Source of the DNA: Oceanibacterium hippocampi
GTDB lineage: Bacteria; Pseudomonadota; Alphaproteobacteria; Sneathiellales; Sneathiellaceae
Direction of reading: 5' to 3'
Length of the DNA stretch: 47,605 bases
Assembly (NCBI RefSeq): GCF_900172325.1
Contig: NZ_FWFR01000008.1
Location: forward strand, 1 to 47,605
Positions 1 through 47,605 of this stretch are shown here, in pieces. The position numbers and the translations under genes are program-made. A model generated the notes under the pieces. It was not told where the DNA came from and did not search any database. It was given only the letters and a program-made list of their open reading frames with translations. The number at the start of each line of letters is the position of its first letter. Positions within the stretch are counted from its first letter, which is position 1.

Positions 1-153
1 CTCGGGATCCGGCTTGCCGGCGGCGAATGGCCCGTGTTCGTCCAGCTCACCCTGCTGTCGATCGCCATCGCGGCGCTTTCCTGGCATGTCCTCGAGAAGC
101 CCGCGAACGGCCTGAAGCGACATTTCGTCGTGCGCGGACAGCCGGCGTCATAG
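1..153 (+). CDS. Acyltransferase 3 family membrane protein, C-terminal 50 residues (5' end outside window)
   Basis: The open frame enters from the left edge and stops with TAG at 151-153. It encodes a last hydrophobic helix (FVQLTLLSIAIAALSWHVLE) followed by a basic tail. The SWHVLEKP motif matches the SYxxxExP end of OafA/YrhL-type acyltransferase 3 proteins, which are multi-spanning inner-membrane enzymes that O-acetylate surface polysaccharides. The N-terminal part of a protein of the same family begins at the right edge of the window (47323), so the two pieces may be the ends of one gene on a circular or tandem molecule with roughly 200 codons missing. They could also be two different genes. 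The family call from 50 residues is good; the substrate is unknown. Confidence 0.7.
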   Translation, partial: LGIRLAGGEWPVFVQLTLLSIAIAALSWHVLEKPANGLKRHFVVRGQPAS

Positions 154-170
154 GCCCGCGACGACCGGTC

Positions 171-251
171 GCCGCCTCTGGCATCGTTGTTCGCAGCGCC
201 CTCAATACTGGCGATCATTACTGGTCGCGGATCCTCGCCGGCGACCTCTAA
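171..251 (+). pseudogene. Fragment of the 3' end of a tail-fibre lectin domain
   Basis: Codons from 180 to the TAA at 249-251 encode a 23-residue stretch containing ALNTGDHYWSR and LAGDL. It matches the last residues of the 1445-residue tail fibre ending at 47108 at 19 of 23 positions. Over the same 69 bases I count about 59 identical nucleotides, and several of the differences are silent. Nothing upstream resembles the rest of the fibre: the acyltransferase stop codon lies only 18 bases before. This is a broken homologue of the fibre gene 3' end, left by recombination or belonging to a related phage, and not an expressed gene. Confidence 0.75.
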
Positions 252-303
252 GGGCCGCTCGCCGGCCGCTATTGTCTGGTGATGATCACCAACGGAGACA
301 TGC

Positions 304-435
304 AAGCTCATCAAGATCGGCGCGAAGATCGTCCGCCATGGCCGTTATGTCACCTTCCAAATGTCCGCGATCGCCATCCCCCGTAACCTGTTCGCCGCCA
401 TCCTGCGCCGCATCGACCGGCTCCGACCGAAGCCA
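304..435 (+). pseudogene. IS1380-family transposase C-terminal remnant
   Basis: In frame from 304 the sequence encodes KLIKIGAKIVRHGRYVTF followed by IPRNLFAAILRRIDRLRP. This is the characteristic C-terminal end of IS1380-type DDE transposases, where the KLIKIGAK.VRHGRYVTFQ element is highly conserved. No start codon or upstream catalytic region is present; the fragment begins about 50 bases after the tail-fibre scrap. The frame stays open to 597 but the later residues look non-coding. From here to 718 I see no other gene. Confidence 0.65.
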
Positions 436-700
436 GCCCCGGCAAGACCGACGGCATTGCGTTCGTTTGCCCCGCCGCCGACAGGGTCGGTGCGCCTCGA
501 TCGGCGGCAAACGTGCCATTCCGCGCCACCAACCCTGCCAAATGGTGCTCAATTATCGGGATCGGCTCGAAGACGCCGTTTTTCGAAGCGGGATTGAACG
601 TCGAGCGGTTTCCGGTCACTCTGAACCAGTTGGGAGGGTTCCACTAGGGGAATCCAGGATGACAACGGCCGAACCGACGAACCGGAGAGACAGGAGAAGA

Positions 701-710
701 GGGGGGGGGG
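701..710 (+). repeat. Run of ten G next to the FecR-gene ribosome binding site
   Basis: Ten consecutive G residues lie just upstream of the ATG at 719, preceded by GAGAAGA and followed by AGTTACCG. The run overlaps the only plausible Shine-Dalgarno sequence (GGGGAG ending near 712). Homopolymers of this length are prone to slipped-strand change, so the spacing between ribosome binding site and start could vary. This is inference; an assembly length error is also possible. Confidence 0.5.
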
Positions 711-718
711 AGTTACCG

Positions 719-1393
719 ATGCACAGGACTTTCATGGCGGCCTTGCTCGCCTCATCCGCGCTGGTGTTCGTGCCCACCGCGGGCGCGCTTGGCGATCCGG
801 TCGGCCGGGTCACGATGGTCAATGTCTGGGCATACGGAACCCCGCCGAACCAGGCCACCCGGGATCTATTCGAGCCGGAGGTCGTCAATACCGACGAAGT
901 CGTCAGGACCGTGACGCGCGGGGCCCTGCATCTGTCGTTCCTCGACAATTCGGTGTTGCGGCTGGGCAGCGCCAGTACGGTCACGCTGGATGAATTCGTC
1001 TACGACCCCTCGACCAGCGGCGGTGAAATGGCGATCAACCTGTCAAAAGGCGCATTCCGCTTCATCTCGGGCAACATGGCGAAGTCCGGGATTCTCTTCC
1101 GGACGCCGTCGGCGACGATCGGGGTCCGCGGCACCGATTTCGCGGCCCTGGTCGGTGAGGACGGCACGACCCGGATCACGGTCTATTCGGGCGAGGTCAT
1201 CGTGACGCCTCTTGCCGGCGGGGCCCCGGTCTCGGTCGCGGCGGGACAGGACCTGACCGTCTCCCTGAATGGCGAAACCGGCGAACTCGGCAACGGCTTC
1301 CGCACGGTCGATCCCGGCCTCGATGAGGACGAGGGCTTCGACGGCTCCAGCGGCGGGCCGGGCGGCAGCGGGGGTGGCGGCGAGGGCGGCTGA
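719..1393 (+). CDS. Exported FecR-domain protein
   Basis: A 224-residue protein with a signal peptide (MHRTFMAALLASSALVFV.. ending near the A-L-G site at about residue 25). A FecR-type domain follows at about residues 35-165: GALHLSFLDNSVLRLG, AFRFISGNMAKSG, TPSATIGVRGTDFAALV and TRITVYSGEVIV are typical of the FecR family. The C-terminus is a Gly/Ser-rich tail. FecR domains are known from periplasmic anti-sigma regulators; stand-alone exported versions with TPxAxxGVRGT are common in alphaproteobacteria and of unknown role. I chose the ATG at 719 because the signal peptide starts there and a G-rich ribosome binding site precedes it; the frame extends upstream to 272 but that part is low-quality sequence. 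The gene sits between IS scraps, so its status as a phage gene is uncertain. Confidence 0.8.
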   Translation: MHRTFMAALLASSALVFVPTAGALGDPVGRVTMVNVWAYGTPPNQATRDLFEPEVVNTDEVVRTVTRGALHLSFLDNSVLRLGSASTVTLDEFVYDPSTSGGEMAINLSKGAFRFISGNMAKSGILFRTPSATIGVRGTDFAALVGEDGTTRITVYSGEVIVTPLAGGAPVSVAAGQDLTVSLNGETGELGNGFRTVDPGLDEDEGFDGSSGGPGGSGGGGEGG

Positions 1394-1400
1394 ACGGTCG

Positions 1401-1626
1401 CGAAGTCGAGCGTGACGCCGCGCTGATAGGCCCATAGATCGATGTCGCGCGAGATGAACTCCGAGCCCTGATCGATGCGGATCGTCTTCGGATAACCGAG
1501 CTGGCAACACGCGCACTCCAGTGTCCGCACGAAGTCCATCGCCCAGCCTTCGCGCCGCAGCAGCACGTGTACACGCTGGTAGCCGAAGCGCACGCGGGTC
1601 TGACAGATCTCCCTGATCCGATGACC
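1401..1626 (-). pseudogene. IS3-family (OrfB) transposase remnant with internal deletions
   Basis: On the minus strand, from about 1626 down, the sequence reads RIREICQTRVRFGYQRVH then VLLRREGW. It jumps directly to AMDFVRTLE, and then GYPKTIRIDQGSEFISRDID and LWAYQRGVTLDF. These are separated blocks of an IS3-type OrfB: the N-terminal helical domain, the start of the DDE core (W.MDFV) and the second catalytic block (DQGSEF). The blocks are joined with the intervening 100 or so residues missing, so the gene is dead. It abuts the FecR gene stop codon. Confidence 0.75.
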
Positions 1627-1747
1627 CGACCCGAAACCTGAACGGCGACACCAGCCGACCCTAGCTCCCGCCGCCGTATTCCTCTTGGCTGTCTGGTGCC
1701 CGACAGGGGCGCTGGCCCCACCCTCGTGGGGAACATTCCGGGAACGT

Positions 1748-1768
1748 CTTTTGACTGTAGTTTGTCAA
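1748..1768. other. Putative integrase arm-type site, copy 1
   Basis: A 21-bp sequence beginning CTTTTGACTGT and ending TTTGTCAA recurs at 1987-2007 with 19 of 21 identical positions. The two copies stand about 120 bp to the left and 70 bp to the right of the tRNA-derived core. Each is itself a near-palindrome (TTTTGAC ... GTCAAAA). Phage tyrosine integrases bind repeated arm sites on both sides of the attP core, so this is the expected arrangement of an intact attP. It is inferred from pattern only. Confidence 0.5.
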
Positions 1769-1869
1769 AACCGGGCTGAATTACCCCCAAATGAGCCGAA
1801 TTGGCCTCTTAAGGGCGCTCGAAAATGGCTGAAAATCGGCGGTTTTCTGCACCTCGCGGAACTCGCGGC

Positions 1870-1919
1870 GCTGCTTTGGGAGCAGCAGGTCGCTGGTTCG
1901 AATCCAGTCGCCCCGACCA
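1870..1919 (+). other. Attachment-site core: 3' half of tRNA-Pro (TGG)
   Basis: This stretch folds as the 3' part of a tRNA. The anticodon arm GCTGC-TTTGGGA-GCAGC carries anticodon TGG (Pro). The T arm is GCTGG-TTCGAAT-CCAGT. The 3' acceptor strand CGCCCCG is followed by discriminator A and CCA. No D arm or 5' acceptor strand precedes it, so it is not a functional tRNA gene. The integrase stop codon begins two bases after the CCA. A 3' tRNA fragment next to an integrase gene is the classic identity segment carried by phages that integrate into tRNA genes. Confidence 0.8.
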
Positions 1920-1920
1920 C

Positions 1921-3108
1921 TTATCCTCTTGATTTCAAACGTGTTTTTTGGGCGCTTCCGGCGGCCTTCCGGCGCCGTCTGGCGGGCTTTTGACTGTCTT
2001 TTGTCAATTGCCCGAGTCGCGCCGCCGCCTCGACCGCGTCGGCGACGTTGTCGGCGTCGACGTTGAGGTAGTGCATCGTCGTCGTGATCTCGCTGTGGCC
2101 GAGCGCCTTCTGCGCGGCCCGGAGATTGCCGGATCCGAACAGCACCCGGGTGCCGAAGGTCTTCCGCAGGTCGCGCGGCGTCACCTCCTCGATCCCGGCG
2201 GCCTCGCAGGCGGTGCGGAAGCTCCGCCGGATCGAGCGGATCGGCTTCCGCTTCTTCGAGTAGGTGAAGACCGGGCCGCTGCCGGCCGGGCCGAGGTTGG
2301 CGAGCAGGGCCAGCATCTCGCCGGCGATCGGCAGCCGGAGGACGCGGCCGCCCGGCTGCTTCGATTTCACCCGCACGGTGATCACCCGCGACCGCAGGTC
2401 GACGTCGCGCCAGTCGAGCGCGAGCAGGTTGCCGGTCCGGAGCCCGGTCAGGACGCCGGCCCGGATGATCGGCTCGAGGTGCCTGGCGCGCGCCGTGATC
2501 GCGGCGAGCAGGCGCTGCTGCTCGTCGGCGGTGAGCGTCCGGGTTCGCGGATCCGGCTCGCGCAGGCGGTGCCGGTTGAAATTCACCGGCGGCTCGGCAT
2601 CGGCCTTCACCCGCCAGACGTCGCGCGCCATGTGATGGACGGCGCGGAGATGGACGATCTCGGCATTGATCGAGCGCGGCGAGAGCACGCCGCCCCGGGG
2701 CGTCGGCTGGCCGCGCCGGCGCGCCCGCCAGTCGGCGAGCACCGCGTCGGAGATCTCGTGCAGGTGGATGCCGGCCGGCATGATCTCGAGGAACTTCCCG
2801 CACATCCGCCAGATGTCCCGGGCCGAGGCGAGCTGCGGCTCGCCGGTCGAGAGGCAGACATGGTCGAGCCAGTAGCGGCCGAAGGCGGCCTCCAGCGTCA
2901 TCGGCTGCGGCCCGGCATCGCGGCGCAGCCCGAGCGCGATGTCGCGGACCGCGACGCTCAGGATCGCGCGGGCGAGCGACCTGTCCGTTGTGCCCAGGCA
3001 ATGCCGAAGTCGATGACTTCGCCCGTCCGGGTCGCGCACCGTGACGTTCGCGTAGTAGCGGTCCGAGCCGGGGATCTTGACGACGATATCGCGCTGTGTT
3101 CGGGGCAT
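1921..3108 (-). CDS. int: Tyrosine recombinase phage integrase
   Basis: A 395-residue protein that should catalyse site-specific integration and excision at the tRNA-Pro core next to its own 3' end. The N-terminal part (about 1-60) is an AP2/arm-binding type region, the core-binding SAM-like domain covers about 70-170, and the catalytic domain about 190-350. Catalytic residues seen: Arg224 in LTGLRTGN, Lys248 or Lys250 in VKSKQ, Arg315 in PRDLRKTF, His338 in ALGHSE and the nucleophile Tyr347 in TTTMHYLNV. The residue that is usually His in the HxxR box is Arg312 here, a known natural variation. The C-terminus is strongly basic. It is last in a leftward operon, and its 5' end is overlapped out of frame by the HTH gene before it. 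Confidence 0.95.
   Translation of the reverse strand: MPRTQRDIVVKIPGSDRYYANVTVRDPDGRSHRLRHCLGTTDRSLARAILSVAVRDIALGLRRDAGPQPMTLEAAFGRYWLDHVCLSTGEPQLASARDIWRMCGKFLEIMPAGIHLHEISDAVLADWRARRRGQPTPRGGVLSPRSINAEIVHLRAVHHMARDVWRVKADAEPPVNFNRHRLREPDPRTRTLTADEQQRLLAAITARARHLEPIIRAGVLTGLRTGNLLALDWRDVDLRSRVITVRVKSKQPGGRVLRLPIAGEMLALLANLGPAGSGPVFTYSKKRKPIRSIRRSFRTACEAAGIEEVTPRDLRKTFGTRVLFGSGNLRAAQKALGHSEITTTMHYLNVDADNVADAVEAAARLGQLTKDSQKPARRRRKAAGSAQKTRLKSRG
1987..2007. other. Putative integrase arm-type site, copy 2
   Basis: This is the second copy of the repeat described at 1748-1768. It lies inside the 3' coding part of the integrase gene (encoding the LTKDSQK region), so the sequence is constrained both as code and, if the inference is right, as a protein-binding site. 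TTGAC and GTCAA form the arms of the dyad. Confidence 0.45.
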
Positions 3109-3317
3109 TTCTCTCGCCCGGCGGCGACGAAGGCGCGCAGGTCCTCGACCAGGTAGGTGCGCCTCGGCCGCTTCCGGCCCTTTCCTCTGACGATGCAGGC
3201 CAGATCACCACGATCGACCGCCGCCTTCAAGTCGCGCGGCTGCATCCCGCACATGCGGGCGGCCGTCTGGTGGTCGACGACCAGCGGTTCCGGCAGGCGA
3301 ATCCTCGATCCTGCCAT
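2958..3317 (-). CDS. Excisionase-like helix-turn-helix protein
   Basis: A protein of up to 119 residues. Residues 10-70 look like a small winged-helix or MerR/Xis-type DNA-binding domain (VVDHQTAARMCGMQPRDLKA then YLVEDLRAFVAAG) with a basic loop KGRKRPRR. The last 50 codons overlap the start of int in another frame, and their composition looks like a shadow of int, so only the first 70 or so residues are clearly selected. The gene follows the sliding-clamp gene by 11 bp and precedes int, the normal place for an excisionase or recombination directionality factor. The role is inferred from context and fold only. Confidence 0.65.
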   Translation of the reverse strand: MAGSRIRLPEPLVVDHQTAARMCGMQPRDLKAAVDRGDLACIVRGKGRKRPRRTYLVEDLRAFVAAGREKCPEHSAISSSRSPARTATTRTSRCATRTGEVIDFGIAWAQRTGRSPARS

Positions 3318-3328
3318 GGCGGCCGCCC

Positions 3329-4480
3329 TCAGACCCGCATCGGCATGACGACGCCGATCATCTCGCCGTCGACATGCAGGCGGACCGGCGAGCCCGGGTT
3401 GATGACCTGCAGGCCGACCTCGCCGTCGCCGACCCGCGCGAGGAAGCTCTCGAGGTAGCGGACGTTGACGCCGAACTCGACCGGCTCGCCGCCCGCCCAG
3501 TCGATCGCCAGTTCGTCGCTTGCCTCGCCGCCCGCGCCCCTGGCCGAGATCCGGGCGACCGGCCGGTCGTCGCCGCCCTCGGCCGGGCTCGCGCCGATCT
3601 CGATCTTCACCGGGCTGCCCGTCTTCGACGCCTCGGCGAGCGGCCGCACCCGGCCGAGCGCGGCGCGGAGCGCCGGCGCGTCGAGGCGGGCGATCGGCTC
3701 GTCGCCGCTCGGCACGACGCGCTGGTAATCGGGGAAGGCGCCGTCGATCAGCTTCGACACGAGCCGCCAGTCGCCCTGTTCGACGGCGATCGCGGCGGCG
3801 CTCACGCGGATCTCGAGGGCGTTGCCGGTGGCGTCGATCAGGCCCTGCAGCGCCGCCATCGTCTGCCGCGCGACGATCACGCCCGGCATCTCGCCGGCGC
3901 CGTCCGGCAGGTCGGTCCGGGCGATCGCGAGCCGGTGCCCGTCGGTCGCGACGGCGAGCAGCCGGCGCTCGCCGTCCGTCTCGCCCACGTGCAGGTAGCT
4001 GCCGTTCAGGTAATAGCGGGTCTCCTCGGTCGAGACGGCGAAGGCGCTGTGGTTGATCAGCTGGAGGAAACGCGGCGCCTCGATCCGGAAGCTCGCCGCC
4101 TTCGCCTCGTCCTCCCGGCCCCAGGCCGGGAAATCCTCGCCCGGCAAGGTCGCCATCGCCCATTTCGCCCGGCCCGCGCCGAGCCGCGCCCGGCCGTCGT
4201 CGGCGCCCGCCTCGATGCGGATCTGGCTGCCGGCGGCGGCGGCGGCGGCGATCGCGGCCAGCTGGCCGGCCGGGAGGGCGCGCTGGCCGTTGACGGCGGT
4301 CTCCGCCTCGATCGTCACGGTCAGGCGGGCATCGAGGTCGGTGGCGGTGATCTCAAGCGCGCCGGTCGTGGCGGTGACCAGGACGTGGCTCAGGATCGGG
4401 ATCGTCGAATGGCGCTGGACGATCCGCACGGCCTGGCGCATGGCGCTGCTGAGCGCCGCCTGCTCGACGGTGACGATCAT
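3329..4480 (-). CDS. dnaN: DNA polymerase III sliding clamp (beta subunit) homologue 1
   Basis: A 383-residue protein, close to the usual DnaN length (about 370), with the three-fold clamp architecture. Family landmarks are the N-terminal MIVTVEQAAL, STIPILSHVLV (the TLPIL..VL element), DGHRLAIA in the middle domain, LIDGAFPDYQRVVP, and the C-terminal VVMPMRV, equivalent to the E. coli MPMRL that lines the partner-binding pocket. A ring of two such subunits would encircle DNA and tether polymerase. Its ATG overlaps the stop of the gene before it (ATGA), so it is translationally coupled, and it is co-directional with the HTH and int genes. No phage polymerase is visible in the window, so it presumably serves or competes with the host Pol III. 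A second, more divergent clamp lies at 11770. Confidence 0.93.
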   Translation of the reverse strand: MIVTVEQAALSSAMRQAVRIVQRHSTIPILSHVLVTATTGALEITATDLDARLTVTIEAETAVNGQRALPAGQLAAIAAAAAAGSQIRIEAGADDGRARLGAGRAKWAMATLPGEDFPAWGREDEAKAASFRIEAPRFLQLINHSAFAVSTEETRYYLNGSYLHVGETDGERRLLAVATDGHRLAIARTDLPDGAGEMPGVIVARQTMAALQGLIDATGNALEIRVSAAAIAVEQGDWRLVSKLIDGAFPDYQRVVPSGDEPIARLDAPALRAALGRVRPLAEASKTGSPVKIEIGASPAEGGDDRPVARISARGAGGEASDELAIDWAGGEPVEFGVNVRYLESFLARVGDGEVGLQVINPGSPVRLHVDGEMIGVVMPMRV

Positions 4481-4902
4481 GGATAGGTCTCCTCGAAAAG
4501 CACGGAAAGGATGTGATTGACGGCGCTCCAGCCGGGATCGCGGGTCGCGAGTTCATCGGCCAGTTGGTCGAGGCCGCCGGCAAGCGCAGTCCTGTCCGCG
4601 GCAAATTCGATGCCGCGGCATTTGAGCAGCCATCCGCGGAGGTGGTCGCGGTGCACGCCGATCTGATCGTCGCCGCGGCTGGGCTCCTCGTATGACAATC
4701 GCTTCTCGATCGCCGTCTCGATCGTCGTGACGACGGTGCGCCAGTCTTCGGGCCCGAGCCCGTAGAACGGCTCGCCGTTCTGGCGCATGGTCGTGGCGAA
4801 GATGCCCGCCGGCGCATGGTCGACGATGAGCCGCAGCAATGCGCCGGGCGGACCATGGTCGGTGACGACCTGAAAGATGGCGTCCTGCGCGGGCCGGTTC
4901 AT
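4477..4902 (-). CDS. Unknown 141-residue protein, coupled to clamp 1
   Basis: I do not recognise a family. The protein is mixed alpha/beta in composition, without signal peptide or membrane helix. I chose the ATG at 4902 because it overlaps the upstream stop codon by 4 nt; the frame continues to 5016 but only as Arg/Pro-rich shadow sequence. Its last codons (LFEETYP) contain the Shine-Dalgarno GAGGAG for the clamp gene and end in the ATGA overlap. A near-identical arrangement precedes clamp 2 (see 11714-11773), suggesting that this 3' end and the clamp travel as a unit. Confidence 0.7.
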   Translation of the reverse strand: MNRPAQDAIFQVVTDHGPPGALLRLIVDHAPAGIFATTMRQNGEPFYGLGPEDWRTVVTTIETAIEKRLSYEEPSRGDDQIGVHRDHLRGWLLKCRGIEFAADRTALAGGLDQLADELATRDPGWSAVNHILSVLFEETYP

Positions 4903-5207
4903 GCGGCGCTCCCGCGGCCGCGGCCGAGATCCTGCAGCACGCGGGCGGCGCGGGCGGCGAGGCGCCGGGACGGCGCCGCGTCGCGCAGCTCGCGGAGCCG
5001 GGCGAGCGCCTGGCAATAGCGCGCCGGCTGGTTGGCGGCGCGGGCCTGCCGGGCGACGTGCGACCAGCGCCAGAGCCCGACCGTGGCGATCTCGAGCGCC
5101 GAGGCCGTGCGGACCAGGGTGATAGCGGGGGCCGGCCGTTTGCCCGCGTCACCGTCCTGTCGTTCGTCCCTCATGCCGCCCGCGCCATCTTCCTGTCGGG
5201 CGTCCAT
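4899..5207 (-). CDS. Unknown 102-residue protein
   Basis: Not recognised. The first 25 residues are polar and Gly/Asp/Arg-rich. Residues 30-100 look helical and basic (ALEIATVGLWRWSHVARQAR then LARLRELRDAAPSRRLAAR). The start at 5207 shares one base with the preceding stop (TGATG) and the end overlaps the next gene by 4 nt (ATGA), so it fits a tightly coupled operon. A small accessory or regulatory role is possible but unproven. Confidence 0.6.
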   Translation of the reverse strand: MDARQEDGAGGMRDERQDGDAGKRPAPAITLVRTASALEIATVGLWRWSHVARQARAANQPARYCQALARLRELRDAAPSRRLAARAARVLQDLGRGRGSAA

Positions 5208-5416
5208 CAGGCCGCCCTCCGGCCATCGTCGCGGCACATGGTCTTCGCCGCTTCTTCCCGGGCCAGTTCGCCCAGGGCCTCGATCTCGGCCCGTGTGAAG
5301 CCGCGGCTGAGCAGGTGGCCGGTCTCGACCGTGCCGCCGTTGGCGGCGGCGATCTCGACGATGGCGCGCGCGAGCTCGCGGACGCGGTGGCGGTCGATGC
5401 GGGAATGCGGTTTCAT
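5207..5416 (-). CDS. Small basic protein, first gene of the leftward int/dnaN operon
   Basis: A 69-residue protein with a predicted helical pattern: HRVRELARAIVEIAAANGG then LSRGFTRAEIEALGELAREE, which resembles a short helix-turn-helix or helical hairpin. I chose the ATG at 5416 because AGGAG stands 7-8 bases upstream; an alternative ATG at 5479 would add a hydrophobic N-terminus without a ribosome site. Its promoter region holds a repressor-type operator (5450-5462), so the whole leftward operon is probably repressor controlled. Confidence 0.65.
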   Translation of the reverse strand: MKPHSRIDRHRVRELARAIVEIAAANGGTVETGHLLSRGFTRAEIEALGELAREEAAKTMCRDDGRRAA

Positions 5417-5449
5417 GGCGATCTCCTGTTGATGACAGGGATCGAAAAT

Positions 5450-5462
5450 GAACAAAATGTTT
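5450..5462. promoter_or_regulatory. Operator O1 between the leftward operon and the nuclease gene
   Basis: GAACAAAATGTTT contains the inverted repeat AACA-AAA-TGTT and matches two sites flanking the repressor gene (7730-7742 and 7788-7800) in the core GAACAAAAYGT. On the minus strand a TTGACG box lies just upstream, and a CATTTT hexamer follows after 17 bases, with the operator in between. The identical TTGACG-operator layout recurs at 7777-7805. Binding by the phage repressor is inferred. Confidence 0.55.
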
Positions 5463-5503
5463 ATGATCGTCAACAACAAATAGTTCGATCACTTGGAGAC
5501 GCC

Positions 5504-6046
5504 ATGTTCATCGTGAGTGCGATTTTTCCGTCATCTCGTGCCAGAGTGCTGGTTTGCAGGCGCTTAGATACAATCATAGCGAGGGCAATACAGGCGTTGC
5601 CCGCCCGGTTCGCGCGAATCGCCCTGCTTGCCGGTGCGGTCGCCGTGGCCGGTCCGGCGCTGGCACAGCCGGCGCCGGCGGAGCCGCCCCTCTCGGCCTG
5701 GGCCCAGGTCACGCGGGTGATCGACGGCGACACCTTCCGGGCGGACGTGCGGATCTGGATCGACCTGACGCTTTCGACCGCGGTACGGGTTCGGGGCGTC
5801 GATACGCCCGAGATCCACGGCCGCTGCCCGGCCGAGAAGCAGGGCGCGGCGCGAGCTCGGGACTTCGCCGCCGCATTCCTGGCCGCCGGGCCGGCGCTGT
5901 TGTCAGACGTCGAGAACGGGAAATATGCCGGCCGGGTCGTCGCCACGGTCAGTGTCGGTGGCCGCGATCTCGCGGAGGCGCTGATCGCCGCCAGGCTCGG
6001 CCGGCGCTATGACGGGCACGGCCGCCGGCTGGGCTGGTGCGAATGA
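5504..6046 (+). CDS. Exported staphylococcal-nuclease-like (thermonuclease) protein
   Basis: A 180-residue protein with an N-terminal basic then hydrophobic segment (about residues 30-55, IALLAGAVAVAGPALAQ), a signal peptide or membrane anchor, followed by an SNase domain at about 65-175. Family residues present: VIDGDT at 72-77, the Arg of VRVRG, Asp/Thr/Glu in VDTPEIHG, and the Arg in KYAGRVVA. These correspond to the calcium-binding and phosphodiester-cleaving residues of micrococcal nuclease. I chose the ATG at 5504 for its GGAG 7 bases upstream. It is transcribed away from the int/dnaN operon and shares the operator region at 5450. After it, 6047-6290 carries no convincing gene. Confidence 0.85.
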   Translation: MFIVSAIFPSSRARVLVCRRLDTIIARAIQALPARFARIALLAGAVAVAGPALAQPAPAEPPLSAWAQVTRVIDGDTFRADVRIWIDLTLSTAVRVRGVDTPEIHGRCPAEKQGAARARDFAAAFLAAGPALLSDVENGKYAGRVVATVSVGGRDLAEALIAARLGRRYDGHGRRLGWCE

Positions 6047-6290
6047 GCAGGATCGCACTCTAGGAACTAATGGCGCTCCTCCGGCGTTTTCATTGTTCGT
6101 GCCATGCTGAACGCCGAATTTCGATAGGGACCAGGCGAGCCGCGATACCATCCCAAGGTTGCGAGCGGGACAGCTCCGATAGCCGAGCATATTCCTATGT
6201 ATCTCGCCCGTATTGCCGCCCTCGTGCCGGAGCTAGTCCGCTCCGCGCGCAGATGCTAGATTTTCTTCAATCCGCCTCTGGAGGTGTGCC

Positions 6291-7028
6291 ATGGATCTGA
6301 AGTCGCTGTTTGCCGGGCTGCTCAGCCGGGTCCAGAGAATGCCGCCGCCGCCGCCGCCGCCGGGCTTCTATCTCACCGGCCCGGCGGTGGATCCGCCGGA
6401 GCCGATTGTTGACATCCCGGACGACGCGCCGCGCGCCGTGGTTGGCGGGGTCTATGCCATCACCTATCGCGATTCGTCAGGCAGGTTGTCGAAACGGACG
6501 ATCACCGTGCATGAGTTCATCGGCCTGGGCGACGACGTGCTGATTGCCGCCTATTGCCAACTTCGCGCCGCGAAGCGACAATTCTACGCCTCGCGGATTC
6601 TCGAGTTCACCGACCTCCAGACCGGCGAGGTGATCGATGAGCCGGAGGACATCCTCTGGCTGTTCCGCCCTGACGATACCTCGGTCGCACTCCGCAATCA
6701 CGGCGGGTCACTGGCCCTGCTGGTGGCGATCGGGCGCGTCGACGGCCGGCTGGCGGCGAAGGAGCGGGCGGTCGTCGCCGAGTGGCTGGTTTCCCGCGCC
6801 GGTCCCGGCGTGCTCGACCTGGGGCGGATCGATCGCCACATCGCCCGGCTGCGCCCTGATGTCGAAACGCTCGACCTGGCAATCGAATCCCTGGCGGCCG
6901 CGCCGCGCGAAGAGATCGCCGAAATCCTGAAGGCGGCGGAGCGGGTCGCCCGGGCCGATGGCAAGGTGGTGGCGGAAGAAGTCGCGTTCATCCGCGACAT
7001 GAACCGCCAGCTCGGCCTGGCCGGTTAG
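6291..7028 (+). CDS. WYL-like plus TerB-like domain protein
   Basis: A 245-residue protein. After a short N-terminal part with seven consecutive Pro (a CCG repeat at about 6342-6362), residues 45-115 resemble a WYL-type ligand-binding module: ITVHEFIGLGDDVLIAAYCQ then LRAAKRQFYASRILEFTDL and TGEVID. Residues 130-240 form an all-helical TerB-like (tellurite-resistance/DnaJ-associated) domain: LLVAIGRVDGRLAAKERAVV and AERVARADGKVVAEEVAFI. Similar WYL-TerB fusions occur as accessory proteins in proteobacteria. GGAGGT precedes the ATG. It lies beside the repressor in the region normally expressed in lysogens, so a lysogenic-conversion or defence role is plausible but unproven. Confidence 0.75.
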   Translation: MDLKSLFAGLLSRVQRMPPPPPPPGFYLTGPAVDPPEPIVDIPDDAPRAVVGGVYAITYRDSSGRLSKRTITVHEFIGLGDDVLIAAYCQLRAAKRQFYASRILEFTDLQTGEVIDEPEDILWLFRPDDTSVALRNHGGSLALLVAIGRVDGRLAAKERAVVAEWLVSRAGPGVLDLGRIDRHIARLRPDVETLDLAIESLAAAPREEIAEILKAAERVARADGKVVAEEVAFIRDMNRQLGLAG

Positions 7029-7037
7029 GATCGGCGC

Positions 7038-7727
7038 TCATAGTCGGCGCGCCATCCAGGCAAGGCGGCCGATCACATTGACCTCGTCGGCAGTCCGCTC
7101 GTAAGCCGGGTGGTGACTATTGTCGGAGATGATCCGGATTGTTGCGGGGTCGGAGTGCGGAACGAACTCGATCCGCTTGACGACCACGCCGAAGCCGTCC
7201 CATAGCGCGAAGACGCCGGGCGGCGAGGGCGTGCGGTCGGCCAAGTTGATTAGCACGCGATCGCCGGAGCGGAGCGTCGGCTCCATGGAATCGCCCACGA
7301 CCTCGATGATCCGCGCAGCCGCCGGATCGACGCGCAGCTCACTTCGCAGATAGCCGTCGGGGATTTCCCAGCCGGCACGAACTGCGTCCTGCTCGATTTG
7401 ATTGCCATTGCCATCCGGCTGATAGGTGATCATGGCTTCGCCGCCGCCGCCTGCGCCGGCACGGACATCAATCTCGGCCAACCAGGCGCCCGGCGCATTG
7501 CCCGGCCTCCCGGGCGCGGTCGGCGCTTCTGAAAAGCCGAGCAGGTAATCCGGCGTCACGTTAAGCACCCGGCATATCTCTCGCAGCGTAGTGTAGTCCG
7601 GCTCACGCTGCGAGCGGACATAGTTACCGTAGCGTTCGGGCGAAATGCCTACGCGCCGAGCGACTTCTGCTGCAGATAATCCTTGGGCCTCGGCCGCCCG
7701 CCTCAGCTTCTTGCCTATTGCGATCAT
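7038..7727 (-). CDS. CI/LexA-like phage repressor with S24 peptidase domain
   Basis: A 229-residue master repressor candidate. Residues 1-65 are an XRE-type helix-turn-helix (LSAAEVARRVGISPERYGNY); residues 110-229 are an S24 self-cleaving domain. The catalytic Ser lies in VVGDSMEPTLRSGD and the Lys in GVVVKRIEF; the AWLAE linker near residue 90 may hold the cleavage site, although no canonical Ala-Gly pair is obvious. Such repressors hold the lysogenic state and are inactivated by RecA in the SOS response. I chose the ATG at 7727, which lies 3 bases from operator 7730-7742 and has no Shine-Dalgarno; like lambda cI it may be translated from a leaderless mRNA. Divergent from the early operon. 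Confidence 0.92.
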   Translation of the reverse strand: MIAIGKKLRRAAEAQGLSAAEVARRVGISPERYGNYVRSQREPDYTTLREICRVLNVTPDYLLGFSEAPTAPGRPGNAPGAWLAEIDVRAGAGGGGEAMITYQPDGNGNQIEQDAVRAGWEIPDGYLRSELRVDPAAARIIEVVGDSMEPTLRSGDRVLINLADRTPSPPGVFALWDGFGVVVKRIEFVPHSDPATIRIISDNSHHPAYERTADEVNVIGRLAWMARRL

Positions 7728-7729
7728 GC

Positions 7730-7742
7730 GAACAAAACGTTC
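7730..7742. promoter_or_regulatory. Operator O2 at the repressor start
   Basis: GAACAAAACGTTC is a perfect dyad (GAAC-N5-GTTC) that starts 3 bases upstream of the repressor ATG. With sites at 5450 and 7788 it defines a shared GAACAAAAYGT motif. Its position would allow autoregulation of the repressor. Confidence 0.55.
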
Positions 7743-7776
7743 AGCATCGCATGCCAATGCAATGCAAGTTTTGCTG

Positions 7777-7805
7777 TTGACGACAATGAACAAAATGTGC
7801 ATGTG
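7777..7805 (+). promoter_or_regulatory. Early rightward promoter overlapping operator O3
   Basis: TTGACG at 7777-7782 is followed after 17 bases by CATGTG at 7800-7805, a weak -10. Operator GAACAAAATGTGC at 7788-7800 lies between the two hexamers, so bound repressor would block RNA polymerase. Transcription would start only a few bases before the ATG at 7814, consistent with a leaderless or nearly leaderless first gene. The hexamer assignment is tentative. Confidence 0.45.
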
Positions 7806-7813
7806 TCGGTGAC

Positions 7814-8065
7814 ATGAGCGCATTCCCGATCATACGCAATCTCGGCGGCCGCGACGCGGTCCTGGAGAAGCTCCGCGCCTGCGATACCGCCGCCAGCGCC
7901 GTTCGCACAATCGACGCGATGCGGATGTGGGAGGCACCCGGCCGCCGCGGCATTCCCGGCTGGGCGATCCTCGCCCTGATGCGTATCGCCGAGACAGAGG
8001 GCATCGCCTACCGGGCCGCCGACTTCGATTTTGATCCGCCCGCCGTACGCGAGGAGGCGGCATGA
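7814..8065 (+). CDS. Cro-like small regulator, first gene of the early operon
   Basis: An 83-residue protein placed divergently from the repressor, with an operator directly upstream. Residues 8-60 (FPIIRNLGGRDAVLEKLRA, IDAMRMWEAPGRRGIPGWAI) have the layout of Cro/CI-family or YdaS-like HTH proteins that use a 'W..RG.IP..W' wing motif, where the Pro-Gly-Trp segment is typical. It probably represses or tunes the lytic/lysogenic switch. No strong ribosome site precedes the ATG. Its stop overlaps the next start (ATGA). Confidence 0.75.
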   Translation: MSAFPIIRNLGGRDAVLEKLRACDTAASAVRTIDAMRMWEAPGRRGIPGWAILALMRIAETEGIAYRAADFDFDPPAVREEAA

Positions 8066-8286
8066 CGGCCGCCCAGCGCCAGCGCCCGGCGGATCCCGGC
8101 CGCGATCAGGCGGGCCCCGGCGTCGTCCAGCCGGTCGAGCCGTCGGGCGAGGGCGTGCGCCTCCCGGTCCCGTCGCGCGCTGCGATCCTGTTCCATCGTG
8201 CGAGCATGCCGCGCGGCATCGCGCCGGTCATCGGGAAGGACGGGGGTCATTTCCCGCACCCGGGCCCGGCGGCGGTCCGGCCATGA
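8062..8286 (+). CDS. Unknown 74-residue protein, coupled on both sides
   Basis: Not recognised; Pro/Gly/Arg-rich and probably poorly structured. Support for coding comes from 4-nt ATGA overlaps with both neighbours, and from codon-position composition in this frame that rises in the expected order (third positions most GC-rich, second least). The opposite strand carries an open frame (8008-8259) that fits this ordering less well. Confidence 0.5.
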   Translation: MTAAQRQRPADPGRDQAGPGVVQPVEPSGEGVRLPVPSRAAILFHRASMPRGIAPVIGKDGGHFPHPGPAAVRP

Positions 8287-8795
8287 GCGCCGCGCTCGGC
8301 CGGCCCCTCTCGCGGCCCGACTATCTCCGGCTCAAGGCCGCCTTCCGCCGCCTGGTCCGGGCCGCCGGCGGGCTGGAATCGGCGGCCATGGTGACCCGGG
8401 TCGGCAAGACCGAGCTCGGCCGCTACCAGCATGTGAACGAGCCGCTGTTCGCCCCGGTCGATGTCGTCGCCGATCTCGAGGCCGACACCGGCGAGGCCCC
8501 GGTGACCCGCGAGATGGCCCGGATGGCCGGGCTCGCCGTCTTCCCGCTACCCCGCCCGGAGCACGACGACCCGGCCTGGGTCGGCCATATCGCGAAGACG
8601 GCGAAGGAATGCGGCGAGGCGGTCGCGCGCACCGCCGAAGCCCTGAGCGTCGGCGGCACGATCACGGCAGACGAGATCCGCGAGATGGGGCTTCGGCAGG
8701 AGATCGCCGAGGCGGTCGAGGCGCTGGCCGCGCTCGACGCCGCGCTCCGCGCCGTCGAGGCGGTCGGTGCGGCGGCGCCGGCCGGGGAGGGCTGA
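8283..8795 (+). CDS. CII-like phage regulatory protein
   Basis: A 170-residue protein. Its N-terminal half (YLRLKAAFRRLVRAAGGLES, GKTELGRYQHVNE, VVADLEADTG) follows the pattern of the phage regulatory CII family (Pfam Phage_CII-like), in which an HTH reads out promoter DNA. The C-terminal half is Ala/Glu-rich and helical, probably a multimerisation coiled coil. It sits third after the repressor/Cro switch, the usual place of a CII-type regulator. Confident as a regulator-type protein, less so of its direction of action. A convergent minus-strand gene ends 11 bp after its stop. Confidence 0.65.
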   Translation: MSAALGRPLSRPDYLRLKAAFRRLVRAAGGLESAAMVTRVGKTELGRYQHVNEPLFAPVDVVADLEADTGEAPVTREMARMAGLAVFPLPRPEHDDPAWVGHIAKTAKECGEAVARTAEALSVGGTITADEIREMGLRQEIAEAVEALAALDAALRAVEAVGAAAPAGEG

Positions 8796-8806
8796 CAGTG
8801 AGCCGA

Positions 8807-9547
8807 TCAGTCCTCACTGCCGGGGAAGCTTCTCGCCGACCCGAAGTGCCGGACCCGGGCGCAGAAATCCGCTGCCTGGTCGTGGCGCGCCGGATCAGCG
8901 CACCAGGCGCTCGCCATGCTGAGGTCGTCCGGGCCCCGCAGATAGGGGGTGCTCAGTCCGACGACCCGGCCGACCGCGATGTCGGTGAAATCGACCTCGG
9001 CCGCGACGACGAGCGGCAGGATCAGCCCGAGCATCCTGCGCTCGGTCGGTTTGCCGTTCCTGTCGGTGCCGTCGATCACAGCGCGCGCGGCAAGCACGCC
9101 GTCCGCGCCGCCGGCCTCGAGGGCGGCCGGGATCGCCGCCCGCATCGCCTTGCCGAGCCGATCGATCACCTGCCAGTGGTTCGCCTGCGGCGCCATGTCG
9201 ACGGCCAGCACCACGTCCGGACCGATGATCGTGACCCGGCGGATGCGCTCGTCGGCCGCGGCAATCCGCTCCTCGACCGTGCGCGGCGCAGCCGTGGCGT
9301 TCTCGTCGGCCGAAGCCGGGCCGGGGGCAGGCACCTCAGTATCTGTTGTCGGGGTCGGCGGCTCGATCGGAGTCACGGTCGCGGCCATGCCAAGCACGGC
9401 GGCGAGTGCAGCCCCTGTCCAGCCGAAAGCGACCGGAGCGCGCCTCGGCGCCTTAGCGAATGGCCAGGCCCAGCGCGGCCTGATCGCCGCGACGACGACC
9501 ATAACCAGCGCGGCGAGGCTCAGCAGGGCGAGCAGGGCGGACAGCAT
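8807..9547 (-). CDS. Membrane-anchored protein inverted within the early operon
   Basis: A 246-residue protein with two hydrophobic segments near the N-terminus (about 2-22, SALLALLSLAALVMVVVAAI, and 40-57, FGWTGAALAAVLGMAATV), then a Pro/Thr-rich linker and a soluble domain (about 90-246) of unknown family. It is the only minus-strand gene between 7814 and 18974, interrupting an otherwise tightly coupled operon, and must have its own promoter near 9550-9600. That is the signature of a moron, an independently transcribed cargo gene such as a superinfection-exclusion factor. The function is not known. Confidence 0.7.
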   Translation of the reverse strand: MLSALLALLSLAALVMVVVAAIRPRWAWPFAKAPRRAPVAFGWTGAALAAVLGMAATVTPIEPPTPTTDTEVPAPGPASADENATAAPRTVEERIAAADERIRRVTIIGPDVVLAVDMAPQANHWQVIDRLGKAMRAAIPAALEAGGADGVLAARAVIDGTDRNGKPTERRMLGLILPLVVAAEVDFTDIAVGRVVGLSTPYLRGPDDLSMASAWCADPARHDQAADFCARVRHFGSARSFPGSED

Positions 9548-9623
9548 CGGAGCGTTCCCTCAGCGGTCACAGCAACCGCGAGCATCGCCCGCGAGTCTTC
9601 ATCGCGTCAAGAAGGGGATTGTC

Positions 9624-9845
9624 ATGCCTGAGCCTCTGATCGTCCTGCCGCCGCTCGGCCGGGTGCCGGCCGGCATTCACGGGACCGGCCGCAAGGTAGC
9701 CCGGATCGCGCTCGTTACCCTGCTGATCTGGGTCGGCCTAGTCGGCCTCGCCTGGTACGTGCTTGACCGAATTGCGGCCGCGCCACCGCCCGGAGTTACA
9801 TACGACGAGCCTCCCGCCGCCCGCCAACCCGGGAACGACCTATGA
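9624..9845 (+). CDS. Small single-pass membrane protein
   Basis: A 73-residue protein with one transmembrane helix at about residues 25-47 (IALVTLLIWVGLVGLAWYVL) and a short Pro-rich C-terminal tail. Preceded by an AAGGGG ribosome site; its stop overlaps the following start (ATGA). Function unknown. Confidence 0.65.
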   Translation: MPEPLIVLPPLGRVPAGIHGTGRKVARIALVTLLIWVGLVGLAWYVLDRIAAAPPPGVTYDEPPAARQPGNDL

Positions 9846-10255
9846 TCCTGACCAACGAAGACCTCGCCGCGCTCTCGGCGCTCTGGCGGATCCACGGTGG
9901 CGAATGCGCCTACCGAGACGATGACCCGGACGGGCGGATCCTCGCCCGGCTGGCCGGCCTCGGCTTCGTCACCGTGACCGACCGGGTCCTCGAGCCCGGC
10001 CCGGTCACGGTCCATTGCCTCACCGAGGCCGGCCGCTGGGCGGTCAAGCACTGGCGGACGATGCCGGCGCACGGCCTGCCGCACCGCACGCTCGCCGAGG
10101 TCGATCGCCCGGCGCCGCCAGATGCGCCGGCCTGCGACCATGTCGCGGGCTATTGCATGACCTCGGCCGGCTGTGCGGTGGCAATCCGCTGTGCCCGGCC
10201 GGCGGAGGCCGGCTCGGGCCGCTACAACGCGCACCGGCCCGGGGCGCTCTCGTGA
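9842..10255 (+). CDS. Unknown 137-residue early protein
   Basis: The first 75 residues (LTNEDLAALSALWRIHGG then ILARLAGLGFVTVTDR and VHCLTEAGRWAVKH) have the helix-helix-strand pattern of a winged-helix domain that ends with the 'LTEAG' signature of MarR-like or ArsR-like wings. The remainder is Cys/Ala-rich with four Cys (DHVAGYCMTSAGCAVAIRC). A DNA-binding role is plausible. 4-nt overlaps on both sides. Confidence 0.6.
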   Translation: MILTNEDLAALSALWRIHGGECAYRDDDPDGRILARLAGLGFVTVTDRVLEPGPVTVHCLTEAGRWAVKHWRTMPAHGLPHRTLAEVDRPAPPDAPACDHVAGYCMTSAGCAVAIRCARPAEAGSGRYNAHRPGALS

Positions 10256-10947
10256 GCCCGCGGCACGGCCCGGGCGCGGCCGGCGCGATCATGCTGCCGA
10301 CCGGCCACCTGGTCGACCCATTCGCCCTCGGCCCAGGCGACATCGCCCGCCTGCCGCTCGCCCAGATCCTGCCGGAGACGCTGGCGACCCTGCCGCGTTT
10401 CGGCGGCTGTCCGCCCGGCCCGGCCTACTCGGTCGCGCAGCATTGTTGCGAGCTCGCGCTTGCCTTCGCCAACCCGGCGCTCGGCCTGGCCGGGCCGGCC
10501 GACGAATGGCCGCGCGCCGGATACCGCGACGACTGCATGGCCTGGGCGCTGCTGCACGAGGTCTTCGAGGCGCTGACCGGGCTCGACGTGCCGTCGCCGA
10601 TCAAGCGCCGCTGGCCGCTCTACCGGGACACCGAGGCTTACGTCCTGCAGCATGTCTGCGGGCTCTACGGCATCGACCCGGCCGAGCCCGCCTGCCTCGA
10701 GGCCGATGCCCGGATCGTTCTTGATGAGGCCGCCTGGCTGTTCGGCCGCGACAGCGCGCCGCTGTTCGCCGCGCCGGGCACCCGGCCGCTCGGGATCCGC
10801 CCGGACCGGCGCTGGGATTTCGAGGAGGCGTCGCGGCGCTTCCGCGACCTCTGGCTCAGCCATGTCGCGCCGCGCCGGCGCGACGGGGCAGACCCGCGGG
10901 TCTCGGCCCTCGCCATGCGGCGGGCGGTCGGGACGGTGCCGGCATGA
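10252..10947 (+). CDS. HD-family phosphohydrolase (YfbR-like), HD changed to HE
   Basis: A 231-residue protein with the layout of phage HD hydrolases: MLPTGHLVDPFALGPGDIAR, YSVAQHCCELALAF with His64, ALLHEVFEALTG with His102-Glu103, and SPIKRRWPLY. In known relatives these remove phosphate from deoxynucleoside monophosphates, using metal held by His...HD...D. Here the diagnostic His-Asp pair reads His-Glu, a conservative but unusual change. The GTG at 10252 overlaps the previous stop (GTGA); an ATG 13 codons later is an alternative. Likely role: shaping the nucleotide pool during replication. Confidence 0.8.
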   Translation: MSPRHGPGAAGAIMLPTGHLVDPFALGPGDIARLPLAQILPETLATLPRFGGCPPGPAYSVAQHCCELALAFANPALGLAGPADEWPRAGYRDDCMAWALLHEVFEALTGLDVPSPIKRRWPLYRDTEAYVLQHVCGLYGIDPAEPACLEADARIVLDEAAWLFGRDSAPLFAAPGTRPLGIRPDRRWDFEEASRRFRDLWLSHVAPRRRDGADPRVSALAMRRAVGTVPA

Positions 10948-11717
10948 CGGTCGACCCGGAACGCCTTGCCGACTGGCTGCATCGCCTGGTCCCAGCCGAC
11001 GATCTCGGCCTCACCGGCGCCCGCTTCGACTGGCTCGGCCGGGCGCTCGACCTCGACCGGGCGGCCGCCGCCGCCGCCTGGTTCCGCCTCGGCCTCGGCG
11101 CCGCGCGGATCGAGGCGGGCGAGGCCGGCGCGCCCGGCTGGTCGATCCATCCCGAGGCCGATCGGCGGGAGGGCCGGCTGGTCATCACCCTGCCGCTCGC
11201 GATCGAGGGCCGGGTGCTCGACCTGGTCGCGCTGGACCCGGCCGACGGGGTGCTCTGGTGGCCGCTGCTCGGCGGCCATGCGCTCGGCGACCCGGCGCTG
11301 GCGCTCGCCCGCCAGCGCGGCGCGCCGCTCCGGGTCTTCTCGGGCCCGCTGGCCTGGCTCCGCGCGGCGGCCGAGCCGCTGCCGCCCGGGCATGCCCCGG
11401 TGCCGGGCGGCAGCGGCTATTGCCCGCTCGGGCTCGACGACGCGGCGCTGGAGGCGGCGCTTGCCGGCCTGCCGGCGCTCCATTGCGACGACGCCGCCTT
11501 CGGGCAGTCGCTCGCCGACCGGATGAAGAATGCCCGCCGGGCGCGCCGCGCGGCCGAGCCGCGCCTGCCGGAGGTCCGGGTGCGGGCGCGTCGCTCGCCC
11601 GCCATCGTGGCGAGCGCGCCAGAAAACGCGCCCGTGAACGGGGCGAGCGCGGCAAAAAGCTCGCCCGTGAACGGGGCGAGCGCGACGGACGTTGAGGCGG
11701 GGAGGGTGGCCGCGTGA
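10944..11717 (+). CDS. Unknown 257-residue early protein with C-terminal 11-residue repeats
   Basis: I do not recognise the globular part (about 1-190; motif DLVALDPADGVLWWPLLGG, then GAPLRVFSGPLAWLRAA). The layout loosely recalls Toprim or primase-associated proteins of alphaproteobacterial phages, but no catalytic residues can be assigned. The C-terminal 65 residues are basic and end in an 11-residue repeat (PVNGASA twice), encoded by a 33-bp period repeat with GCGAGCGCG at 11611, 11644 and 11677. Start and stop overlap the neighbours by 4 nt. Confidence 0.6.
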   Translation: MTVDPERLADWLHRLVPADDLGLTGARFDWLGRALDLDRAAAAAAWFRLGLGAARIEAGEAGAPGWSIHPEADRREGRLVITLPLAIEGRVLDLVALDPADGVLWWPLLGGHALGDPALALARQRGAPLRVFSGPLAWLRAAAEPLPPGHAPVPGGSGYCPLGLDDAALEAALAGLPALHCDDAAFGQSLADRMKNARRARRAAEPRLPEVRVRARRSPAIVASAPENAPVNGASAAKSSPVNGASATDVEAGRVAA

Positions 11718-11773
11718 GCTTGGTCTATGACGTCAGTCTGTTCGATAGCCTGTTCCAGGAGATTTATCCGTGA
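11714..11773 (+). CDS. 19-residue leader ORF coupled to clamp 2
   Basis: The GTG at 11714 overlaps the preceding stop (GTGA), and the TGA at 11771-11773 overlaps the GTG start of clamp 2. The peptide ends SLFQEIYP. The gene before clamp 1 ends VLFEETYP, so the last eight codons, the AGGAG ribosome site they contain and the bases across the start codon (TATCC then RTGATCGT) are shared. I read it as a conserved coupling element, probably the trimmed 3' end of a copy of the gene at 4477-4902. Translation of the peptide itself is unproven. Confidence 0.5.
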   Translation: MSLVYDVSLFDSLFQEIYP

Positions 11774-12960
11774 TCGTGACCGTGGAACGTTCGACCCTTG
11801 CCGCGGCGGCGAAGGCCGCGCGAAACCATGCCGCAACGGGCAAGGATGCCGGCGTGCTCGGCATGGTGCTGATCAGCGCCGAGCCCGACGGCGCCATGTC
11901 ACTGGCCGCGACCGACATGACGCGCCGCTTCGAGGTCCGGTTCGAGGCGGAGGTGACGCGCGCCGGATCGGCCCTGTTGCCGGCCGTCGAGCTCGCGGCG
12001 CTCGCCGATCGCGCGACCGAGGGCAGCCAGGTGCGGATAGAGATCGACTATCCGTCGCCGGCGACGGCGCGGGCCGGCCGGAGCCGATGGCGCATGCCGG
12101 TCGACCAGGCCGAGAATTTTCCCGCCTGGTCCGGCGCCTTGACTCCGCCGTTCGAGATGCCCGCCGGTGCGCTCCGCCGATTGTTCTCCCGAACGCTGTT
12201 CGCGGCGGAGCGCACCGGCGGCTCGAGCTACTTCCTGATGGGCGTCCATCTGAGGCTCACCGGCCCCGCGGATGCGTTGCGGCTGGTCGCCGTCGCGACC
12301 AACGGCCACCAGCTCGCCATAGCCGATTGCCTGGCGCCGGCCGGCAGCGGCGGGCTGCCCGACGGCGGCGTGACCGTGCCCGACGACGCCGTCAAGGACC
12401 TGTTGGGCATGCTGCCGAAGGAGAGCTCTGATCCGGCGGCGGTGGCGATCGGTGAGCACGATCTGACGGTTCGCTTCGGCGACTGGACGTACTACACGCG
12501 GCTGATTGACGGCAGTTTCCCCGACTACGAGCGGGTTATCCCGCCGGAGACGGGACCGCTCTGCACCATGCCGGCGCCGGCCCTCCGCGCCGCGCTCGGG
12601 CGGATCGAGCCAATGGCCGACATGCATAGCGAGAAGGGCCCGTCGACAACCTACCGGGTCAGGAGAGTGGAGATAGACGTCGGCCCCTCGGACGAGGCGG
12701 CAGACGACGGTCGCCCGGCAATGCGGCTGACCGCAGCCGGGCCCGACGGACGGCAAGCCGAGGACGAGATCGCCGTCGAATGGAGCGGCGTAGATGCCTG
12801 GAGAACCGCCTTCAACATCCCCTACCTGGTCGACTTCGCCGCGCAGGCCGAGCCTGGCGCGATCGCCTTCCGGGTGCACGGCCTGGGCGCCGGCAACGGC
12901 CCTGTCCTGGTTTACGCGGACGGCGACCTGCTCGGCGTGATCATGCCGCTACGGCGATGA
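11770..12960 (+). CDS. dnaN: DNA polymerase III sliding clamp homologue 2 (divergent)
   Basis: A 396-residue clamp paralogue. Conserved features: MIVTVERSTL, ATDMTRRFEV, FPAWSG, ATNGHQLAIA, LIDGSFPDYERVIP and the C-terminal GVIMPLRR. The N-terminal RxxTIPIL element of ordinary DnaN, still present in clamp 1, is lost here (GKDAGVLGMVLI). The two clamps share the same plan but are clearly different proteins, far more diverged than a recent duplication. It starts with GTG, coupled to the leader ORF, and its stop overlaps the mini-GcrA gene. It would be made with the lytic replication genes, whereas clamp 1 is made with integrase. Homo- or heterodimeric rings are both possible. Confidence 0.9.
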   Translation: MIVTVERSTLAAAAKAARNHAATGKDAGVLGMVLISAEPDGAMSLAATDMTRRFEVRFEAEVTRAGSALLPAVELAALADRATEGSQVRIEIDYPSPATARAGRSRWRMPVDQAENFPAWSGALTPPFEMPAGALRRLFSRTLFAAERTGGSSYFLMGVHLRLTGPADALRLVAVATNGHQLAIADCLAPAGSGGLPDGGVTVPDDAVKDLLGMLPKESSDPAAVAIGEHDLTVRFGDWTYYTRLIDGSFPDYERVIPPETGPLCTMPAPALRAALGRIEPMADMHSEKGPSTTYRVRRVEIDVGPSDEAADDGRPAMRLTAAGPDGRQAEDEIAVEWSGVDAWRTAFNIPYLVDFAAQAEPGAIAFRVHGLGAGNGPVLVYADGDLLGVIMPLRR

Positions 12961-13190
12961 GCCTGCGCGCGATCTCCTACGTCTTCGACCACTCGCTGGC
13001 CGAGGGAAAAGCGCGCCTGGTTCTTCCGGCGCCGCTCGCCTGTCAATGGATGGACGGCCATCCCGGCGAGGGCGGCCGCTTCTGCGGCGCGCCGGTCGTC
13101 CCGGGATCGTCCTGGTGCCCGGCGCACCGGGCGCGGGTCTTCCTGCCGGCCGACCAGCAGCCGGCCCCGCTCCGGTGGCTGCCGTCATGA
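12957..13190 (+). CDS. Mini-GcrA: GcrA-type C-terminal (sigma-interacting) domain alone
   Basis: A 77-residue protein. Residues 28-63 match the C-terminal part of the alphaproteobacterial cell-cycle regulator GcrA: ACQWMDGHP, GRFCGAPVVPGSSWCPAHRA, with Cys29, Cys43, Cys54 and His57 in the family spacing. In full-length GcrA an N-terminal HTH reads methylated GANTC sites and the C-terminal domain binds sigma-70; here the HTH is absent. It could act as a decoy or adaptor for sigma-70 at host or phage promoters. It is coupled by 4-nt overlaps to clamp 2 and to a DNA methyltransferase. The resemblance is strong in the Cys/His block; the function is inferred. Confidence 0.7.
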   Translation: MSLRAISYVFDHSLAEGKARLVLPAPLACQWMDGHPGEGGRFCGAPVVPGSSWCPAHRARVFLPADQQPAPLRWLPS

Positions 13191-14740
13191 CGGGCCTCGT
13201 CATCGACAATTTCGCCGGCGGCGGCGGCGCCTCGACCGGCCTCGAGCAGGCGCTCGGCCGGGTCGACGTGGCGATCAACCACGACCCGCGCGCGGTCGCC
13301 ATGCACGAGGCGAACCATCCCGAGACGCGGCACCATTGCCAGTCGGTCTGGCGCGCCGACCCGCTCGACGTGACGGGCGGCCGTCCGGTGCGCTGCGCCT
13401 GGTTCTCGCCGGACTGCACCTATTTCTCGAAGGCGAAGGGCGCGGCGCCGATCCGCGACGGCCAGCGGCACCGTCGCGACCTCGCCTGGGTCGTCGTGCT
13501 CTGGGCCGAGCGGGTTCGCCCGGCGGTGATCCTGCTCGAGAATGTCGAGGAGTTCCGGGACTGGGGGCCGCTGCTGGAAAACGGCCGGCCCTGCCCGGTC
13601 TCGAAGGGCATGACCTTCCGGCGCTGGAAGCGCCAGCTGCAGCGCCTCGGCTACCGGGTCGAGCATCGCGAGCTCCGCGCCTGCGATTACGGCGTGCCGA
13701 CCAGCCGGAAGCGCCTGTTCGTCGTTGCCCGGTGCGACGGCCTGCCGATCGTCTGGCCCGAGCCGACCCATGGCGACCCGGCCAGCGCGGCGGTCGCCGC
13801 CGGCGCGCTCAGGCCCTGGGCGACGGCGGCCAGCGTGCTCGACTGGTCTCAGCCGATCTACTCGATCTTCCTGACGCGGGAAGAGGTCAAGGCCCGCCGC
13901 CTGCCCTGCCGCCGGCCGCTCGCCGACAACACGATGGCGCGGATCGCCCGCGGCGTGCAGCGCTATGTCCTCGACGCGGCGGAGCCCTTCATCGTGCCGA
14001 TCACCCATTCCCGCAACAAGGCCGTTCACGGCCTGCGCGAGCCGCTCCGCACGATCACGACGGCGCATGGCGGCGAGTTCTCGCTGGTCTCGCCCTTCTT
14101 CGTGCCGCGCTACGGCGAAAGGGCCGGGCAGGCGCCGCGATCGAGCGGCCCGGTCGAGCCGCTGCCGACAATCGTGCCGACCGCCAACGGCGCCTCGCTC
14201 GTCGCCGCCTTCATGGCGCAGCACAACCTCGGCATGGTCGGCCATCCGCTGACCGACCCGCTCTCGACGATCACGACGCGCGGGACCCAGCAGCAGCTCG
14301 TCGCCTCGCACCTGATGAAGTTCCGCGGAACCTGCCGGGACGGCCAGCCGCTCGCCCGGCCGGTGCCGACGGTCACCTCGGGCGGCGAGCATCTGGCCGA
14401 GGTCCGGGCCTTCCTGATCAAGTATTACGGCGCCGGAATCGGCCAGGCAGCCGGCGATCCGCTGCACACGATCACGACACAGGACCGCTTCGGCCTCGTG
14501 ACCGTCGCCGGCGAGGACTACGCGATCGCCGACATCGGCATGCGGATGCTGACGCCGCGCGAGCTCTTCTCAGCCCAGGGCTTCCCGTCCGACTACCGGA
14601 TCGACTTTGAATACCGGGGCAAGCCGCTCTCCAAGGTCGCCCAGATCGAGCTTTGCGGCAATTCGGTCCCGCCGGGCCTCGCCCGCGCGCTCGCCGCCGC
14701 GAACGTGCCCGGCGCGCTCTCGATCGAGGCCGCGGCATGA
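13187..14740 (+). CDS. C5-cytosine DNA methyltransferase with repeated PLxTIT units
   Basis: A 517-residue Dcm-type enzyme. Motif I is DNFAGGGGASTGLEQAL near the N-terminus, catalytic motif IV is FSPDCTYFS with Cys77, motif VI is ENV at 118-120, and motif VIII/QxRxR appears as YGVPTSRKRLFVV. The C-terminal motif IX-X region is FSAQGFPSDY and LCGNSVPP. Between them, five units of the form PLxTIT-x-gG-x-LV-x-F start near residues 285, 325, 357, 391 and 424, occupying the place of the target recognition domain. Such phage enzymes modify phage DNA against restriction or alter methylation signals. No partner endonuclease is visible, so it is an orphan. ATGA overlaps at both ends. Confidence 0.92.
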   Translation: MTGLVIDNFAGGGGASTGLEQALGRVDVAINHDPRAVAMHEANHPETRHHCQSVWRADPLDVTGGRPVRCAWFSPDCTYFSKAKGAAPIRDGQRHRRDLAWVVVLWAERVRPAVILLENVEEFRDWGPLLENGRPCPVSKGMTFRRWKRQLQRLGYRVEHRELRACDYGVPTSRKRLFVVARCDGLPIVWPEPTHGDPASAAVAAGALRPWATAASVLDWSQPIYSIFLTREEVKARRLPCRRPLADNTMARIARGVQRYVLDAAEPFIVPITHSRNKAVHGLREPLRTITTAHGGEFSLVSPFFVPRYGERAGQAPRSSGPVEPLPTIVPTANGASLVAAFMAQHNLGMVGHPLTDPLSTITTRGTQQQLVASHLMKFRGTCRDGQPLARPVPTVTSGGEHLAEVRAFLIKYYGAGIGQAAGDPLHTITTQDRFGLVTVAGEDYAIADIGMRMLTPRELFSAQGFPSDYRIDFEYRGKPLSKVAQIELCGNSVPPGLARALAAANVPGALSIEAAA

Positions 14741-15354
14741 GCGCCCCGCTCGATCCGCCGCTGCCGGAGGGGCAATACCGGGTGATCCTGGCCGATCCGC
14801 CGTGGCAGTTCCGGAGCTGGTCGGCGAAGGGCGAGGGGCGCTCGGCGCAGGCCCATTACGACACCATGCCGACGGCCGAGATCGCGGCCCTCCCGGTCGG
14901 CGACTTGGCGGCGGCCGATTGCGCGCTGTTCCTCTGGGCGACCTGGCCGATGCTGCCGGACGCGCTCGCCGTGATCGCCGCCTGGCGCTTCACCTACAAG
15001 ACGCTCGCCTTCGACTGGGTGAAGACGCTCGCCCGCCATGACGGCGCCGCGCCGCTGTTCCTGACCGAGCGCGACTTCCACATGGGCGGCGGGCTGACCG
15101 CGACCAGGTCGAACACCGAGCCCTGCCTGCTCGCGACCCGCGGCGCGCCGAAGCGCCTCGACGGCGGCGTCCGCCAGCTGATCATCGCGCCCCGGCGCGA
15201 GCACAGCCGCAAGCCCGACGAGACCCGGCCGCTGATCGAGCGGCTCTATGCCGGGCCCTGGCTCGACCTCTTCTCCCGCACCGACCGCCCCGGCTGGACC
15301 TGCTGGGGCCGCGAGGCGGGCAAGTTCAACGCCGAAACGGAGGATGCCGCGTGA
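14737..15354 (+). CDS. MT-A70 family adenine DNA methyltransferase
   Basis: A 205-residue enzyme with catalytic DPPW at 20-23 and the family pattern YRVILADPPWQFRSWSAKG, AHYDTMPTAEIAALP, LFLWATWPMLPDAL, GWTCWGRE. MT-A70 proteins transfer a methyl group to N6 of adenine; phage versions act on DNA. It is coupled to the cytosine methyltransferase before it and may act together with it. Sequence specificity cannot be read from the protein. If it targets GANTC-like sites it would feed directly into GcrA control, but that is speculation. Confidence 0.9.
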   Translation: MSAPLDPPLPEGQYRVILADPPWQFRSWSAKGEGRSAQAHYDTMPTAEIAALPVGDLAAADCALFLWATWPMLPDALAVIAAWRFTYKTLAFDWVKTLARHDGAAPLFLTERDFHMGGGLTATRSNTEPCLLATRGAPKRLDGGVRQLIIAPRREHSRKPDETRPLIERLYAGPWLDLFSRTDRPGWTCWGREAGKFNAETEDAA

Positions 15355-15800
15355 GATACACCCACATGGACCATGCCGGATGGGTTCGCGACGACTTGCA
15401 TATCGAGCCGAGCCCGCTCGGCTGCCGCGTTGCCTACATGCTCGGCGTCGCCTTCGGGGGCGTCTACAATGCCCCGATCAACCCGCGCAAGGTCGACTGG
15501 TCCGCCCCGTCGCGGATCTCGATCACGGTGCGTGATTCCAATCTCGCGACCTACGACGGCGCCGGCCTGACGCTTCTGGTCATGCTCGCGCACGCGCTCT
15601 CGGTCCGCCTGGAGATTTGCGCCGCCGCGCCGCGCTACTTCCATTTTCACTTCACCGCCCGCCAGCCGGAGGGGCGACTGTATCAGCGCCATCCGGACGT
15701 CGAGCAAATGGTCGCGGGCTTCCGCCGATGGTTCGATGATCGCGCCCAGGCTCTCGCCCGCGGCGAGCCGCTGCCGCCGTTGACGGAGGACGCGGCATGA
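15351..15800 (+). CDS. Unknown 149-residue early protein
   Basis: Not recognised. Alpha/beta composition with several aromatic residues (WVRDDLHIEPSPLGCRVAYM, APRYFHFHFTARQ). No signal peptide or membrane segment. It starts with GTG overlapping the previous stop (GTGA) and overlaps the next gene by ATGA, so it belongs to the same translation unit as the methyltransferases and the MazG-like gene. Confidence 0.6.
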   Translation: MRYTHMDHAGWVRDDLHIEPSPLGCRVAYMLGVAFGGVYNAPINPRKVDWSAPSRISITVRDSNLATYDGAGLTLLVMLAHALSVRLEICAAAPRYFHFHFTARQPEGRLYQRHPDVEQMVAGFRRWFDDRAQALARGEPLPPLTEDAA

Positions 15801-16156
15801 TCTCGCCCTATCAGGACCGGGTCGGCCGCTGGGTCGATGCCTGTTTCGGCCGTGCGGTCGCCGCCGATCGCGGCGAACGCAATCACCGCTTTCTCGAGGA
15901 GGCGCTGGAGCTGGTGCAGTCGCTCGGCTGCACCGCCGAGGAGGCGCACCAGCTGGTCGACTACGTCTTCGGCCGCCCGCCCGGCGATCCGTGGCAGGAG
16001 GCGGGCGGGGTCATGGTGACGCTGGCCGCGCTCGGCAATGCCGCCGGTCTCGCCGTGTACCCGGCCGGCGAGGCCGAGCTGGCGCGCTGCTGGGACAAGC
16101 TCGAGGCGATCCGTGCCAAACGGGCCTCGAAGCCGGCGGGGCCGTTGCCGCAATGA
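15797..16156 (+). CDS. MazG-like nucleotide pyrophosphohydrolase
   Basis: A 119-residue protein with the single-domain phage MazG pattern: RGERNHRFLEEALELVQSLG, where EExxE-like acidic residues bind magnesium, then DYVFGRPPGDPWQEAGGVMV and LARCWDKLEAIRAKRASKP. Known relatives split dNTPs or (p)ppGpp. With the HD phosphohydrolase at 10252 it gives the phage two nucleotide-pool enzymes in one operon. Confidence 0.8.
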   Translation: MISPYQDRVGRWVDACFGRAVAADRGERNHRFLEEALELVQSLGCTAEEAHQLVDYVFGRPPGDPWQEAGGVMVTLAALGNAAGLAVYPAGEAELARCWDKLEAIRAKRASKPAGPLPQ

Positions 16157-16242
16157 GCGACCTTTTCAAGCGGCGCGGCGCCGGACGAGAGAGGCCGGCA
16201 AGTTTGGTTCAGGGGAGGGAAACAGGGCGTGACCGGCGATAG
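16153..16242 (+). CDS. Possible 29-residue coupling ORF before the helicase gene
   Basis: The ATG overlaps the MazG-like stop (ATGA) and the stop overlaps the helicase start region. The peptide is very basic and not recognised. It may exist only to carry ribosomes into the next gene; the AGGGGAGGG at about 16211-16219 inside it is the helicase ribosome site. Confidence 0.35.
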   Translation: MSDLFKRRGAGRERPASLVQGRETGRDRR

Positions 16243-18049
16243 TGATGATTTCGTACCACTCGACGAGGCGAAGCGGCAGGGCGACGACGGCGGCGCGGCC
16301 GGCCGGAGCGGCTTTCGCGGCCCGGTCGAATGGGCCGAGGCGCCGGTGACGCCGCTCGGCCACTGGGCCGGGACCTATTACTTCCTCTCGCGCGCGGCGG
16401 AGATCCGCACGCTGCATTTCAAGGATCTGCGGGCGTCCGGGATCCTGTCGCTGTTCGGCGGCCGGGTCGACTGGCTGTCGGAGGTCTGGCCGATGTTCGA
16501 CCAGCGCGGCCGGCCGATACCCGGCGCCTTCTCGGCGAACGACGCGGCGGCCGGGCTGATCCGCGCCTGCGAGGACGAGGGCTTCTTCGACCCGGCGGCA
16601 GACCTGCGCGGCCCGGGCATCTGGCGGGCCGATGACCTGGAGGGCTACGAGGGCGGCCTGATCCTCCATTGCGGCGACCGCATCGGCCTGGTCACGGCCG
16701 AGGGCCGGGTGATCTGGGGCAAGGCCGGGCGGCGCCTCGGCGCCCATGTCTACCCGAAGCGCCGCCGCCAGCCGCGCCCGGCGGATGTCCCGGCGAGCGC
16801 CCGCGACGTCGCCGAGCTCGAGGGCTTCCTCGGCTCCTGGAACTGGGGCCGGCCGTCCGACCCGAAGGTGATCCTGGGTTATCTGGCCTGCGCGATGATG
16901 GTCGGCGCGACCCGCTGGCGGCCGCATGTCTGGGTCACCGGCGACGCCGGCACCGGCAAGTCGGAGCTCGAGAAGTTCGTCTGGGACTTGCTCGGCGACG
17001 CGGTCTGGCGGGCCTCCTGGCCGACCGCCGCGGCGATCTTCCAGGGCCTCGACAACGCGGCCCGGCCGGTCGCCCTCGACGAGATCGAATCCGAGCCGGG
17101 CTCGCGCCGGGTGCAGGAGCTGGTCAAAACGGCGCGCCTCGCCTCGACCGACGAGCAGTCGGGCATCGCCCGCGGCTCGATCGGCGGCACCGCCTCGATC
17201 TGGCGGATCCGCGCCTGCTTCTGGTTCTCCTCGATCATCCCGGCGCCGCTCTCGCCGCAGGACCGCTCGCGCATCGTCGTCCTCGACATGGGCCAGCTCG
17301 AGAACGCGGGCGAGGGCGCCGGCGCCTTCCTCGAGGCGCGCGCCTCGTTCGCCGGGCTCGGTCCGCGGCTCCGCGCCCGGCTGATCGCCGGCTGGGGCCG
17401 CTACGTGCAGAACGAGGCGGCGAACGGCCTGGTGCTCGCCGAGGACGGCCTCGCGGCCCGCGTGCAGGCGCAGATGGGGGCGATCCTCGCCGGCTACTGG
17501 ACGCTCGCCCATGACCGGCCGATCACCTTCGAGGAGGCCCGCGCGCTCGCCGAGGCCCTCGAGCCCGAGCGCTTCTCGGTCGATGCCGAGGATTCGAACG
17601 CCGCGCTCTGCCTGCAGCGGCTGATGCAGTCGGAGGTCGACGCCCAGGGCGACAACGACGGGCTCTGGCGGGTCTCGATCGGCCACCTGCTGGCACGCAA
17701 CGGCGGCAACCCGAAGGGCCGCCACAGCCGCGTGCTGCGCGCCCACGGCCTCGCCGTCGCCGAGCGGCCGGATCCGGCCGACCCGGCCGGCCCGGACCGG
17801 CGCTGGCTGCAGGTCAAGCTCTCGCACGACCTGCTCGACCGCCAGGTCTATCGCGAGACCGAGTGGGAGCGGGGCGGCTGGGCCGTCGCGCTCGCCCGCC
17901 TGCCCGGCGCGATCAAGCCCCGGGTCACGGTCAATTTCGGCGACTACGTGAGCGGCAAGGCGGTCTGGCTGCCCTGGGAGACGCTCGGCGAGCGCTTCGC
18001 CGACGGCGACCCGGGCGAGGTCACGGGCGGCGCGGACGGATTGCCGTAA
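16229..18049 (+). CDS. Phage replicative helicase / P-loop replication protein
   Basis: A 606-residue protein. Walker A is GDAGTGKS at 238-245, Walker B is PVALDEIES, and FWFSSIIPAPLSPQDRSRIV resembles motif C and the arginine-finger region of superfamily 3/AAA+ phage helicases. The N-terminal 200 residues are an accessory domain without visible primase motifs; the C-terminal 120 residues (ARNGGNPKGRHSRVLRAHG) could be a DNA-binding domain. I expect it to open the origin and load the host replisome; the repeat cluster directly after its stop codon is the likely target. GTG start with a good ribosome site. Confidence 0.8.
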   Translation: MTGDSDDFVPLDEAKRQGDDGGAAGRSGFRGPVEWAEAPVTPLGHWAGTYYFLSRAAEIRTLHFKDLRASGILSLFGGRVDWLSEVWPMFDQRGRPIPGAFSANDAAAGLIRACEDEGFFDPAADLRGPGIWRADDLEGYEGGLILHCGDRIGLVTAEGRVIWGKAGRRLGAHVYPKRRRQPRPADVPASARDVAELEGFLGSWNWGRPSDPKVILGYLACAMMVGATRWRPHVWVTGDAGTGKSELEKFVWDLLGDAVWRASWPTAAAIFQGLDNAARPVALDEIESEPGSRRVQELVKTARLASTDEQSGIARGSIGGTASIWRIRACFWFSSIIPAPLSPQDRSRIVVLDMGQLENAGEGAGAFLEARASFAGLGPRLRARLIAGWGRYVQNEAANGLVLAEDGLAARVQAQMGAILAGYWTLAHDRPITFEEARALAEALEPERFSVDAEDSNAALCLQRLMQSEVDAQGDNDGLWRVSIGHLLARNGGNPKGRHSRVLRAHGLAVAERPDPADPAGPDRRWLQVKLSHDLLDRQVYRETEWERGGWAVALARLPGAIKPRVTVNFGDYVSGKAVWLPWETLGERFADGDPGEVTGGADGLP

Positions 18050-18070
18050 TGATTTCAACAAGGTGCCCAC

Positions 18071-18300
18071 GGTCACCTGATGGTCACTATCAGGTCACCA
18101 TCGCAAGCCCCTGATTTGACGGGGAAAGCGGGCGCATGGTGACCAGGTGACCAGCCAGGACAAGGGATCTCCACGCGCGCGCGCGCGATGCGGATCGGTG
18201 GTCACCTGGTCACCTTGGTCACCTTGAAGAAAGAGATAAAGGGATTCAGTCGGTTAGACGGTGACCGGGGCGGTGACCAGGGGGCATCGGCCCGGTCACC
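18071..18300. repeat. GGTCACC repeat cluster, putative replication origin
   Basis: Ten exact copies of GGTCACC or its complement GGTGACC lie within 230 bp, at 18071, 18093, 18138, 18146, 18200, 18208, 18217, 18260, 18272 and 18294, with one near copy at 18082. They form close pairs and a triplet spaced 8-12 bp, plus inverted groups (GGTGACC pair followed by GGTCACC triplet). A (CG)n run at about 18172-18188 and a short AT-rich stretch (GAAGAAAGAGATAAA) lie inside. No gene covers the region. Iterated sites directly downstream of a helicase gene are typical of phage origins; binding by that protein is inferred. Confidence 0.6.
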
Positions 18301-18332
18301 GGGGCAACAGCGGCAACGAGGCGGAGTGGCGC

Positions 18333-18974
18333 ATGGTGAAGACGGCGGTGGATATCGAGGACCTGGTGATCTGGACCTATCAGGCCCAGCGGGCGGACGT
18401 GATCGAGGGCTGGAGCGACAGCCGGGAGGGGGACTGGCTCGCCGGCGGCAATCGAACGATCGAGGCGGTGCTGATCGAGCGCGGGGCGATCGGCTGCGAG
18501 ATCGACACGAGCCCGGTGCCGGCTTCCTCGCGCCTGCATCCGGATGCCGAGGCGATCCACGAGGCGGTGACCGGGCTCGGCAGCCGGATCGAGATCGGCC
18601 TGCTGATCCAGCATGGCCGGGCGGGCACCCGGCCAGACTGGCTGCCCGCCGCGCGCACCCGGATCGTGCCGGCTGAGATGCGCTGGAGCCGTCGCCATCG
18701 GGAATACCGGCCGCGGATCGAGTACGACCGGAACCGGAACCCGGTCTGCTGCCCGGTGCGGATCGTCGACCATCCGCAGAAGATCGAGGCGGCCCGGACC
18801 GTCTACGCGATCTGGCGCGAGGCGCTGGCCGACCTGGCCGAGGTCTTCCGGCTGCACCCGGCCCGGCTTCGCGACCACGCGGTTGCCGGTCCGCGCGCCC
18901 CGGCCCGGCCATGGGAGGCGGCGAGCGCGCCGGCCGGTCGGGATGCCATGCCGCGTCGCGCATATGGTGGTTGA
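18333..18974 (+). CDS. Unknown 213-residue protein in the position of a late-gene antiterminator
   Basis: No family recognised. Contains DIEDLVIWTYQAQRADVIEG, a basic central part (MRWSRRHREYRPRIEYDRNR) with paired Cys (NPVCCPVRI), and a helical C-terminus. I chose the ATG at 18333 with GGAG upstream, because the part of the frame before it lies in the repeat cluster. The gene ends inside the TTGACA box of the putative late promoter, just as lambda Q lies directly upstream of pR'. A Q-like role is therefore suggested by position only. Confidence 0.55.
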   Translation: MVKTAVDIEDLVIWTYQAQRADVIEGWSDSREGDWLAGGNRTIEAVLIERGAIGCEIDTSPVPASSRLHPDAEAIHEAVTGLGSRIEIGLLIQHGRAGTRPDWLPAARTRIVPAEMRWSRRHREYRPRIEYDRNRNPVCCPVRIVDHPQKIEAARTVYAIWREALADLAEVFRLHPARLRDHAVAGPRAPARPWEAASAPAGRDAMPRRAYGG

Positions 18975-18999
18975 CAAAACGAAGAACGCTTGACATTGT
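18971..18999 (+). promoter_or_regulatory. Putative late promoter
   Basis: A consensus TTGACA at 18971-18976 is followed after 17 bases by CATTGT at 18994-18999. A second TTGACA at 18990-18995 lies 19 bp downstream. The first TTGACA contains the stop codon of the preceding gene. The predicted start near 19006 lies just before an intrinsic terminator (19018-19052), and the late operon begins at 19067. Confidence 0.5.
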
Positions 19000-19017
19000 G
19001 TCCGAACGATTGAATTG

Positions 19018-19052
19018 CGCCCGGCGGGAACCCCTGCCGGGCGTTTTCGTTT
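19018..19052 (+). terminator. Intrinsic terminator in the late leader (tR'-like)
   Basis: CGCCCGGC (19018-19025) pairs perfectly with GCCGGGCG (19036-19043) around a 10-base loop that can pair further (GGG/CCC). TTTTCGTTT follows at 19044-19052. It stands between the putative late promoter and the first late gene, so late transcription would need antitermination or leak-through. Confidence 0.7.
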
Positions 19053-19066
19053 GCGCGGAGGGCGGC

Positions 19067-19729
19067 ATGGCGGTCGAGGTCAATATCGACACCGACCTGG
19101 CCGCCCTTCGCCGTTTCCTGGGCGATGTCGAGACCCGGCAGCTGCCCTTCGCCGCCGCCCTCGGGCTGACCGGGACGGCGAAGGCGATCAACGAGGACGC
19201 CCGCGGCAGCCTCGCCGACCGCTTCACGATCCGCTCGAGTTGGGTCGGCCGGGGCCTGCAGGTCAATCCGGCCTCCAAGCGCGACCCGCTGTCACGGATG
19301 CAGGCCGAGGCCGGCACCCGCGACGCCTTTATGGCGCGGCAGGAGCTCGGCGGCACCAAGGAGCCGAAGGGTGGGCGGTCGCGGGTGGCAATCCCGCTCG
19401 CCATTCGCAGGACGCCGGAGGAGAAGACGACCCGGGCCAAGTGGCCCGGCCGTCTGCTGGCGAAGAAGACGGGCAGGCGCAAGCCCTTCCTGACGACCGC
19501 CGTGCGCGGCCCGTCGAAGGGGCAGGGCATCATCGCCCGCCGGGTCGAGGGCGAGCGCTACCCGCTGCAGGTGCTCTACCGCTTCACGCCGAAGCTGCCG
19601 GTCGCGCCGCGCTGGGGTTTCGTCGATCGTGGCGCCCGCACTGCCGAGGCCGTCTACTTCGACAAGGTCAACGAGGCCCTCGACCGGGCCGTCGCGACCG
19701 CCATCGACCGCCACAAGCCGCGCCGCTGA
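19067..19729 (+). CDS. Virion morphogenesis / minor tail-type protein, first late gene
   Basis: A 220-residue protein. The pattern DTDLAALRRFLGDVETRQLP, FAAALGLTGTAKAINEDAR, SLADRFTIRSSWVGRG and the C-terminal DKVNEALDRAVATAIDRHK resembles HK97-gp10-like or neck proteins. Its place ahead of the terminase genes is unusual, since such proteins normally lie between capsid and tail genes. GGAGGG precedes the ATG at 19067. Its last codons lie in a 74-bp tandem duplication. Confidence 0.6.
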   Translation: MAVEVNIDTDLAALRRFLGDVETRQLPFAAALGLTGTAKAINEDARGSLADRFTIRSSWVGRGLQVNPASKRDPLSRMQAEAGTRDAFMARQELGGTKEPKGGRSRVAIPLAIRRTPEEKTTRAKWPGRLLAKKTGRRKPFLTTAVRGPSKGQGIIARRVEGERYPLQVLYRFTPKLPVAPRWGFVDRGARTAEAVYFDKVNEALDRAVATAIDRHKPRR

Positions 19730-19824
19730 CCGCCGGCAGGCCCCGCCGCGCCCTCGACCGGGCCGTCGCGACCGCCATCGACCGCCACAAGCCGCGCCGC
19801 TGACCGCCGGCAGGCCCCGCCGCG
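19677..19824 (+). repeat. 74-bp tandem duplication at a gene end
   Basis: Positions 19677-19750 are repeated exactly as 19751-19824. The unit contains the last 17 codons and stop of the gene ending at 19729 plus about 20 bases after it; the second copy is outside the gene. The copies look identical, so the duplication is recent or an assembly effect. The following stretch up to 19975 contains an AT-rich segment (TTTTTGCAACATT, TTGTTTTTC) that could be a promoter for the terminase genes; I see no gene there. Confidence 0.85.
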
Positions 19825-19975
19825 CCCTCCCGGCGCCCGGCGGGTCCTTCCTGCCCTCGACCCGACTGCGGGTCCGCGGGGGCGCGGGTGATCGGACATT
19901 TTTGCAACATTCGGGCTTGCGATTGTTTTTCCTGTTGTTTTTCAACGGGTTAAGCGAACCCGAGCGCGAGGGACC

Positions 19976-20539
19976 ATGACCACGACCTATCTCAACCGGG
20001 CGGAAGCCGCGAAGGCGCTGGAGATTTCCGAGCCGACGCTCGCCGACTGGATCGAGCAGGGCGCGCCGGTCGCCGGCCGCGGCGGCCGTGGCCGCGCCTA
20101 CCGCCTCGACGTCGCGGCGATCCGCGCCTGGCGGGACGGCATCGTCCAGGCCGAGGAAGCCGAGCGCGCCGCCCGCGAGGCGGAGGTCGCGCGGCACCAG
20201 CAGCGCCTCGATCTCGGCGAGGCCGAGGCCGGCGGCGAGGCGATGTCGGCGAAGGCCCGGCGCGAGTTCTACGAGGCCGAGCTCAAGCGGATGCACGCCG
20301 CGCGGCAGCGCGAGGAGCTGGTCCCGGTCGACGAGGTCCGGGCCGAGATGACGCGGATCTATCGCGACCTCGCGACCCGGCTCCGCACGCTGCCCGACCT
20401 GCTGGTCGATCGAGGCGTGATCGCGCCGGCCGCCGCCGCCGTCGTCGCCGACCAGGTCTCGGCCTGGCAGGAGGACATGGCGCGCGCCCACATGCGTGCC
20501 GAGATCACCGCCGGCGAGGCCGGAGCGGCCGGCGGGTGA
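19976..20539 (+). CDS. Terminase small subunit (Nu1-like)
   Basis: A 187-residue protein. The N-terminal winged-helix (LNRAEAAKALEISEPTLADW, then GRAYRLDVAAIRAWRDG) is the Nu1-type DNA-recognition domain that picks the phage cos site. A charged helical middle and a C-terminal part (RIYRDLATRLRTLPDLL) for contact with the large subunit follow. GAGGGA precedes the ATG. Its stop overlaps the GTG of the large subunit. Confidence 0.85.
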   Translation: MTTTYLNRAEAAKALEISEPTLADWIEQGAPVAGRGGRGRAYRLDVAAIRAWRDGIVQAEEAERAAREAEVARHQQRLDLGEAEAGGEAMSAKARREFYEAELKRMHAARQREELVPVDEVRAEMTRIYRDLATRLRTLPDLLVDRGVIAPAAAAVVADQVSAWQEDMARAHMRAEITAGEAGAAGG

Positions 20540-22596
20540 ACGCCTTTACCGCCGCGGCGCCGTGGCCGATCGAGCCGCTGCCGCCGCACCGCAGCGCGCG
20601 CTCGATCCGGGCTGAGGCGGCCGAGGCGCTGCTGCCGCCGAAACGCTACACGGTCGCCGAGGCGGCCGAGCGCTACCGGCGGCTCAACAACGCGCCGACC
20701 TATGTCGGTCCCTGGCGCAACGAGAAGACGCCCTACATGGTCGGGCCGATGGAGGCGATCACCGCGCGCGACCGCGAGGCGGTGATCTTCGTCGGCCCGG
20801 CGCAGTCGGGCAAGACCGACGCGCTGATCGTCAACGCGATCGCCCACGCTGTGACCTGCGACCCGATGGACATGATGGTCGTGCAGACCAGCCAGGCCGA
20901 GGCGCGGGACTTCTCGCGGCGCCGGGTCGACCGGCTGAACCGGGATTCGGAGGCGGTCGGCAGCCGGTCGATCGCGCGCCGCGACAACGTGCATGACAAG
21001 GAATATGCCGGCGGCATGATCCTCTCGCTCGGCTGGCCGGCGATCTCGCAGCTCTCGGGCAAGCCGATCCCGCGCATGCTGCTGACCGACTACGACCGCA
21101 TGCCGGCGGACGTCGACGGCGAAGGCGAGCCCTTCGACCTGGCGGCCAAGCGGACGACGACCTTCGGCTCGCTCGGGCTCACGCTCGCCGAGAGCTCGCC
21201 CGGCCGCCCGATCATCGAGCCGGGCTGGGAATGCCCGCCGGGCAGCCACCTGGCGCCGCCGGTCGCCGGCGGTATCCTGGCGCTCTACAACCGCGGCGAC
21301 CGCCAGCGCTGGCACTGGCCGTGCCCGCATTGCGGCGAGACGTTCGAGGGCTCGTTCAAGCTGCTCGACTGGCCGAAGGGCGCGCCGCCCGAGATGGCCG
21401 CGGCGGCAACCCGGATGGTCTGCCCGCGCAACGGCTGCATCATCGAGCCGGGCGAACGCGACGGCATGAACGCCCGCGGCCGCTGGGTCGCGGAGGATCC
21501 CGGGGCGGCGAGCCGGGTAGCGTCCTACTGGCTCAAGGGCACCGCGGCGGCCTGGGTGACCTGGCCGCAGCTGGTCTACCGCTACGTCACGGCGCTCGAA
21601 GCCTTCGAGCGGAGCGGCGACGAGAACGCGCTCCGGACGACGATCAACGTCGACCAGGGCGAGCCCTACCTGCCGGCGGCGCTGGCCGCCGAGTCGGCGC
21701 TCGACCCGGCGGTGCTGGCGGCCCGGGCGGAGGATTTCCCGCTCGGCCGGGTGCCGGCCGGGGCGGGCTTCCTGACCGCGTCGATCGACGTCCAGGGCAA
21801 CCGCTTCGAGGCCCAGGTGGTTGCCTGGGGCGCCGCGGGCGAGCGCTGGGTGATCGCCCACGAGGAGATCTTCGAGGCGCCCGGCGGCGGCCGCATGGTG
21901 CAGCCGGCCTCGTTCGACGAGGACTGGGACCTGCTGTTCGCCGCCGTGCTCGAGCGCGCCTGGCCGCTCGCCGACGATCCGGCGCGGGGCATGATGCCGC
22001 GCTTCACGGTCTGCGACATGCAGGGCGAGCCGGGCGTCACGACCCGGGCGCTCGACTTCGCCCGGCGGGTCAAGGCGCGCGGCCTCGGCCCGCGCTTCCG
22101 GCTGCTGCGCGGGGCGTCGAGCGCCAACGCGCCGCGCCTCGCCGAGACCTACCCGGACAGCCGGCGGAAGGACCGGCATGCCGGCGCCCGCGGCGAGATC
22201 CCGGTCCTGCAGCTGCACCCCTGGCTGCTCAAGGACGAGGTCTTCACGGCGCTCGGGCGGACGGTGCCGGGCACCGAGTTCGTGCATCTTCCGGCGGCGC
22301 TCCGCGATCCCGAGCCGCCGCATCACTGGTTCGACCAGCTCGCCGCCGAGGTCCGCAAGCCGGACGGCTGGCACCGCCGGCGGAACCGCAACGAGGCATG
22401 GGACCTGCTGGTCTACAACCGCGCCGCCTGGCTGTTCCTCAAGGCGGACAAGATGGACTGGGAGACCCGCCCGGCCTTCGCCCGCCGCGAGGCCGACAAC
22501 CCGTTCCTCGTCGCCCTCGGCCCGAACGGCGAGCAGCCGGACCGGACCGCCTCGGCGGCTGAGAAGCAACCTTTCTTCATGCGCCTGGCGCACTGA
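20536..22596 (+). CDS. Terminase large subunit, GpA family
   Basis: A 686-residue packaging ATPase-nuclease of the lambda GpA family. Features: Walker A GPAQSGKT at 87-94, Walker-B-like MLLTDYDRMP, a zinc-binding pair CPHCGETF with a later second Cys set (VCPRNGC), and the C-terminal nuclease region with FLTASIDVQGNRFEAQV and the late NRNEAWDLLVYN motif. It cuts concatemeric DNA and drives it into proheads. GpA-type terminases usually cut at cos ends. Confidence 0.95.
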   Translation: MNAFTAAAPWPIEPLPPHRSARSIRAEAAEALLPPKRYTVAEAAERYRRLNNAPTYVGPWRNEKTPYMVGPMEAITARDREAVIFVGPAQSGKTDALIVNAIAHAVTCDPMDMMVVQTSQAEARDFSRRRVDRLNRDSEAVGSRSIARRDNVHDKEYAGGMILSLGWPAISQLSGKPIPRMLLTDYDRMPADVDGEGEPFDLAAKRTTTFGSLGLTLAESSPGRPIIEPGWECPPGSHLAPPVAGGILALYNRGDRQRWHWPCPHCGETFEGSFKLLDWPKGAPPEMAAAATRMVCPRNGCIIEPGERDGMNARGRWVAEDPGAASRVASYWLKGTAAAWVTWPQLVYRYVTALEAFERSGDENALRTTINVDQGEPYLPAALAAESALDPAVLAARAEDFPLGRVPAGAGFLTASIDVQGNRFEAQVVAWGAAGERWVIAHEEIFEAPGGGRMVQPASFDEDWDLLFAAVLERAWPLADDPARGMMPRFTVCDMQGEPGVTTRALDFARRVKARGLGPRFRLLRGASSANAPRLAETYPDSRRKDRHAGARGEIPVLQLHPWLLKDEVFTALGRTVPGTEFVHLPAALRDPEPPHHWFDQLAAEVRKPDGWHRRRNRNEAWDLLVYNRAAWLFLKADKMDWETRPAFARREADNPFLVALGPNGEQPDRTASAAEKQPFFMRLAH

Positions 22597-22606
22597 CGGA
22601 GACACC

Positions 22607-22828
22607 ATGACCGACACGGCGACACTCGAGGCCCGCCTGGCAGAGGCGGAGGCGGCCCTGCACGCCCTGCTGACCGGCGAGCAGGTCGCCGCGACGACCG
22701 ATGTCTCGGGCCGCCAGGTGACCTATGCCCGCGCCGATCTCGGCCAGCTGCGGGCCTACATCGCCGGCCTCAAGGCCGAGCTCGGCCTCTCGACCGGGCG
22801 CCGCGCCCTCGCGGTCCGCTTCGGATGA
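22607..22828 (+). CDS. gpW-like head-tail joining protein
   Basis: A 73-residue protein: TATLEARLAEAEAALHALLT, then GRQVTYARADLGQLRAYIAG. The size, the position between terminase and portal and the 'V.Y..AD...L..YI..L' pattern match gpW, which plugs the portal after packaging. Stop overlaps the portal start. Confidence 0.85.
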   Translation: MTDTATLEARLAEAEAALHALLTGEQVAATTDVSGRQVTYARADLGQLRAYIAGLKAELGLSTGRRALAVRFG

Positions 22829-24480
22829 TGCCGCAGCCCGCGTCGCCGCCGGCCCTGGTCGACCGGCACGGCGAGCCGCTCCGGCGCGCCCGCCCGCGCG
22901 CCTCGGCGCCCGACGGCTATCCCGGCGGCTCGTTCGACCGCCAGCTCGCCGGCTGGTCGCCCTGGCTCGGCTCGGCCGACCAGGACTGGCTGCCGGTCCG
23001 CGACCAGGCGGTCGCCCGGGTCCGCGACCTGGTGCGGACCGACGGCTGGGCCTCCGGCGCGGTGCGCCGCATGGTGGCGACGGCGATCGGGCCGAAGCTC
23101 CGCCTGCAGGTCCGTCCGGACTGGCGCGCGCTGGGGCTCGACATGGACTGGGCGCGCGAATGGGCGGCCGAGGTCGAGGCCCGCTTCCGGCTCTGGTCGG
23201 AGGATCCGGACCACGGCTGCGACGCCGCCCGCCAGACCGACCTCGCCGGCCTGCTGGCGCTCGCCTACTGGCACTGGATGGCCGACGGCGAGGCGCTGGT
23301 CCTGCCGCTGTTCGATGCCGCCGCCGGGCCGAACCGCTACGCGACCATGCTGCAGGTGATCGACCCGGACCGGCTGTCGAACCCGCACGAGATGATGGAC
23401 AGCGACCGCCTGCGCGGCGGCGTCGAGATCGACGGCAACGGCGCGGCGGTCGCCTACCACTTCCGCAAGGGCCACCCGGGCGACTTCATGCTCGGCGCCG
23501 CCGCCGCCGACCGGCTGACCTGGGAGCGGGTGCCGGCCCGGACCTCCTGGGGCCGGCGCCGGGTGATCCACTATTTCGAGCGCACGCGGGCCGGCCAGAC
23601 CCGGGGCGTCTCGCGCTTCGCGCCGATCGTCGAGCGGCTGAAGATGCTGACCGAGTACGACCGGATCGAGCTGCAGGCATCGGTCGTGAACGCCGTTTTC
23701 GCCGCCTTCATCGAGAGCCCGTTCGACCCGAACCTGATGGAGGCGGCGCTCGGCGGCGATCTCGGCCCCTACCAGACCGGCCGGGCCGGCTTCCACCAGG
23801 CCGCCGGCGGCCTCCGGCTGAACGGCGTGCGGATCCCGACCCTGTTCCCGGGCGAGAAGTTCAACTTCGCCGCGGCGAACCGCCCGGCCGGCAACTTCCC
23901 GGCCTTCGAGGCCCAGGTGCTGCGCAACATCGCCTCGGGCCTCGGGACCTCCTACGAGCAGCTCTCGCAGGACTGGTCGCGGACCAACTACTCGAGCGCG
24001 CGGGCGGCGCTGCTGGAAAGCTGGAAGGTGATGCTGCACGACCGCACCCGCTTCGCCGAGGGCGTCACCCGGCAGATCTTCGCGCTCTGGCTCGAGGAGG
24101 CGATCGAGCGCGGCGACGTCGAGCTGCCCGCCGGCGCGCCGGATTTCCGCACCGGCAAGGCGGCCTGGACCCGCGTCGTCGTGATCGGCCCGGGCCGCGG
24201 CTGGGTCGACCCGACCAAGGAGGCGCAGGGCTCGCTGATGAAGATGGACGCCGGCCTCTCGACGCTCGAGCACGAGGCGGCCGAGCTCACCGGCGCCGAC
24301 TGGGAGGAGATCCTCGAGCAGCAGGCCCGCGAGCAGGCCCGCCGCCGCGAGCTCGGCCTGCTCGAGCCGACCTGGGCGGTGATCGCCGAGAAGCGGCCCG
24401 AAAGCGCCGACGAGCAGGAAGCCGAGGCGGAGGCCGACGCCCGCCCGGCCGCCGATGACGAGGAGGAGGCCCGCCCATGA
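22825..24480 (+). CDS. Portal protein (lambda family)
   Basis: A 551-residue protein with portal-family signatures such as DQAVARVRDLVRTDGWASG, VIDPDRLSNP, GVSRFAPIVERLKMLTEYDR and NIASGLGTSYEQLSQDWSRT. It forms the dodecameric DNA entry channel at one capsid vertex. The C-terminus is an acidic, disordered tail (EADARPAADDEEEARP). ATGA overlaps with gpW and the protease gene. Confidence 0.94.
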   Translation: MMPQPASPPALVDRHGEPLRRARPRASAPDGYPGGSFDRQLAGWSPWLGSADQDWLPVRDQAVARVRDLVRTDGWASGAVRRMVATAIGPKLRLQVRPDWRALGLDMDWAREWAAEVEARFRLWSEDPDHGCDAARQTDLAGLLALAYWHWMADGEALVLPLFDAAAGPNRYATMLQVIDPDRLSNPHEMMDSDRLRGGVEIDGNGAAVAYHFRKGHPGDFMLGAAAADRLTWERVPARTSWGRRRVIHYFERTRAGQTRGVSRFAPIVERLKMLTEYDRIELQASVVNAVFAAFIESPFDPNLMEAALGGDLGPYQTGRAGFHQAAGGLRLNGVRIPTLFPGEKFNFAAANRPAGNFPAFEAQVLRNIASGLGTSYEQLSQDWSRTNYSSARAALLESWKVMLHDRTRFAEGVTRQIFALWLEEAIERGDVELPAGAPDFRTGKAAWTRVVVIGPGRGWVDPTKEAQGSLMKMDAGLSTLEHEAAELTGADWEEILEQQAREQARRRELGLLEPTWAVIAEKRPESADEQEAEAEADARPAADDEEEARP

Positions 24481-25925
24481 CGCCGGACGTCAACTACCCG
24501 AACCTGCTGGCCCGGCTCACCAACCGGCCGCTGCTGGTGACGCCGGCCAAGGCCCGCGTGATCCTGGGCGTGCTCGCCGCCCGCGCCGACCTGCGCGGCC
24601 AGCTGGTCGCCGCCGATGCCGAGGCCGTCGCCCTGGACGCGCTCCGCCCGGCGGCCGGCTCGCTCGACGATGCCCGCCGCCCGGAGGGCCGGCCGTTCGC
24701 CGTCACCGACGGGGTCGCGGTGATCCCGGTGCGCGGCACGCTGGTGCAGCGGAACGGCCTCGACCCGTTCTCCGGGATGACCGGCTACGACGGCCTGGCG
24801 GTCAAGTTCCGCGCCGCGCTGGCCGACCCGGCGGTGCGCGGCATCGCCTTCCGGATCGACAGCCCGGGCGGCGAGGTTGGCGGCTGTTTCGACCTGGCCG
24901 ACGAGATCTTCGCCGCGCGCGGCGCGAAGCCGACCGTCGCTATCCTCGACGAGAACGCCTTCTCGGCGGCCTACGCGCTGGCCTCGGCCTGCGACCGGAT
25001 CACCGTGCCGCGGACCGGCGGGGCCGGCTCGATCGGCGTCGTCACCATGCATGTCGACTATTCCCGGGCGCTCGACGCCGACGGGATCACGGTGACGCTG
25101 ATCCATGCCGGCGCCCACAAGGTCGACGGCCATCCCTTCGCCGCGCTGCCCGACGAGGTCCGGGCCGATATCCAGGCCGAGATCGACCAGGTCTACGGCC
25201 TGTTCACGGCGACGGTCGCGCGCAACCGGGGCCTCGCCGAGAGCGCCGTGCGGGCGACCGAGGCGCGCTGCTTCCTCGGCCCGCAGGCGGTCGCCGGCGG
25301 CCTCGCCGACGCCGTCGCGAGCCCGGAACAGGCGTTTGCCGCCTTCCTCGCCGAGCTCGACGCGCCGGCGCAGATTTCACCCGCGGCGCCCGCCGCGAAA
25401 CCCGCGAAACGGAGGACATCCATGACCACGCGGAAACAGGCGCGGCTGCGCGCCCAGGACCAGGCCGAGGCGGCCCGCGCCGCCGAGGAAGAGGAGGAGG
25501 CCCGCGCCGCCGAAGGCGACGACGAGGAGGATGCCGACGCCGAGGACGGCGACGAGCAGGAGCCCGAGGCCGAGGACGGCGACGACGACGAGGAGATGGA
25601 GGAGGGTGACGACAAGCCCGCCGCCCGCGCCGCCGCCGCCGAGCGGAAGCGGATCGCCGCCATCCTCGACGCGAAGGAGGCGAAGGGCCGCGACGGCCTC
25701 GCCCGCCATCTCGCCTTCGAGACCCGGACCTCGCCGAAGGCGGCCAGGGCCATGCTCGCGGCCGCGCCGAAGGCGGCCGCTTCCGGCTCGCTCGCAAGCG
25801 CCATGGCGAGCGAGGCGCCGAACCCGCAGATCGGTCTCGGCGGCGATTCCGCCGCGACCGAGGCCGATCGCCTTGCCAACTCCATCATCGCCGCCGGCCG
25901 CGCCGCCCGCGGCGCCAAGGGCTAG
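24477..25925 (+). CDS. S49 (SppA-like) prohead protease fused to scaffold
   Basis: A 482-residue protein. Residues 75-300 form an S49 peptidase: AVIPVRGTLV, FRIDSPGGEVGG, the nucleophile Ser163 in NAFSAAYALAS, then GGAGSIGVVTMHVDY. Residues 315-482 are scaffold-like: a very acidic stretch (about 330-385, runs of Glu and Asp) and a basic helical C-terminus that would bind the capsid protein. As in lambda C, the protease removes the scaffold during head maturation. A nested start for the scaffold alone lies at 25422. Confidence 0.92.
   Translation: MTPDVNYPNLLARLTNRPLLVTPAKARVILGVLAARADLRGQLVAADAEAVALDALRPAAGSLDDARRPEGRPFAVTDGVAVIPVRGTLVQRNGLDPFSGMTGYDGLAVKFRAALADPAVRGIAFRIDSPGGEVGGCFDLADEIFAARGAKPTVAILDENAFSAAYALASACDRITVPRTGGAGSIGVVTMHVDYSRALDADGITVTLIHAGAHKVDGHPFAALPDEVRADIQAEIDQVYGLFTATVARNRGLAESAVRATEARCFLGPQAVAGGLADAVASPEQAFAAFLAELDAPAQISPAAPAAKPAKRRTSMTTRKQARLRAQDQAEAARAAEEEEEARAAEGDDEEDADAEDGDEQEPEAEDGDDDEEMEEGDDKPAARAAAAERKRIAAILDAKEAKGRDGLARHLAFETRTSPKAARAMLAAAPKAAASGSLASAMASEAPNPQIGLGGDSAATEADRLANSIIAAGRAARGAKG
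25422..25925 (+). CDS. Nested scaffold protein (Nu3-like internal start)
   Basis: In the same frame as the protease, an ATG at 25422 follows a strong internal ribosome site (GGAGGA at 25411-25416), giving a 167-residue product that consists only of the acidic and helical scaffold part. This is the lambda C/Nu3 arrangement. The internal ribosome site is directly visible; translation is inferred. Confidence 0.7.
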   Translation: MTTRKQARLRAQDQAEAARAAEEEEEARAAEGDDEEDADAEDGDEQEPEAEDGDDDEEMEEGDDKPAARAAAAERKRIAAILDAKEAKGRDGLARHLAFETRTSPKAARAMLAAAPKAAASGSLASAMASEAPNPQIGLGGDSAATEADRLANSIIAAGRAARGAKG

Positions 25926-25937
25926 GAGGCCCCGACC

Positions 25938-26309
25938 ATGACCGCACCGTCCCGAACCTCCGAGGCTTACACGCCGGATTCGCTGCATGGCGGCGACTTC
26001 CCGATCCGCACGCTCCCGGGCACGCTGATCACCGGCCAGAACCTGGCGCGCGGCGCGCTGCTCGGCAAGATCACGGTGGGTGGCAAGCTCACCCTGTCGC
26101 TCGCTGCCGCCGAAGACGGCTCCGAGGTGCCCTACGGCATCCTCGCCGAGGCCGTCGACGCGACCGCCGGGGACAAGCCGGCGATCGTCTATGTCGCCGG
26201 CGATTTCGTCGAGAACGAGATCACCTTCGGCGCCGGCCACACGGCCGCGACCGTCCGCGATGGCCTCCGCGCGCTGGGGCTGCATATCCGCAAGGCGATG
26301 GAGGTCTGA
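25938..26309 (+). CDS. Head decoration protein (gpD family)
   Basis: A 123-residue protein: LHGGDFPIRTLPGTLITGQN, RGALLGKITVGGKLTLS, GILAEAVDATAGDKPAIVYV. These are the conserved beta-rich elements of gpD-type capsid-stabilising proteins. TAGGAGG precedes the ATG; followed 3 bp later by the major capsid gene. Confidence 0.9.
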   Translation: MTAPSRTSEAYTPDSLHGGDFPIRTLPGTLITGQNLARGALLGKITVGGKLTLSLAAAEDGSEVPYGILAEAVDATAGDKPAIVYVAGDFVENEITFGAGHTAATVRDGLRALGLHIRKAMEV

Positions 26310-26312
26310 GCC

Positions 26313-27332
26313 ATGGATATCTATTCGACCACGGTGCTGCGAAAGGTCGTCCGCGATCTCAAGCAGCCGCAGAGCTTCCTGCTCGACATGTTCTTTCCCG
26401 AGCTCGTCGAGAGCCCGACCGAGGACATCAAGTTCGATGTCGACGAGGGCAAGCGCCGGGTCGCGCCCTTCGTCTCGCCGCTCCGCGAGGGCCGGGTCGT
26501 CAAGTCGCGCGGCTTCCGCACCGACACCTTCCAGCCCGCCTACATCAAGGACAAGCGGGTCTTCGACCCGAACCGGGCGATCCGGCGCACCATCGGCGAG
26601 CGGATCGGCGGGGAGCTCACGCCGGCGCAGCGTGTCCAGGCCAATCTCAATTTCGAGATGCAGGACCAGCTCGGCATGCTGACCCGCCGCCTCGAGCTGA
26701 TGGCCGGTGACGTCCTGCTCGACGGCAAGGCGGTGATCGAGGGCGAGGACTACCCGGCGGTCGAGGTCGACTTCGCCCGCGACAGCACGCTGACCGAGGC
26801 GCTCACGCTGGCGGCCCGCTGGGGCGAGGCCAATGTGTCGCCGTCAACCGACCTCGAGACCTGGTCGACCCGGATCCTCAAGAAGTCGGGCGCGGTGCCG
26901 ACCGACGCCGTCTTCACGCCGGACGCCTGGGCGCTGTTCAAGAAGGACCCGGAAGTGAAGGAGGCGCTCGACCTCCGCCGCGGCGGCTCCTCCTCGTTCG
27001 AGATCGGCCTGCAGGTCGGCACCGGCGGGATCTACAAGGGCGACTTCGGCAACTTCCGGCTCTGGGTCTACAACGACTGGTACATCGACCCGCTCGACGA
27101 CCAGGAGAAGCCGATCCTGCCGGCCTACTCGGTGATCCTCGGCAGCGCCCAGGTCGAGGGCGTGCGCTATTTCGGCGCCGTCCGCGACGAGGAGGCGAAC
27201 TTCGAGGCGATGACCTTCTTCCCGAAGTCATGGGTCGAGAAGGATCCGGCGGTCCGGATCCTGATGATGCAGTCGGCGCCGCTGCTGGTCCCGAGCCGGC
27301 CGAACGCCAGCTTCGCCGCATCGGTGCGCTAG
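26313..27332 (+). CDS. Major capsid protein (gpE family)
   Basis: A 339-residue protein of the lambda gpE family (PF03864-type): SFLLDMFFPELVESPTEDIK, PFVSPLREGRVV, FQPAYIKDKRVFDP and TPDAWALFKKDPEVKEALD. Placement directly after gpD is as in lambda. It builds the icosahedral shell. Confidence 0.93.
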   Translation: MDIYSTTVLRKVVRDLKQPQSFLLDMFFPELVESPTEDIKFDVDEGKRRVAPFVSPLREGRVVKSRGFRTDTFQPAYIKDKRVFDPNRAIRRTIGERIGGELTPAQRVQANLNFEMQDQLGMLTRRLELMAGDVLLDGKAVIEGEDYPAVEVDFARDSTLTEALTLAARWGEANVSPSTDLETWSTRILKKSGAVPTDAVFTPDAWALFKKDPEVKEALDLRRGGSSSFEIGLQVGTGGIYKGDFGNFRLWVYNDWYIDPLDDQEKPILPAYSVILGSAQVEGVRYFGAVRDEEANFEAMTFFPKSWVEKDPAVRILMMQSAPLLVPSRPNASFAASVR

Positions 27333-27335
27333 GTC

Positions 27336-27749
27336 ATGGCGACGATGCACGTCTACGCCCGGGTCACCATCGTGACCCGGGAGAACGGCGAGCGGGTGGC
27401 GCATGCGCCCGGCGCCGAACTCGCGCTGCCGGTCGAGGAGGCGAACCGCCTGATCGGGCTTGGCTTCGCCGAGCCTCGGGACCTGGCCGCGCCTTCCCGC
27501 CCGGCGCCCGCCAAGCCCGAGGGCGAGGCGCTCTCGGCGGCGATCCGGGATGTCCTGGACGCCCTCGATCCGGTCGAGGATTTCGTCACCGGCGGCAAGC
27601 CCTCGACCCGCTCGCTCGCCGCGCACCTGGGCTACCCGGTATCGGCGGCCGAACGCGACGCCGCTCTCGAGGGCCTTGATACGTCCGGCGAGGGCGGAGA
27701 CGCCGGCGAGGGCGAATCCGGCGAGTCCGGCGCGGACCTGCTCGGCTGA
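27336..27749 (+). CDS. Unknown head-region protein (137 residues)
   Basis: The first 55 residues (VTRENGERVAHAPGAELALP then ANRLIGLGFAEP) match a small module often found after capsid genes in Mu-like and lambda-like prophages. A Pro/Ala linker, a helical segment and an acidic Gly/Glu tail follow. Probably a head completion or accessory protein, comparable in position to lambda FI. The precise role is unknown. Confidence 0.65.
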   Translation: MATMHVYARVTIVTRENGERVAHAPGAELALPVEEANRLIGLGFAEPRDLAAPSRPAPAKPEGEALSAAIRDVLDALDPVEDFVTGGKPSTRSLAAHLGYPVSAAERDAALEGLDTSGEGGDAGEGESGESGADLLG

Positions 27750-27751
27750 TC

Positions 27752-28069
27752 ATGGCCGCCGCCGATCTCGCGGCCCGGGCGCGCCGGGCGAACCGGCGCG
27801 CCTTCGGCCAGGTCGTCACCTACCGCCCGGTCGTCGGGCTCGCCTTCGAGCTCGAGGCGATCTACACCGGCGAGCATGCCCGCCGCGACCTCGCCGAGAT
27901 GGGCCTTTCGACCGGGATGCCGGTGATCGACGTCGACCTCGACGATTTCGCGGTGCCGCCGGCACAGGGCGACACGGTCGAGGTCGGCGAGGTCACCTGG
28001 CGGGTCGCCGACATCCGCCCGGACGGCGACGGCGGCGCCCTGCTCGATCTCCGGCTGAGCCTCGAATGA
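27752..28069 (+). CDS. Head-tail joining protein (FII-like)
   Basis: A 105-residue protein with the beta-rich pattern of lambda FII-type connectors: LAFELEAIYTGEHARRDL, VIDVDLDDFAVPPAQGDTVE and VTWRVADIRPDGDGGALLDL. The FII family has the same short size and position. It should sit under the portal and receive the tail. Confidence 0.75.
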   Translation: MAAADLAARARRANRRAFGQVVTYRPVVGLAFELEAIYTGEHARRDLAEMGLSTGMPVIDVDLDDFAVPPAQGDTVEVGEVTWRVADIRPDGDGGALLDLRLSLE

Positions 28070-28644
28070 CCGGCCGCCAGGCGCTCCGCGAGCATGTCGC
28101 CGGCGCGCTGCTGCACCAGACCGCGGCCGAGGGCCGGGTCTACACCAACCGCTTCGACCCGCAGATCACCCGGGCGCTCGCCGCCGGCCCGGTGATCGGG
28201 ATCTATGGCCTGGCCGGCCGGCGCACGCCGGACGATGCCGCCGGCACGGTCTGGCTCTGGCGCTCGACGCTCACGCTGGCGCTCGCCGTCGCCGAGCGCC
28301 GCGACCAGCCGGCGGAGGCCGCCGCCGAGGCGCTGCTCGGCCAGGTGCTCGCCCGCCTCGACCGGGATCCGGCGCTGCATGGCCTGACCGGCGACGCGGT
28401 CGCCCGGGCGCTCTCCGAGGTCTCGGTCGAGTTCGGCCCGATCGACGATGTCGATCTCGACGCGATCGGCGTCGAGGTCCGCCTCGTCTTCGAGCACCTG
28501 GAGGAGCTCGCCGCGCCCGAGGCCGACGCCTTCGAGCGCCTGCATGTCGACTACGACCTGGTCGAGCCCGACGACGCCGCCGGCGGGATCGGCCCGGCCG
28601 GCGAGGTCGAGGCCCAGGACACCATCACGCTCCCGCAAGACTGA
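28066..28644 (+). CDS. Tail completion / terminator-type protein
   Basis: A 192-residue protein in the position of gpU/gpZ-like tail terminators: RVYTNRFDPQITRALAAGPV, ALAVAERRDQPAEAA, VARALSEVSVEFGPIDDVDL, then GVEVRLVFEHLEELAAPE. The 'F......L..GP.I.IY' opening and the late 'VRLVFE' strand are typical of minor tail U-like proteins. ATGA overlap with the previous gene. Confidence 0.65.
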   Translation: MTGRQALREHVAGALLHQTAAEGRVYTNRFDPQITRALAAGPVIGIYGLAGRRTPDDAAGTVWLWRSTLTLALAVAERRDQPAEAAAEALLGQVLARLDRDPALHGLTGDAVARALSEVSVEFGPIDDVDLDAIGVEVRLVFEHLEELAAPEADAFERLHVDYDLVEPDDAAGGIGPAGEVEAQDTITLPQD

Positions 28645-28661
28645 CCGAAAGGACCGCCCGA

Positions 28662-28844
28662 ATGATCATCGTCAAACCCGCGCCGGGCCGCCTGGTTCGC
28701 CGCGCCCGACCGCCGCACCGGCCGATCGAGGCGGGCGACCGGGTCGACCGCGACAGCTATGTCGAGCGCCGCCTCGCCGCCGGCGACCTGATCGAGATGG
28801 CGCGCCCGCCGCGCCGCACCAGCACCAGCCAGGGGGACAAGTGA
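28662..28844 (+). CDS. DUF2635-type small protein
   Basis: A 60-residue protein beginning MIIVKPAPGRLVRR, with DSYVERRLAAGDLIEM. This is the DUF2635 pattern found just ahead of the sheath gene in Mu-like phages. The role in the virion is unknown. Its stop shares one base with the sheath start (TGATG). Confidence 0.8.
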   Translation: MIIVKPAPGRLVRRARPPHRPIEAGDRVDRDSYVERRLAAGDLIEMARPPRRTSTSQGDK

Positions 28845-30322
28845 TGGCGATTTCCTTCGATTCCATCCCGCTCAACGTCCGCGTGCCGGGCGCCTATGTC
28901 GAGTTCGACGCGAGCCGGGCGCAGCAGGGCCTGGCGCTCAAGCCCTACCGGGCGCTGATCCTCGGCCAGAAGCTCGCTGCCGGCACCCGGCCGGAGCTCG
29001 AGGCGGTCCGCATCACCCGGGCCGAGCAGGCCGCGGCGCAGTTCGGCGCCGGCTCCATGCTGGCCGGCATGGCGGCGGCCTGGTTCGCCAACAACCGCTT
29101 CACCGAGACCTGGGCGATGGCGATCGACGATCTCGACGCGGGCGTCGCCGCCTCCGGCACGGTCACCTTCGGCGGCGCGCCGACCGCCGCCGGCACACTC
29201 TCGCTCTATGTCGCCGGCCGCGCGGTCCGGGTCGGGGTCGCCGCCGCCGACAGCGCGGCCGATGTCGCCGCCGCGCTCGTCGCGGCGATCGCCGCCGACG
29301 GCTCGCTCCCGGTCACCGCCGCGGTCAACGGCGTGACGCCCGAGCAGGTCGACATCACCGCCCGCCACAAGGGCCTCGCCGGCAACGACCTCGACCTCCG
29401 GCTCAACTACCATGCCGACGCCGACGCGACGCCGGCCGGGCTCACCGTCGCGATCGTCGCGATGGCCGACGGCGCCGGCAATCCGGACGCGGCCGAGATC
29501 GTCGCCGCGCTCGGCGACGACTGGTTCGACGTGATCGTCTGGCCCTGGACCGACGCCGCCAATCTCACCGCGATCGAGACCGAGCTTGCCGACCGCTGGG
29601 CCGGGCTCCGCCAGATCGAGGGCGTCGCGATCGCCGCCGCCGCCGGCGGGCAGGGCGCGCTCGGCGCCCTCGGCGACAGCCGGAACTCGCCGCACCTGGT
29701 GATCCTGGGGGCCGGGCTCTCGCCGACGCCGCCGCCGGAATGGGCCGCCGCGGTCGCCGCCCAGGTGGCCTTCCACGGGGCGAACGACCCGGCCCGGCCG
29801 TTCCAGACCCTGGCCCTCGACGGCGTGCTGGCGCCGGCCGAGCGCGACCGCTTCACCTTCGCCGAGCGCAACCTGCTGCTCTACGACGGGATCGCGACCC
29901 ATGACGTCGCCGCCGGCGGCATCGTCCGGATCGAGCGCCTGGTGACGACCTACCGGCTGTCGGCCGCCGGCGCGCCGGACATCGCCTATCTCGACCTGAC
30001 GACGATGCTGACCCTCGGCTACCTGCGCTACACGCTGCGGGCCCGGATCCTCGGCAAGTGGCCGCGCCACAAGCTCGCCGCGGACGGCACCCGCTTCGGC
30101 GCCGGGCAGGCGATCGTGACGCCCCGCGTCGTCGCCGCCGAGATCGTCGCGCTGGCGCGCGCCTGGGAGGATCGCGGCCTGGTCGAGGGCATCGACGCCT
30201 TCAAGGAAAGCCTGATCGTCGAGCGCAACGCCGACGATCCGAACCGCCTCGACGTGCTGCTGCGGCCGGACCTGGTCAACCAGTTCCGCGTCGCCGCCGC
30301 CTCGATCCAGTTCCTGCTCTAG
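28844..30322 (+). CDS. Contractile tail sheath protein (Mu gpL-like)
   Basis: A 492-residue protein. N-terminal ISFDSIPLNVRVPGAYVEFD is the hallmark of Mu-type sheath proteins, with FANNRFTETWAMAI, DDWFDVIVWPWTD, RLVTTYRLSAAGAPDIAYLD and the C-terminal NPNRL-like DDPNRLDVLLRPDLVNQ. The sheath contracts to drive the tube through the host envelope, which makes this a myovirus. The Ala-rich middle insertion (about 105-200) varies in the family. Confidence 0.93.
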   Translation: MAISFDSIPLNVRVPGAYVEFDASRAQQGLALKPYRALILGQKLAAGTRPELEAVRITRAEQAAAQFGAGSMLAGMAAAWFANNRFTETWAMAIDDLDAGVAASGTVTFGGAPTAAGTLSLYVAGRAVRVGVAAADSAADVAAALVAAIAADGSLPVTAAVNGVTPEQVDITARHKGLAGNDLDLRLNYHADADATPAGLTVAIVAMADGAGNPDAAEIVAALGDDWFDVIVWPWTDAANLTAIETELADRWAGLRQIEGVAIAAAAGGQGALGALGDSRNSPHLVILGAGLSPTPPPEWAAAVAAQVAFHGANDPARPFQTLALDGVLAPAERDRFTFAERNLLLYDGIATHDVAAGGIVRIERLVTTYRLSAAGAPDIAYLDLTTMLTLGYLRYTLRARILGKWPRHKLAADGTRFGAGQAIVTPRVVAAEIVALARAWEDRGLVEGIDAFKESLIVERNADDPNRLDVLLRPDLVNQFRVAAASIQFLL

Positions 30323-30331
30323 GAGGAGACC

Positions 30332-30700
30332 ATGGCCAACCCGAACCGGCGCGCCGGCACCATCTACGTCCGGATCGACGGCGAGCTCGTCGATGCCAAG
30401 GGCGCGTTTACCTACAACCTCGGCGCGCCGAAGCGCGAGGCGATCGTCGGCGCCGACGCGATCCACGGCTACAAGGAAACGCCGCAGGTCGCCTCGATCG
30501 AGGGCGAGATCACCGACCGCGGCACCCTCGACCTGGCGAAGATGCTGCATCTCGACGGCGTCACCGTGACGATCGAGCTGGCGGCCGGCAAGACGGTCGT
30601 GCTGCGCGACGCCTGGTATGCCGGCGACGGCAACGTCTCGACCGAGGAGGCGAACATCCAGGTCCGCTTCGAGGGCCTCTCGGCGGAGGAGATCCGGTGA
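30332..30700 (+). CDS. Tail tube protein (Mu gpM-like)
   Basis: A 122-residue protein: RRAGTIYVRIDGELVDAKG, FTYNLGAPKREAIVGADAIH, then GYKETPQVASIEGEITDRGT. This is the conserved Mu-type tube fold. AGGAGGAG precedes the ATG. It forms the inner tube under the sheath. Confidence 0.92.
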   Translation: MANPNRRAGTIYVRIDGELVDAKGAFTYNLGAPKREAIVGADAIHGYKETPQVASIEGEITDRGTLDLAKMLHLDGVTVTIELAAGKTVVLRDAWYAGDGNVSTEEANIQVRFEGLSAEEIR

Positions 30701-30975
30701 GCGCGGCCGAGGTCACGATCGCGCTCAGTCACCCGCTCGCCGCCGGGACCGAGACGATCACCGAGATCACGCTCCGCCGGCCGAAGTCGAAGGACCTGCG
30801 CGGCATGGTCTTCGGCGCCGGCGGCCTGGCCTGGAGCGACATGGAGCAGCTCGCGGCCCGGCTCGCCGGGCTCACGGTCGGCCAGATCGGCGACCTCGAT
30901 ATCGAGGACGCGCTCCGGGTGCAGGAGGCGGTCGGAAATTTTATGCCGAGTTTCCAGGGGACTTCCTCGCCGTGA
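30697..30975 (+). CDS. Tail assembly chaperone, short frame (Mu gp41 / P2 E-like)
   Basis: A 92-residue protein with TIALSHPLAAGTETITEITL, RRPKSKDLRGMVFG and DIEDALRVQEAVGNF, typical of the gp41/E family that coats the tape measure during assembly. GTG start overlapping the tube stop. Near its end a slippery AAATTTT (30936-30942) allows a -1 shift into the frame ending at 31112, which would give a longer fusion of about 138 residues, as known for paired chaperones of many tailed phages. Confidence 0.82.
   Translation: MSAAEVTIALSHPLAAGTETITEITLRRPKSKDLRGMVFGAGGLAWSDMEQLAARLAGLTVGQIGDLDIEDALRVQEAVGNFMPSFQGTSSP
30936..30942 (+). promoter_or_regulatory. Programmed -1 ribosomal frameshift site
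   Basis: In the chaperone frame the codons read GGA AAT TTT ATG, giving the canonical heptamer A-AAT-TTT (X-XXY-YYZ). A -1 slip leads into the frame reading KFYAEFPGDFLAVIELLAGY, which is open to 31112. Seven A/T bases in a row stand out in this GC-rich gene, and the position matches that of known E/E' frameshifts. Confidence 0.72.
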
Positions 30976-31112
30976 TCGAGCTGCTGGCCGGCTACCCGTT
31001 CCATATCGCGCCCGCCGAGCTGATGGAGTTCGACGCGGCCGAGCTGGCCTGGTGGCACGCCCGCGCGGCCGGGCGCCTCGAGGCGGAAGCGGAGGCGCAC
31101 CGTGGCGCGTGA
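30972..31112 (+). CDS. Tail assembly chaperone, second frame (E'-like extension)
   Basis: This frame encodes about 46 residues after the GTG at 30972 (IELLAGYPFHIAPAELMEFD, LAWWHARAAGRLEAE), resembling GpE-type sequences with the 'P..EL..F...EL.WW..RA' pattern. Two expression routes are possible: the -1 frameshift upstream, or independent start at the GTG that overlaps the TGA of the short frame (GTGA). I prefer the frameshift because the frame is already protein-like upstream of the GTG. Confidence 0.65.
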   Translation: MIELLAGYPFHIAPAELMEFDAAELAWWHARAAGRLEAEAEAHRGA

Positions 31113-32853
31113 GTTCCCGCTTTCCATCGTCGTCAGGGCGATCGACCGGGCGACGGCGCCGATGCGGCGGATCAACGCCCGCATGCAGGCGCTGACCGAG
31201 GGGCCGCGCAGGATCAACAACCAGATCCGCCTGATGGCGCGCGAGGCCGGCCTGCCGCGGATCGCGAAGGCGGTCGACGGCATCGCCGGCGCTGCCGGCC
31301 GGACGGTCGATGCCGCCGGCGCCTCGCTTCGCCGTTTCCTCGGGATCGTCGCCCCGGCAACGGCCGGGATCGCGCTGCTTGCCAGCACGACCGCGGCCTA
31401 TGGCGACGACGTCGCGAAGACCGCCTTCCGGCTCGGCCTCACGACCGACCAGCTGCAGGAATACCGTTTCGCCGCCGAGCGCTCCGGCATCGCGACCTCG
31501 ACCTTTGACATGGCGATCCAGCAATTCGGCCGGCGCGCGGCGGATGCCCGCCGCGGCACCGGCGAGGCGGTCGAGGCATTCGAGGCCCTTCAGATCCAGA
31601 TGCTGGATACGGCCGGAAATATCCGCCCGGTGAACGACCTGTTCCGCGATGTCGCCGACCGCATGGCCGCGATCGAGGATCCGACGACCCGCAACCTGGT
31701 GGCAACCAAGCTGTTCGGCGAGGAGGGCCTGAAGCTCGTGCAGATGCTGGGCGACGGCACGGCCGGGCTCGACCGCCTGGCCGCCGAAGCGCACAGACTC
31801 GGCTTGGTCATGCGGAAAGAGGCGACGACCGAGGCGGCTCACTTTACCGACCGCGTCACCAACCTGACGACCGTGCTGGGCGGCCTGCAACGGCGCATCG
31901 GCTCGGCCCTGCTGCCGGTGCTGGGCACGCTCGCCGAACGGCTCACGGCCGCGATCGGCGAGAACCCGGAGCGGATCGCCGCCATCGCCGACCGGATCGC
32001 CGCGTCGATCCCGACCTGGGACCAGTTCGTCGGCGCCTTCGAGCGGATTCGCGCTGTCTCGCTCGGTGCCTGGCAGACCCTGCAGCCGATCGTCGATCTG
32101 TTGGGCGGGCCGATGAATGCCGCCCTGATCGCCGTCGGAGCCTTCATCGCCGGCCCGCTGCTGGTCGCCCTCGGCGGCCTCGCCGCCGCCTTCGGCACCC
32201 TCGGCGCGGCCCTGCTGGCGACGCCCTTCGGCTGGCTGATCATCATGGTCGGCGCCATCGCGGCGCTCGCCCTTGTCGTCTGGCGGAACTGGGATGGAAT
32301 TGCCGATTTCTTCGAGGGCGTATGGGACGGAATCGCCGGCGCCTTCAGGGACGGTGTCGACCGTGCCCGGACGGCACTGCAGCCGCTGTTCGCCGCGGCC
32401 GGCGATATCGCCGCCGCCGGCGCTGCCCTGTTCGACCGTTTCCACGCCGCCGCGGCTGGCGCCGCCGACCGCCTGATGGCCTTCCTCGGGATGCTCGCCG
32501 GCCGGATCCGCGCGGCCCTGGCGCCGGTCCTCGAGCCGATCCATGCCGGTCTCGACCTGGCCGGCCGCCTCGGCTCCCGCATCGCCGGCTTCTTCGGCCT
32601 CGGCCCGGCCGCCGAGGGCGACGACGAGGCCGCCGGCGCCGATGCCCGCGGCCCGGCCCGTGCCCGCCCGCTCGGCGCCCGCGCGGCGATCGCCCGGGCC
32701 GCCGAGCCGCGCGCCGGTCGCGGCGGCGACGGCGCCGACGGCGAGGTCACCGTGCGCTTCGAGAACCCGCCGCCCGGCCTCCGGCCCGAGGTCACCCGCG
32801 GCCGCGGCATCGCGATCGAGGCCGACCGCGGCCTCGCCTTCGGCGCGCCATGA
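31102..32853 (+). CDS. Tail tape measure protein
   Basis: A 583-residue protein. N-terminal FPLSIVVRAIDRATAPMRRI matches the start of Mu-like tape measures. Long Ala-rich helices follow, with central hydrophobic segments at about 335-395 (ALIAVGAFIAGPLLVALGG, GWLIIMVGAIAALALVVW) and a C-terminal part rich in Arg/Ala/Gly. It sets tail length and passes through the tube during ejection. It is short for a tape measure, predicting a short tail. GTG start, overlapping the chaperone frame. Confidence 0.88.
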   Translation: MAREFPLSIVVRAIDRATAPMRRINARMQALTEGPRRINNQIRLMAREAGLPRIAKAVDGIAGAAGRTVDAAGASLRRFLGIVAPATAGIALLASTTAAYGDDVAKTAFRLGLTTDQLQEYRFAAERSGIATSTFDMAIQQFGRRAADARRGTGEAVEAFEALQIQMLDTAGNIRPVNDLFRDVADRMAAIEDPTTRNLVATKLFGEEGLKLVQMLGDGTAGLDRLAAEAHRLGLVMRKEATTEAAHFTDRVTNLTTVLGGLQRRIGSALLPVLGTLAERLTAAIGENPERIAAIADRIAASIPTWDQFVGAFERIRAVSLGAWQTLQPIVDLLGGPMNAALIAVGAFIAGPLLVALGGLAAAFGTLGAALLATPFGWLIIMVGAIAALALVVWRNWDGIADFFEGVWDGIAGAFRDGVDRARTALQPLFAAAGDIAAAGAALFDRFHAAAAGAADRLMAFLGMLAGRIRAALAPVLEPIHAGLDLAGRLGSRIAGFFGLGPAAEGDDEAAGADARGPARARPLGARAAIARAAEPRAGRGGDGADGEVTVRFENPPPGLRPEVTRGRGIAIEADRGLAFGAP

Positions 32854-34037
32854 GCTGGCGCGAGGAATATCGCCGGGCCTCGTTCCGCGGCGTTCCGTTC
32901 CTGCTCGCCGAGGCGGAGGGCGCCGGCGGCCGCAAGCTCGCCCGCCACGACTTCCCGCTGCGCGACGCCGTGCTGCACGAGGACCTCGGCCGCCGGCCCC
33001 GCGCGTTCACCCTGCAGGCGTATGTCCTGGGCGCCGATTACATGGCCGCCCGCGACCGCCTGCTCGAGGCTCTCGAGGAGCCCGGGCCGGGCCTGCTGGT
33101 GCATCCCTACATGGGCGAGATCACGGTCGTCGCGACCGGCCATCGCTGGCGGGAATCGAGCCGCGAGGGCGGCATCGCGCGGATCGAGATCGGCTTCGAG
33201 GCGGCCTCCGAGGCGCGCTTCCCGACGCTCCGGGTGGCGCCCGGACCGGCCGCCGACCTCGCCGTCGAGGGCGCCCGGGCGACGCTCGACGAGACCTTCG
33301 CCGAGACCTTCTCCGTCGCCGGCCTGCCGGGCTACGTGCGGACCGCCGCCGGCGACCTGGTGCGCCAGGCCGCCGCCGCCGCGACCGATGCGCTCGGCCG
33401 GGTCGCCGGCCTCGATCTCGCCGCCGTGGCGCGCGCCTCGCGCGTGCTGACCGGCACCCTCGACGGCCTGCTCGCCACGCCCGCGCGCCTCGCCGACCGG
33501 CTCGGCCAGGTGATCGACCTGGCCGCCGCCGCCGCCGGCCCGGCCCCGGCGCTCGCCGCCATGACCGGGCTTGCGCGGGACTTCGGGGCCGCCCTGCCGG
33601 CCGTGCCGGCGGTCACCGAGACCCGGCTGGTGCAGGCCCGCAACCAGGCGGCGCTGGTCGACCTGGTGCGCGGCCGGGCGACCGTCGCCGCGGTCGCCGC
33701 CGCCCTCGATGTCGCCTTCGTCTCGCAGCAGGCGGCCGCCGCGGCCCGCGATGATCTTGGCGAGCTGCTCGACGACCGCATGGCGGGCGCCGGCGACGGG
33801 AGCTTCGCCGCCCTCCGCCGGCTCCGCGCCGCCATGGTCGCCGATCTCTCGGCCCGCGCCGCCGGGCTCGCGCCGATCGTCGAGCGCGCCCCGGCCGCGA
33901 CCGAGCCCTCGCTGGTCACCGCCTACCGGCTCTATGGCGACGCTGCCCGGGCCGACGAGATCGTGAGCCGCAACGGCCTCGCCGCGCCGGGTTTCGTCGC
34001 CGGCGGCCGCCCGCTCGAAGTGCTGGCCGAGGGCTGA
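32850..34037 (+). CDS. DNA circularisation / tail protein (Mu gpN-like)
   Basis: A 395-residue protein. N-terminal SWREEYRRASFRGVPFLLAE, with ARHDFPLRDAVLHEDLGRRP and GLLVHPYMGEITV, is the DNA circularisation N-terminal domain of Mu gpN-type baseplate proteins. The rest is an Ala-rich helical region. Adjacent to gpP-like and gp45-like genes, as in Mu. Confidence 0.88.
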   Translation: MSWREEYRRASFRGVPFLLAEAEGAGGRKLARHDFPLRDAVLHEDLGRRPRAFTLQAYVLGADYMAARDRLLEALEEPGPGLLVHPYMGEITVVATGHRWRESSREGGIARIEIGFEAASEARFPTLRVAPGPAADLAVEGARATLDETFAETFSVAGLPGYVRTAAGDLVRQAAAAATDALGRVAGLDLAAVARASRVLTGTLDGLLATPARLADRLGQVIDLAAAAAGPAPALAAMTGLARDFGAALPAVPAVTETRLVQARNQAALVDLVRGRATVAAVAAALDVAFVSQQAAAAARDDLGELLDDRMAGAGDGSFAALRRLRAAMVADLSARAAGLAPIVERAPAATEPSLVTAYRLYGDAARADEIVSRNGLAAPGFVAGGRPLEVLAEG

Positions 34038-34038
34038 G

Positions 34039-35148
34039 ATGGCGACGACCGACGATGTCCGCCTCGAGATCGGCGCCCGGCAATGGACCGGCTGGACCTC
34101 TTTCTCGCTGGCGCACGACCTGACCCAGCTCGCCGCCGGCTTCTCGCTGGCGCTGACCGAGCGCGCGCCCGGCCTCGACCCGGGCGAGATCATCGTCCGC
34201 CCGGGCGACAGGATCACCCTCCGCCTCGGCGGCGACGCGGTGCTCGACGGCCATGTCGACAGCCTCTCGGCCGACCTCGACGACGCCCGCCACGACCTCG
34301 CCGTGCAGGGCCGTTGCCGGGCCGGCGACCTGGTCGACTGCTCGGCCGTCCACAAGCCCGATCTCTGGCGCGACATCTCGCTCGCCGATCTCGCCGGCCG
34401 GCTGGCCCGTCCCTTCGGCCTTGCCGTCCGCGACGAGGCCCGCCCGGCCGGCCGCTTCCCGGTCGTCAAGCTGGATCCCGGCGAGACCGCCTGGGCGGCG
34501 CTCGAGCGCCATTGCCGGCTCAAGGGCGTGCTCGCCACCTCCGACCGGACGGGCGGCCTGGTGCTGACCCGGGCCGGCGCCGCCGGCACGACCACGGCGC
34601 TGGTCGAGGGCGAGAATGTCACCGCCGTCTCGGCCGCCTTCTCGATGGCCGAACGCTACAGCGAGATCACCGTCAAGGGGCAGGGGCTGGGCGGCGACGA
34701 GGCGTTCGGCGACCTGGTCGCGGGCGTCCAGGCGCGCGCTCGGGACCGCTCGGTGCCGCGCTACCGGCCGCTGGTGCTGCTCGCCGAGGGCGCCTCCGAC
34801 GGCGCGCGGGCGACCGCCCGGGCCGCCTTCGAGGTCACCCGCCGGGCCGCCGAGGCGCTGCAGGTCCGCGTCACCGTCGCCGGCTGGCGCCAGGGCGACG
34901 GCCGGCTCTGGCCGCTCAATGCCCGGGTGCCGTGCCGCCTGCCGCGGGCCGGCATCGCCGGCGAGATGCTGATCGCCGGGCTGACCTACAGGCTCTCCGA
35001 GGGCGGCGGCCGCGAGACCGAGCTCCGGCTCACCCGGCCCGACGCCTGGACGATCCTGCCCGACCTGCCGGCCGGCAACGGCCTCGCCGTGCTGCTCGAG
35101 CGCGAGCGCGCCGCCCGCGCCGGGGCGGCGCCGGAGATCGGCCGGTGA
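34039..35148 (+). CDS. Baseplate hub protein (Mu gpP-like)
   Basis: A 369-residue protein: WTGWTSFSLAHDLTQLAAGF, GDRITLRLGGDAVLDGHVD, AERYSEITVKGQGLGGDEAF, with a later Gly/Arg-rich end. This matches Mu gp44/P-type hub proteins, distant relatives of T4 gp27, which hold the central spike. It begins 2 bp after the previous stop. Confidence 0.85.
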   Translation: MATTDDVRLEIGARQWTGWTSFSLAHDLTQLAAGFSLALTERAPGLDPGEIIVRPGDRITLRLGGDAVLDGHVDSLSADLDDARHDLAVQGRCRAGDLVDCSAVHKPDLWRDISLADLAGRLARPFGLAVRDEARPAGRFPVVKLDPGETAWAALERHCRLKGVLATSDRTGGLVLTRAGAAGTTTALVEGENVTAVSAAFSMAERYSEITVKGQGLGGDEAFGDLVAGVQARARDRSVPRYRPLVLLAEGASDGARATARAAFEVTRRAAEALQVRVTVAGWRQGDGRLWPLNARVPCRLPRAGIAGEMLIAGLTYRLSEGGGRETELRLTRPDAWTILPDLPAGNGLAVLLERERAARAGAAPEIGR

Positions 35149-35651
35149 GGGCGGCGATCGCCGGGCTCCGGACCCGGATCTATTCGATGATCGCCCGCGC
35201 CACGGTCCGCGCCGTCTCGGCCGGGCTCAAGATGCAGGGCCTCGACGTGACGATCCTGCGCGACGAGACGATGACCGCGATCGAGCACTGGGAGGGCTAC
35301 GGGCTCACCGCCCACCCGCAGCCCGGCGCCGAGGCGCTGCTGCTGTTCCCGGCCGGCAACCGAGAACACGCGATCGCCGTCGCCGTCGCCGACCGGCGCT
35401 ATCGCCTGCAGGGCCTCGCCGCCGGCGAGGTCGCGCTCCATGACGACCAGGGCCAGAAGATCGTGCTCCGCCGCGACCGGATCGAGGTCACCGCGCCGAA
35501 GGTGGTGGTGATCTCCGACGACGTGCAGCTCGGCGCCGAGGGCGGCCCGCGGGTCGCCCGGGTCGGCGACATGGTCGAGATCCTGGCCGGCTCCTCGGCC
35601 GGGCTGAACGGGCGCATCGTCGAGGGCTCCGGCAAGGTGAGGGCGGCCTGA
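35145..35651 (+). CDS. Baseplate spike protein (Mu gp45-like)
   Basis: A 168-residue protein: RIYSMIARATVRAVS, MQGLDVTILRDETMTAIEHW, GYGLTAHPQPGAEALLLFPA and a beta-rich C-terminus (GQKIVLRRDRIEVTAPKVVV). This is the OB-fold and beta-helix layout of the membrane-piercing spike of Mu-like phages. GTG start overlapping the hub stop. Confidence 0.85.
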   Translation: MRAAIAGLRTRIYSMIARATVRAVSAGLKMQGLDVTILRDETMTAIEHWEGYGLTAHPQPGAEALLLFPAGNREHAIAVAVADRRYRLQGLAAGEVALHDDQGQKIVLRRDRIEVTAPKVVVISDDVQLGAEGGPRVARVGDMVEILAGSSAGLNGRIVEGSGKVRAA

Positions 35652-36112
35652 TGGATCTCGAGCTGGTCTTCGACGGCGCCACGCTGCGCGGCGACCTGGC
35701 CCGCGAGGGCCGGGGCCTCCGCCTCGACGGCGGGCTGCGGACGGCGGTCGTGCTCTCGCTGTTCACCGACGCCCGCGCGCGCGCCGACGACACGCCGCCC
35801 GGCGGCCCGGCCGACCGGCGCGGCTGGTGGGGCGACCTGCTGCTCGGTCCGGGCGACCGCATCGGCTCCCGGCTCTGGCTGCTCGATCGCGAGAAGATCC
35901 TGCCGTCGACGCTCGCCCGTGCCCGCCGCTATGCCGAGGAGGCGCTGGCCTGGCTGGTCGAGGACGGCATCGCGCGCCGGGTCACGGTCGCTGCCGAGGT
36001 CGCCCGCGGCGACGCGCTGGCGCTCACCGTCCGGATCGAGCGGCCCGACGGCTCGACCCTGGATTACCGTTTCGATCGCCTCTGGCGGGAGGAGGAAGAC
36101 CGTGCCCTTTGA
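35651..36112 (+). CDS. Baseplate protein (Mu gp46-like, GPW/gp25-type)
   Basis: A 153-residue protein: LRTAVVLSLFTDARARADD, RRGWWGDLLLGPGDRIGSRL and WLLDREKILPSTLARARRYA form the typical gp46 core. Starts within a TGATG junction. Confidence 0.87.
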   Translation: MDLELVFDGATLRGDLAREGRGLRLDGGLRTAVVLSLFTDARARADDTPPGGPADRRGWWGDLLLGPGDRIGSRLWLLDREKILPSTLARARRYAEEALAWLVEDGIARRVTVAAEVARGDALALTVRIERPDGSTLDYRFDRLWREEEDRAL

Positions 36113-37178
36113 GCGCCCGAGCCTCACCGGGATCCACGAGGCGATCGTCGCCGACATCGCCAGCCGGCTGCCCGGCGCCGACCCGCTGCCGCGGCGCTCG
36201 GAGCTCGGCGTGCTGGCGACCGCGCTCGCCGGCGCGACGCACGAGACCTACGGCTTCCTCGCCTTCCTCGCCCGGCAGATCACGCCCGACACCGCCGACG
36301 GCGACTATCTCGCGCGCTGGGCGGCGGTCTGGGGCATTGCCCGGGCGCCTGCCGCCTTCGCCGGCGGCGCCGCCGCCCTCGCCGGGATCCCGGGCACGGT
36401 GGTGCCGGAGGCGACCGAGTTCCAGTCGGCCGCCGGCCTGATCTATCGCACCGAGGCCGAGGTCATCCTCGACGCCGGCGGTATCGCCGCCGCCGCGATC
36501 GTCGCCGCCCTGGCCGGCCAGGCCGGCAACCTCGCCGCCGGCGCGGCGCTCGACCTGGTCTCGGGCGTCGACGGGCTCGCCTCCGAGGCGCTGGTCGCCG
36601 CCGGCGGGCTCACCGGCGGCGCCGATGCCGAGGCCGACGCGGTCCTGCTCGGCCGGGTGCTCGACCGGATCCAGGCGCCGCCGCATGGCGGGGCCGAGCA
36701 CGATTACCGCGCCTGGGCGCTCGATGCCGGCGCCCACGGCGTCGCCGTCGATCGCGTCTTCGTCGCCGCCCGCGAGCAGGGCACCGGGACGGTCACGGTC
36801 CGCTTCACGGTCGCCGCCGAGGTCGGCGGGCCGATCCCGGACGCCGGCCAGGTCGCCGCCGTCGCCGCCCATATCGAGGCGTCCCGGCCGGTCGGCAACG
36901 AGGTCTTCACGCTGGCCCCGATCGCCCAGCCGCTCGACTTCCAGATCCGGATCACGCCGGACACCGCTGCCGTGCGCGCCGCCGTCACCGCCGAACTCGC
37001 CGACCTGATCGACCGGCTGGCGGCGCCCGGCGCGACGCTCCCGGTCTCGAAGATCCGCGAGGCGGTCTCGATCGCCGCCGGCGAGGATGACAACGAGGTC
37101 GTTGCACCCGCCGCCGACGTCGCGCACGGCCCGGGCGACCTGGCGGTGATGGGCGCGATCACGTGGATCGAGCCGTGA
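36102..37178 (+). CDS. Baseplate J-like protein (Mu gp47-like)
   Basis: A 358-residue protein: PFERPSLTGIHEAIVADIAS, RRSELGVLATALAGATHETY, ITPDTADGDYLARWAAVWGI and a C-terminal strand-rich part, matching the baseplate J family of wedge proteins. I chose the GTG at 36102 for its GGAGGAGG ribosome site; it overlaps the preceding gene by 11 bp. Confidence 0.9.
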   Translation: MPFERPSLTGIHEAIVADIASRLPGADPLPRRSELGVLATALAGATHETYGFLAFLARQITPDTADGDYLARWAAVWGIARAPAAFAGGAAALAGIPGTVVPEATEFQSAAGLIYRTEAEVILDAGGIAAAAIVAALAGQAGNLAAGAALDLVSGVDGLASEALVAAGGLTGGADAEADAVLLGRVLDRIQAPPHGGAEHDYRAWALDAGAHGVAVDRVFVAAREQGTGTVTVRFTVAAEVGGPIPDAGQVAAVAAHIEASRPVGNEVFTLAPIAQPLDFQIRITPDTAAVRAAVTAELADLIDRLAAPGATLPVSKIREAVSIAAGEDDNEVVAPAADVAHGPGDLAVMGAITWIEP

Positions 37179-37191
37179 CGGGGGTCGCGCC

Positions 37192-37974
37192 GTGACGGCG
37201 ATCGTCCCGCGCCTCGAGGCGGACGCCTATGCCCGCATGCTGCGCCGGCTGCTGCCCGAGGGGCTGGCCTGGCCGGCGGCGCCGGACTCGGTGCTCGGCC
37301 AGCTGCTCGCCGGCCTCGCCGGCGGCCTCGCCCGCGTCCACAACCGCGGCGTCGACCTGGCCGAGGAGGCGCTGCCGACGGCGACGCGGGAACTGCTGCC
37401 CGACTGGGAGCGGGTCGCCGGCCTGCCGGATCCCTGCACGCCGGCCGGCTCCACGGCGGAGGAGCGCCGGCTCGCGCTGCTCGCCCGGCTGCGCGCCCGC
37501 GGCGGCCAGTCGGCGGCCTATTTCACCGGGCTGGCCGGCGATCTCGGCTACGCGATCGCGATCACGGAATATCGCCCGTTCGTTGCCGGTCTCGGCCGCG
37601 CCGGCGACCCGCTCTCGGGCGGCCACGCGGTCCGCCATGTCTGGTCGGTCACCGTTTCGGAGCCGCGCCTCTCGCGCTTCCGCTGCGGCCTCGGCCGGGC
37701 CGGCGAGCGGCTGCTCACGATCCGCCGGGCGGAGGACCTCGAATGCGTGCTCCGCCGGCTCGGCCCGGCGCACATGCTGCTGCTGTTCGATTACCGCGAG
37801 CCCGACACGACGCCGGACGGCGCGCTCATGACCGAGGGCGGCCTGCCGCTCGCGACCGAGGGCGGCGCCGTGCTGGTGCTCTCCGAACCCTGGCCGGACG
37901 GCGCGCTGCTCGCCGAGGCCGGGGTGCCGATCACGACCGAGGACGATGCGATCCTGACCATGGAGGTTGCCTGA
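37192..37974 (+). CDS. Baseplate/tail protein (Mu gp48-like, YmfQ/DUF2313)
   Basis: A 260-residue protein: DAYARMLRRLLPEGLAWP, LLPDWERVAGLPDPCTP, YFTGLAGDLGYAIAITEYRP, the standard YmfQ pattern. The C-terminal 60 residues hold three copies of a short beta unit (GALMTEGGLPLATE, GALLAEAGVPITTE) that may bind the fibres. Confidence 0.87.
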   Translation: MTAIVPRLEADAYARMLRRLLPEGLAWPAAPDSVLGQLLAGLAGGLARVHNRGVDLAEEALPTATRELLPDWERVAGLPDPCTPAGSTAEERRLALLARLRARGGQSAAYFTGLAGDLGYAIAITEYRPFVAGLGRAGDPLSGGHAVRHVWSVTVSEPRLSRFRCGLGRAGERLLTIRRAEDLECVLRRLGPAHMLLLFDYREPDTTPDGALMTEGGLPLATEGGAVLVLSEPWPDGALLAEAGVPITTEDDAILTMEVA

Positions 37975-37977
37975 GCG

Positions 37978-38550
37978 ATGCCCGACCCGATTGCGATTTC
38001 AGAGCTGCCGGCCGAGGCGGCGCCCGGCACGGCGGCGATCCTGGTCGTCGTCCAGGGCGGCCAGACCAGCCGGATCACCGCCGCGCAGCTGCTCGACCTG
38101 GTCGCCGGCTCGACGGCGCTCGCCGCCGGCAAGGCGCTGATCGGCGACGGCGCCGGCAAGGCCCAGCCGGTGACGCTCACCTTCGAGCACCTGGACGGCG
38201 TCGCCGCGACCCGCAACCTGGCGCTCGGCTTCACCGCCGAGGCGGTCGATCACGGCAATTCCGGCGCCGCGCCGCTCGCCCTCGACCCGCTCGCCGGCGG
38301 CCTGCAGCAGGTCACCGCGACCGGCGACTTCACGATCAACGCGCCGGCGACGGCGAAGTCGGCGACCATGGCGCTCCGCATCGTCGACGACGGCAACCCG
38401 CGGACGATCACCTTCGCCGGCTTCACCGTCATGTCGGCGCACGAGGATCTCGCCGGCGCGGTGCTGACCACGACCTCGGCCAAGACCTACATCGCCTACG
38501 TGACCAAGATCGGCGCCTTCGTCGGCCTCGATCTCGCGCGCCAGCCGTAA
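37978..38550 (+). CDS. Tail fibre-region structural protein
   Basis: A 190-residue protein. The start (ISELPAEAAPGTAAILVVVQ then GGQTSRITAAQLLDLV) is a common N-terminal attachment module of phage fibre or collar proteins. The rest is beta-rich (QQVTATGDFTINAPATAK). A fibre or fibre-adaptor role is likely. Confidence 0.65.
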   Translation: MPDPIAISELPAEAAPGTAAILVVVQGGQTSRITAAQLLDLVAGSTALAAGKALIGDGAGKAQPVTLTFEHLDGVAATRNLALGFTAEAVDHGNSGAAPLALDPLAGGLQQVTATGDFTINAPATAKSATMALRIVDDGNPRTITFAGFTVMSAHEDLAGAVLTTTSAKTYIAYVTKIGAFVGLDLARQP

Positions 38551-38563
38551 CAGGGAGAGAAGC

Positions 38564-39205
38564 ATGGAATACCAGGCGCCGATCGGCGCGGCCGATCCGG
38601 ACGACCCCTACGTGACCGGCAACCCGGCGACGGGCGTCGAGGGCTCGCCGGTCCCGGCCGAGGCGATAGAGCATCCGATGCGCGAGGTGGTGAACGCGAT
38701 CGCCGCCGCCGGCCTCGCCCCGGCCGCGGCCGACCTGACCCAGCTCGCCCAGGCGATCGCGCTCGGCGGGCGGATCCGCCAGATCGTGACGGCGACCTCG
38801 GCGACCGAGACCTCGACGACCGCGACCGCCTTCTCGGCGGCCGGGCTCTCGCTCGCGATCACGCCGAAGTCGGCCGGCTCGACCATCCTGCTGGCCGTGT
38901 TCACCGCCGCCAAGGTCGAGAACCTGGTCGCCGCGACCTCGCCGGGCGGCTACTGGGCGCTGTTCGAGGGCACGGTCGCCGGCCCGAAGATCGCCGAGAC
39001 CAGGCTCACCTATTTCGCCCAGACCGCCGCCGACGGGCTGTTCCTGCTCGCGCCGATCGCGTTTGGAGGCCTGCATGCGCCGGGCGACACGGCGCCGCAC
39101 AGTTACCTGCTCGGCCATCGGGCCGACGACAATGCCGGCAACGAGCGCGTCGCCTCGCAGCTTGGCAACCGAACCGGCCTGATCATCGCGATGGAGCTCG
39201 CCTGA
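38564..39205 (+). CDS. Putative tail fibre protein
   Basis: A 213-residue protein. Residues 1-70 (DPYVTGNPATGVEGSPVP, AIEHPMREVVNAIAAAGLAP, LTQLAQAIALG) are the typical N-terminal fibre module. The C-terminal part is beta-rich (IRQIVTATSATETSTTATAF). GGGAGA precedes the ATG. Confidence 0.7.
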   Translation: MEYQAPIGAADPDDPYVTGNPATGVEGSPVPAEAIEHPMREVVNAIAAAGLAPAAADLTQLAQAIALGGRIRQIVTATSATETSTTATAFSAAGLSLAITPKSAGSTILLAVFTAAKVENLVAATSPGGYWALFEGTVAGPKIAETRLTYFAQTAADGLFLLAPIAFGGLHAPGDTAPHSYLLGHRADDNAGNERVASQLGNRTGLIIAMELA

Positions 39206-39825
39206 TGAACATTCCCGATCTCGACGCCACGACCGCCGCCCGGGCGCTCGCCCGCCTCGTGCCCGGTGCCGCCTTCGGCCTCTCGCGTGCGCCCGGCGGG
39301 CCGCTGGTGCTCGACTGGCAGGGGCCGGGCGCCGCGCCGGCGCTGGCGGCGATCCAGGGCGCCGCGCTCGCCGAGCGCCGGGCCACGGCAGCGACCGCCG
39401 CCGGCGCCTTCGCCGCCGGGATCCGGGGCATCTGGGTGACCGACGGGAAGGAGCTGGTCTACGAGCAGAAGCGTCGCGAGGCGGAAGCCTGGCAGGCGGC
39501 GGTCGCCGCGGCCGTTGTTCCGGACCTCGCCGATCATCCCTTCATGGCCGGGCGCGCCGCCCGGCTTGGCCGGACCGGCGACGAGGTCGCCGCCGAATGG
39601 CTCGGCCGGACCGCCTTCCTCGCGGCCATCGGGCCGCTGATCGAGGGGCTCTACGAGGAGGCGGTCGACCGCATCGCCGCCGCCGCCGACATCCAGGCGG
39701 TCGAGGCGATCCTGGCCGCGCTGGCGGGCGTCGCCGCCCAGGCCCGGACGATCGACACCACGGCCGAGGCGGCCGCTCAGGTCGGCGCCTTCGCCGCGAT
39801 CGCGGCCGCCGTCGTCTGGCCGTGA
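39205..39825 (+). CDS. Probable tail fibre assembly or accessory protein
   Basis: A 206-residue, mostly helical Ala-rich protein coupled to the fibre gene (TGATG). The central part (IRGIWVTDGKELVYEQKRRE then AEAWQAAVAAAVVPDLADHP) resembles the YEQKR..EA..W segment of proteins found with phage fibres (DUF4376-like). A chaperone role is plausible. Confidence 0.5.
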   Translation: MNIPDLDATTAARALARLVPGAAFGLSRAPGGPLVLDWQGPGAAPALAAIQGAALAERRATAATAAGAFAAGIRGIWVTDGKELVYEQKRREAEAWQAAVAAAVVPDLADHPFMAGRAARLGRTGDEVAAEWLGRTAFLAAIGPLIEGLYEEAVDRIAAAADIQAVEAILAALAGVAAQARTIDTTAEAAAQVGAFAAIAAAVVWP

Positions 39826-39871
39826 CAGTGCATGATAGTCCTATTTGATCGTGCGCTAGATGTTGCTCGTT

Positions 39872-40384
39872 TCACTTCGCCTCAAGCGTTTCGAATTCTT
39901 GGCGCAGCTTAAGGTACTCGGACTTTATATCTGACGAAATGTTCTCACCATATGACCATGGTGATATAGAACCTTTTTCTATTATATTTTTCTCTAGAGT
40001 TTTTACTTTCTCGACCAAATTGAAGTATCGGCTTGGTTGTTGTGTGCCTAGTTCTAATCTTCCGCTTTGAGAATCAAACAATGCCCGTTGCGCTGCGAGA
40101 TCGACATCGGCGCGGAGCGATTGAACACGTTGGACATCCGATACTTGTTCGATTCTTTGCTCGATGCGATCCAGTCTTAGACGAGCGCCATCGCGACCGA
40201 GCCCGAAATCGACATGCATCCACGGGCCGAATCCAAAGAGTGATGCGACGACAATCAATGCCCCGCAGATTACCTGGGACGCGGAGTGCTCGCGGTGGCG
40301 AAGCCAGACAACAGCTGCGGGCACAATCAAGACTCCGCCTAGGAAGAGGACCAGAAAATTAGCAATCATCTGGGGTAGATCCAT
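39872..40384 (-). CDS. AT-rich minus-strand membrane protein, moron candidate
   Basis: A 170-residue protein with two N-terminal transmembrane helices (about 8-28, IANFLVLFLGGVLIVPAAVV, and 37-55, ICGALIVVASLFGFG), followed by a long charged helical or coiled-coil domain (DRIEQRIEQVSDVQRVQSLR, VEKVKTLEKNIIEKG). The DNA is far more AT-rich than every neighbour, and the gene opposes the late operon. These are the marks of a recently acquired, separately expressed cargo gene. Membrane-anchored coiled-coil proteins of this kind sometimes exclude superinfecting phage; no family is recognised here. Confidence 0.75.
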   Translation of the reverse strand: MDLPQMIANFLVLFLGGVLIVPAAVVWLRHREHSASQVICGALIVVASLFGFGPWMHVDFGLGRDGARLRLDRIEQRIEQVSDVQRVQSLRADVDLAAQRALFDSQSGRLELGTQQPSRYFNLVEKVKTLEKNIIEKGSISPWSYGENISSDIKSEYLKLRQEFETLEAK

Positions 40385-40410
40385 CTCGATCGGTCCGATT
40401 AATTGTTTTT

Positions 40411-40441
40411 GTGTGAACTGTTCCCCAGAACAGTGTCACAC
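40411..40441. promoter_or_regulatory. 31-bp near-perfect palindrome upstream of the minus-strand membrane gene
   Basis: GTGTGA-ACTGTTC-CCCA-GAACAGT-G-TCACAC forms a 13-bp dyad with a single unpaired G. It lies 27-57 bp upstream of the minus-strand start at 40384, where a promoter is expected. No T-run follows on either strand in the right direction, so it does not look like a terminator. An operator for a dimeric regulator is the simplest reading. Confidence 0.55.
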
Positions 40442-40484
40442 CTACCGGTTGGGGTCCATCCTTCGCAAGAAGTACCTTGCCAAA

Positions 40485-40700
40485 CTAGGGCTCTGCGTCG
40501 GGCGGGGCGAGTACCAGGGCGTTCTCGATCTCGGTCGGCCAACGGCCCGGGTCCCGCTCCATGGCGTCAACCATCGCGCTGGCCCACTCGGCGACCTCCG
40601 TTCCCGCCCGCTGGCCGTCGCGGAAGGCGCGCCACTCCTCGATGCCGGCCCACGGCGAGGGCGGGTCGAGGAAGCCGAAATACCGGTAGCGTTTCACCAT
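40485..40700 (-). CDS. Small minus-strand protein beside the membrane gene
   Basis: A 71-residue protein (VKRYRYFGFLDPPSPWAGIE then EVAEWASAMVDAMERDPGRW), not recognised. AGGAGG stands 7 bases before the ATG at 40700, which supports translation. Its base composition is like the phage and unlike the AT-rich neighbour at 39872. Together the two genes form a leftward cassette between the fibre and lysis genes. Confidence 0.6.
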   Translation of the reverse strand: MVKRYRYFGFLDPPSPWAGIEEWRAFRDGQRAGTEVAEWASAMVDAMERDPGRWPTEIENALVLAPPDAEP

Positions 40701-40785
40701 GCGGTGCCTCCTGCCCGGCGGGCGGGGTGGATGAGTCCAGATGGGCGCGCCGCCGCCCGGAGTCAAAAACGAGGAGGAGGGGGCC

Positions 40786-41085
40786 GTGCGGGCACAGGAC
40801 CAGATCGACACGCGGGCGATCGAGCTGGCGCAGCAGGCGCTGAGCCGGATCGACGGGCACGAGAAAATCTGCAGCCAGAACCAGGCGGCGCTGATCGCCC
40901 GCCTGGCCGAGATCAAGAGCTCGATCGCCGGGCTCTACAACCGCTTCTGGCTGGCGGCGGTCTCGCTGATCGGTCTGCTCGTCTGCGTGATCGGCTGGCT
41001 GCTGGCCGTCTATGTCCTGCCGGCCCGGGCCGAGGCGGCCCTGCCGCCGCCGTCGCCGCCGCCGCACGCGGAGCCCTGGTCGTGA
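40786..41085 (+). CDS. XhlA-like membrane protein (holin-associated)
   Basis: A 99-residue protein: a helical, charged N-terminus (AIELAQQALSRIDGHEKICS, then ALIARLAEIKSSIAGLYNRF), one transmembrane helix at about 54-76 (LAAVSLIGLLVCVIGWLLAV), and a Pro-rich tail. This is the layout of haemolysin XhlA-type proteins, which act with holins in lysis cassettes. I chose the GTG at 40786 for its GAGGAGGAGG site; an in-frame ATG at 40741 lacks one. Stop overlaps the endolysin start. Confidence 0.7.
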   Translation: MRAQDQIDTRAIELAQQALSRIDGHEKICSQNQAALIARLAEIKSSIAGLYNRFWLAAVSLIGLLVCVIGWLLAVYVLPARAEAALPPPSPPPHAEPWS

Positions 41086-41567
41086 ACCGGGCGCTGGCCG
41101 CCCAGGTCGAGCGCCTGGTGATCGGCCCGGTGCTGGCCTCGCTGGGCGCCGTCGAGCCCCGGCTCGACAGTCTCGCCGCCCGCCGCCTGCTGCTCGGCAC
41201 GCTCGCGGTCGAGACCGGCGGGGTCTGGATCCAGCAGAATCCCGGTCCGGCGCTCGGCTGGTTCCAGATGGAGCCGGCGACCCACGACCATCTGCTCGCC
41301 CGGATCTGGCGCGAGGAAGCCTTCGCCGGCTGGATGCACGGCAATTTCGGCCGGCCCTTCCTCGGCGGCGCCCGGGAGATGGCGGGCAATGCCTTCTACG
41401 CCGCCGCGCTGGCGCGCTTCTACTACTGGTTCGACCCGGCGCCGCTGCCGGACGCCGGCGACCTGGAGGGGCTCGCCGGCTACTGGAAGCGGCGCTGGAA
41501 TACCCGCCTCGGCGCCGGGCGGGCTGACAAGTTCGTGCGCCTGCTCGGGCCGCTGATCGCCGCCTGA
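41082..41567 (+). CDS. Endolysin, muramidase/transglycosylase-like
   Basis: A 161-residue protein: LLLGTLAVETGGVWIQQNPG, PALGWFQMEPATHDHLLARI, AFYAAALARFYYWFDPAPLP, then GLAGYWKRRWNTRLGAGRAD. The Glu of VETGG and the ALGWFQMEP block match phage lysozyme-fold enzymes that cut peptidoglycan. No signal peptide, so it needs a holin. Position after the XhlA-like gene supports the call. Confidence 0.8.
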   Translation: MNRALAAQVERLVIGPVLASLGAVEPRLDSLAARRLLLGTLAVETGGVWIQQNPGPALGWFQMEPATHDHLLARIWREEAFAGWMHGNFGRPFLGGAREMAGNAFYAAALARFYYWFDPAPLPDAGDLEGLAGYWKRRWNTRLGAGRADKFVRLLGPLIAA

Positions 41568-41600
41568 GATCCCGAACCCCACTGCTGAAAGGAGCGCCTC

Positions 41601-41807
41601 ATGGAGGCCATGATCACCCATGTCCAGGCGGTCGTCGATGCCGCGCCGGCCTGGCTCGCCGCGATCACCGCGACCGTCACGGCGGCGACGGCGATCACCG
41701 CGCTGACGCCGTCCAAGAGCGACGACGCCCTGCTCAACATGCTGCTGCGGATCCTCAACCTGCTCGCCGGCAATGTCGGCCGGAACCGAAACGCGGACGA
41801 TGACTAG
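41601..41807 (+). CDS. Small membrane protein, putative holin
   Basis: A 68-residue protein with one hydrophobic segment ([20 protein letters not shown]) and a polar C-terminus ([20 protein letters not shown]). Its short size and place next to the endolysin suggest a holin or holin partner. GAAAGGAG precedes the ATG. Confidence 0.6.
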
Positions 41808-42054
41808 GCTCGCGCTCGCGGGCCTGCTGCTGGCGCTCGGCGGCTGCGCCGGCGCCGGCGGCTATGTCGACGCCGCGGTCGGCCAAGTGCAGCAGGTCAA
41901 CGACGCCCTGATCCCGCGCCAGATCGAGGCGCTCTGCCTTTACCCGCATTCGGCGCTGGTCCGCCACGGCGCCCGGAACCCGCTCGACGGCGCCTTCCTC
42001 GCCGCCCGTTGCGGGACGCTGAACGCCGCCGGCGCGGCGCTGCCGGCCGAGTAG
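41800..42054 (+). CDS. Small lipoprotein in the lysis cassette
   Basis: An 84-residue protein with a lipoprotein signal peptide ([20 protein letters not shown]; lipobox LGGC, Cys16). The mature part ([20 protein letters not shown], then [14 protein letters not shown]) is short and helical. It may be an outer-membrane spanin subunit, but no inner-membrane Rz partner is evident. Overlaps the holin gene by 8 bp. Confidence 0.65.
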
Positions 42055-42057
42055 GCG

Positions 42058-42774
42058 ATGGCCGCCTGCTGGCTCGCCGCCGCCCGCGCGGCCGACATCG
42101 CCTATCTCGACGCGGTCAGGGGCGAGCGCGCCGCCCTCGACCTGCTCGGCTGCGACTACCGGCTCTATTCCGGGCCGCGCGGCGGCCAGGCATGGGCGGG
42201 CTTCGACGCGAGCGGGCTGCTCGTGATCGGCCCGCGCGGCACCGAGGCCGGCGGCGCCTCCTTCTCGGCCCGCGACCTGCTGGTCAACGGCCAGTCGGAC
42301 CAGGTCGCCTATCCGCTGCTCGACGACCCGGCCCGTCCGGGCTTCGTGCATGAGGGATATTGGCGCCAGGCGCGCGAGCTGCTCGGGCCGCTGATCACGC
42401 TTGCCCGCGGCGCCCGCGCGGTGCTGGTCGGCGGCCATTCCATGGGCGGGATCGAGGGCCACCTGATCGGCCACGCCCTGGCGACCGCGCCGGGCGTCGG
42501 CCCGGTCCGGGTCGTCTCGCTCGGCGCCCCGCAGGGCCTCGATCCGGTCGCCGCGGCGGCGCTCGGCGCGGCCGTCCCGATCGACCGCCTGGTCCTGCCG
42601 CTCGACCCGGCCCCGTTCTGGCCGTTTGGCGGCCGGAACCGGGTGACGCTCCGGCCGGCCGGCTGGGCGCATCCGGCGCCGGCGATCCGCCTGCCCGCCG
42701 CCGGGCCGTTCTGGCGGCGCCATGCGCTCTCGTCCTACATCCGCGCGCTTTCGAAACTGGAGACCGCCCCGTGA
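42058..42774 (+). CDS. Class 3 lipase-like alpha/beta hydrolase
   Basis: A 238-residue protein with the lipase class 3 layout: DYRLYSGPRGGQAWAGFDA, LVIGPRGTEAGG, GFVHEGYWRQARELL, the nucleophile elbow GGHSMGGIEGH with Ser128, VVSLGAPQGLDPVA, a probable catalytic Asp in LVLPLDPAPFWPF and His in WRRHALSSYI. No signal peptide, so like the endolysin it would reach the envelope after holin action. Known phage lipases (mycobacteriophage LysB) attack the outer envelope; a phospholipase or lipid A-active role here is inferred from its place in the lysis cassette. Confidence 0.78.
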   Translation: MAACWLAAARAADIAYLDAVRGERAALDLLGCDYRLYSGPRGGQAWAGFDASGLLVIGPRGTEAGGASFSARDLLVNGQSDQVAYPLLDDPARPGFVHEGYWRQARELLGPLITLARGARAVLVGGHSMGGIEGHLIGHALATAPGVGPVRVVSLGAPQGLDPVAAAALGAAVPIDRLVLPLDPAPFWPFGGRNRVTLRPAGWAHPAPAIRLPAAGPFWRRHALSSYIRALSKLETAP

Positions 42775-45700
42775 GCTTCCCCTTCATGCCCGGTCGCCCG
42801 GGCTCGCTCGGCCTCGCCACCCTGCCGGACATCACGCCCGACCCGTTCGCCTTCGCCGCGATCGTCGACGCCGCCCGGAACGCGGTCGTCACCTCGGCCC
42901 CGGTCGAGGTCACCGGGACCGACGCCCCGGCGCCGGTGACCATCTCGGGCGAGCCGTCGGCCCGCTTCCGGATCAACGGCGGCGGCTGGGTGACCTCGGC
43001 CACGATGCCGGCCGGCGGCGCGACGCTCGAGCTGCAGATGACCGCCTCCGGCGACTGGTCGACCGAGTTCGCCTGCCTGCTCAATATCGCGGGCGTCACC
43101 GCCGGCTGGTTGGTGACCACGGCGGCCGAGCCGTTCTCGCTGATGGCCGCGCTCACCGCCGCGACCGCCGCCGATATCCAGGCCGGCGGCGAGACCCTGC
43201 TGGTCACCGTCGCGGCCGAGACCTGGGCGGCGACGCTCGGCGAGGACAACGCGGTCACGACCGCCTGGCTCGATTCGTTCGCCGGCAACGGCGACTGGGC
43301 GACGATCCGCGCGTCGCTCGATTTCTCCCACGTCACCCGGCTCTCCGACAGCCAGGCCCGCATCGACCTGCCGCCGGTCCCGGCCTACGAGATCGCCGCG
43401 CCGGAGATCGTCACCGCCGACTTCCCGGCGACCGTCTTCGCCGGCGCGACCGACCCGGCGGTGATCACCGTTGGCACGATCTCCGCCGTCGCCGCGACGA
43501 TCGCGACCGAGGCCCGCCACGTCTGGCGGCAGAACCTGGTCGGCGAGGTCACGACCGCCTATCTCTGGCACTCGGTCGCCTTCCCGAAGGGCGCGGTGCC
43601 GGCCGGCTACCGCCTGCAGGCGGCGGCCGACGCGACGCCCTTCGCCGCCTCCTTCCTCGCCCCGTCCACCTGGGACGACGGCTCGCTCCGCTTCGCCATG
43701 GCGGCCTACAAGCTGCCCTGGCCGCTCGCCTTCGGCGAGGTGCTCGACGTCACCTTCGCGGCGGTGCCGGGCGAGGAGCCGGTCTGGGCCGGCGACGACC
43801 CGGCGACGATCGCCGGCGCGCTGCCGAGCCTCGAGCTCACGTTCAGCGGCGGCGCCTCGGGTACCTCGAGCTTCGCCGGCGCGGTCGCCAACTGGTCGCG
43901 GATCTGGGGGCAGGGGTCGGAGGCGATCGCCATCCAGGCGCGGCAGCCGATCGCCGGCAGCAAGCTGCATTGCCTCTGGTGGCTGCTCTATTTCGCCGAC
44001 GGCAAGGCGATCCCGGTCGTGCAGGTGCTGAACGGCACCGACGAGCAGGACCAGTCGGTCGTCCAGTTGACCGTCAACGCGACCTTCAAGGAGGACGGGG
44101 CAACCCAGGCGGGCTACAGCTACACCGGCCTCGAGCTTGCCCACCATGCCGGGCCGATCGTCAACCTGGCCGCCGATTCGACCTATTACCAGGTCGGCGG
44201 CGGCGGCGACCCGGTGAAGCTCACGCCCGAGCCGTCCCATCGCATGTGGGCGCTCGCCGGCCTCGCCGCGCCCTACGAGGTCGACCAGGCGACCTCGCCG
44301 AACATGGCGGCGATTCCGGCGCTGCCCGGCGACGTCTATGCCGGCGCGGACGCTGGCGTCTACCATCCGACCGACGTCTGGCATTGCGAGCAGGACGTCG
44401 GCCTCGGCGGCTACCGGCCCGACATCGGCATGCTGCCCGGCTGGTGCGTCTATCACCTGATGCGGCCGACCGCCGCCTGGTGGCAATATGTCCGCCGGCG
44501 CTCGCTCAACTGGCTGCACATGCCGCGCTACTACGTCTCGACGCGCGGCGGCGGCTCGAAGTTCGGCCTGATCAACACGACGCCCTGGGCCGGGCTTCAT
44601 GCCGACATGCCGGACCGCTACCCCGACTGGGATCGCCTGGACTGCATCACCGGGGTGAGCGACAACGGCACCGGCCAGCATGGCTGGTCGATGTATGGGG
44701 CCTATGGCAAGGCCCATCTCGACTACACCCACGACGCCGCGGCGATCGAATACCTGGCGATGGTCGAGGCGTCGCCCTGGTTCGTCTACGCGGTCGAGAT
44801 GGTGGTCGGCCGCCAGCAATGCGACGGCGGCATCGAGGGCGACGGCGCCGACCAGTATTTCGGCGAGATCTACCGGAGCTTCACGACCGGCCCGGCCTCC
44901 GCCCCGGTCACCTATCACGGCAAGCCGAAGTTCCGCGAGGTCCGGCAATGGGCCTGGATGACGCGTTCGGCCGGCTATGCCCGCTTCATGACGCCCGACG
45001 ACGAGATCAACGCGGCTTACGTCGCCCGCCATCACGCCGAGATCTGGGAGGTGACCAACAGCGTCATCACGATCGACGCCGAGGACGCCTACGAGGGCCG
45101 CTCGATCCCGGCCGCCGCCAAGACCCGGCAATGGCTGTTCTGGCCGAACAACCCGCATTCGATCATGCCGCTCTGGCAGGTCGCTCATTTCGCCAAGGTG
45201 ACCGCCCTCGACCATCGCCGGGGCTGGGCCGAGACCACGGCGACCTTCGACTATGTCTGCCGCGGCTTCATCGCCGCGCTGATGGGCAATCACCAGTATG
45301 CGGCGATCGGCTACCGCACCCGGCCGACGCCGTCCGGGGCGAAGAATACCGGCTGGCCCGCGACCGGCTATTTCACGAGTTTCTCCGACGCCGGCTGCGT
45401 CCACTGGAACGCCGACGACTGGAACGCCGCGGTCGCCTGGCCGGTCGATCACCCGGACGCCGGCGCCGGCGGCTACCAGCCCTCGACCCATACCGGTGGC
45501 GAGAGCTTCGTGCAGCCCTACTTCAACCCGGAGCGGGACTTCTCCTACTTCTACATGCTGATGAGCGCGGTCTTCCTCACCATCTGGGCCGGCGGCGGCA
45601 ATGCCGACACGGCCGCCGCGCTGGCCTACTGGCTCGCCAACGACCCGCAGACCCGGCTCGGCTCGGGCGGCGACACCAAGACCTTCGAGAACTCGGCGAC

Positions 45701-47108
45701 CTCGGGGCTCACCTTCCGGCACGGCTGGCTGACGCCGGGCGGCGAGACCCTCGCGACGCTCTCCGGCACGCTCGCCGCCGGGGCCGGCGAGGGCGACATC
45801 CGGGCCGGCGGCCGGGCGCTGCAGGTCGACCTGGCGAACGGCACCTGGCACGCCGACATCGCGGCCAACGTGCCGGAAGCCTCGGCGCTGCTCGACGCGA
45901 TCTCGGGCCCGGGCGACTGGTCGACGGTCCGCGCGGCGCTCGACTACACGGCGATCACCCGGGATTCCGACACCCGGATCACCCTCACGCTGCCGCCGGT
46001 CCCGGCCTACTCGATCGCGGCGGCGGATCCCTGGACGCTCGACATCCCGGTCGCCGCGCTGGCGACCTGGATGTCCGACCCGACGCCGGTCTCGATCGTC
46101 ACCGTGGCGCCGCTCGCGACCTCCGCCACGGCCTCCGGCCCGGTCTGGGACGGGATCAGCCAGGCCGAGGCCCAGGCCGGTGGCCAGACGCTCACCGCCG
46201 ATCTCGTCAACGCCACTTGGCATGCCGGCATCGGCGCGGTCTCGGTCGAGACGACGGCGCTGCTCGACGCGCTGACCGGCAACCGCGACTTCGCGACGAT
46301 CCGCGGGCTGATGGACGCGAGCCACGTCGAGCGGGTCTCCGACACCCGGGTCACCATCACGCTCCCGCCGGCGCCCGCCTACGACCCGGGCGGCAGCGAC
46401 GAGACGATCATGCTCGACCTCTCGCCGGCGATGTTCGCGACCTACGAGAGCGACCCGTCGCCGCTCGCCGTCGGCACCGTCATCGCCGCCGTCGATCCGG
46501 GGCTGAAGTTCCGCGACGAGTTCGACGGCCCGACCGGCGAGATCCTCGAGGCGGGCGGCCATCTGCCCGACGTCGGCACCGGCTGGATCGCCTGGAACCG
46601 GCACGCGGACGATGGGCGCAACATGCAGACCAACGGGGCCGGGCAGGCGAGCAAGAGCAACTCGGGCATCGTCACCGCCTATGCCATGGTGCCCGACACG
46701 CCGCTCGCCGCCGACCAGTATGTCGAGGGCGACAGCGGCGGCGCGACCGACGATCCGCAGACCGGCCTGATGCTCCGCGCCGTCGATCTCGACAACAAGT
46801 ACCACCTGCACACGCGGGTGAACGGGATCCTGCGGATCTACCGGACGGTCGGCGGCGTGCAGCCGCCCGAGATCGCCGGCACCGGCTTCGACGCCTGGGC
46901 GCCGGGCGACACGCTCCGCTTCGAGGCCGAGACGATCGGAGCCGCGGTGCAGCTCCGGGTCTATGTCAACGGCGACCTCGTGCTCTCGCACGACGACACC
47001 GACGCCGACCGGATCACCGCCGCCGGCAGCGCCGGCATGGTTGCCCGCGGCGCCCTCAACACCGGCGACCATTACTGGTCGCGTGTCCTCGCCGGCGACC
47101 TGGCCTGA
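42771..47108 (+). CDS. Large tail fibre/spike with repeated domains and C-terminal lectin domain
   Basis: A 1445-residue protein, the largest in the window. Three related domains of about 100-110 residues lie at about 126-230, 998-1113 and 1122-1236; each contains a DIQAGG/EAQAGG-type start, TWHA.I, a GDWSTVRAALD-like segment and LPPVPAY. Between the first and second copy, residues about 240-995 resemble large carbohydrate-active proteins (TAYLWHSVAFPKGAVPAGYR and many Trp/Tyr/Asp), possibly a polysaccharide lyase or hydrolase. Residues 1243-1445 look like a concanavalin/LamG-type lectin (FRDEFDGPTGE, VQLRVYVNGDLVLSHDD). Likely the host-recognition and capsule-degrading spike. GTG start overlapping the lipase stop. 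A broken copy of the last 23 residues occurs at 180-248. Confidence 0.75.
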   Translation: MSFPFMPGRPGSLGLATLPDITPDPFAFAAIVDAARNAVVTSAPVEVTGTDAPAPVTISGEPSARFRINGGGWVTSATMPAGGATLELQMTASGDWSTEFACLLNIAGVTAGWLVTTAAEPFSLMAALTAATAADIQAGGETLLVTVAAETWAATLGEDNAVTTAWLDSFAGNGDWATIRASLDFSHVTRLSDSQARIDLPPVPAYEIAAPEIVTADFPATVFAGATDPAVITVGTISAVAATIATEARHVWRQNLVGEVTTAYLWHSVAFPKGAVPAGYRLQAAADATPFAASFLAPSTWDDGSLRFAMAAYKLPWPLAFGEVLDVTFAAVPGEEPVWAGDDPATIAGALPSLELTFSGGASGTSSFAGAVANWSRIWGQGSEAIAIQARQPIAGSKLHCLWWLLYFADGKAIPVVQVLNGTDEQDQSVVQLTVNATFKEDGATQAGYSYTGLELAHHAGPIVNLAADSTYYQVGGGGDPVKLTPEPSHRMWALAGLAAPYEVDQATSPNMAAIPALPGDVYAGADAGVYHPTDVWHCEQDVGLGGYRPDIGMLPGWCVYHLMRPTAAWWQYVRRRSLNWLHMPRYYVSTRGGGSKFGLINTTPWAGLHADMPDRYPDWDRLDCITGVSDNGTGQHGWSMYGAYGKAHLDYTHDAAAIEYLAMVEASPWFVYAVEMVVGRQQCDGGIEGDGADQYFGEIYRSFTTGPASAPVTYHGKPKFREVRQWAWMTRSAGYARFMTPDDEINAAYVARHHAEIWEVTNSVITIDAEDAYEGRSIPAAAKTRQWLFWPNNPHSIMPLWQVAHFAKVTALDHRRGWAETTATFDYVCRGFIAALMGNHQYAAIGYRTRPTPSGAKNTGWPATGYFTSFSDAGCVHWNADDWNAAVAWPVDHPDAGAGGYQPSTHTGGESFVQPYFNPERDFSYFYMLMSAVFLTIWAGGGNADTAAALAYWLANDPQTRLGSGGDTKTFENSATSGLTFRHGWLTPGGETLATLSGTLAAGAGEGDIRAGGRALQVDLANGTWHADIAANVPEASALLDAISGPGDWSTVRAALDYTAITRDSDTRITLTLPPVPAYSIAAADPWTLDIPVAALATWMSDPTPVSIVTVAPLATSATASGPVWDGISQAEAQAGGQTLTADLVNATWHAGIGAVSVETTALLDALTGNRDFATIRGLMDASHVERVSDTRVTITLPPAPAYDPGGSDETIMLDLSPAMFATYESDPSPLAVGTVIAAVDPGLKFRDEFDGPTGEILEAGGHLPDVGTGWIAWNRHADDGRNMQTNGAGQASKSNSGIVTAYAMVPDTPLAADQYVEGDSGGATDDPQTGLMLRAVDLDNKYHLHTRVNGILRIYRTVGGVQPPEIAGTGFDAWAPGDTLRFEAETIGAAVQLRVYVNGDLVLSHDDTDADRITAAGSAGMVARGALNTGDHYWSRVLAGDLA

Positions 47109-47322
47109 TCCAGGCGCCGGTCTCGCCTTCTGCGCGGCGTCGGCCTCATGACGGGCGCTTCGATACGACGATTTATGACTCGATTTCTTAAGGAAAACTC
47201 TGGCAATAGATAGTTTCGGGCGGCGGAGTTTGCGCTCGTCGTCAGGGTCTGCCAGGGAGCAGCGTAGCGTGAGTCAGATTGAATCGGCAGCCGTCGCCGG
47301 GCATCGCGACGGAGCCGGCGCG

Positions 47323-47605
47323 ATGCGTCCAGAAGTCGATTATAGGCCGCAGCTCGACAGCCTGAGGGCGCTCGCCGCGCTCGGCGTCTTCATGCAGCAT
47401 TTCCTCGCCGAGGATAACCTTTTCCGCTCGACCCTGCCGATGGGCGATCTCGGGGTGCGGCTGTTCTTCGTGCTGTCGGGTTTCCTGATCACCGGCCTGC
47501 TGCTGCAGGGGCGCGACCAGATCGAGCGCGGCGTGGCAAGCGGCACCACGGTCGCGCGGAATTTCTTCGCCCGCCGGGCGCTCCGGCTGTTCCCGATCTA
47601 TTTCC
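47323..47605 (+). CDS. Acyltransferase 3 family protein, N-terminal part (3' end outside window)
   Basis: About 94 residues are visible: YRPQLDSLRALAALGVFMQH, GVRLFFVLSGFLITGLLLQG, then NFFARRALRLFPIYF. The LDSLRALAAL..F..H and FFVLSGFLIT motifs are diagnostic of acyltransferase 3 (OafA/YrhL) enzymes; the His of MQH is catalytic in the family. Phage-borne members O-acetylate host surface polysaccharide and so block reinfection. The ATG at 47323 has GGAG 8 bases upstream; a GTG at 47269 with GGGAG is an alternative. The 160-215 bp before it contain an AT-rich stretch (about 47163-47215) that may be its own promoter. Confidence 0.88.
   Translation, partial: MRPEVDYRPQLDSLRALAALGVFMQHFLAEDNLFRSTLPMGDLGVRLFFVLSGFLITGLLLQGRDQIERGVASGTTVARNFFARRALRLFPIYF

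Follow-up and report, generated by a model that had tools for sequence, protein, structure and literature searches.

A candidate replication origin with satellite-type iteron half-sites behind a Cch/MCM-like helicase gene in a temperate contractile-tailed phage

The closest known counterparts of the locus reported here are the replication origins of the SaPI and PICI satellites. In the portions of PMC7581432 that were available, the C-terminal domain of SaPI Rep is described as recognising an iteron origin located directly downstream of its own gene. The available portions of PMC6092414 present the PICI origin as sets of iterons flanking an AT-rich region, and report that the rep-ori segment of EcCICFT073 drove plasmid maintenance. 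The Cch helicase is likewise described, in the literature available in part, as related to SaPIbov1 Rep. The window considered here, i.e., the whole stretch of DNA analysed, is a contig of 47,605 nucleotides from Oceanibacterium hippocampi (NZ_FWFR01000008.1) that is identical with IMGVR_UViG_2831931051_000002. Directly behind a helicase gene it carries a cluster of GGTCACC repeats which is read here, with a probability of roughly 0.88, as the site at which a temperate tailed phage starts replication, built from half-sites of the PICI/P4 type; we infer both its binding by the helicase and its activity.

The repeat cluster and its arrangement

The proposed origin fills a gap of 283 bp (18050-18332) between the helicase stop at 18049 and the next likely start at 18333, and this region looks non-coding, as the initial annotation had claimed. 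The gene directly behind it (18333-18974) belongs to PHROG 9306, to which no function is assigned. The ten exact GGTCACC copies that had been counted in both orientations lie exactly at 18071-18300, six on the plus and four on the minus strand, and an eleventh copy with one mismatch (GGTCACT, plus strand) is found at 18082. The view that this density is far beyond chance was upheld, with no more than three copies per 230 bp appearing in 200 dinucleotide-preserving shuffles of the window or in 2000 shuffles of 18050-18332. In a contig-wide scan for any over-represented 6-mer (300-bp windows, step 25) the cluster scores 17.1 and the next best place 8.0.

GGTCACC is over-represented throughout the window (40 copies against 5.3 expected by shuffling), and most of the other copies are likely of coding origin. 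A search for the same 7-mer at similar density elsewhere found only four copies in 230 bp at the densest other place, from 42908; this group is probably coding, since it falls inside long ORFs and its spacings are multiples of three. The same explanation was rejected for the cluster itself because of its mixed orientation, its intergenic position and spacings that are not all multiples of three. A search of Rfam at the gathering score returned no match, as did the origin sequence itself when used as a query against phage records. GC skew, which had been put forward as a check, gives no support for an origin: there is no switch at the cluster, and the cumulative curve keeps within -0.15 to 0.08 over about the first 25 kb before a steady fall.

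The pairs, triplet and inverted groups that had been described are present, and the left group also becomes a triplet once GGTCACT is counted. Together they form two inverted half-sites, 18071-18152 and 18200-18300, with a (CG)n run between them. The left outer group (18071-18099, plus strand) consists of GGTCACC at 18071 and 18093 and GGTCACT at 18082, spaced 11 and 11 bp, and a step of 45 bp, start to start, leads to the left inner array (18138-18152, minus strand) with iterons at 18138 and 18146, 8 bp apart. The centre between the inverted inner arrays (18153-18199) is crossed by a start-to-start step of 54 bp to the right inner array (18200-18223, plus strand), whose three iterons at 18200, 18208 and 18217 are spaced 8 and 9 bp. 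After a further 43 bp comes the right outer pair (18260-18278, minus strand; iterons at 18260 and 18272, spacing 12), which is opposite to the inner array, and 22 bp past this pair a terminal iteron (18294-18300, plus strand) is oriented as the inner array. The left half-site is without this 22-bp terminal copy. The inner arrays belong to a 19-nt inverted repeat that is 95% complementary.

Two further elements of the initial annotation take on a defined place in this plan. The AT-rich stretch is found at 18224-18259 (61% AT, i.e., 39% GC compared with 72% for the contig; rank p 0.006 within its own locus), where it sits off-centre between the right inner and right outer groups and may serve as the opening site. 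The exact centre of the origin is GC-rich (70% GC). The (CG)n run is present as an alternating pyrimidine-purine tract of length 16 (18172-18187; rank p 0.002 against other windows of its own locus), the run of 16.0 at the centre comparing with 4.6 for the remaining spacers of this origin. Beyond what had been noted, it is central between the inverted inner arrays, and relatives likewise have alternating tracts; it thus looks like a recurring part of the origin plan and not incidental.

The carrier phage and its helicase

The carrier is a temperate contractile-tailed phage of full size and not a satellite. The contig encodes an integrase (1924-3108, minus strand), a CI-like repressor (7041-7823, minus strand), DNA methyltransferases and sliding-clamp relatives, together with terminase (19976-22596), portal, head protease, major head protein and tail sheath, and because these structural and packaging genes are present the element itself is not a PICI. 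The two sliding-clamp genes (DnaN-like, PHROG 947) are different and lie on opposite strands, at 3332-4480 (minus) and 11770-12960 (plus). The contig ends (1-185 and 47141-47605) are in acyltransferase-like sequence resembling other contigs (C6, 92%; C17, 91%), and two copies of a 68-bp repeat, at 180-247 and 47034-47101, are 87% identical.

Packaging sites can contain repeats, and the small-subunit gene of the terminase starts 1.7 kb downstream of the cluster, so the repeats might be read as a cos or pac site for this enzyme. This is the least probable of the alternatives weighed here and a very remote one: in phage phi1422 about 7 kb separate the corresponding cluster from the terminase genes, in Acjo_20 some 39 kb as its record is written, and the P4 ori and a PICI origin are built from the same half-sites.

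The helicase gene in front of the cluster (16229-18049, plus strand, GTG start) encodes a Cch/MCM-like protein of 606 aa, the proposed initiator. It matches PHROG 21086 (unknown function, E 9.6e-74) and PHROG 35358 (DNA primase, E 3.8e-41) and has no Pfam match at E 0.1 and no NCBIfam match at E 0.01. At the latter threshold this includes TIGR01613, the P4-family primase-helicase profile, which 4 of 52 members of the helicase family match weakly (best E 3.6e-4). PF06048 (DUF927), the family of Cch and SaPIbov1 Rep, does not match the window protein and is matched by two of the 52 members (best E 2.6e-4). Helicase matches are found in 23 phage records, the best 20 of the 23 at 25-31% identity, and the hosts among these 20 listed records include Bordetella, Pseudomonas, Bdellovibrio, Acinetobacter and Synechococcus. 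Nine of ten aligned phage relatives have an N-terminal extension that the window helicase is without. In profile this extension is zinc-binding and primase-like, and in profile searches against solved structures the N-termini of the relatives match mainly zinc-domain primases, along with short P-loop matches. A split primase encoded at 10944-11714 of the window found no support (hhalign probability 0.6%).

An AlphaFold2 model of the helicase (mean pLDDT 88.4, 52 sequences) was compared with known structures. VIA-align places SCCmec Cch first (5dgk, Z 15.7, rmsd 6.5 over 439 residues) and the SaPI5 primase-helicase second (7om0, Z 15.4, rmsd 6.6 over 326 residues), with MCM helicases at Z about 15, tied within 1 with both. 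In Foldseek the top ranks by E-value go to the primase-helicases of African swine fever and mpox, with Cch at ranks 4 and 5; Cch has the highest TM-score to the query (0.43) among the Foldseek matches listed. By predicted fold only, the protein would be a self-loading helicase like Cch and SaPI Rep, tied with MCM. Its C-terminal domain (residues 441-606; 17549-18046, plus strand) is winged-helix-like and proposed to bind the iterons. Predicted alone it reaches a mean pLDDT of 85.3, and its fold matches are weak, the best being a relaxosome protein bound to oriT DNA (5vfx, Z 4.8), followed by HSF and viral IRF DNA-binding domains at Z about 3. Foldseek found nothing for the domain at E 0.001. 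SaPI Rep and Cch are absent among the matches listed for the domain alone, which excludes nothing.

Recurrence, geometry and word turnover among relatives

The arrangement was sought behind related helicase genes in 157 loci, of which 80 are in viral contigs (the window phage included), 67 in genome contigs and 10 in phage records. These loci form 95 clusters; 93 representatives were testable, and two were dropped because of too little downstream sequence. The same 6-mer scorer was applied to positive controls. In P4, the annotated crr directly behind the alpha gene (15.4) and ori (10.2) are the two best windows, and in E. coli CFT073 the gap behind the presumed pri-rep gene of EcCICFT073 holds 11 copies of GGTAGA and scores 15.8. 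This gene was identified as a primase gene followed by capsid and head-decoration genes, which matches the description in the available part of PMC6092414.

A score of at least 8 within 400 bp behind the helicase stop is reached in 30 of the 93 representatives (window phage included) and in 17 of 3421 other windows of the same loci, which, like the backgrounds used below for tracts and AT content, are mostly coding, so that part of these contrasts may be one of coding versus non-coding DNA. In L102, L152, L171 and L241 the helicase stop was taken 15-129 bases beyond the real one. The other 63 of the 93 have no strong cluster directly behind the gene. In some of them, e.g., L192, L193, L121, L220, L115, L108 and L107, a cluster lies 0.4-2.5 kb further downstream or upstream; among the remainder, some have none in the stretch of sequence examined. 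The clusters of L121, L220, L115 and L108, which begin 1.6-2.3 kb behind the helicase, recall the two separate sites of P4. The L154 cluster comprises 27 related helicase loci, and its representative is without an iteron cluster in the examined stretch (score 4.3). Among the ten loci from phage records, L103, L105 and L109 reach the threshold immediately behind the gene, the cluster of L107 is upstream of the helicase and that of L108 about 1.7 kb downstream, L104 is weak (6.3), and no cluster was found in L102, L106, L110 and L111.

When complete genomes are scored, no other window exceeds the helicase-adjacent cluster in the window phage (17.1, next best 8.0), phi1422 (15.8, 6.4), S-H1 (9.6, 6.5) and Acjo_20 (14.0, 6.4), the cluster of Acjo_20 being upstream of the helicase gene. 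The detailed half-site geometry is seen in phi1422 (L105) and Acjo_20 (L107). A three-copy pattern of GGTCACC occurs in 82 viral loci, two of which match the profile of the window's helicase family within the stretch examined (L070, a copy of the window, and L012, weakly); the word is thus also found beside other genes or as part of unrelated arrays. Many of these pattern matches in viral contigs are likely coding, with a 9-bp period. Tandem GGTGACC arrays in 8-bp steps or multiples thereof, with up to 24 copies in 300 bp, are present in L014, L021, L009 and L075, and the helicase family of the window is absent from the stretches examined there.

The geometry was followed in 46 inspected loci, 36 of which have an assignable outward orientation and were used for the geometry, tract and AT analyses (L125, L179, L203, L155, L109, L128, L258, L104, L163 and L108 were dropped). 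Several of the 36 are related to each other. Outward was defined by the central arrays, which makes the divergent order there a matter of construction; this does not hold for the spacings. Across the 36, inner-array spacings are 8 or 9 bp in 69 of 73 cases, and outer-group spacings 11 or 12 bp in 30 of 42. From the inner array it is 29-66 bp to the outer group of opposite orientation in 54 of 61 cases (range 27-78). Beyond the outer group the next distance varies more among relatives (19-26 bp in 19 of 44), and the centre measures 45-119 bp with a median of 87.

Alternating runs at the centre are significantly long in 23 of the 36 loci (rank p 0.05 or less within the own locus); in 18 the centre is significantly AT-rich, and 33 have one feature or the other. 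The alternating run is longer at the centre than in other spacers of the same origin in 32 of 36 loci (one was not scorable). In loci with at least 62% GC this is so in 17 of 17 (mean 16.0 compared with 4.9), and AT content is higher at the centre in only 2 of the 17. The longest unbroken alternating tracts between inverted arrays behind the helicase stop measure 80 bp (L171) and 64 bp (L186). In 26 of 36 loci, and in 15 of the 17 GC-rich ones, one or more of the inner-outer spacers is significantly AT-rich (p 0.05 or less in the own locus, with up to two spacers tried in each). As the AT-rich part keeps the place known from the P4 and PICI origins, the alternating tract appears to be an additional central element.

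The repeat word itself varies (GGTAAC, GGTTAC, GTAACA, CCTAAC, AGAACC, GTGACA, GTAAGA, GTTAGA and others), some words being common to several lineages. Word similarity correlates with helicase identity both for the core (r 0.24) and for the C-terminal domain (r 0.25; 35 loci, L171 left out for a truncated reading), and the C-terminal domain contributes a small extra share (partial r 0.13, p 0.04; reverse partial r 0.10, p 0.06). The word is shared in all nine listed pairs with a C-terminal identity of at least 48%. This pattern of sequence covariation suggests that the C-terminal domain may recognise the iterons.

The correlation is modest and partly due to shared descent, which speaks for a rival reading in which the origin is real but served by host DnaA or another phage protein, with the helicase a mere neighbour. 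This alternative is nonetheless improbable, because in fold and gene order the helicase resembles initiators that bind an origin downstream of their own gene and because the words differ between phages and are shared in the nine pairs just mentioned. Slightly less probable still is a cluster of operators, in which a phage repressor or a regulator of the downstream genes would bind the nearly palindromic word (GGTSACC); a CI-like repressor is indeed encoded in the phage. However, eleven sites in two inverted half-sites exceed the needs of an operator, such clusters accompany the helicase gene in very different phages, several words of the relatives (GTTAGG, GTTCCC, AGAACC) are non-palindromic, and the P4 and PICI origins have the same half-sites.

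Turnover of the word is also seen with the VapE-like helicases related to L039, where GGTCACC shifts to GTTCGG at 81% protein identity, to GTTCGT at 76% and to GGTCAG at 65%. Iteron positions are largely kept in these loci, and the centre is alternating in five of five tested. In the closest pair the last 69 residues are 68% identical compared with 81-87% for the rest of the protein. Arrays were scored in six of eight VapE-like loci (5.3-12.2); the scorer found none in L270 and missed L269, where two inverted GACGCA pairs are visible by eye. Among the further VapE-type loci L012, L259 and L260, only L012 has a clear array.

Proposed mechanism and comparison with known origins

The claim that the cluster is a replication origin beside a helicase gene is supported by its position, the order of its half-sites, the predicted helicase fold and its recurrence among relatives. 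In the mechanism proposed here, the helicase encoded at 16229-18049 would bind the GGTCACC iterons through its C-terminal domain, and one helicase ring would assemble on each of the two inverted half-sites. Each half-site offers two or three inner iterons at 8-9 bp and, 43-45 bp away, an opposite outer group at 11-12 bp; in the right half-site only, another 22 bp lead to the last copy. The DNA would open in the AT-rich spacer with the aid of the (CG)n tract, which untwists easily and separates the inner arrays, and replication would proceed in both directions from the opened origin.

A wider proposal, for which the odds are about even, is that a large helicase-origin family exists in tailed phages. 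Its members would share the half-sites of satellites, turn over the iteron word (GGTCACC, GTTAGG, GGTTAC, AGAACC, GTAAGA and others) with spacings largely kept and so form orthogonal replicons, and join their half-sites, above all in GC-rich phages, by a Z-prone tract of up to 80 bp that would help to open or untwist the origin beside AT-rich spacers. No report of full-size tailed phages with such an architecture was found in the open-licence literature. The presence of satellite half-sites in full-size phages (the window phage and at least phi1422 and Acjo_20) bears on the direction of replicon transfer, i.e., whether satellites took the replicon from phages or the reverse. The pattern also offers a simple way to find candidate origins in the phage family of this helicase from sequence alone, a set of natural pairs of helicase and iteron in which recognition and incompatibility could be studied, and a testable idea on the role of alternating pyrimidine-purine DNA at an origin.

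The PICI and SaPI systems (SaPIbov1, EcCICFT073) likewise have the origin directly 3′ of the helicase gene, the first iteron being at 18071 here, and likewise have short iterons in inverted sets, with AT-rich DNA separating two of the groups. They also share the Cch/SaPI Rep helicase fold, here by prediction, and the order of the half-site with steps of 8-12, 22 and 43-46 bp. With arrowheads giving the orientation of the copies and numbers the steps in bp, the half-site of EcCICFT073 reads from the centre outward > 11 > 22 < 46 > 9 >, that of the P4 ori reads > 10 > 11 > 22 < 43 > 10 >, and the right half of the window origin reads > 22 < 12 < 43 > 9 > 8 > on the minus strand (word GGTGACC). 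The 22-bp step at the terminal iteron of the window is thus also found in both other origins. The half-sites of EcCICFT073 face the other way, with the 11-bp groups toward the centre and the 9-bp pairs outside, whereas the window phage has the reverse. A PICI is moreover a satellite and the carrier here a full-size temperate phage with integrase, repressor and structural genes, and the window origin differs from PICI and SaPI in its alternating (CG)n centre and in a helicase that has no Pfam or NCBIfam match at E 0.01.

In P4, short GGTGA-type iterons and a crr directly behind the alpha gene resemble the arrangement described here, and the P4 ori has the half-site order and the AT-rich inner-outer spacer in common with the window (83% AT in the P4 ori; in the PICI, 78% on one side and 42% on the other). 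P4 differs in having two separated sites and a fused primase-helicase (the fusion as given in the available part of PMC7145576). SCCmec provides the first-ranked VIA-align match to the window helicase, Cch, and according to the available part of PMC7581432 its Cch2 binds repeats behind its own operon; the putative SCC origin differs in that only three iterons are reported in the text available and in that the carrier is a chromosomal cassette and no phage. In viral contigs such as L039, the gene for a VapE-like helicase (PF05272) is directly followed by GGTCACC iterons with a CG-rich alternating centre, but these helicases belong to another family by Pfam, and the iteron scores are mostly lower in the six loci scored. 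By location, half-site order, AT-rich spacer and fold the cluster is of a known kind, and it differs from the known origins in its full-size phage carrier, the facing of its half-sites and its alternating centre.
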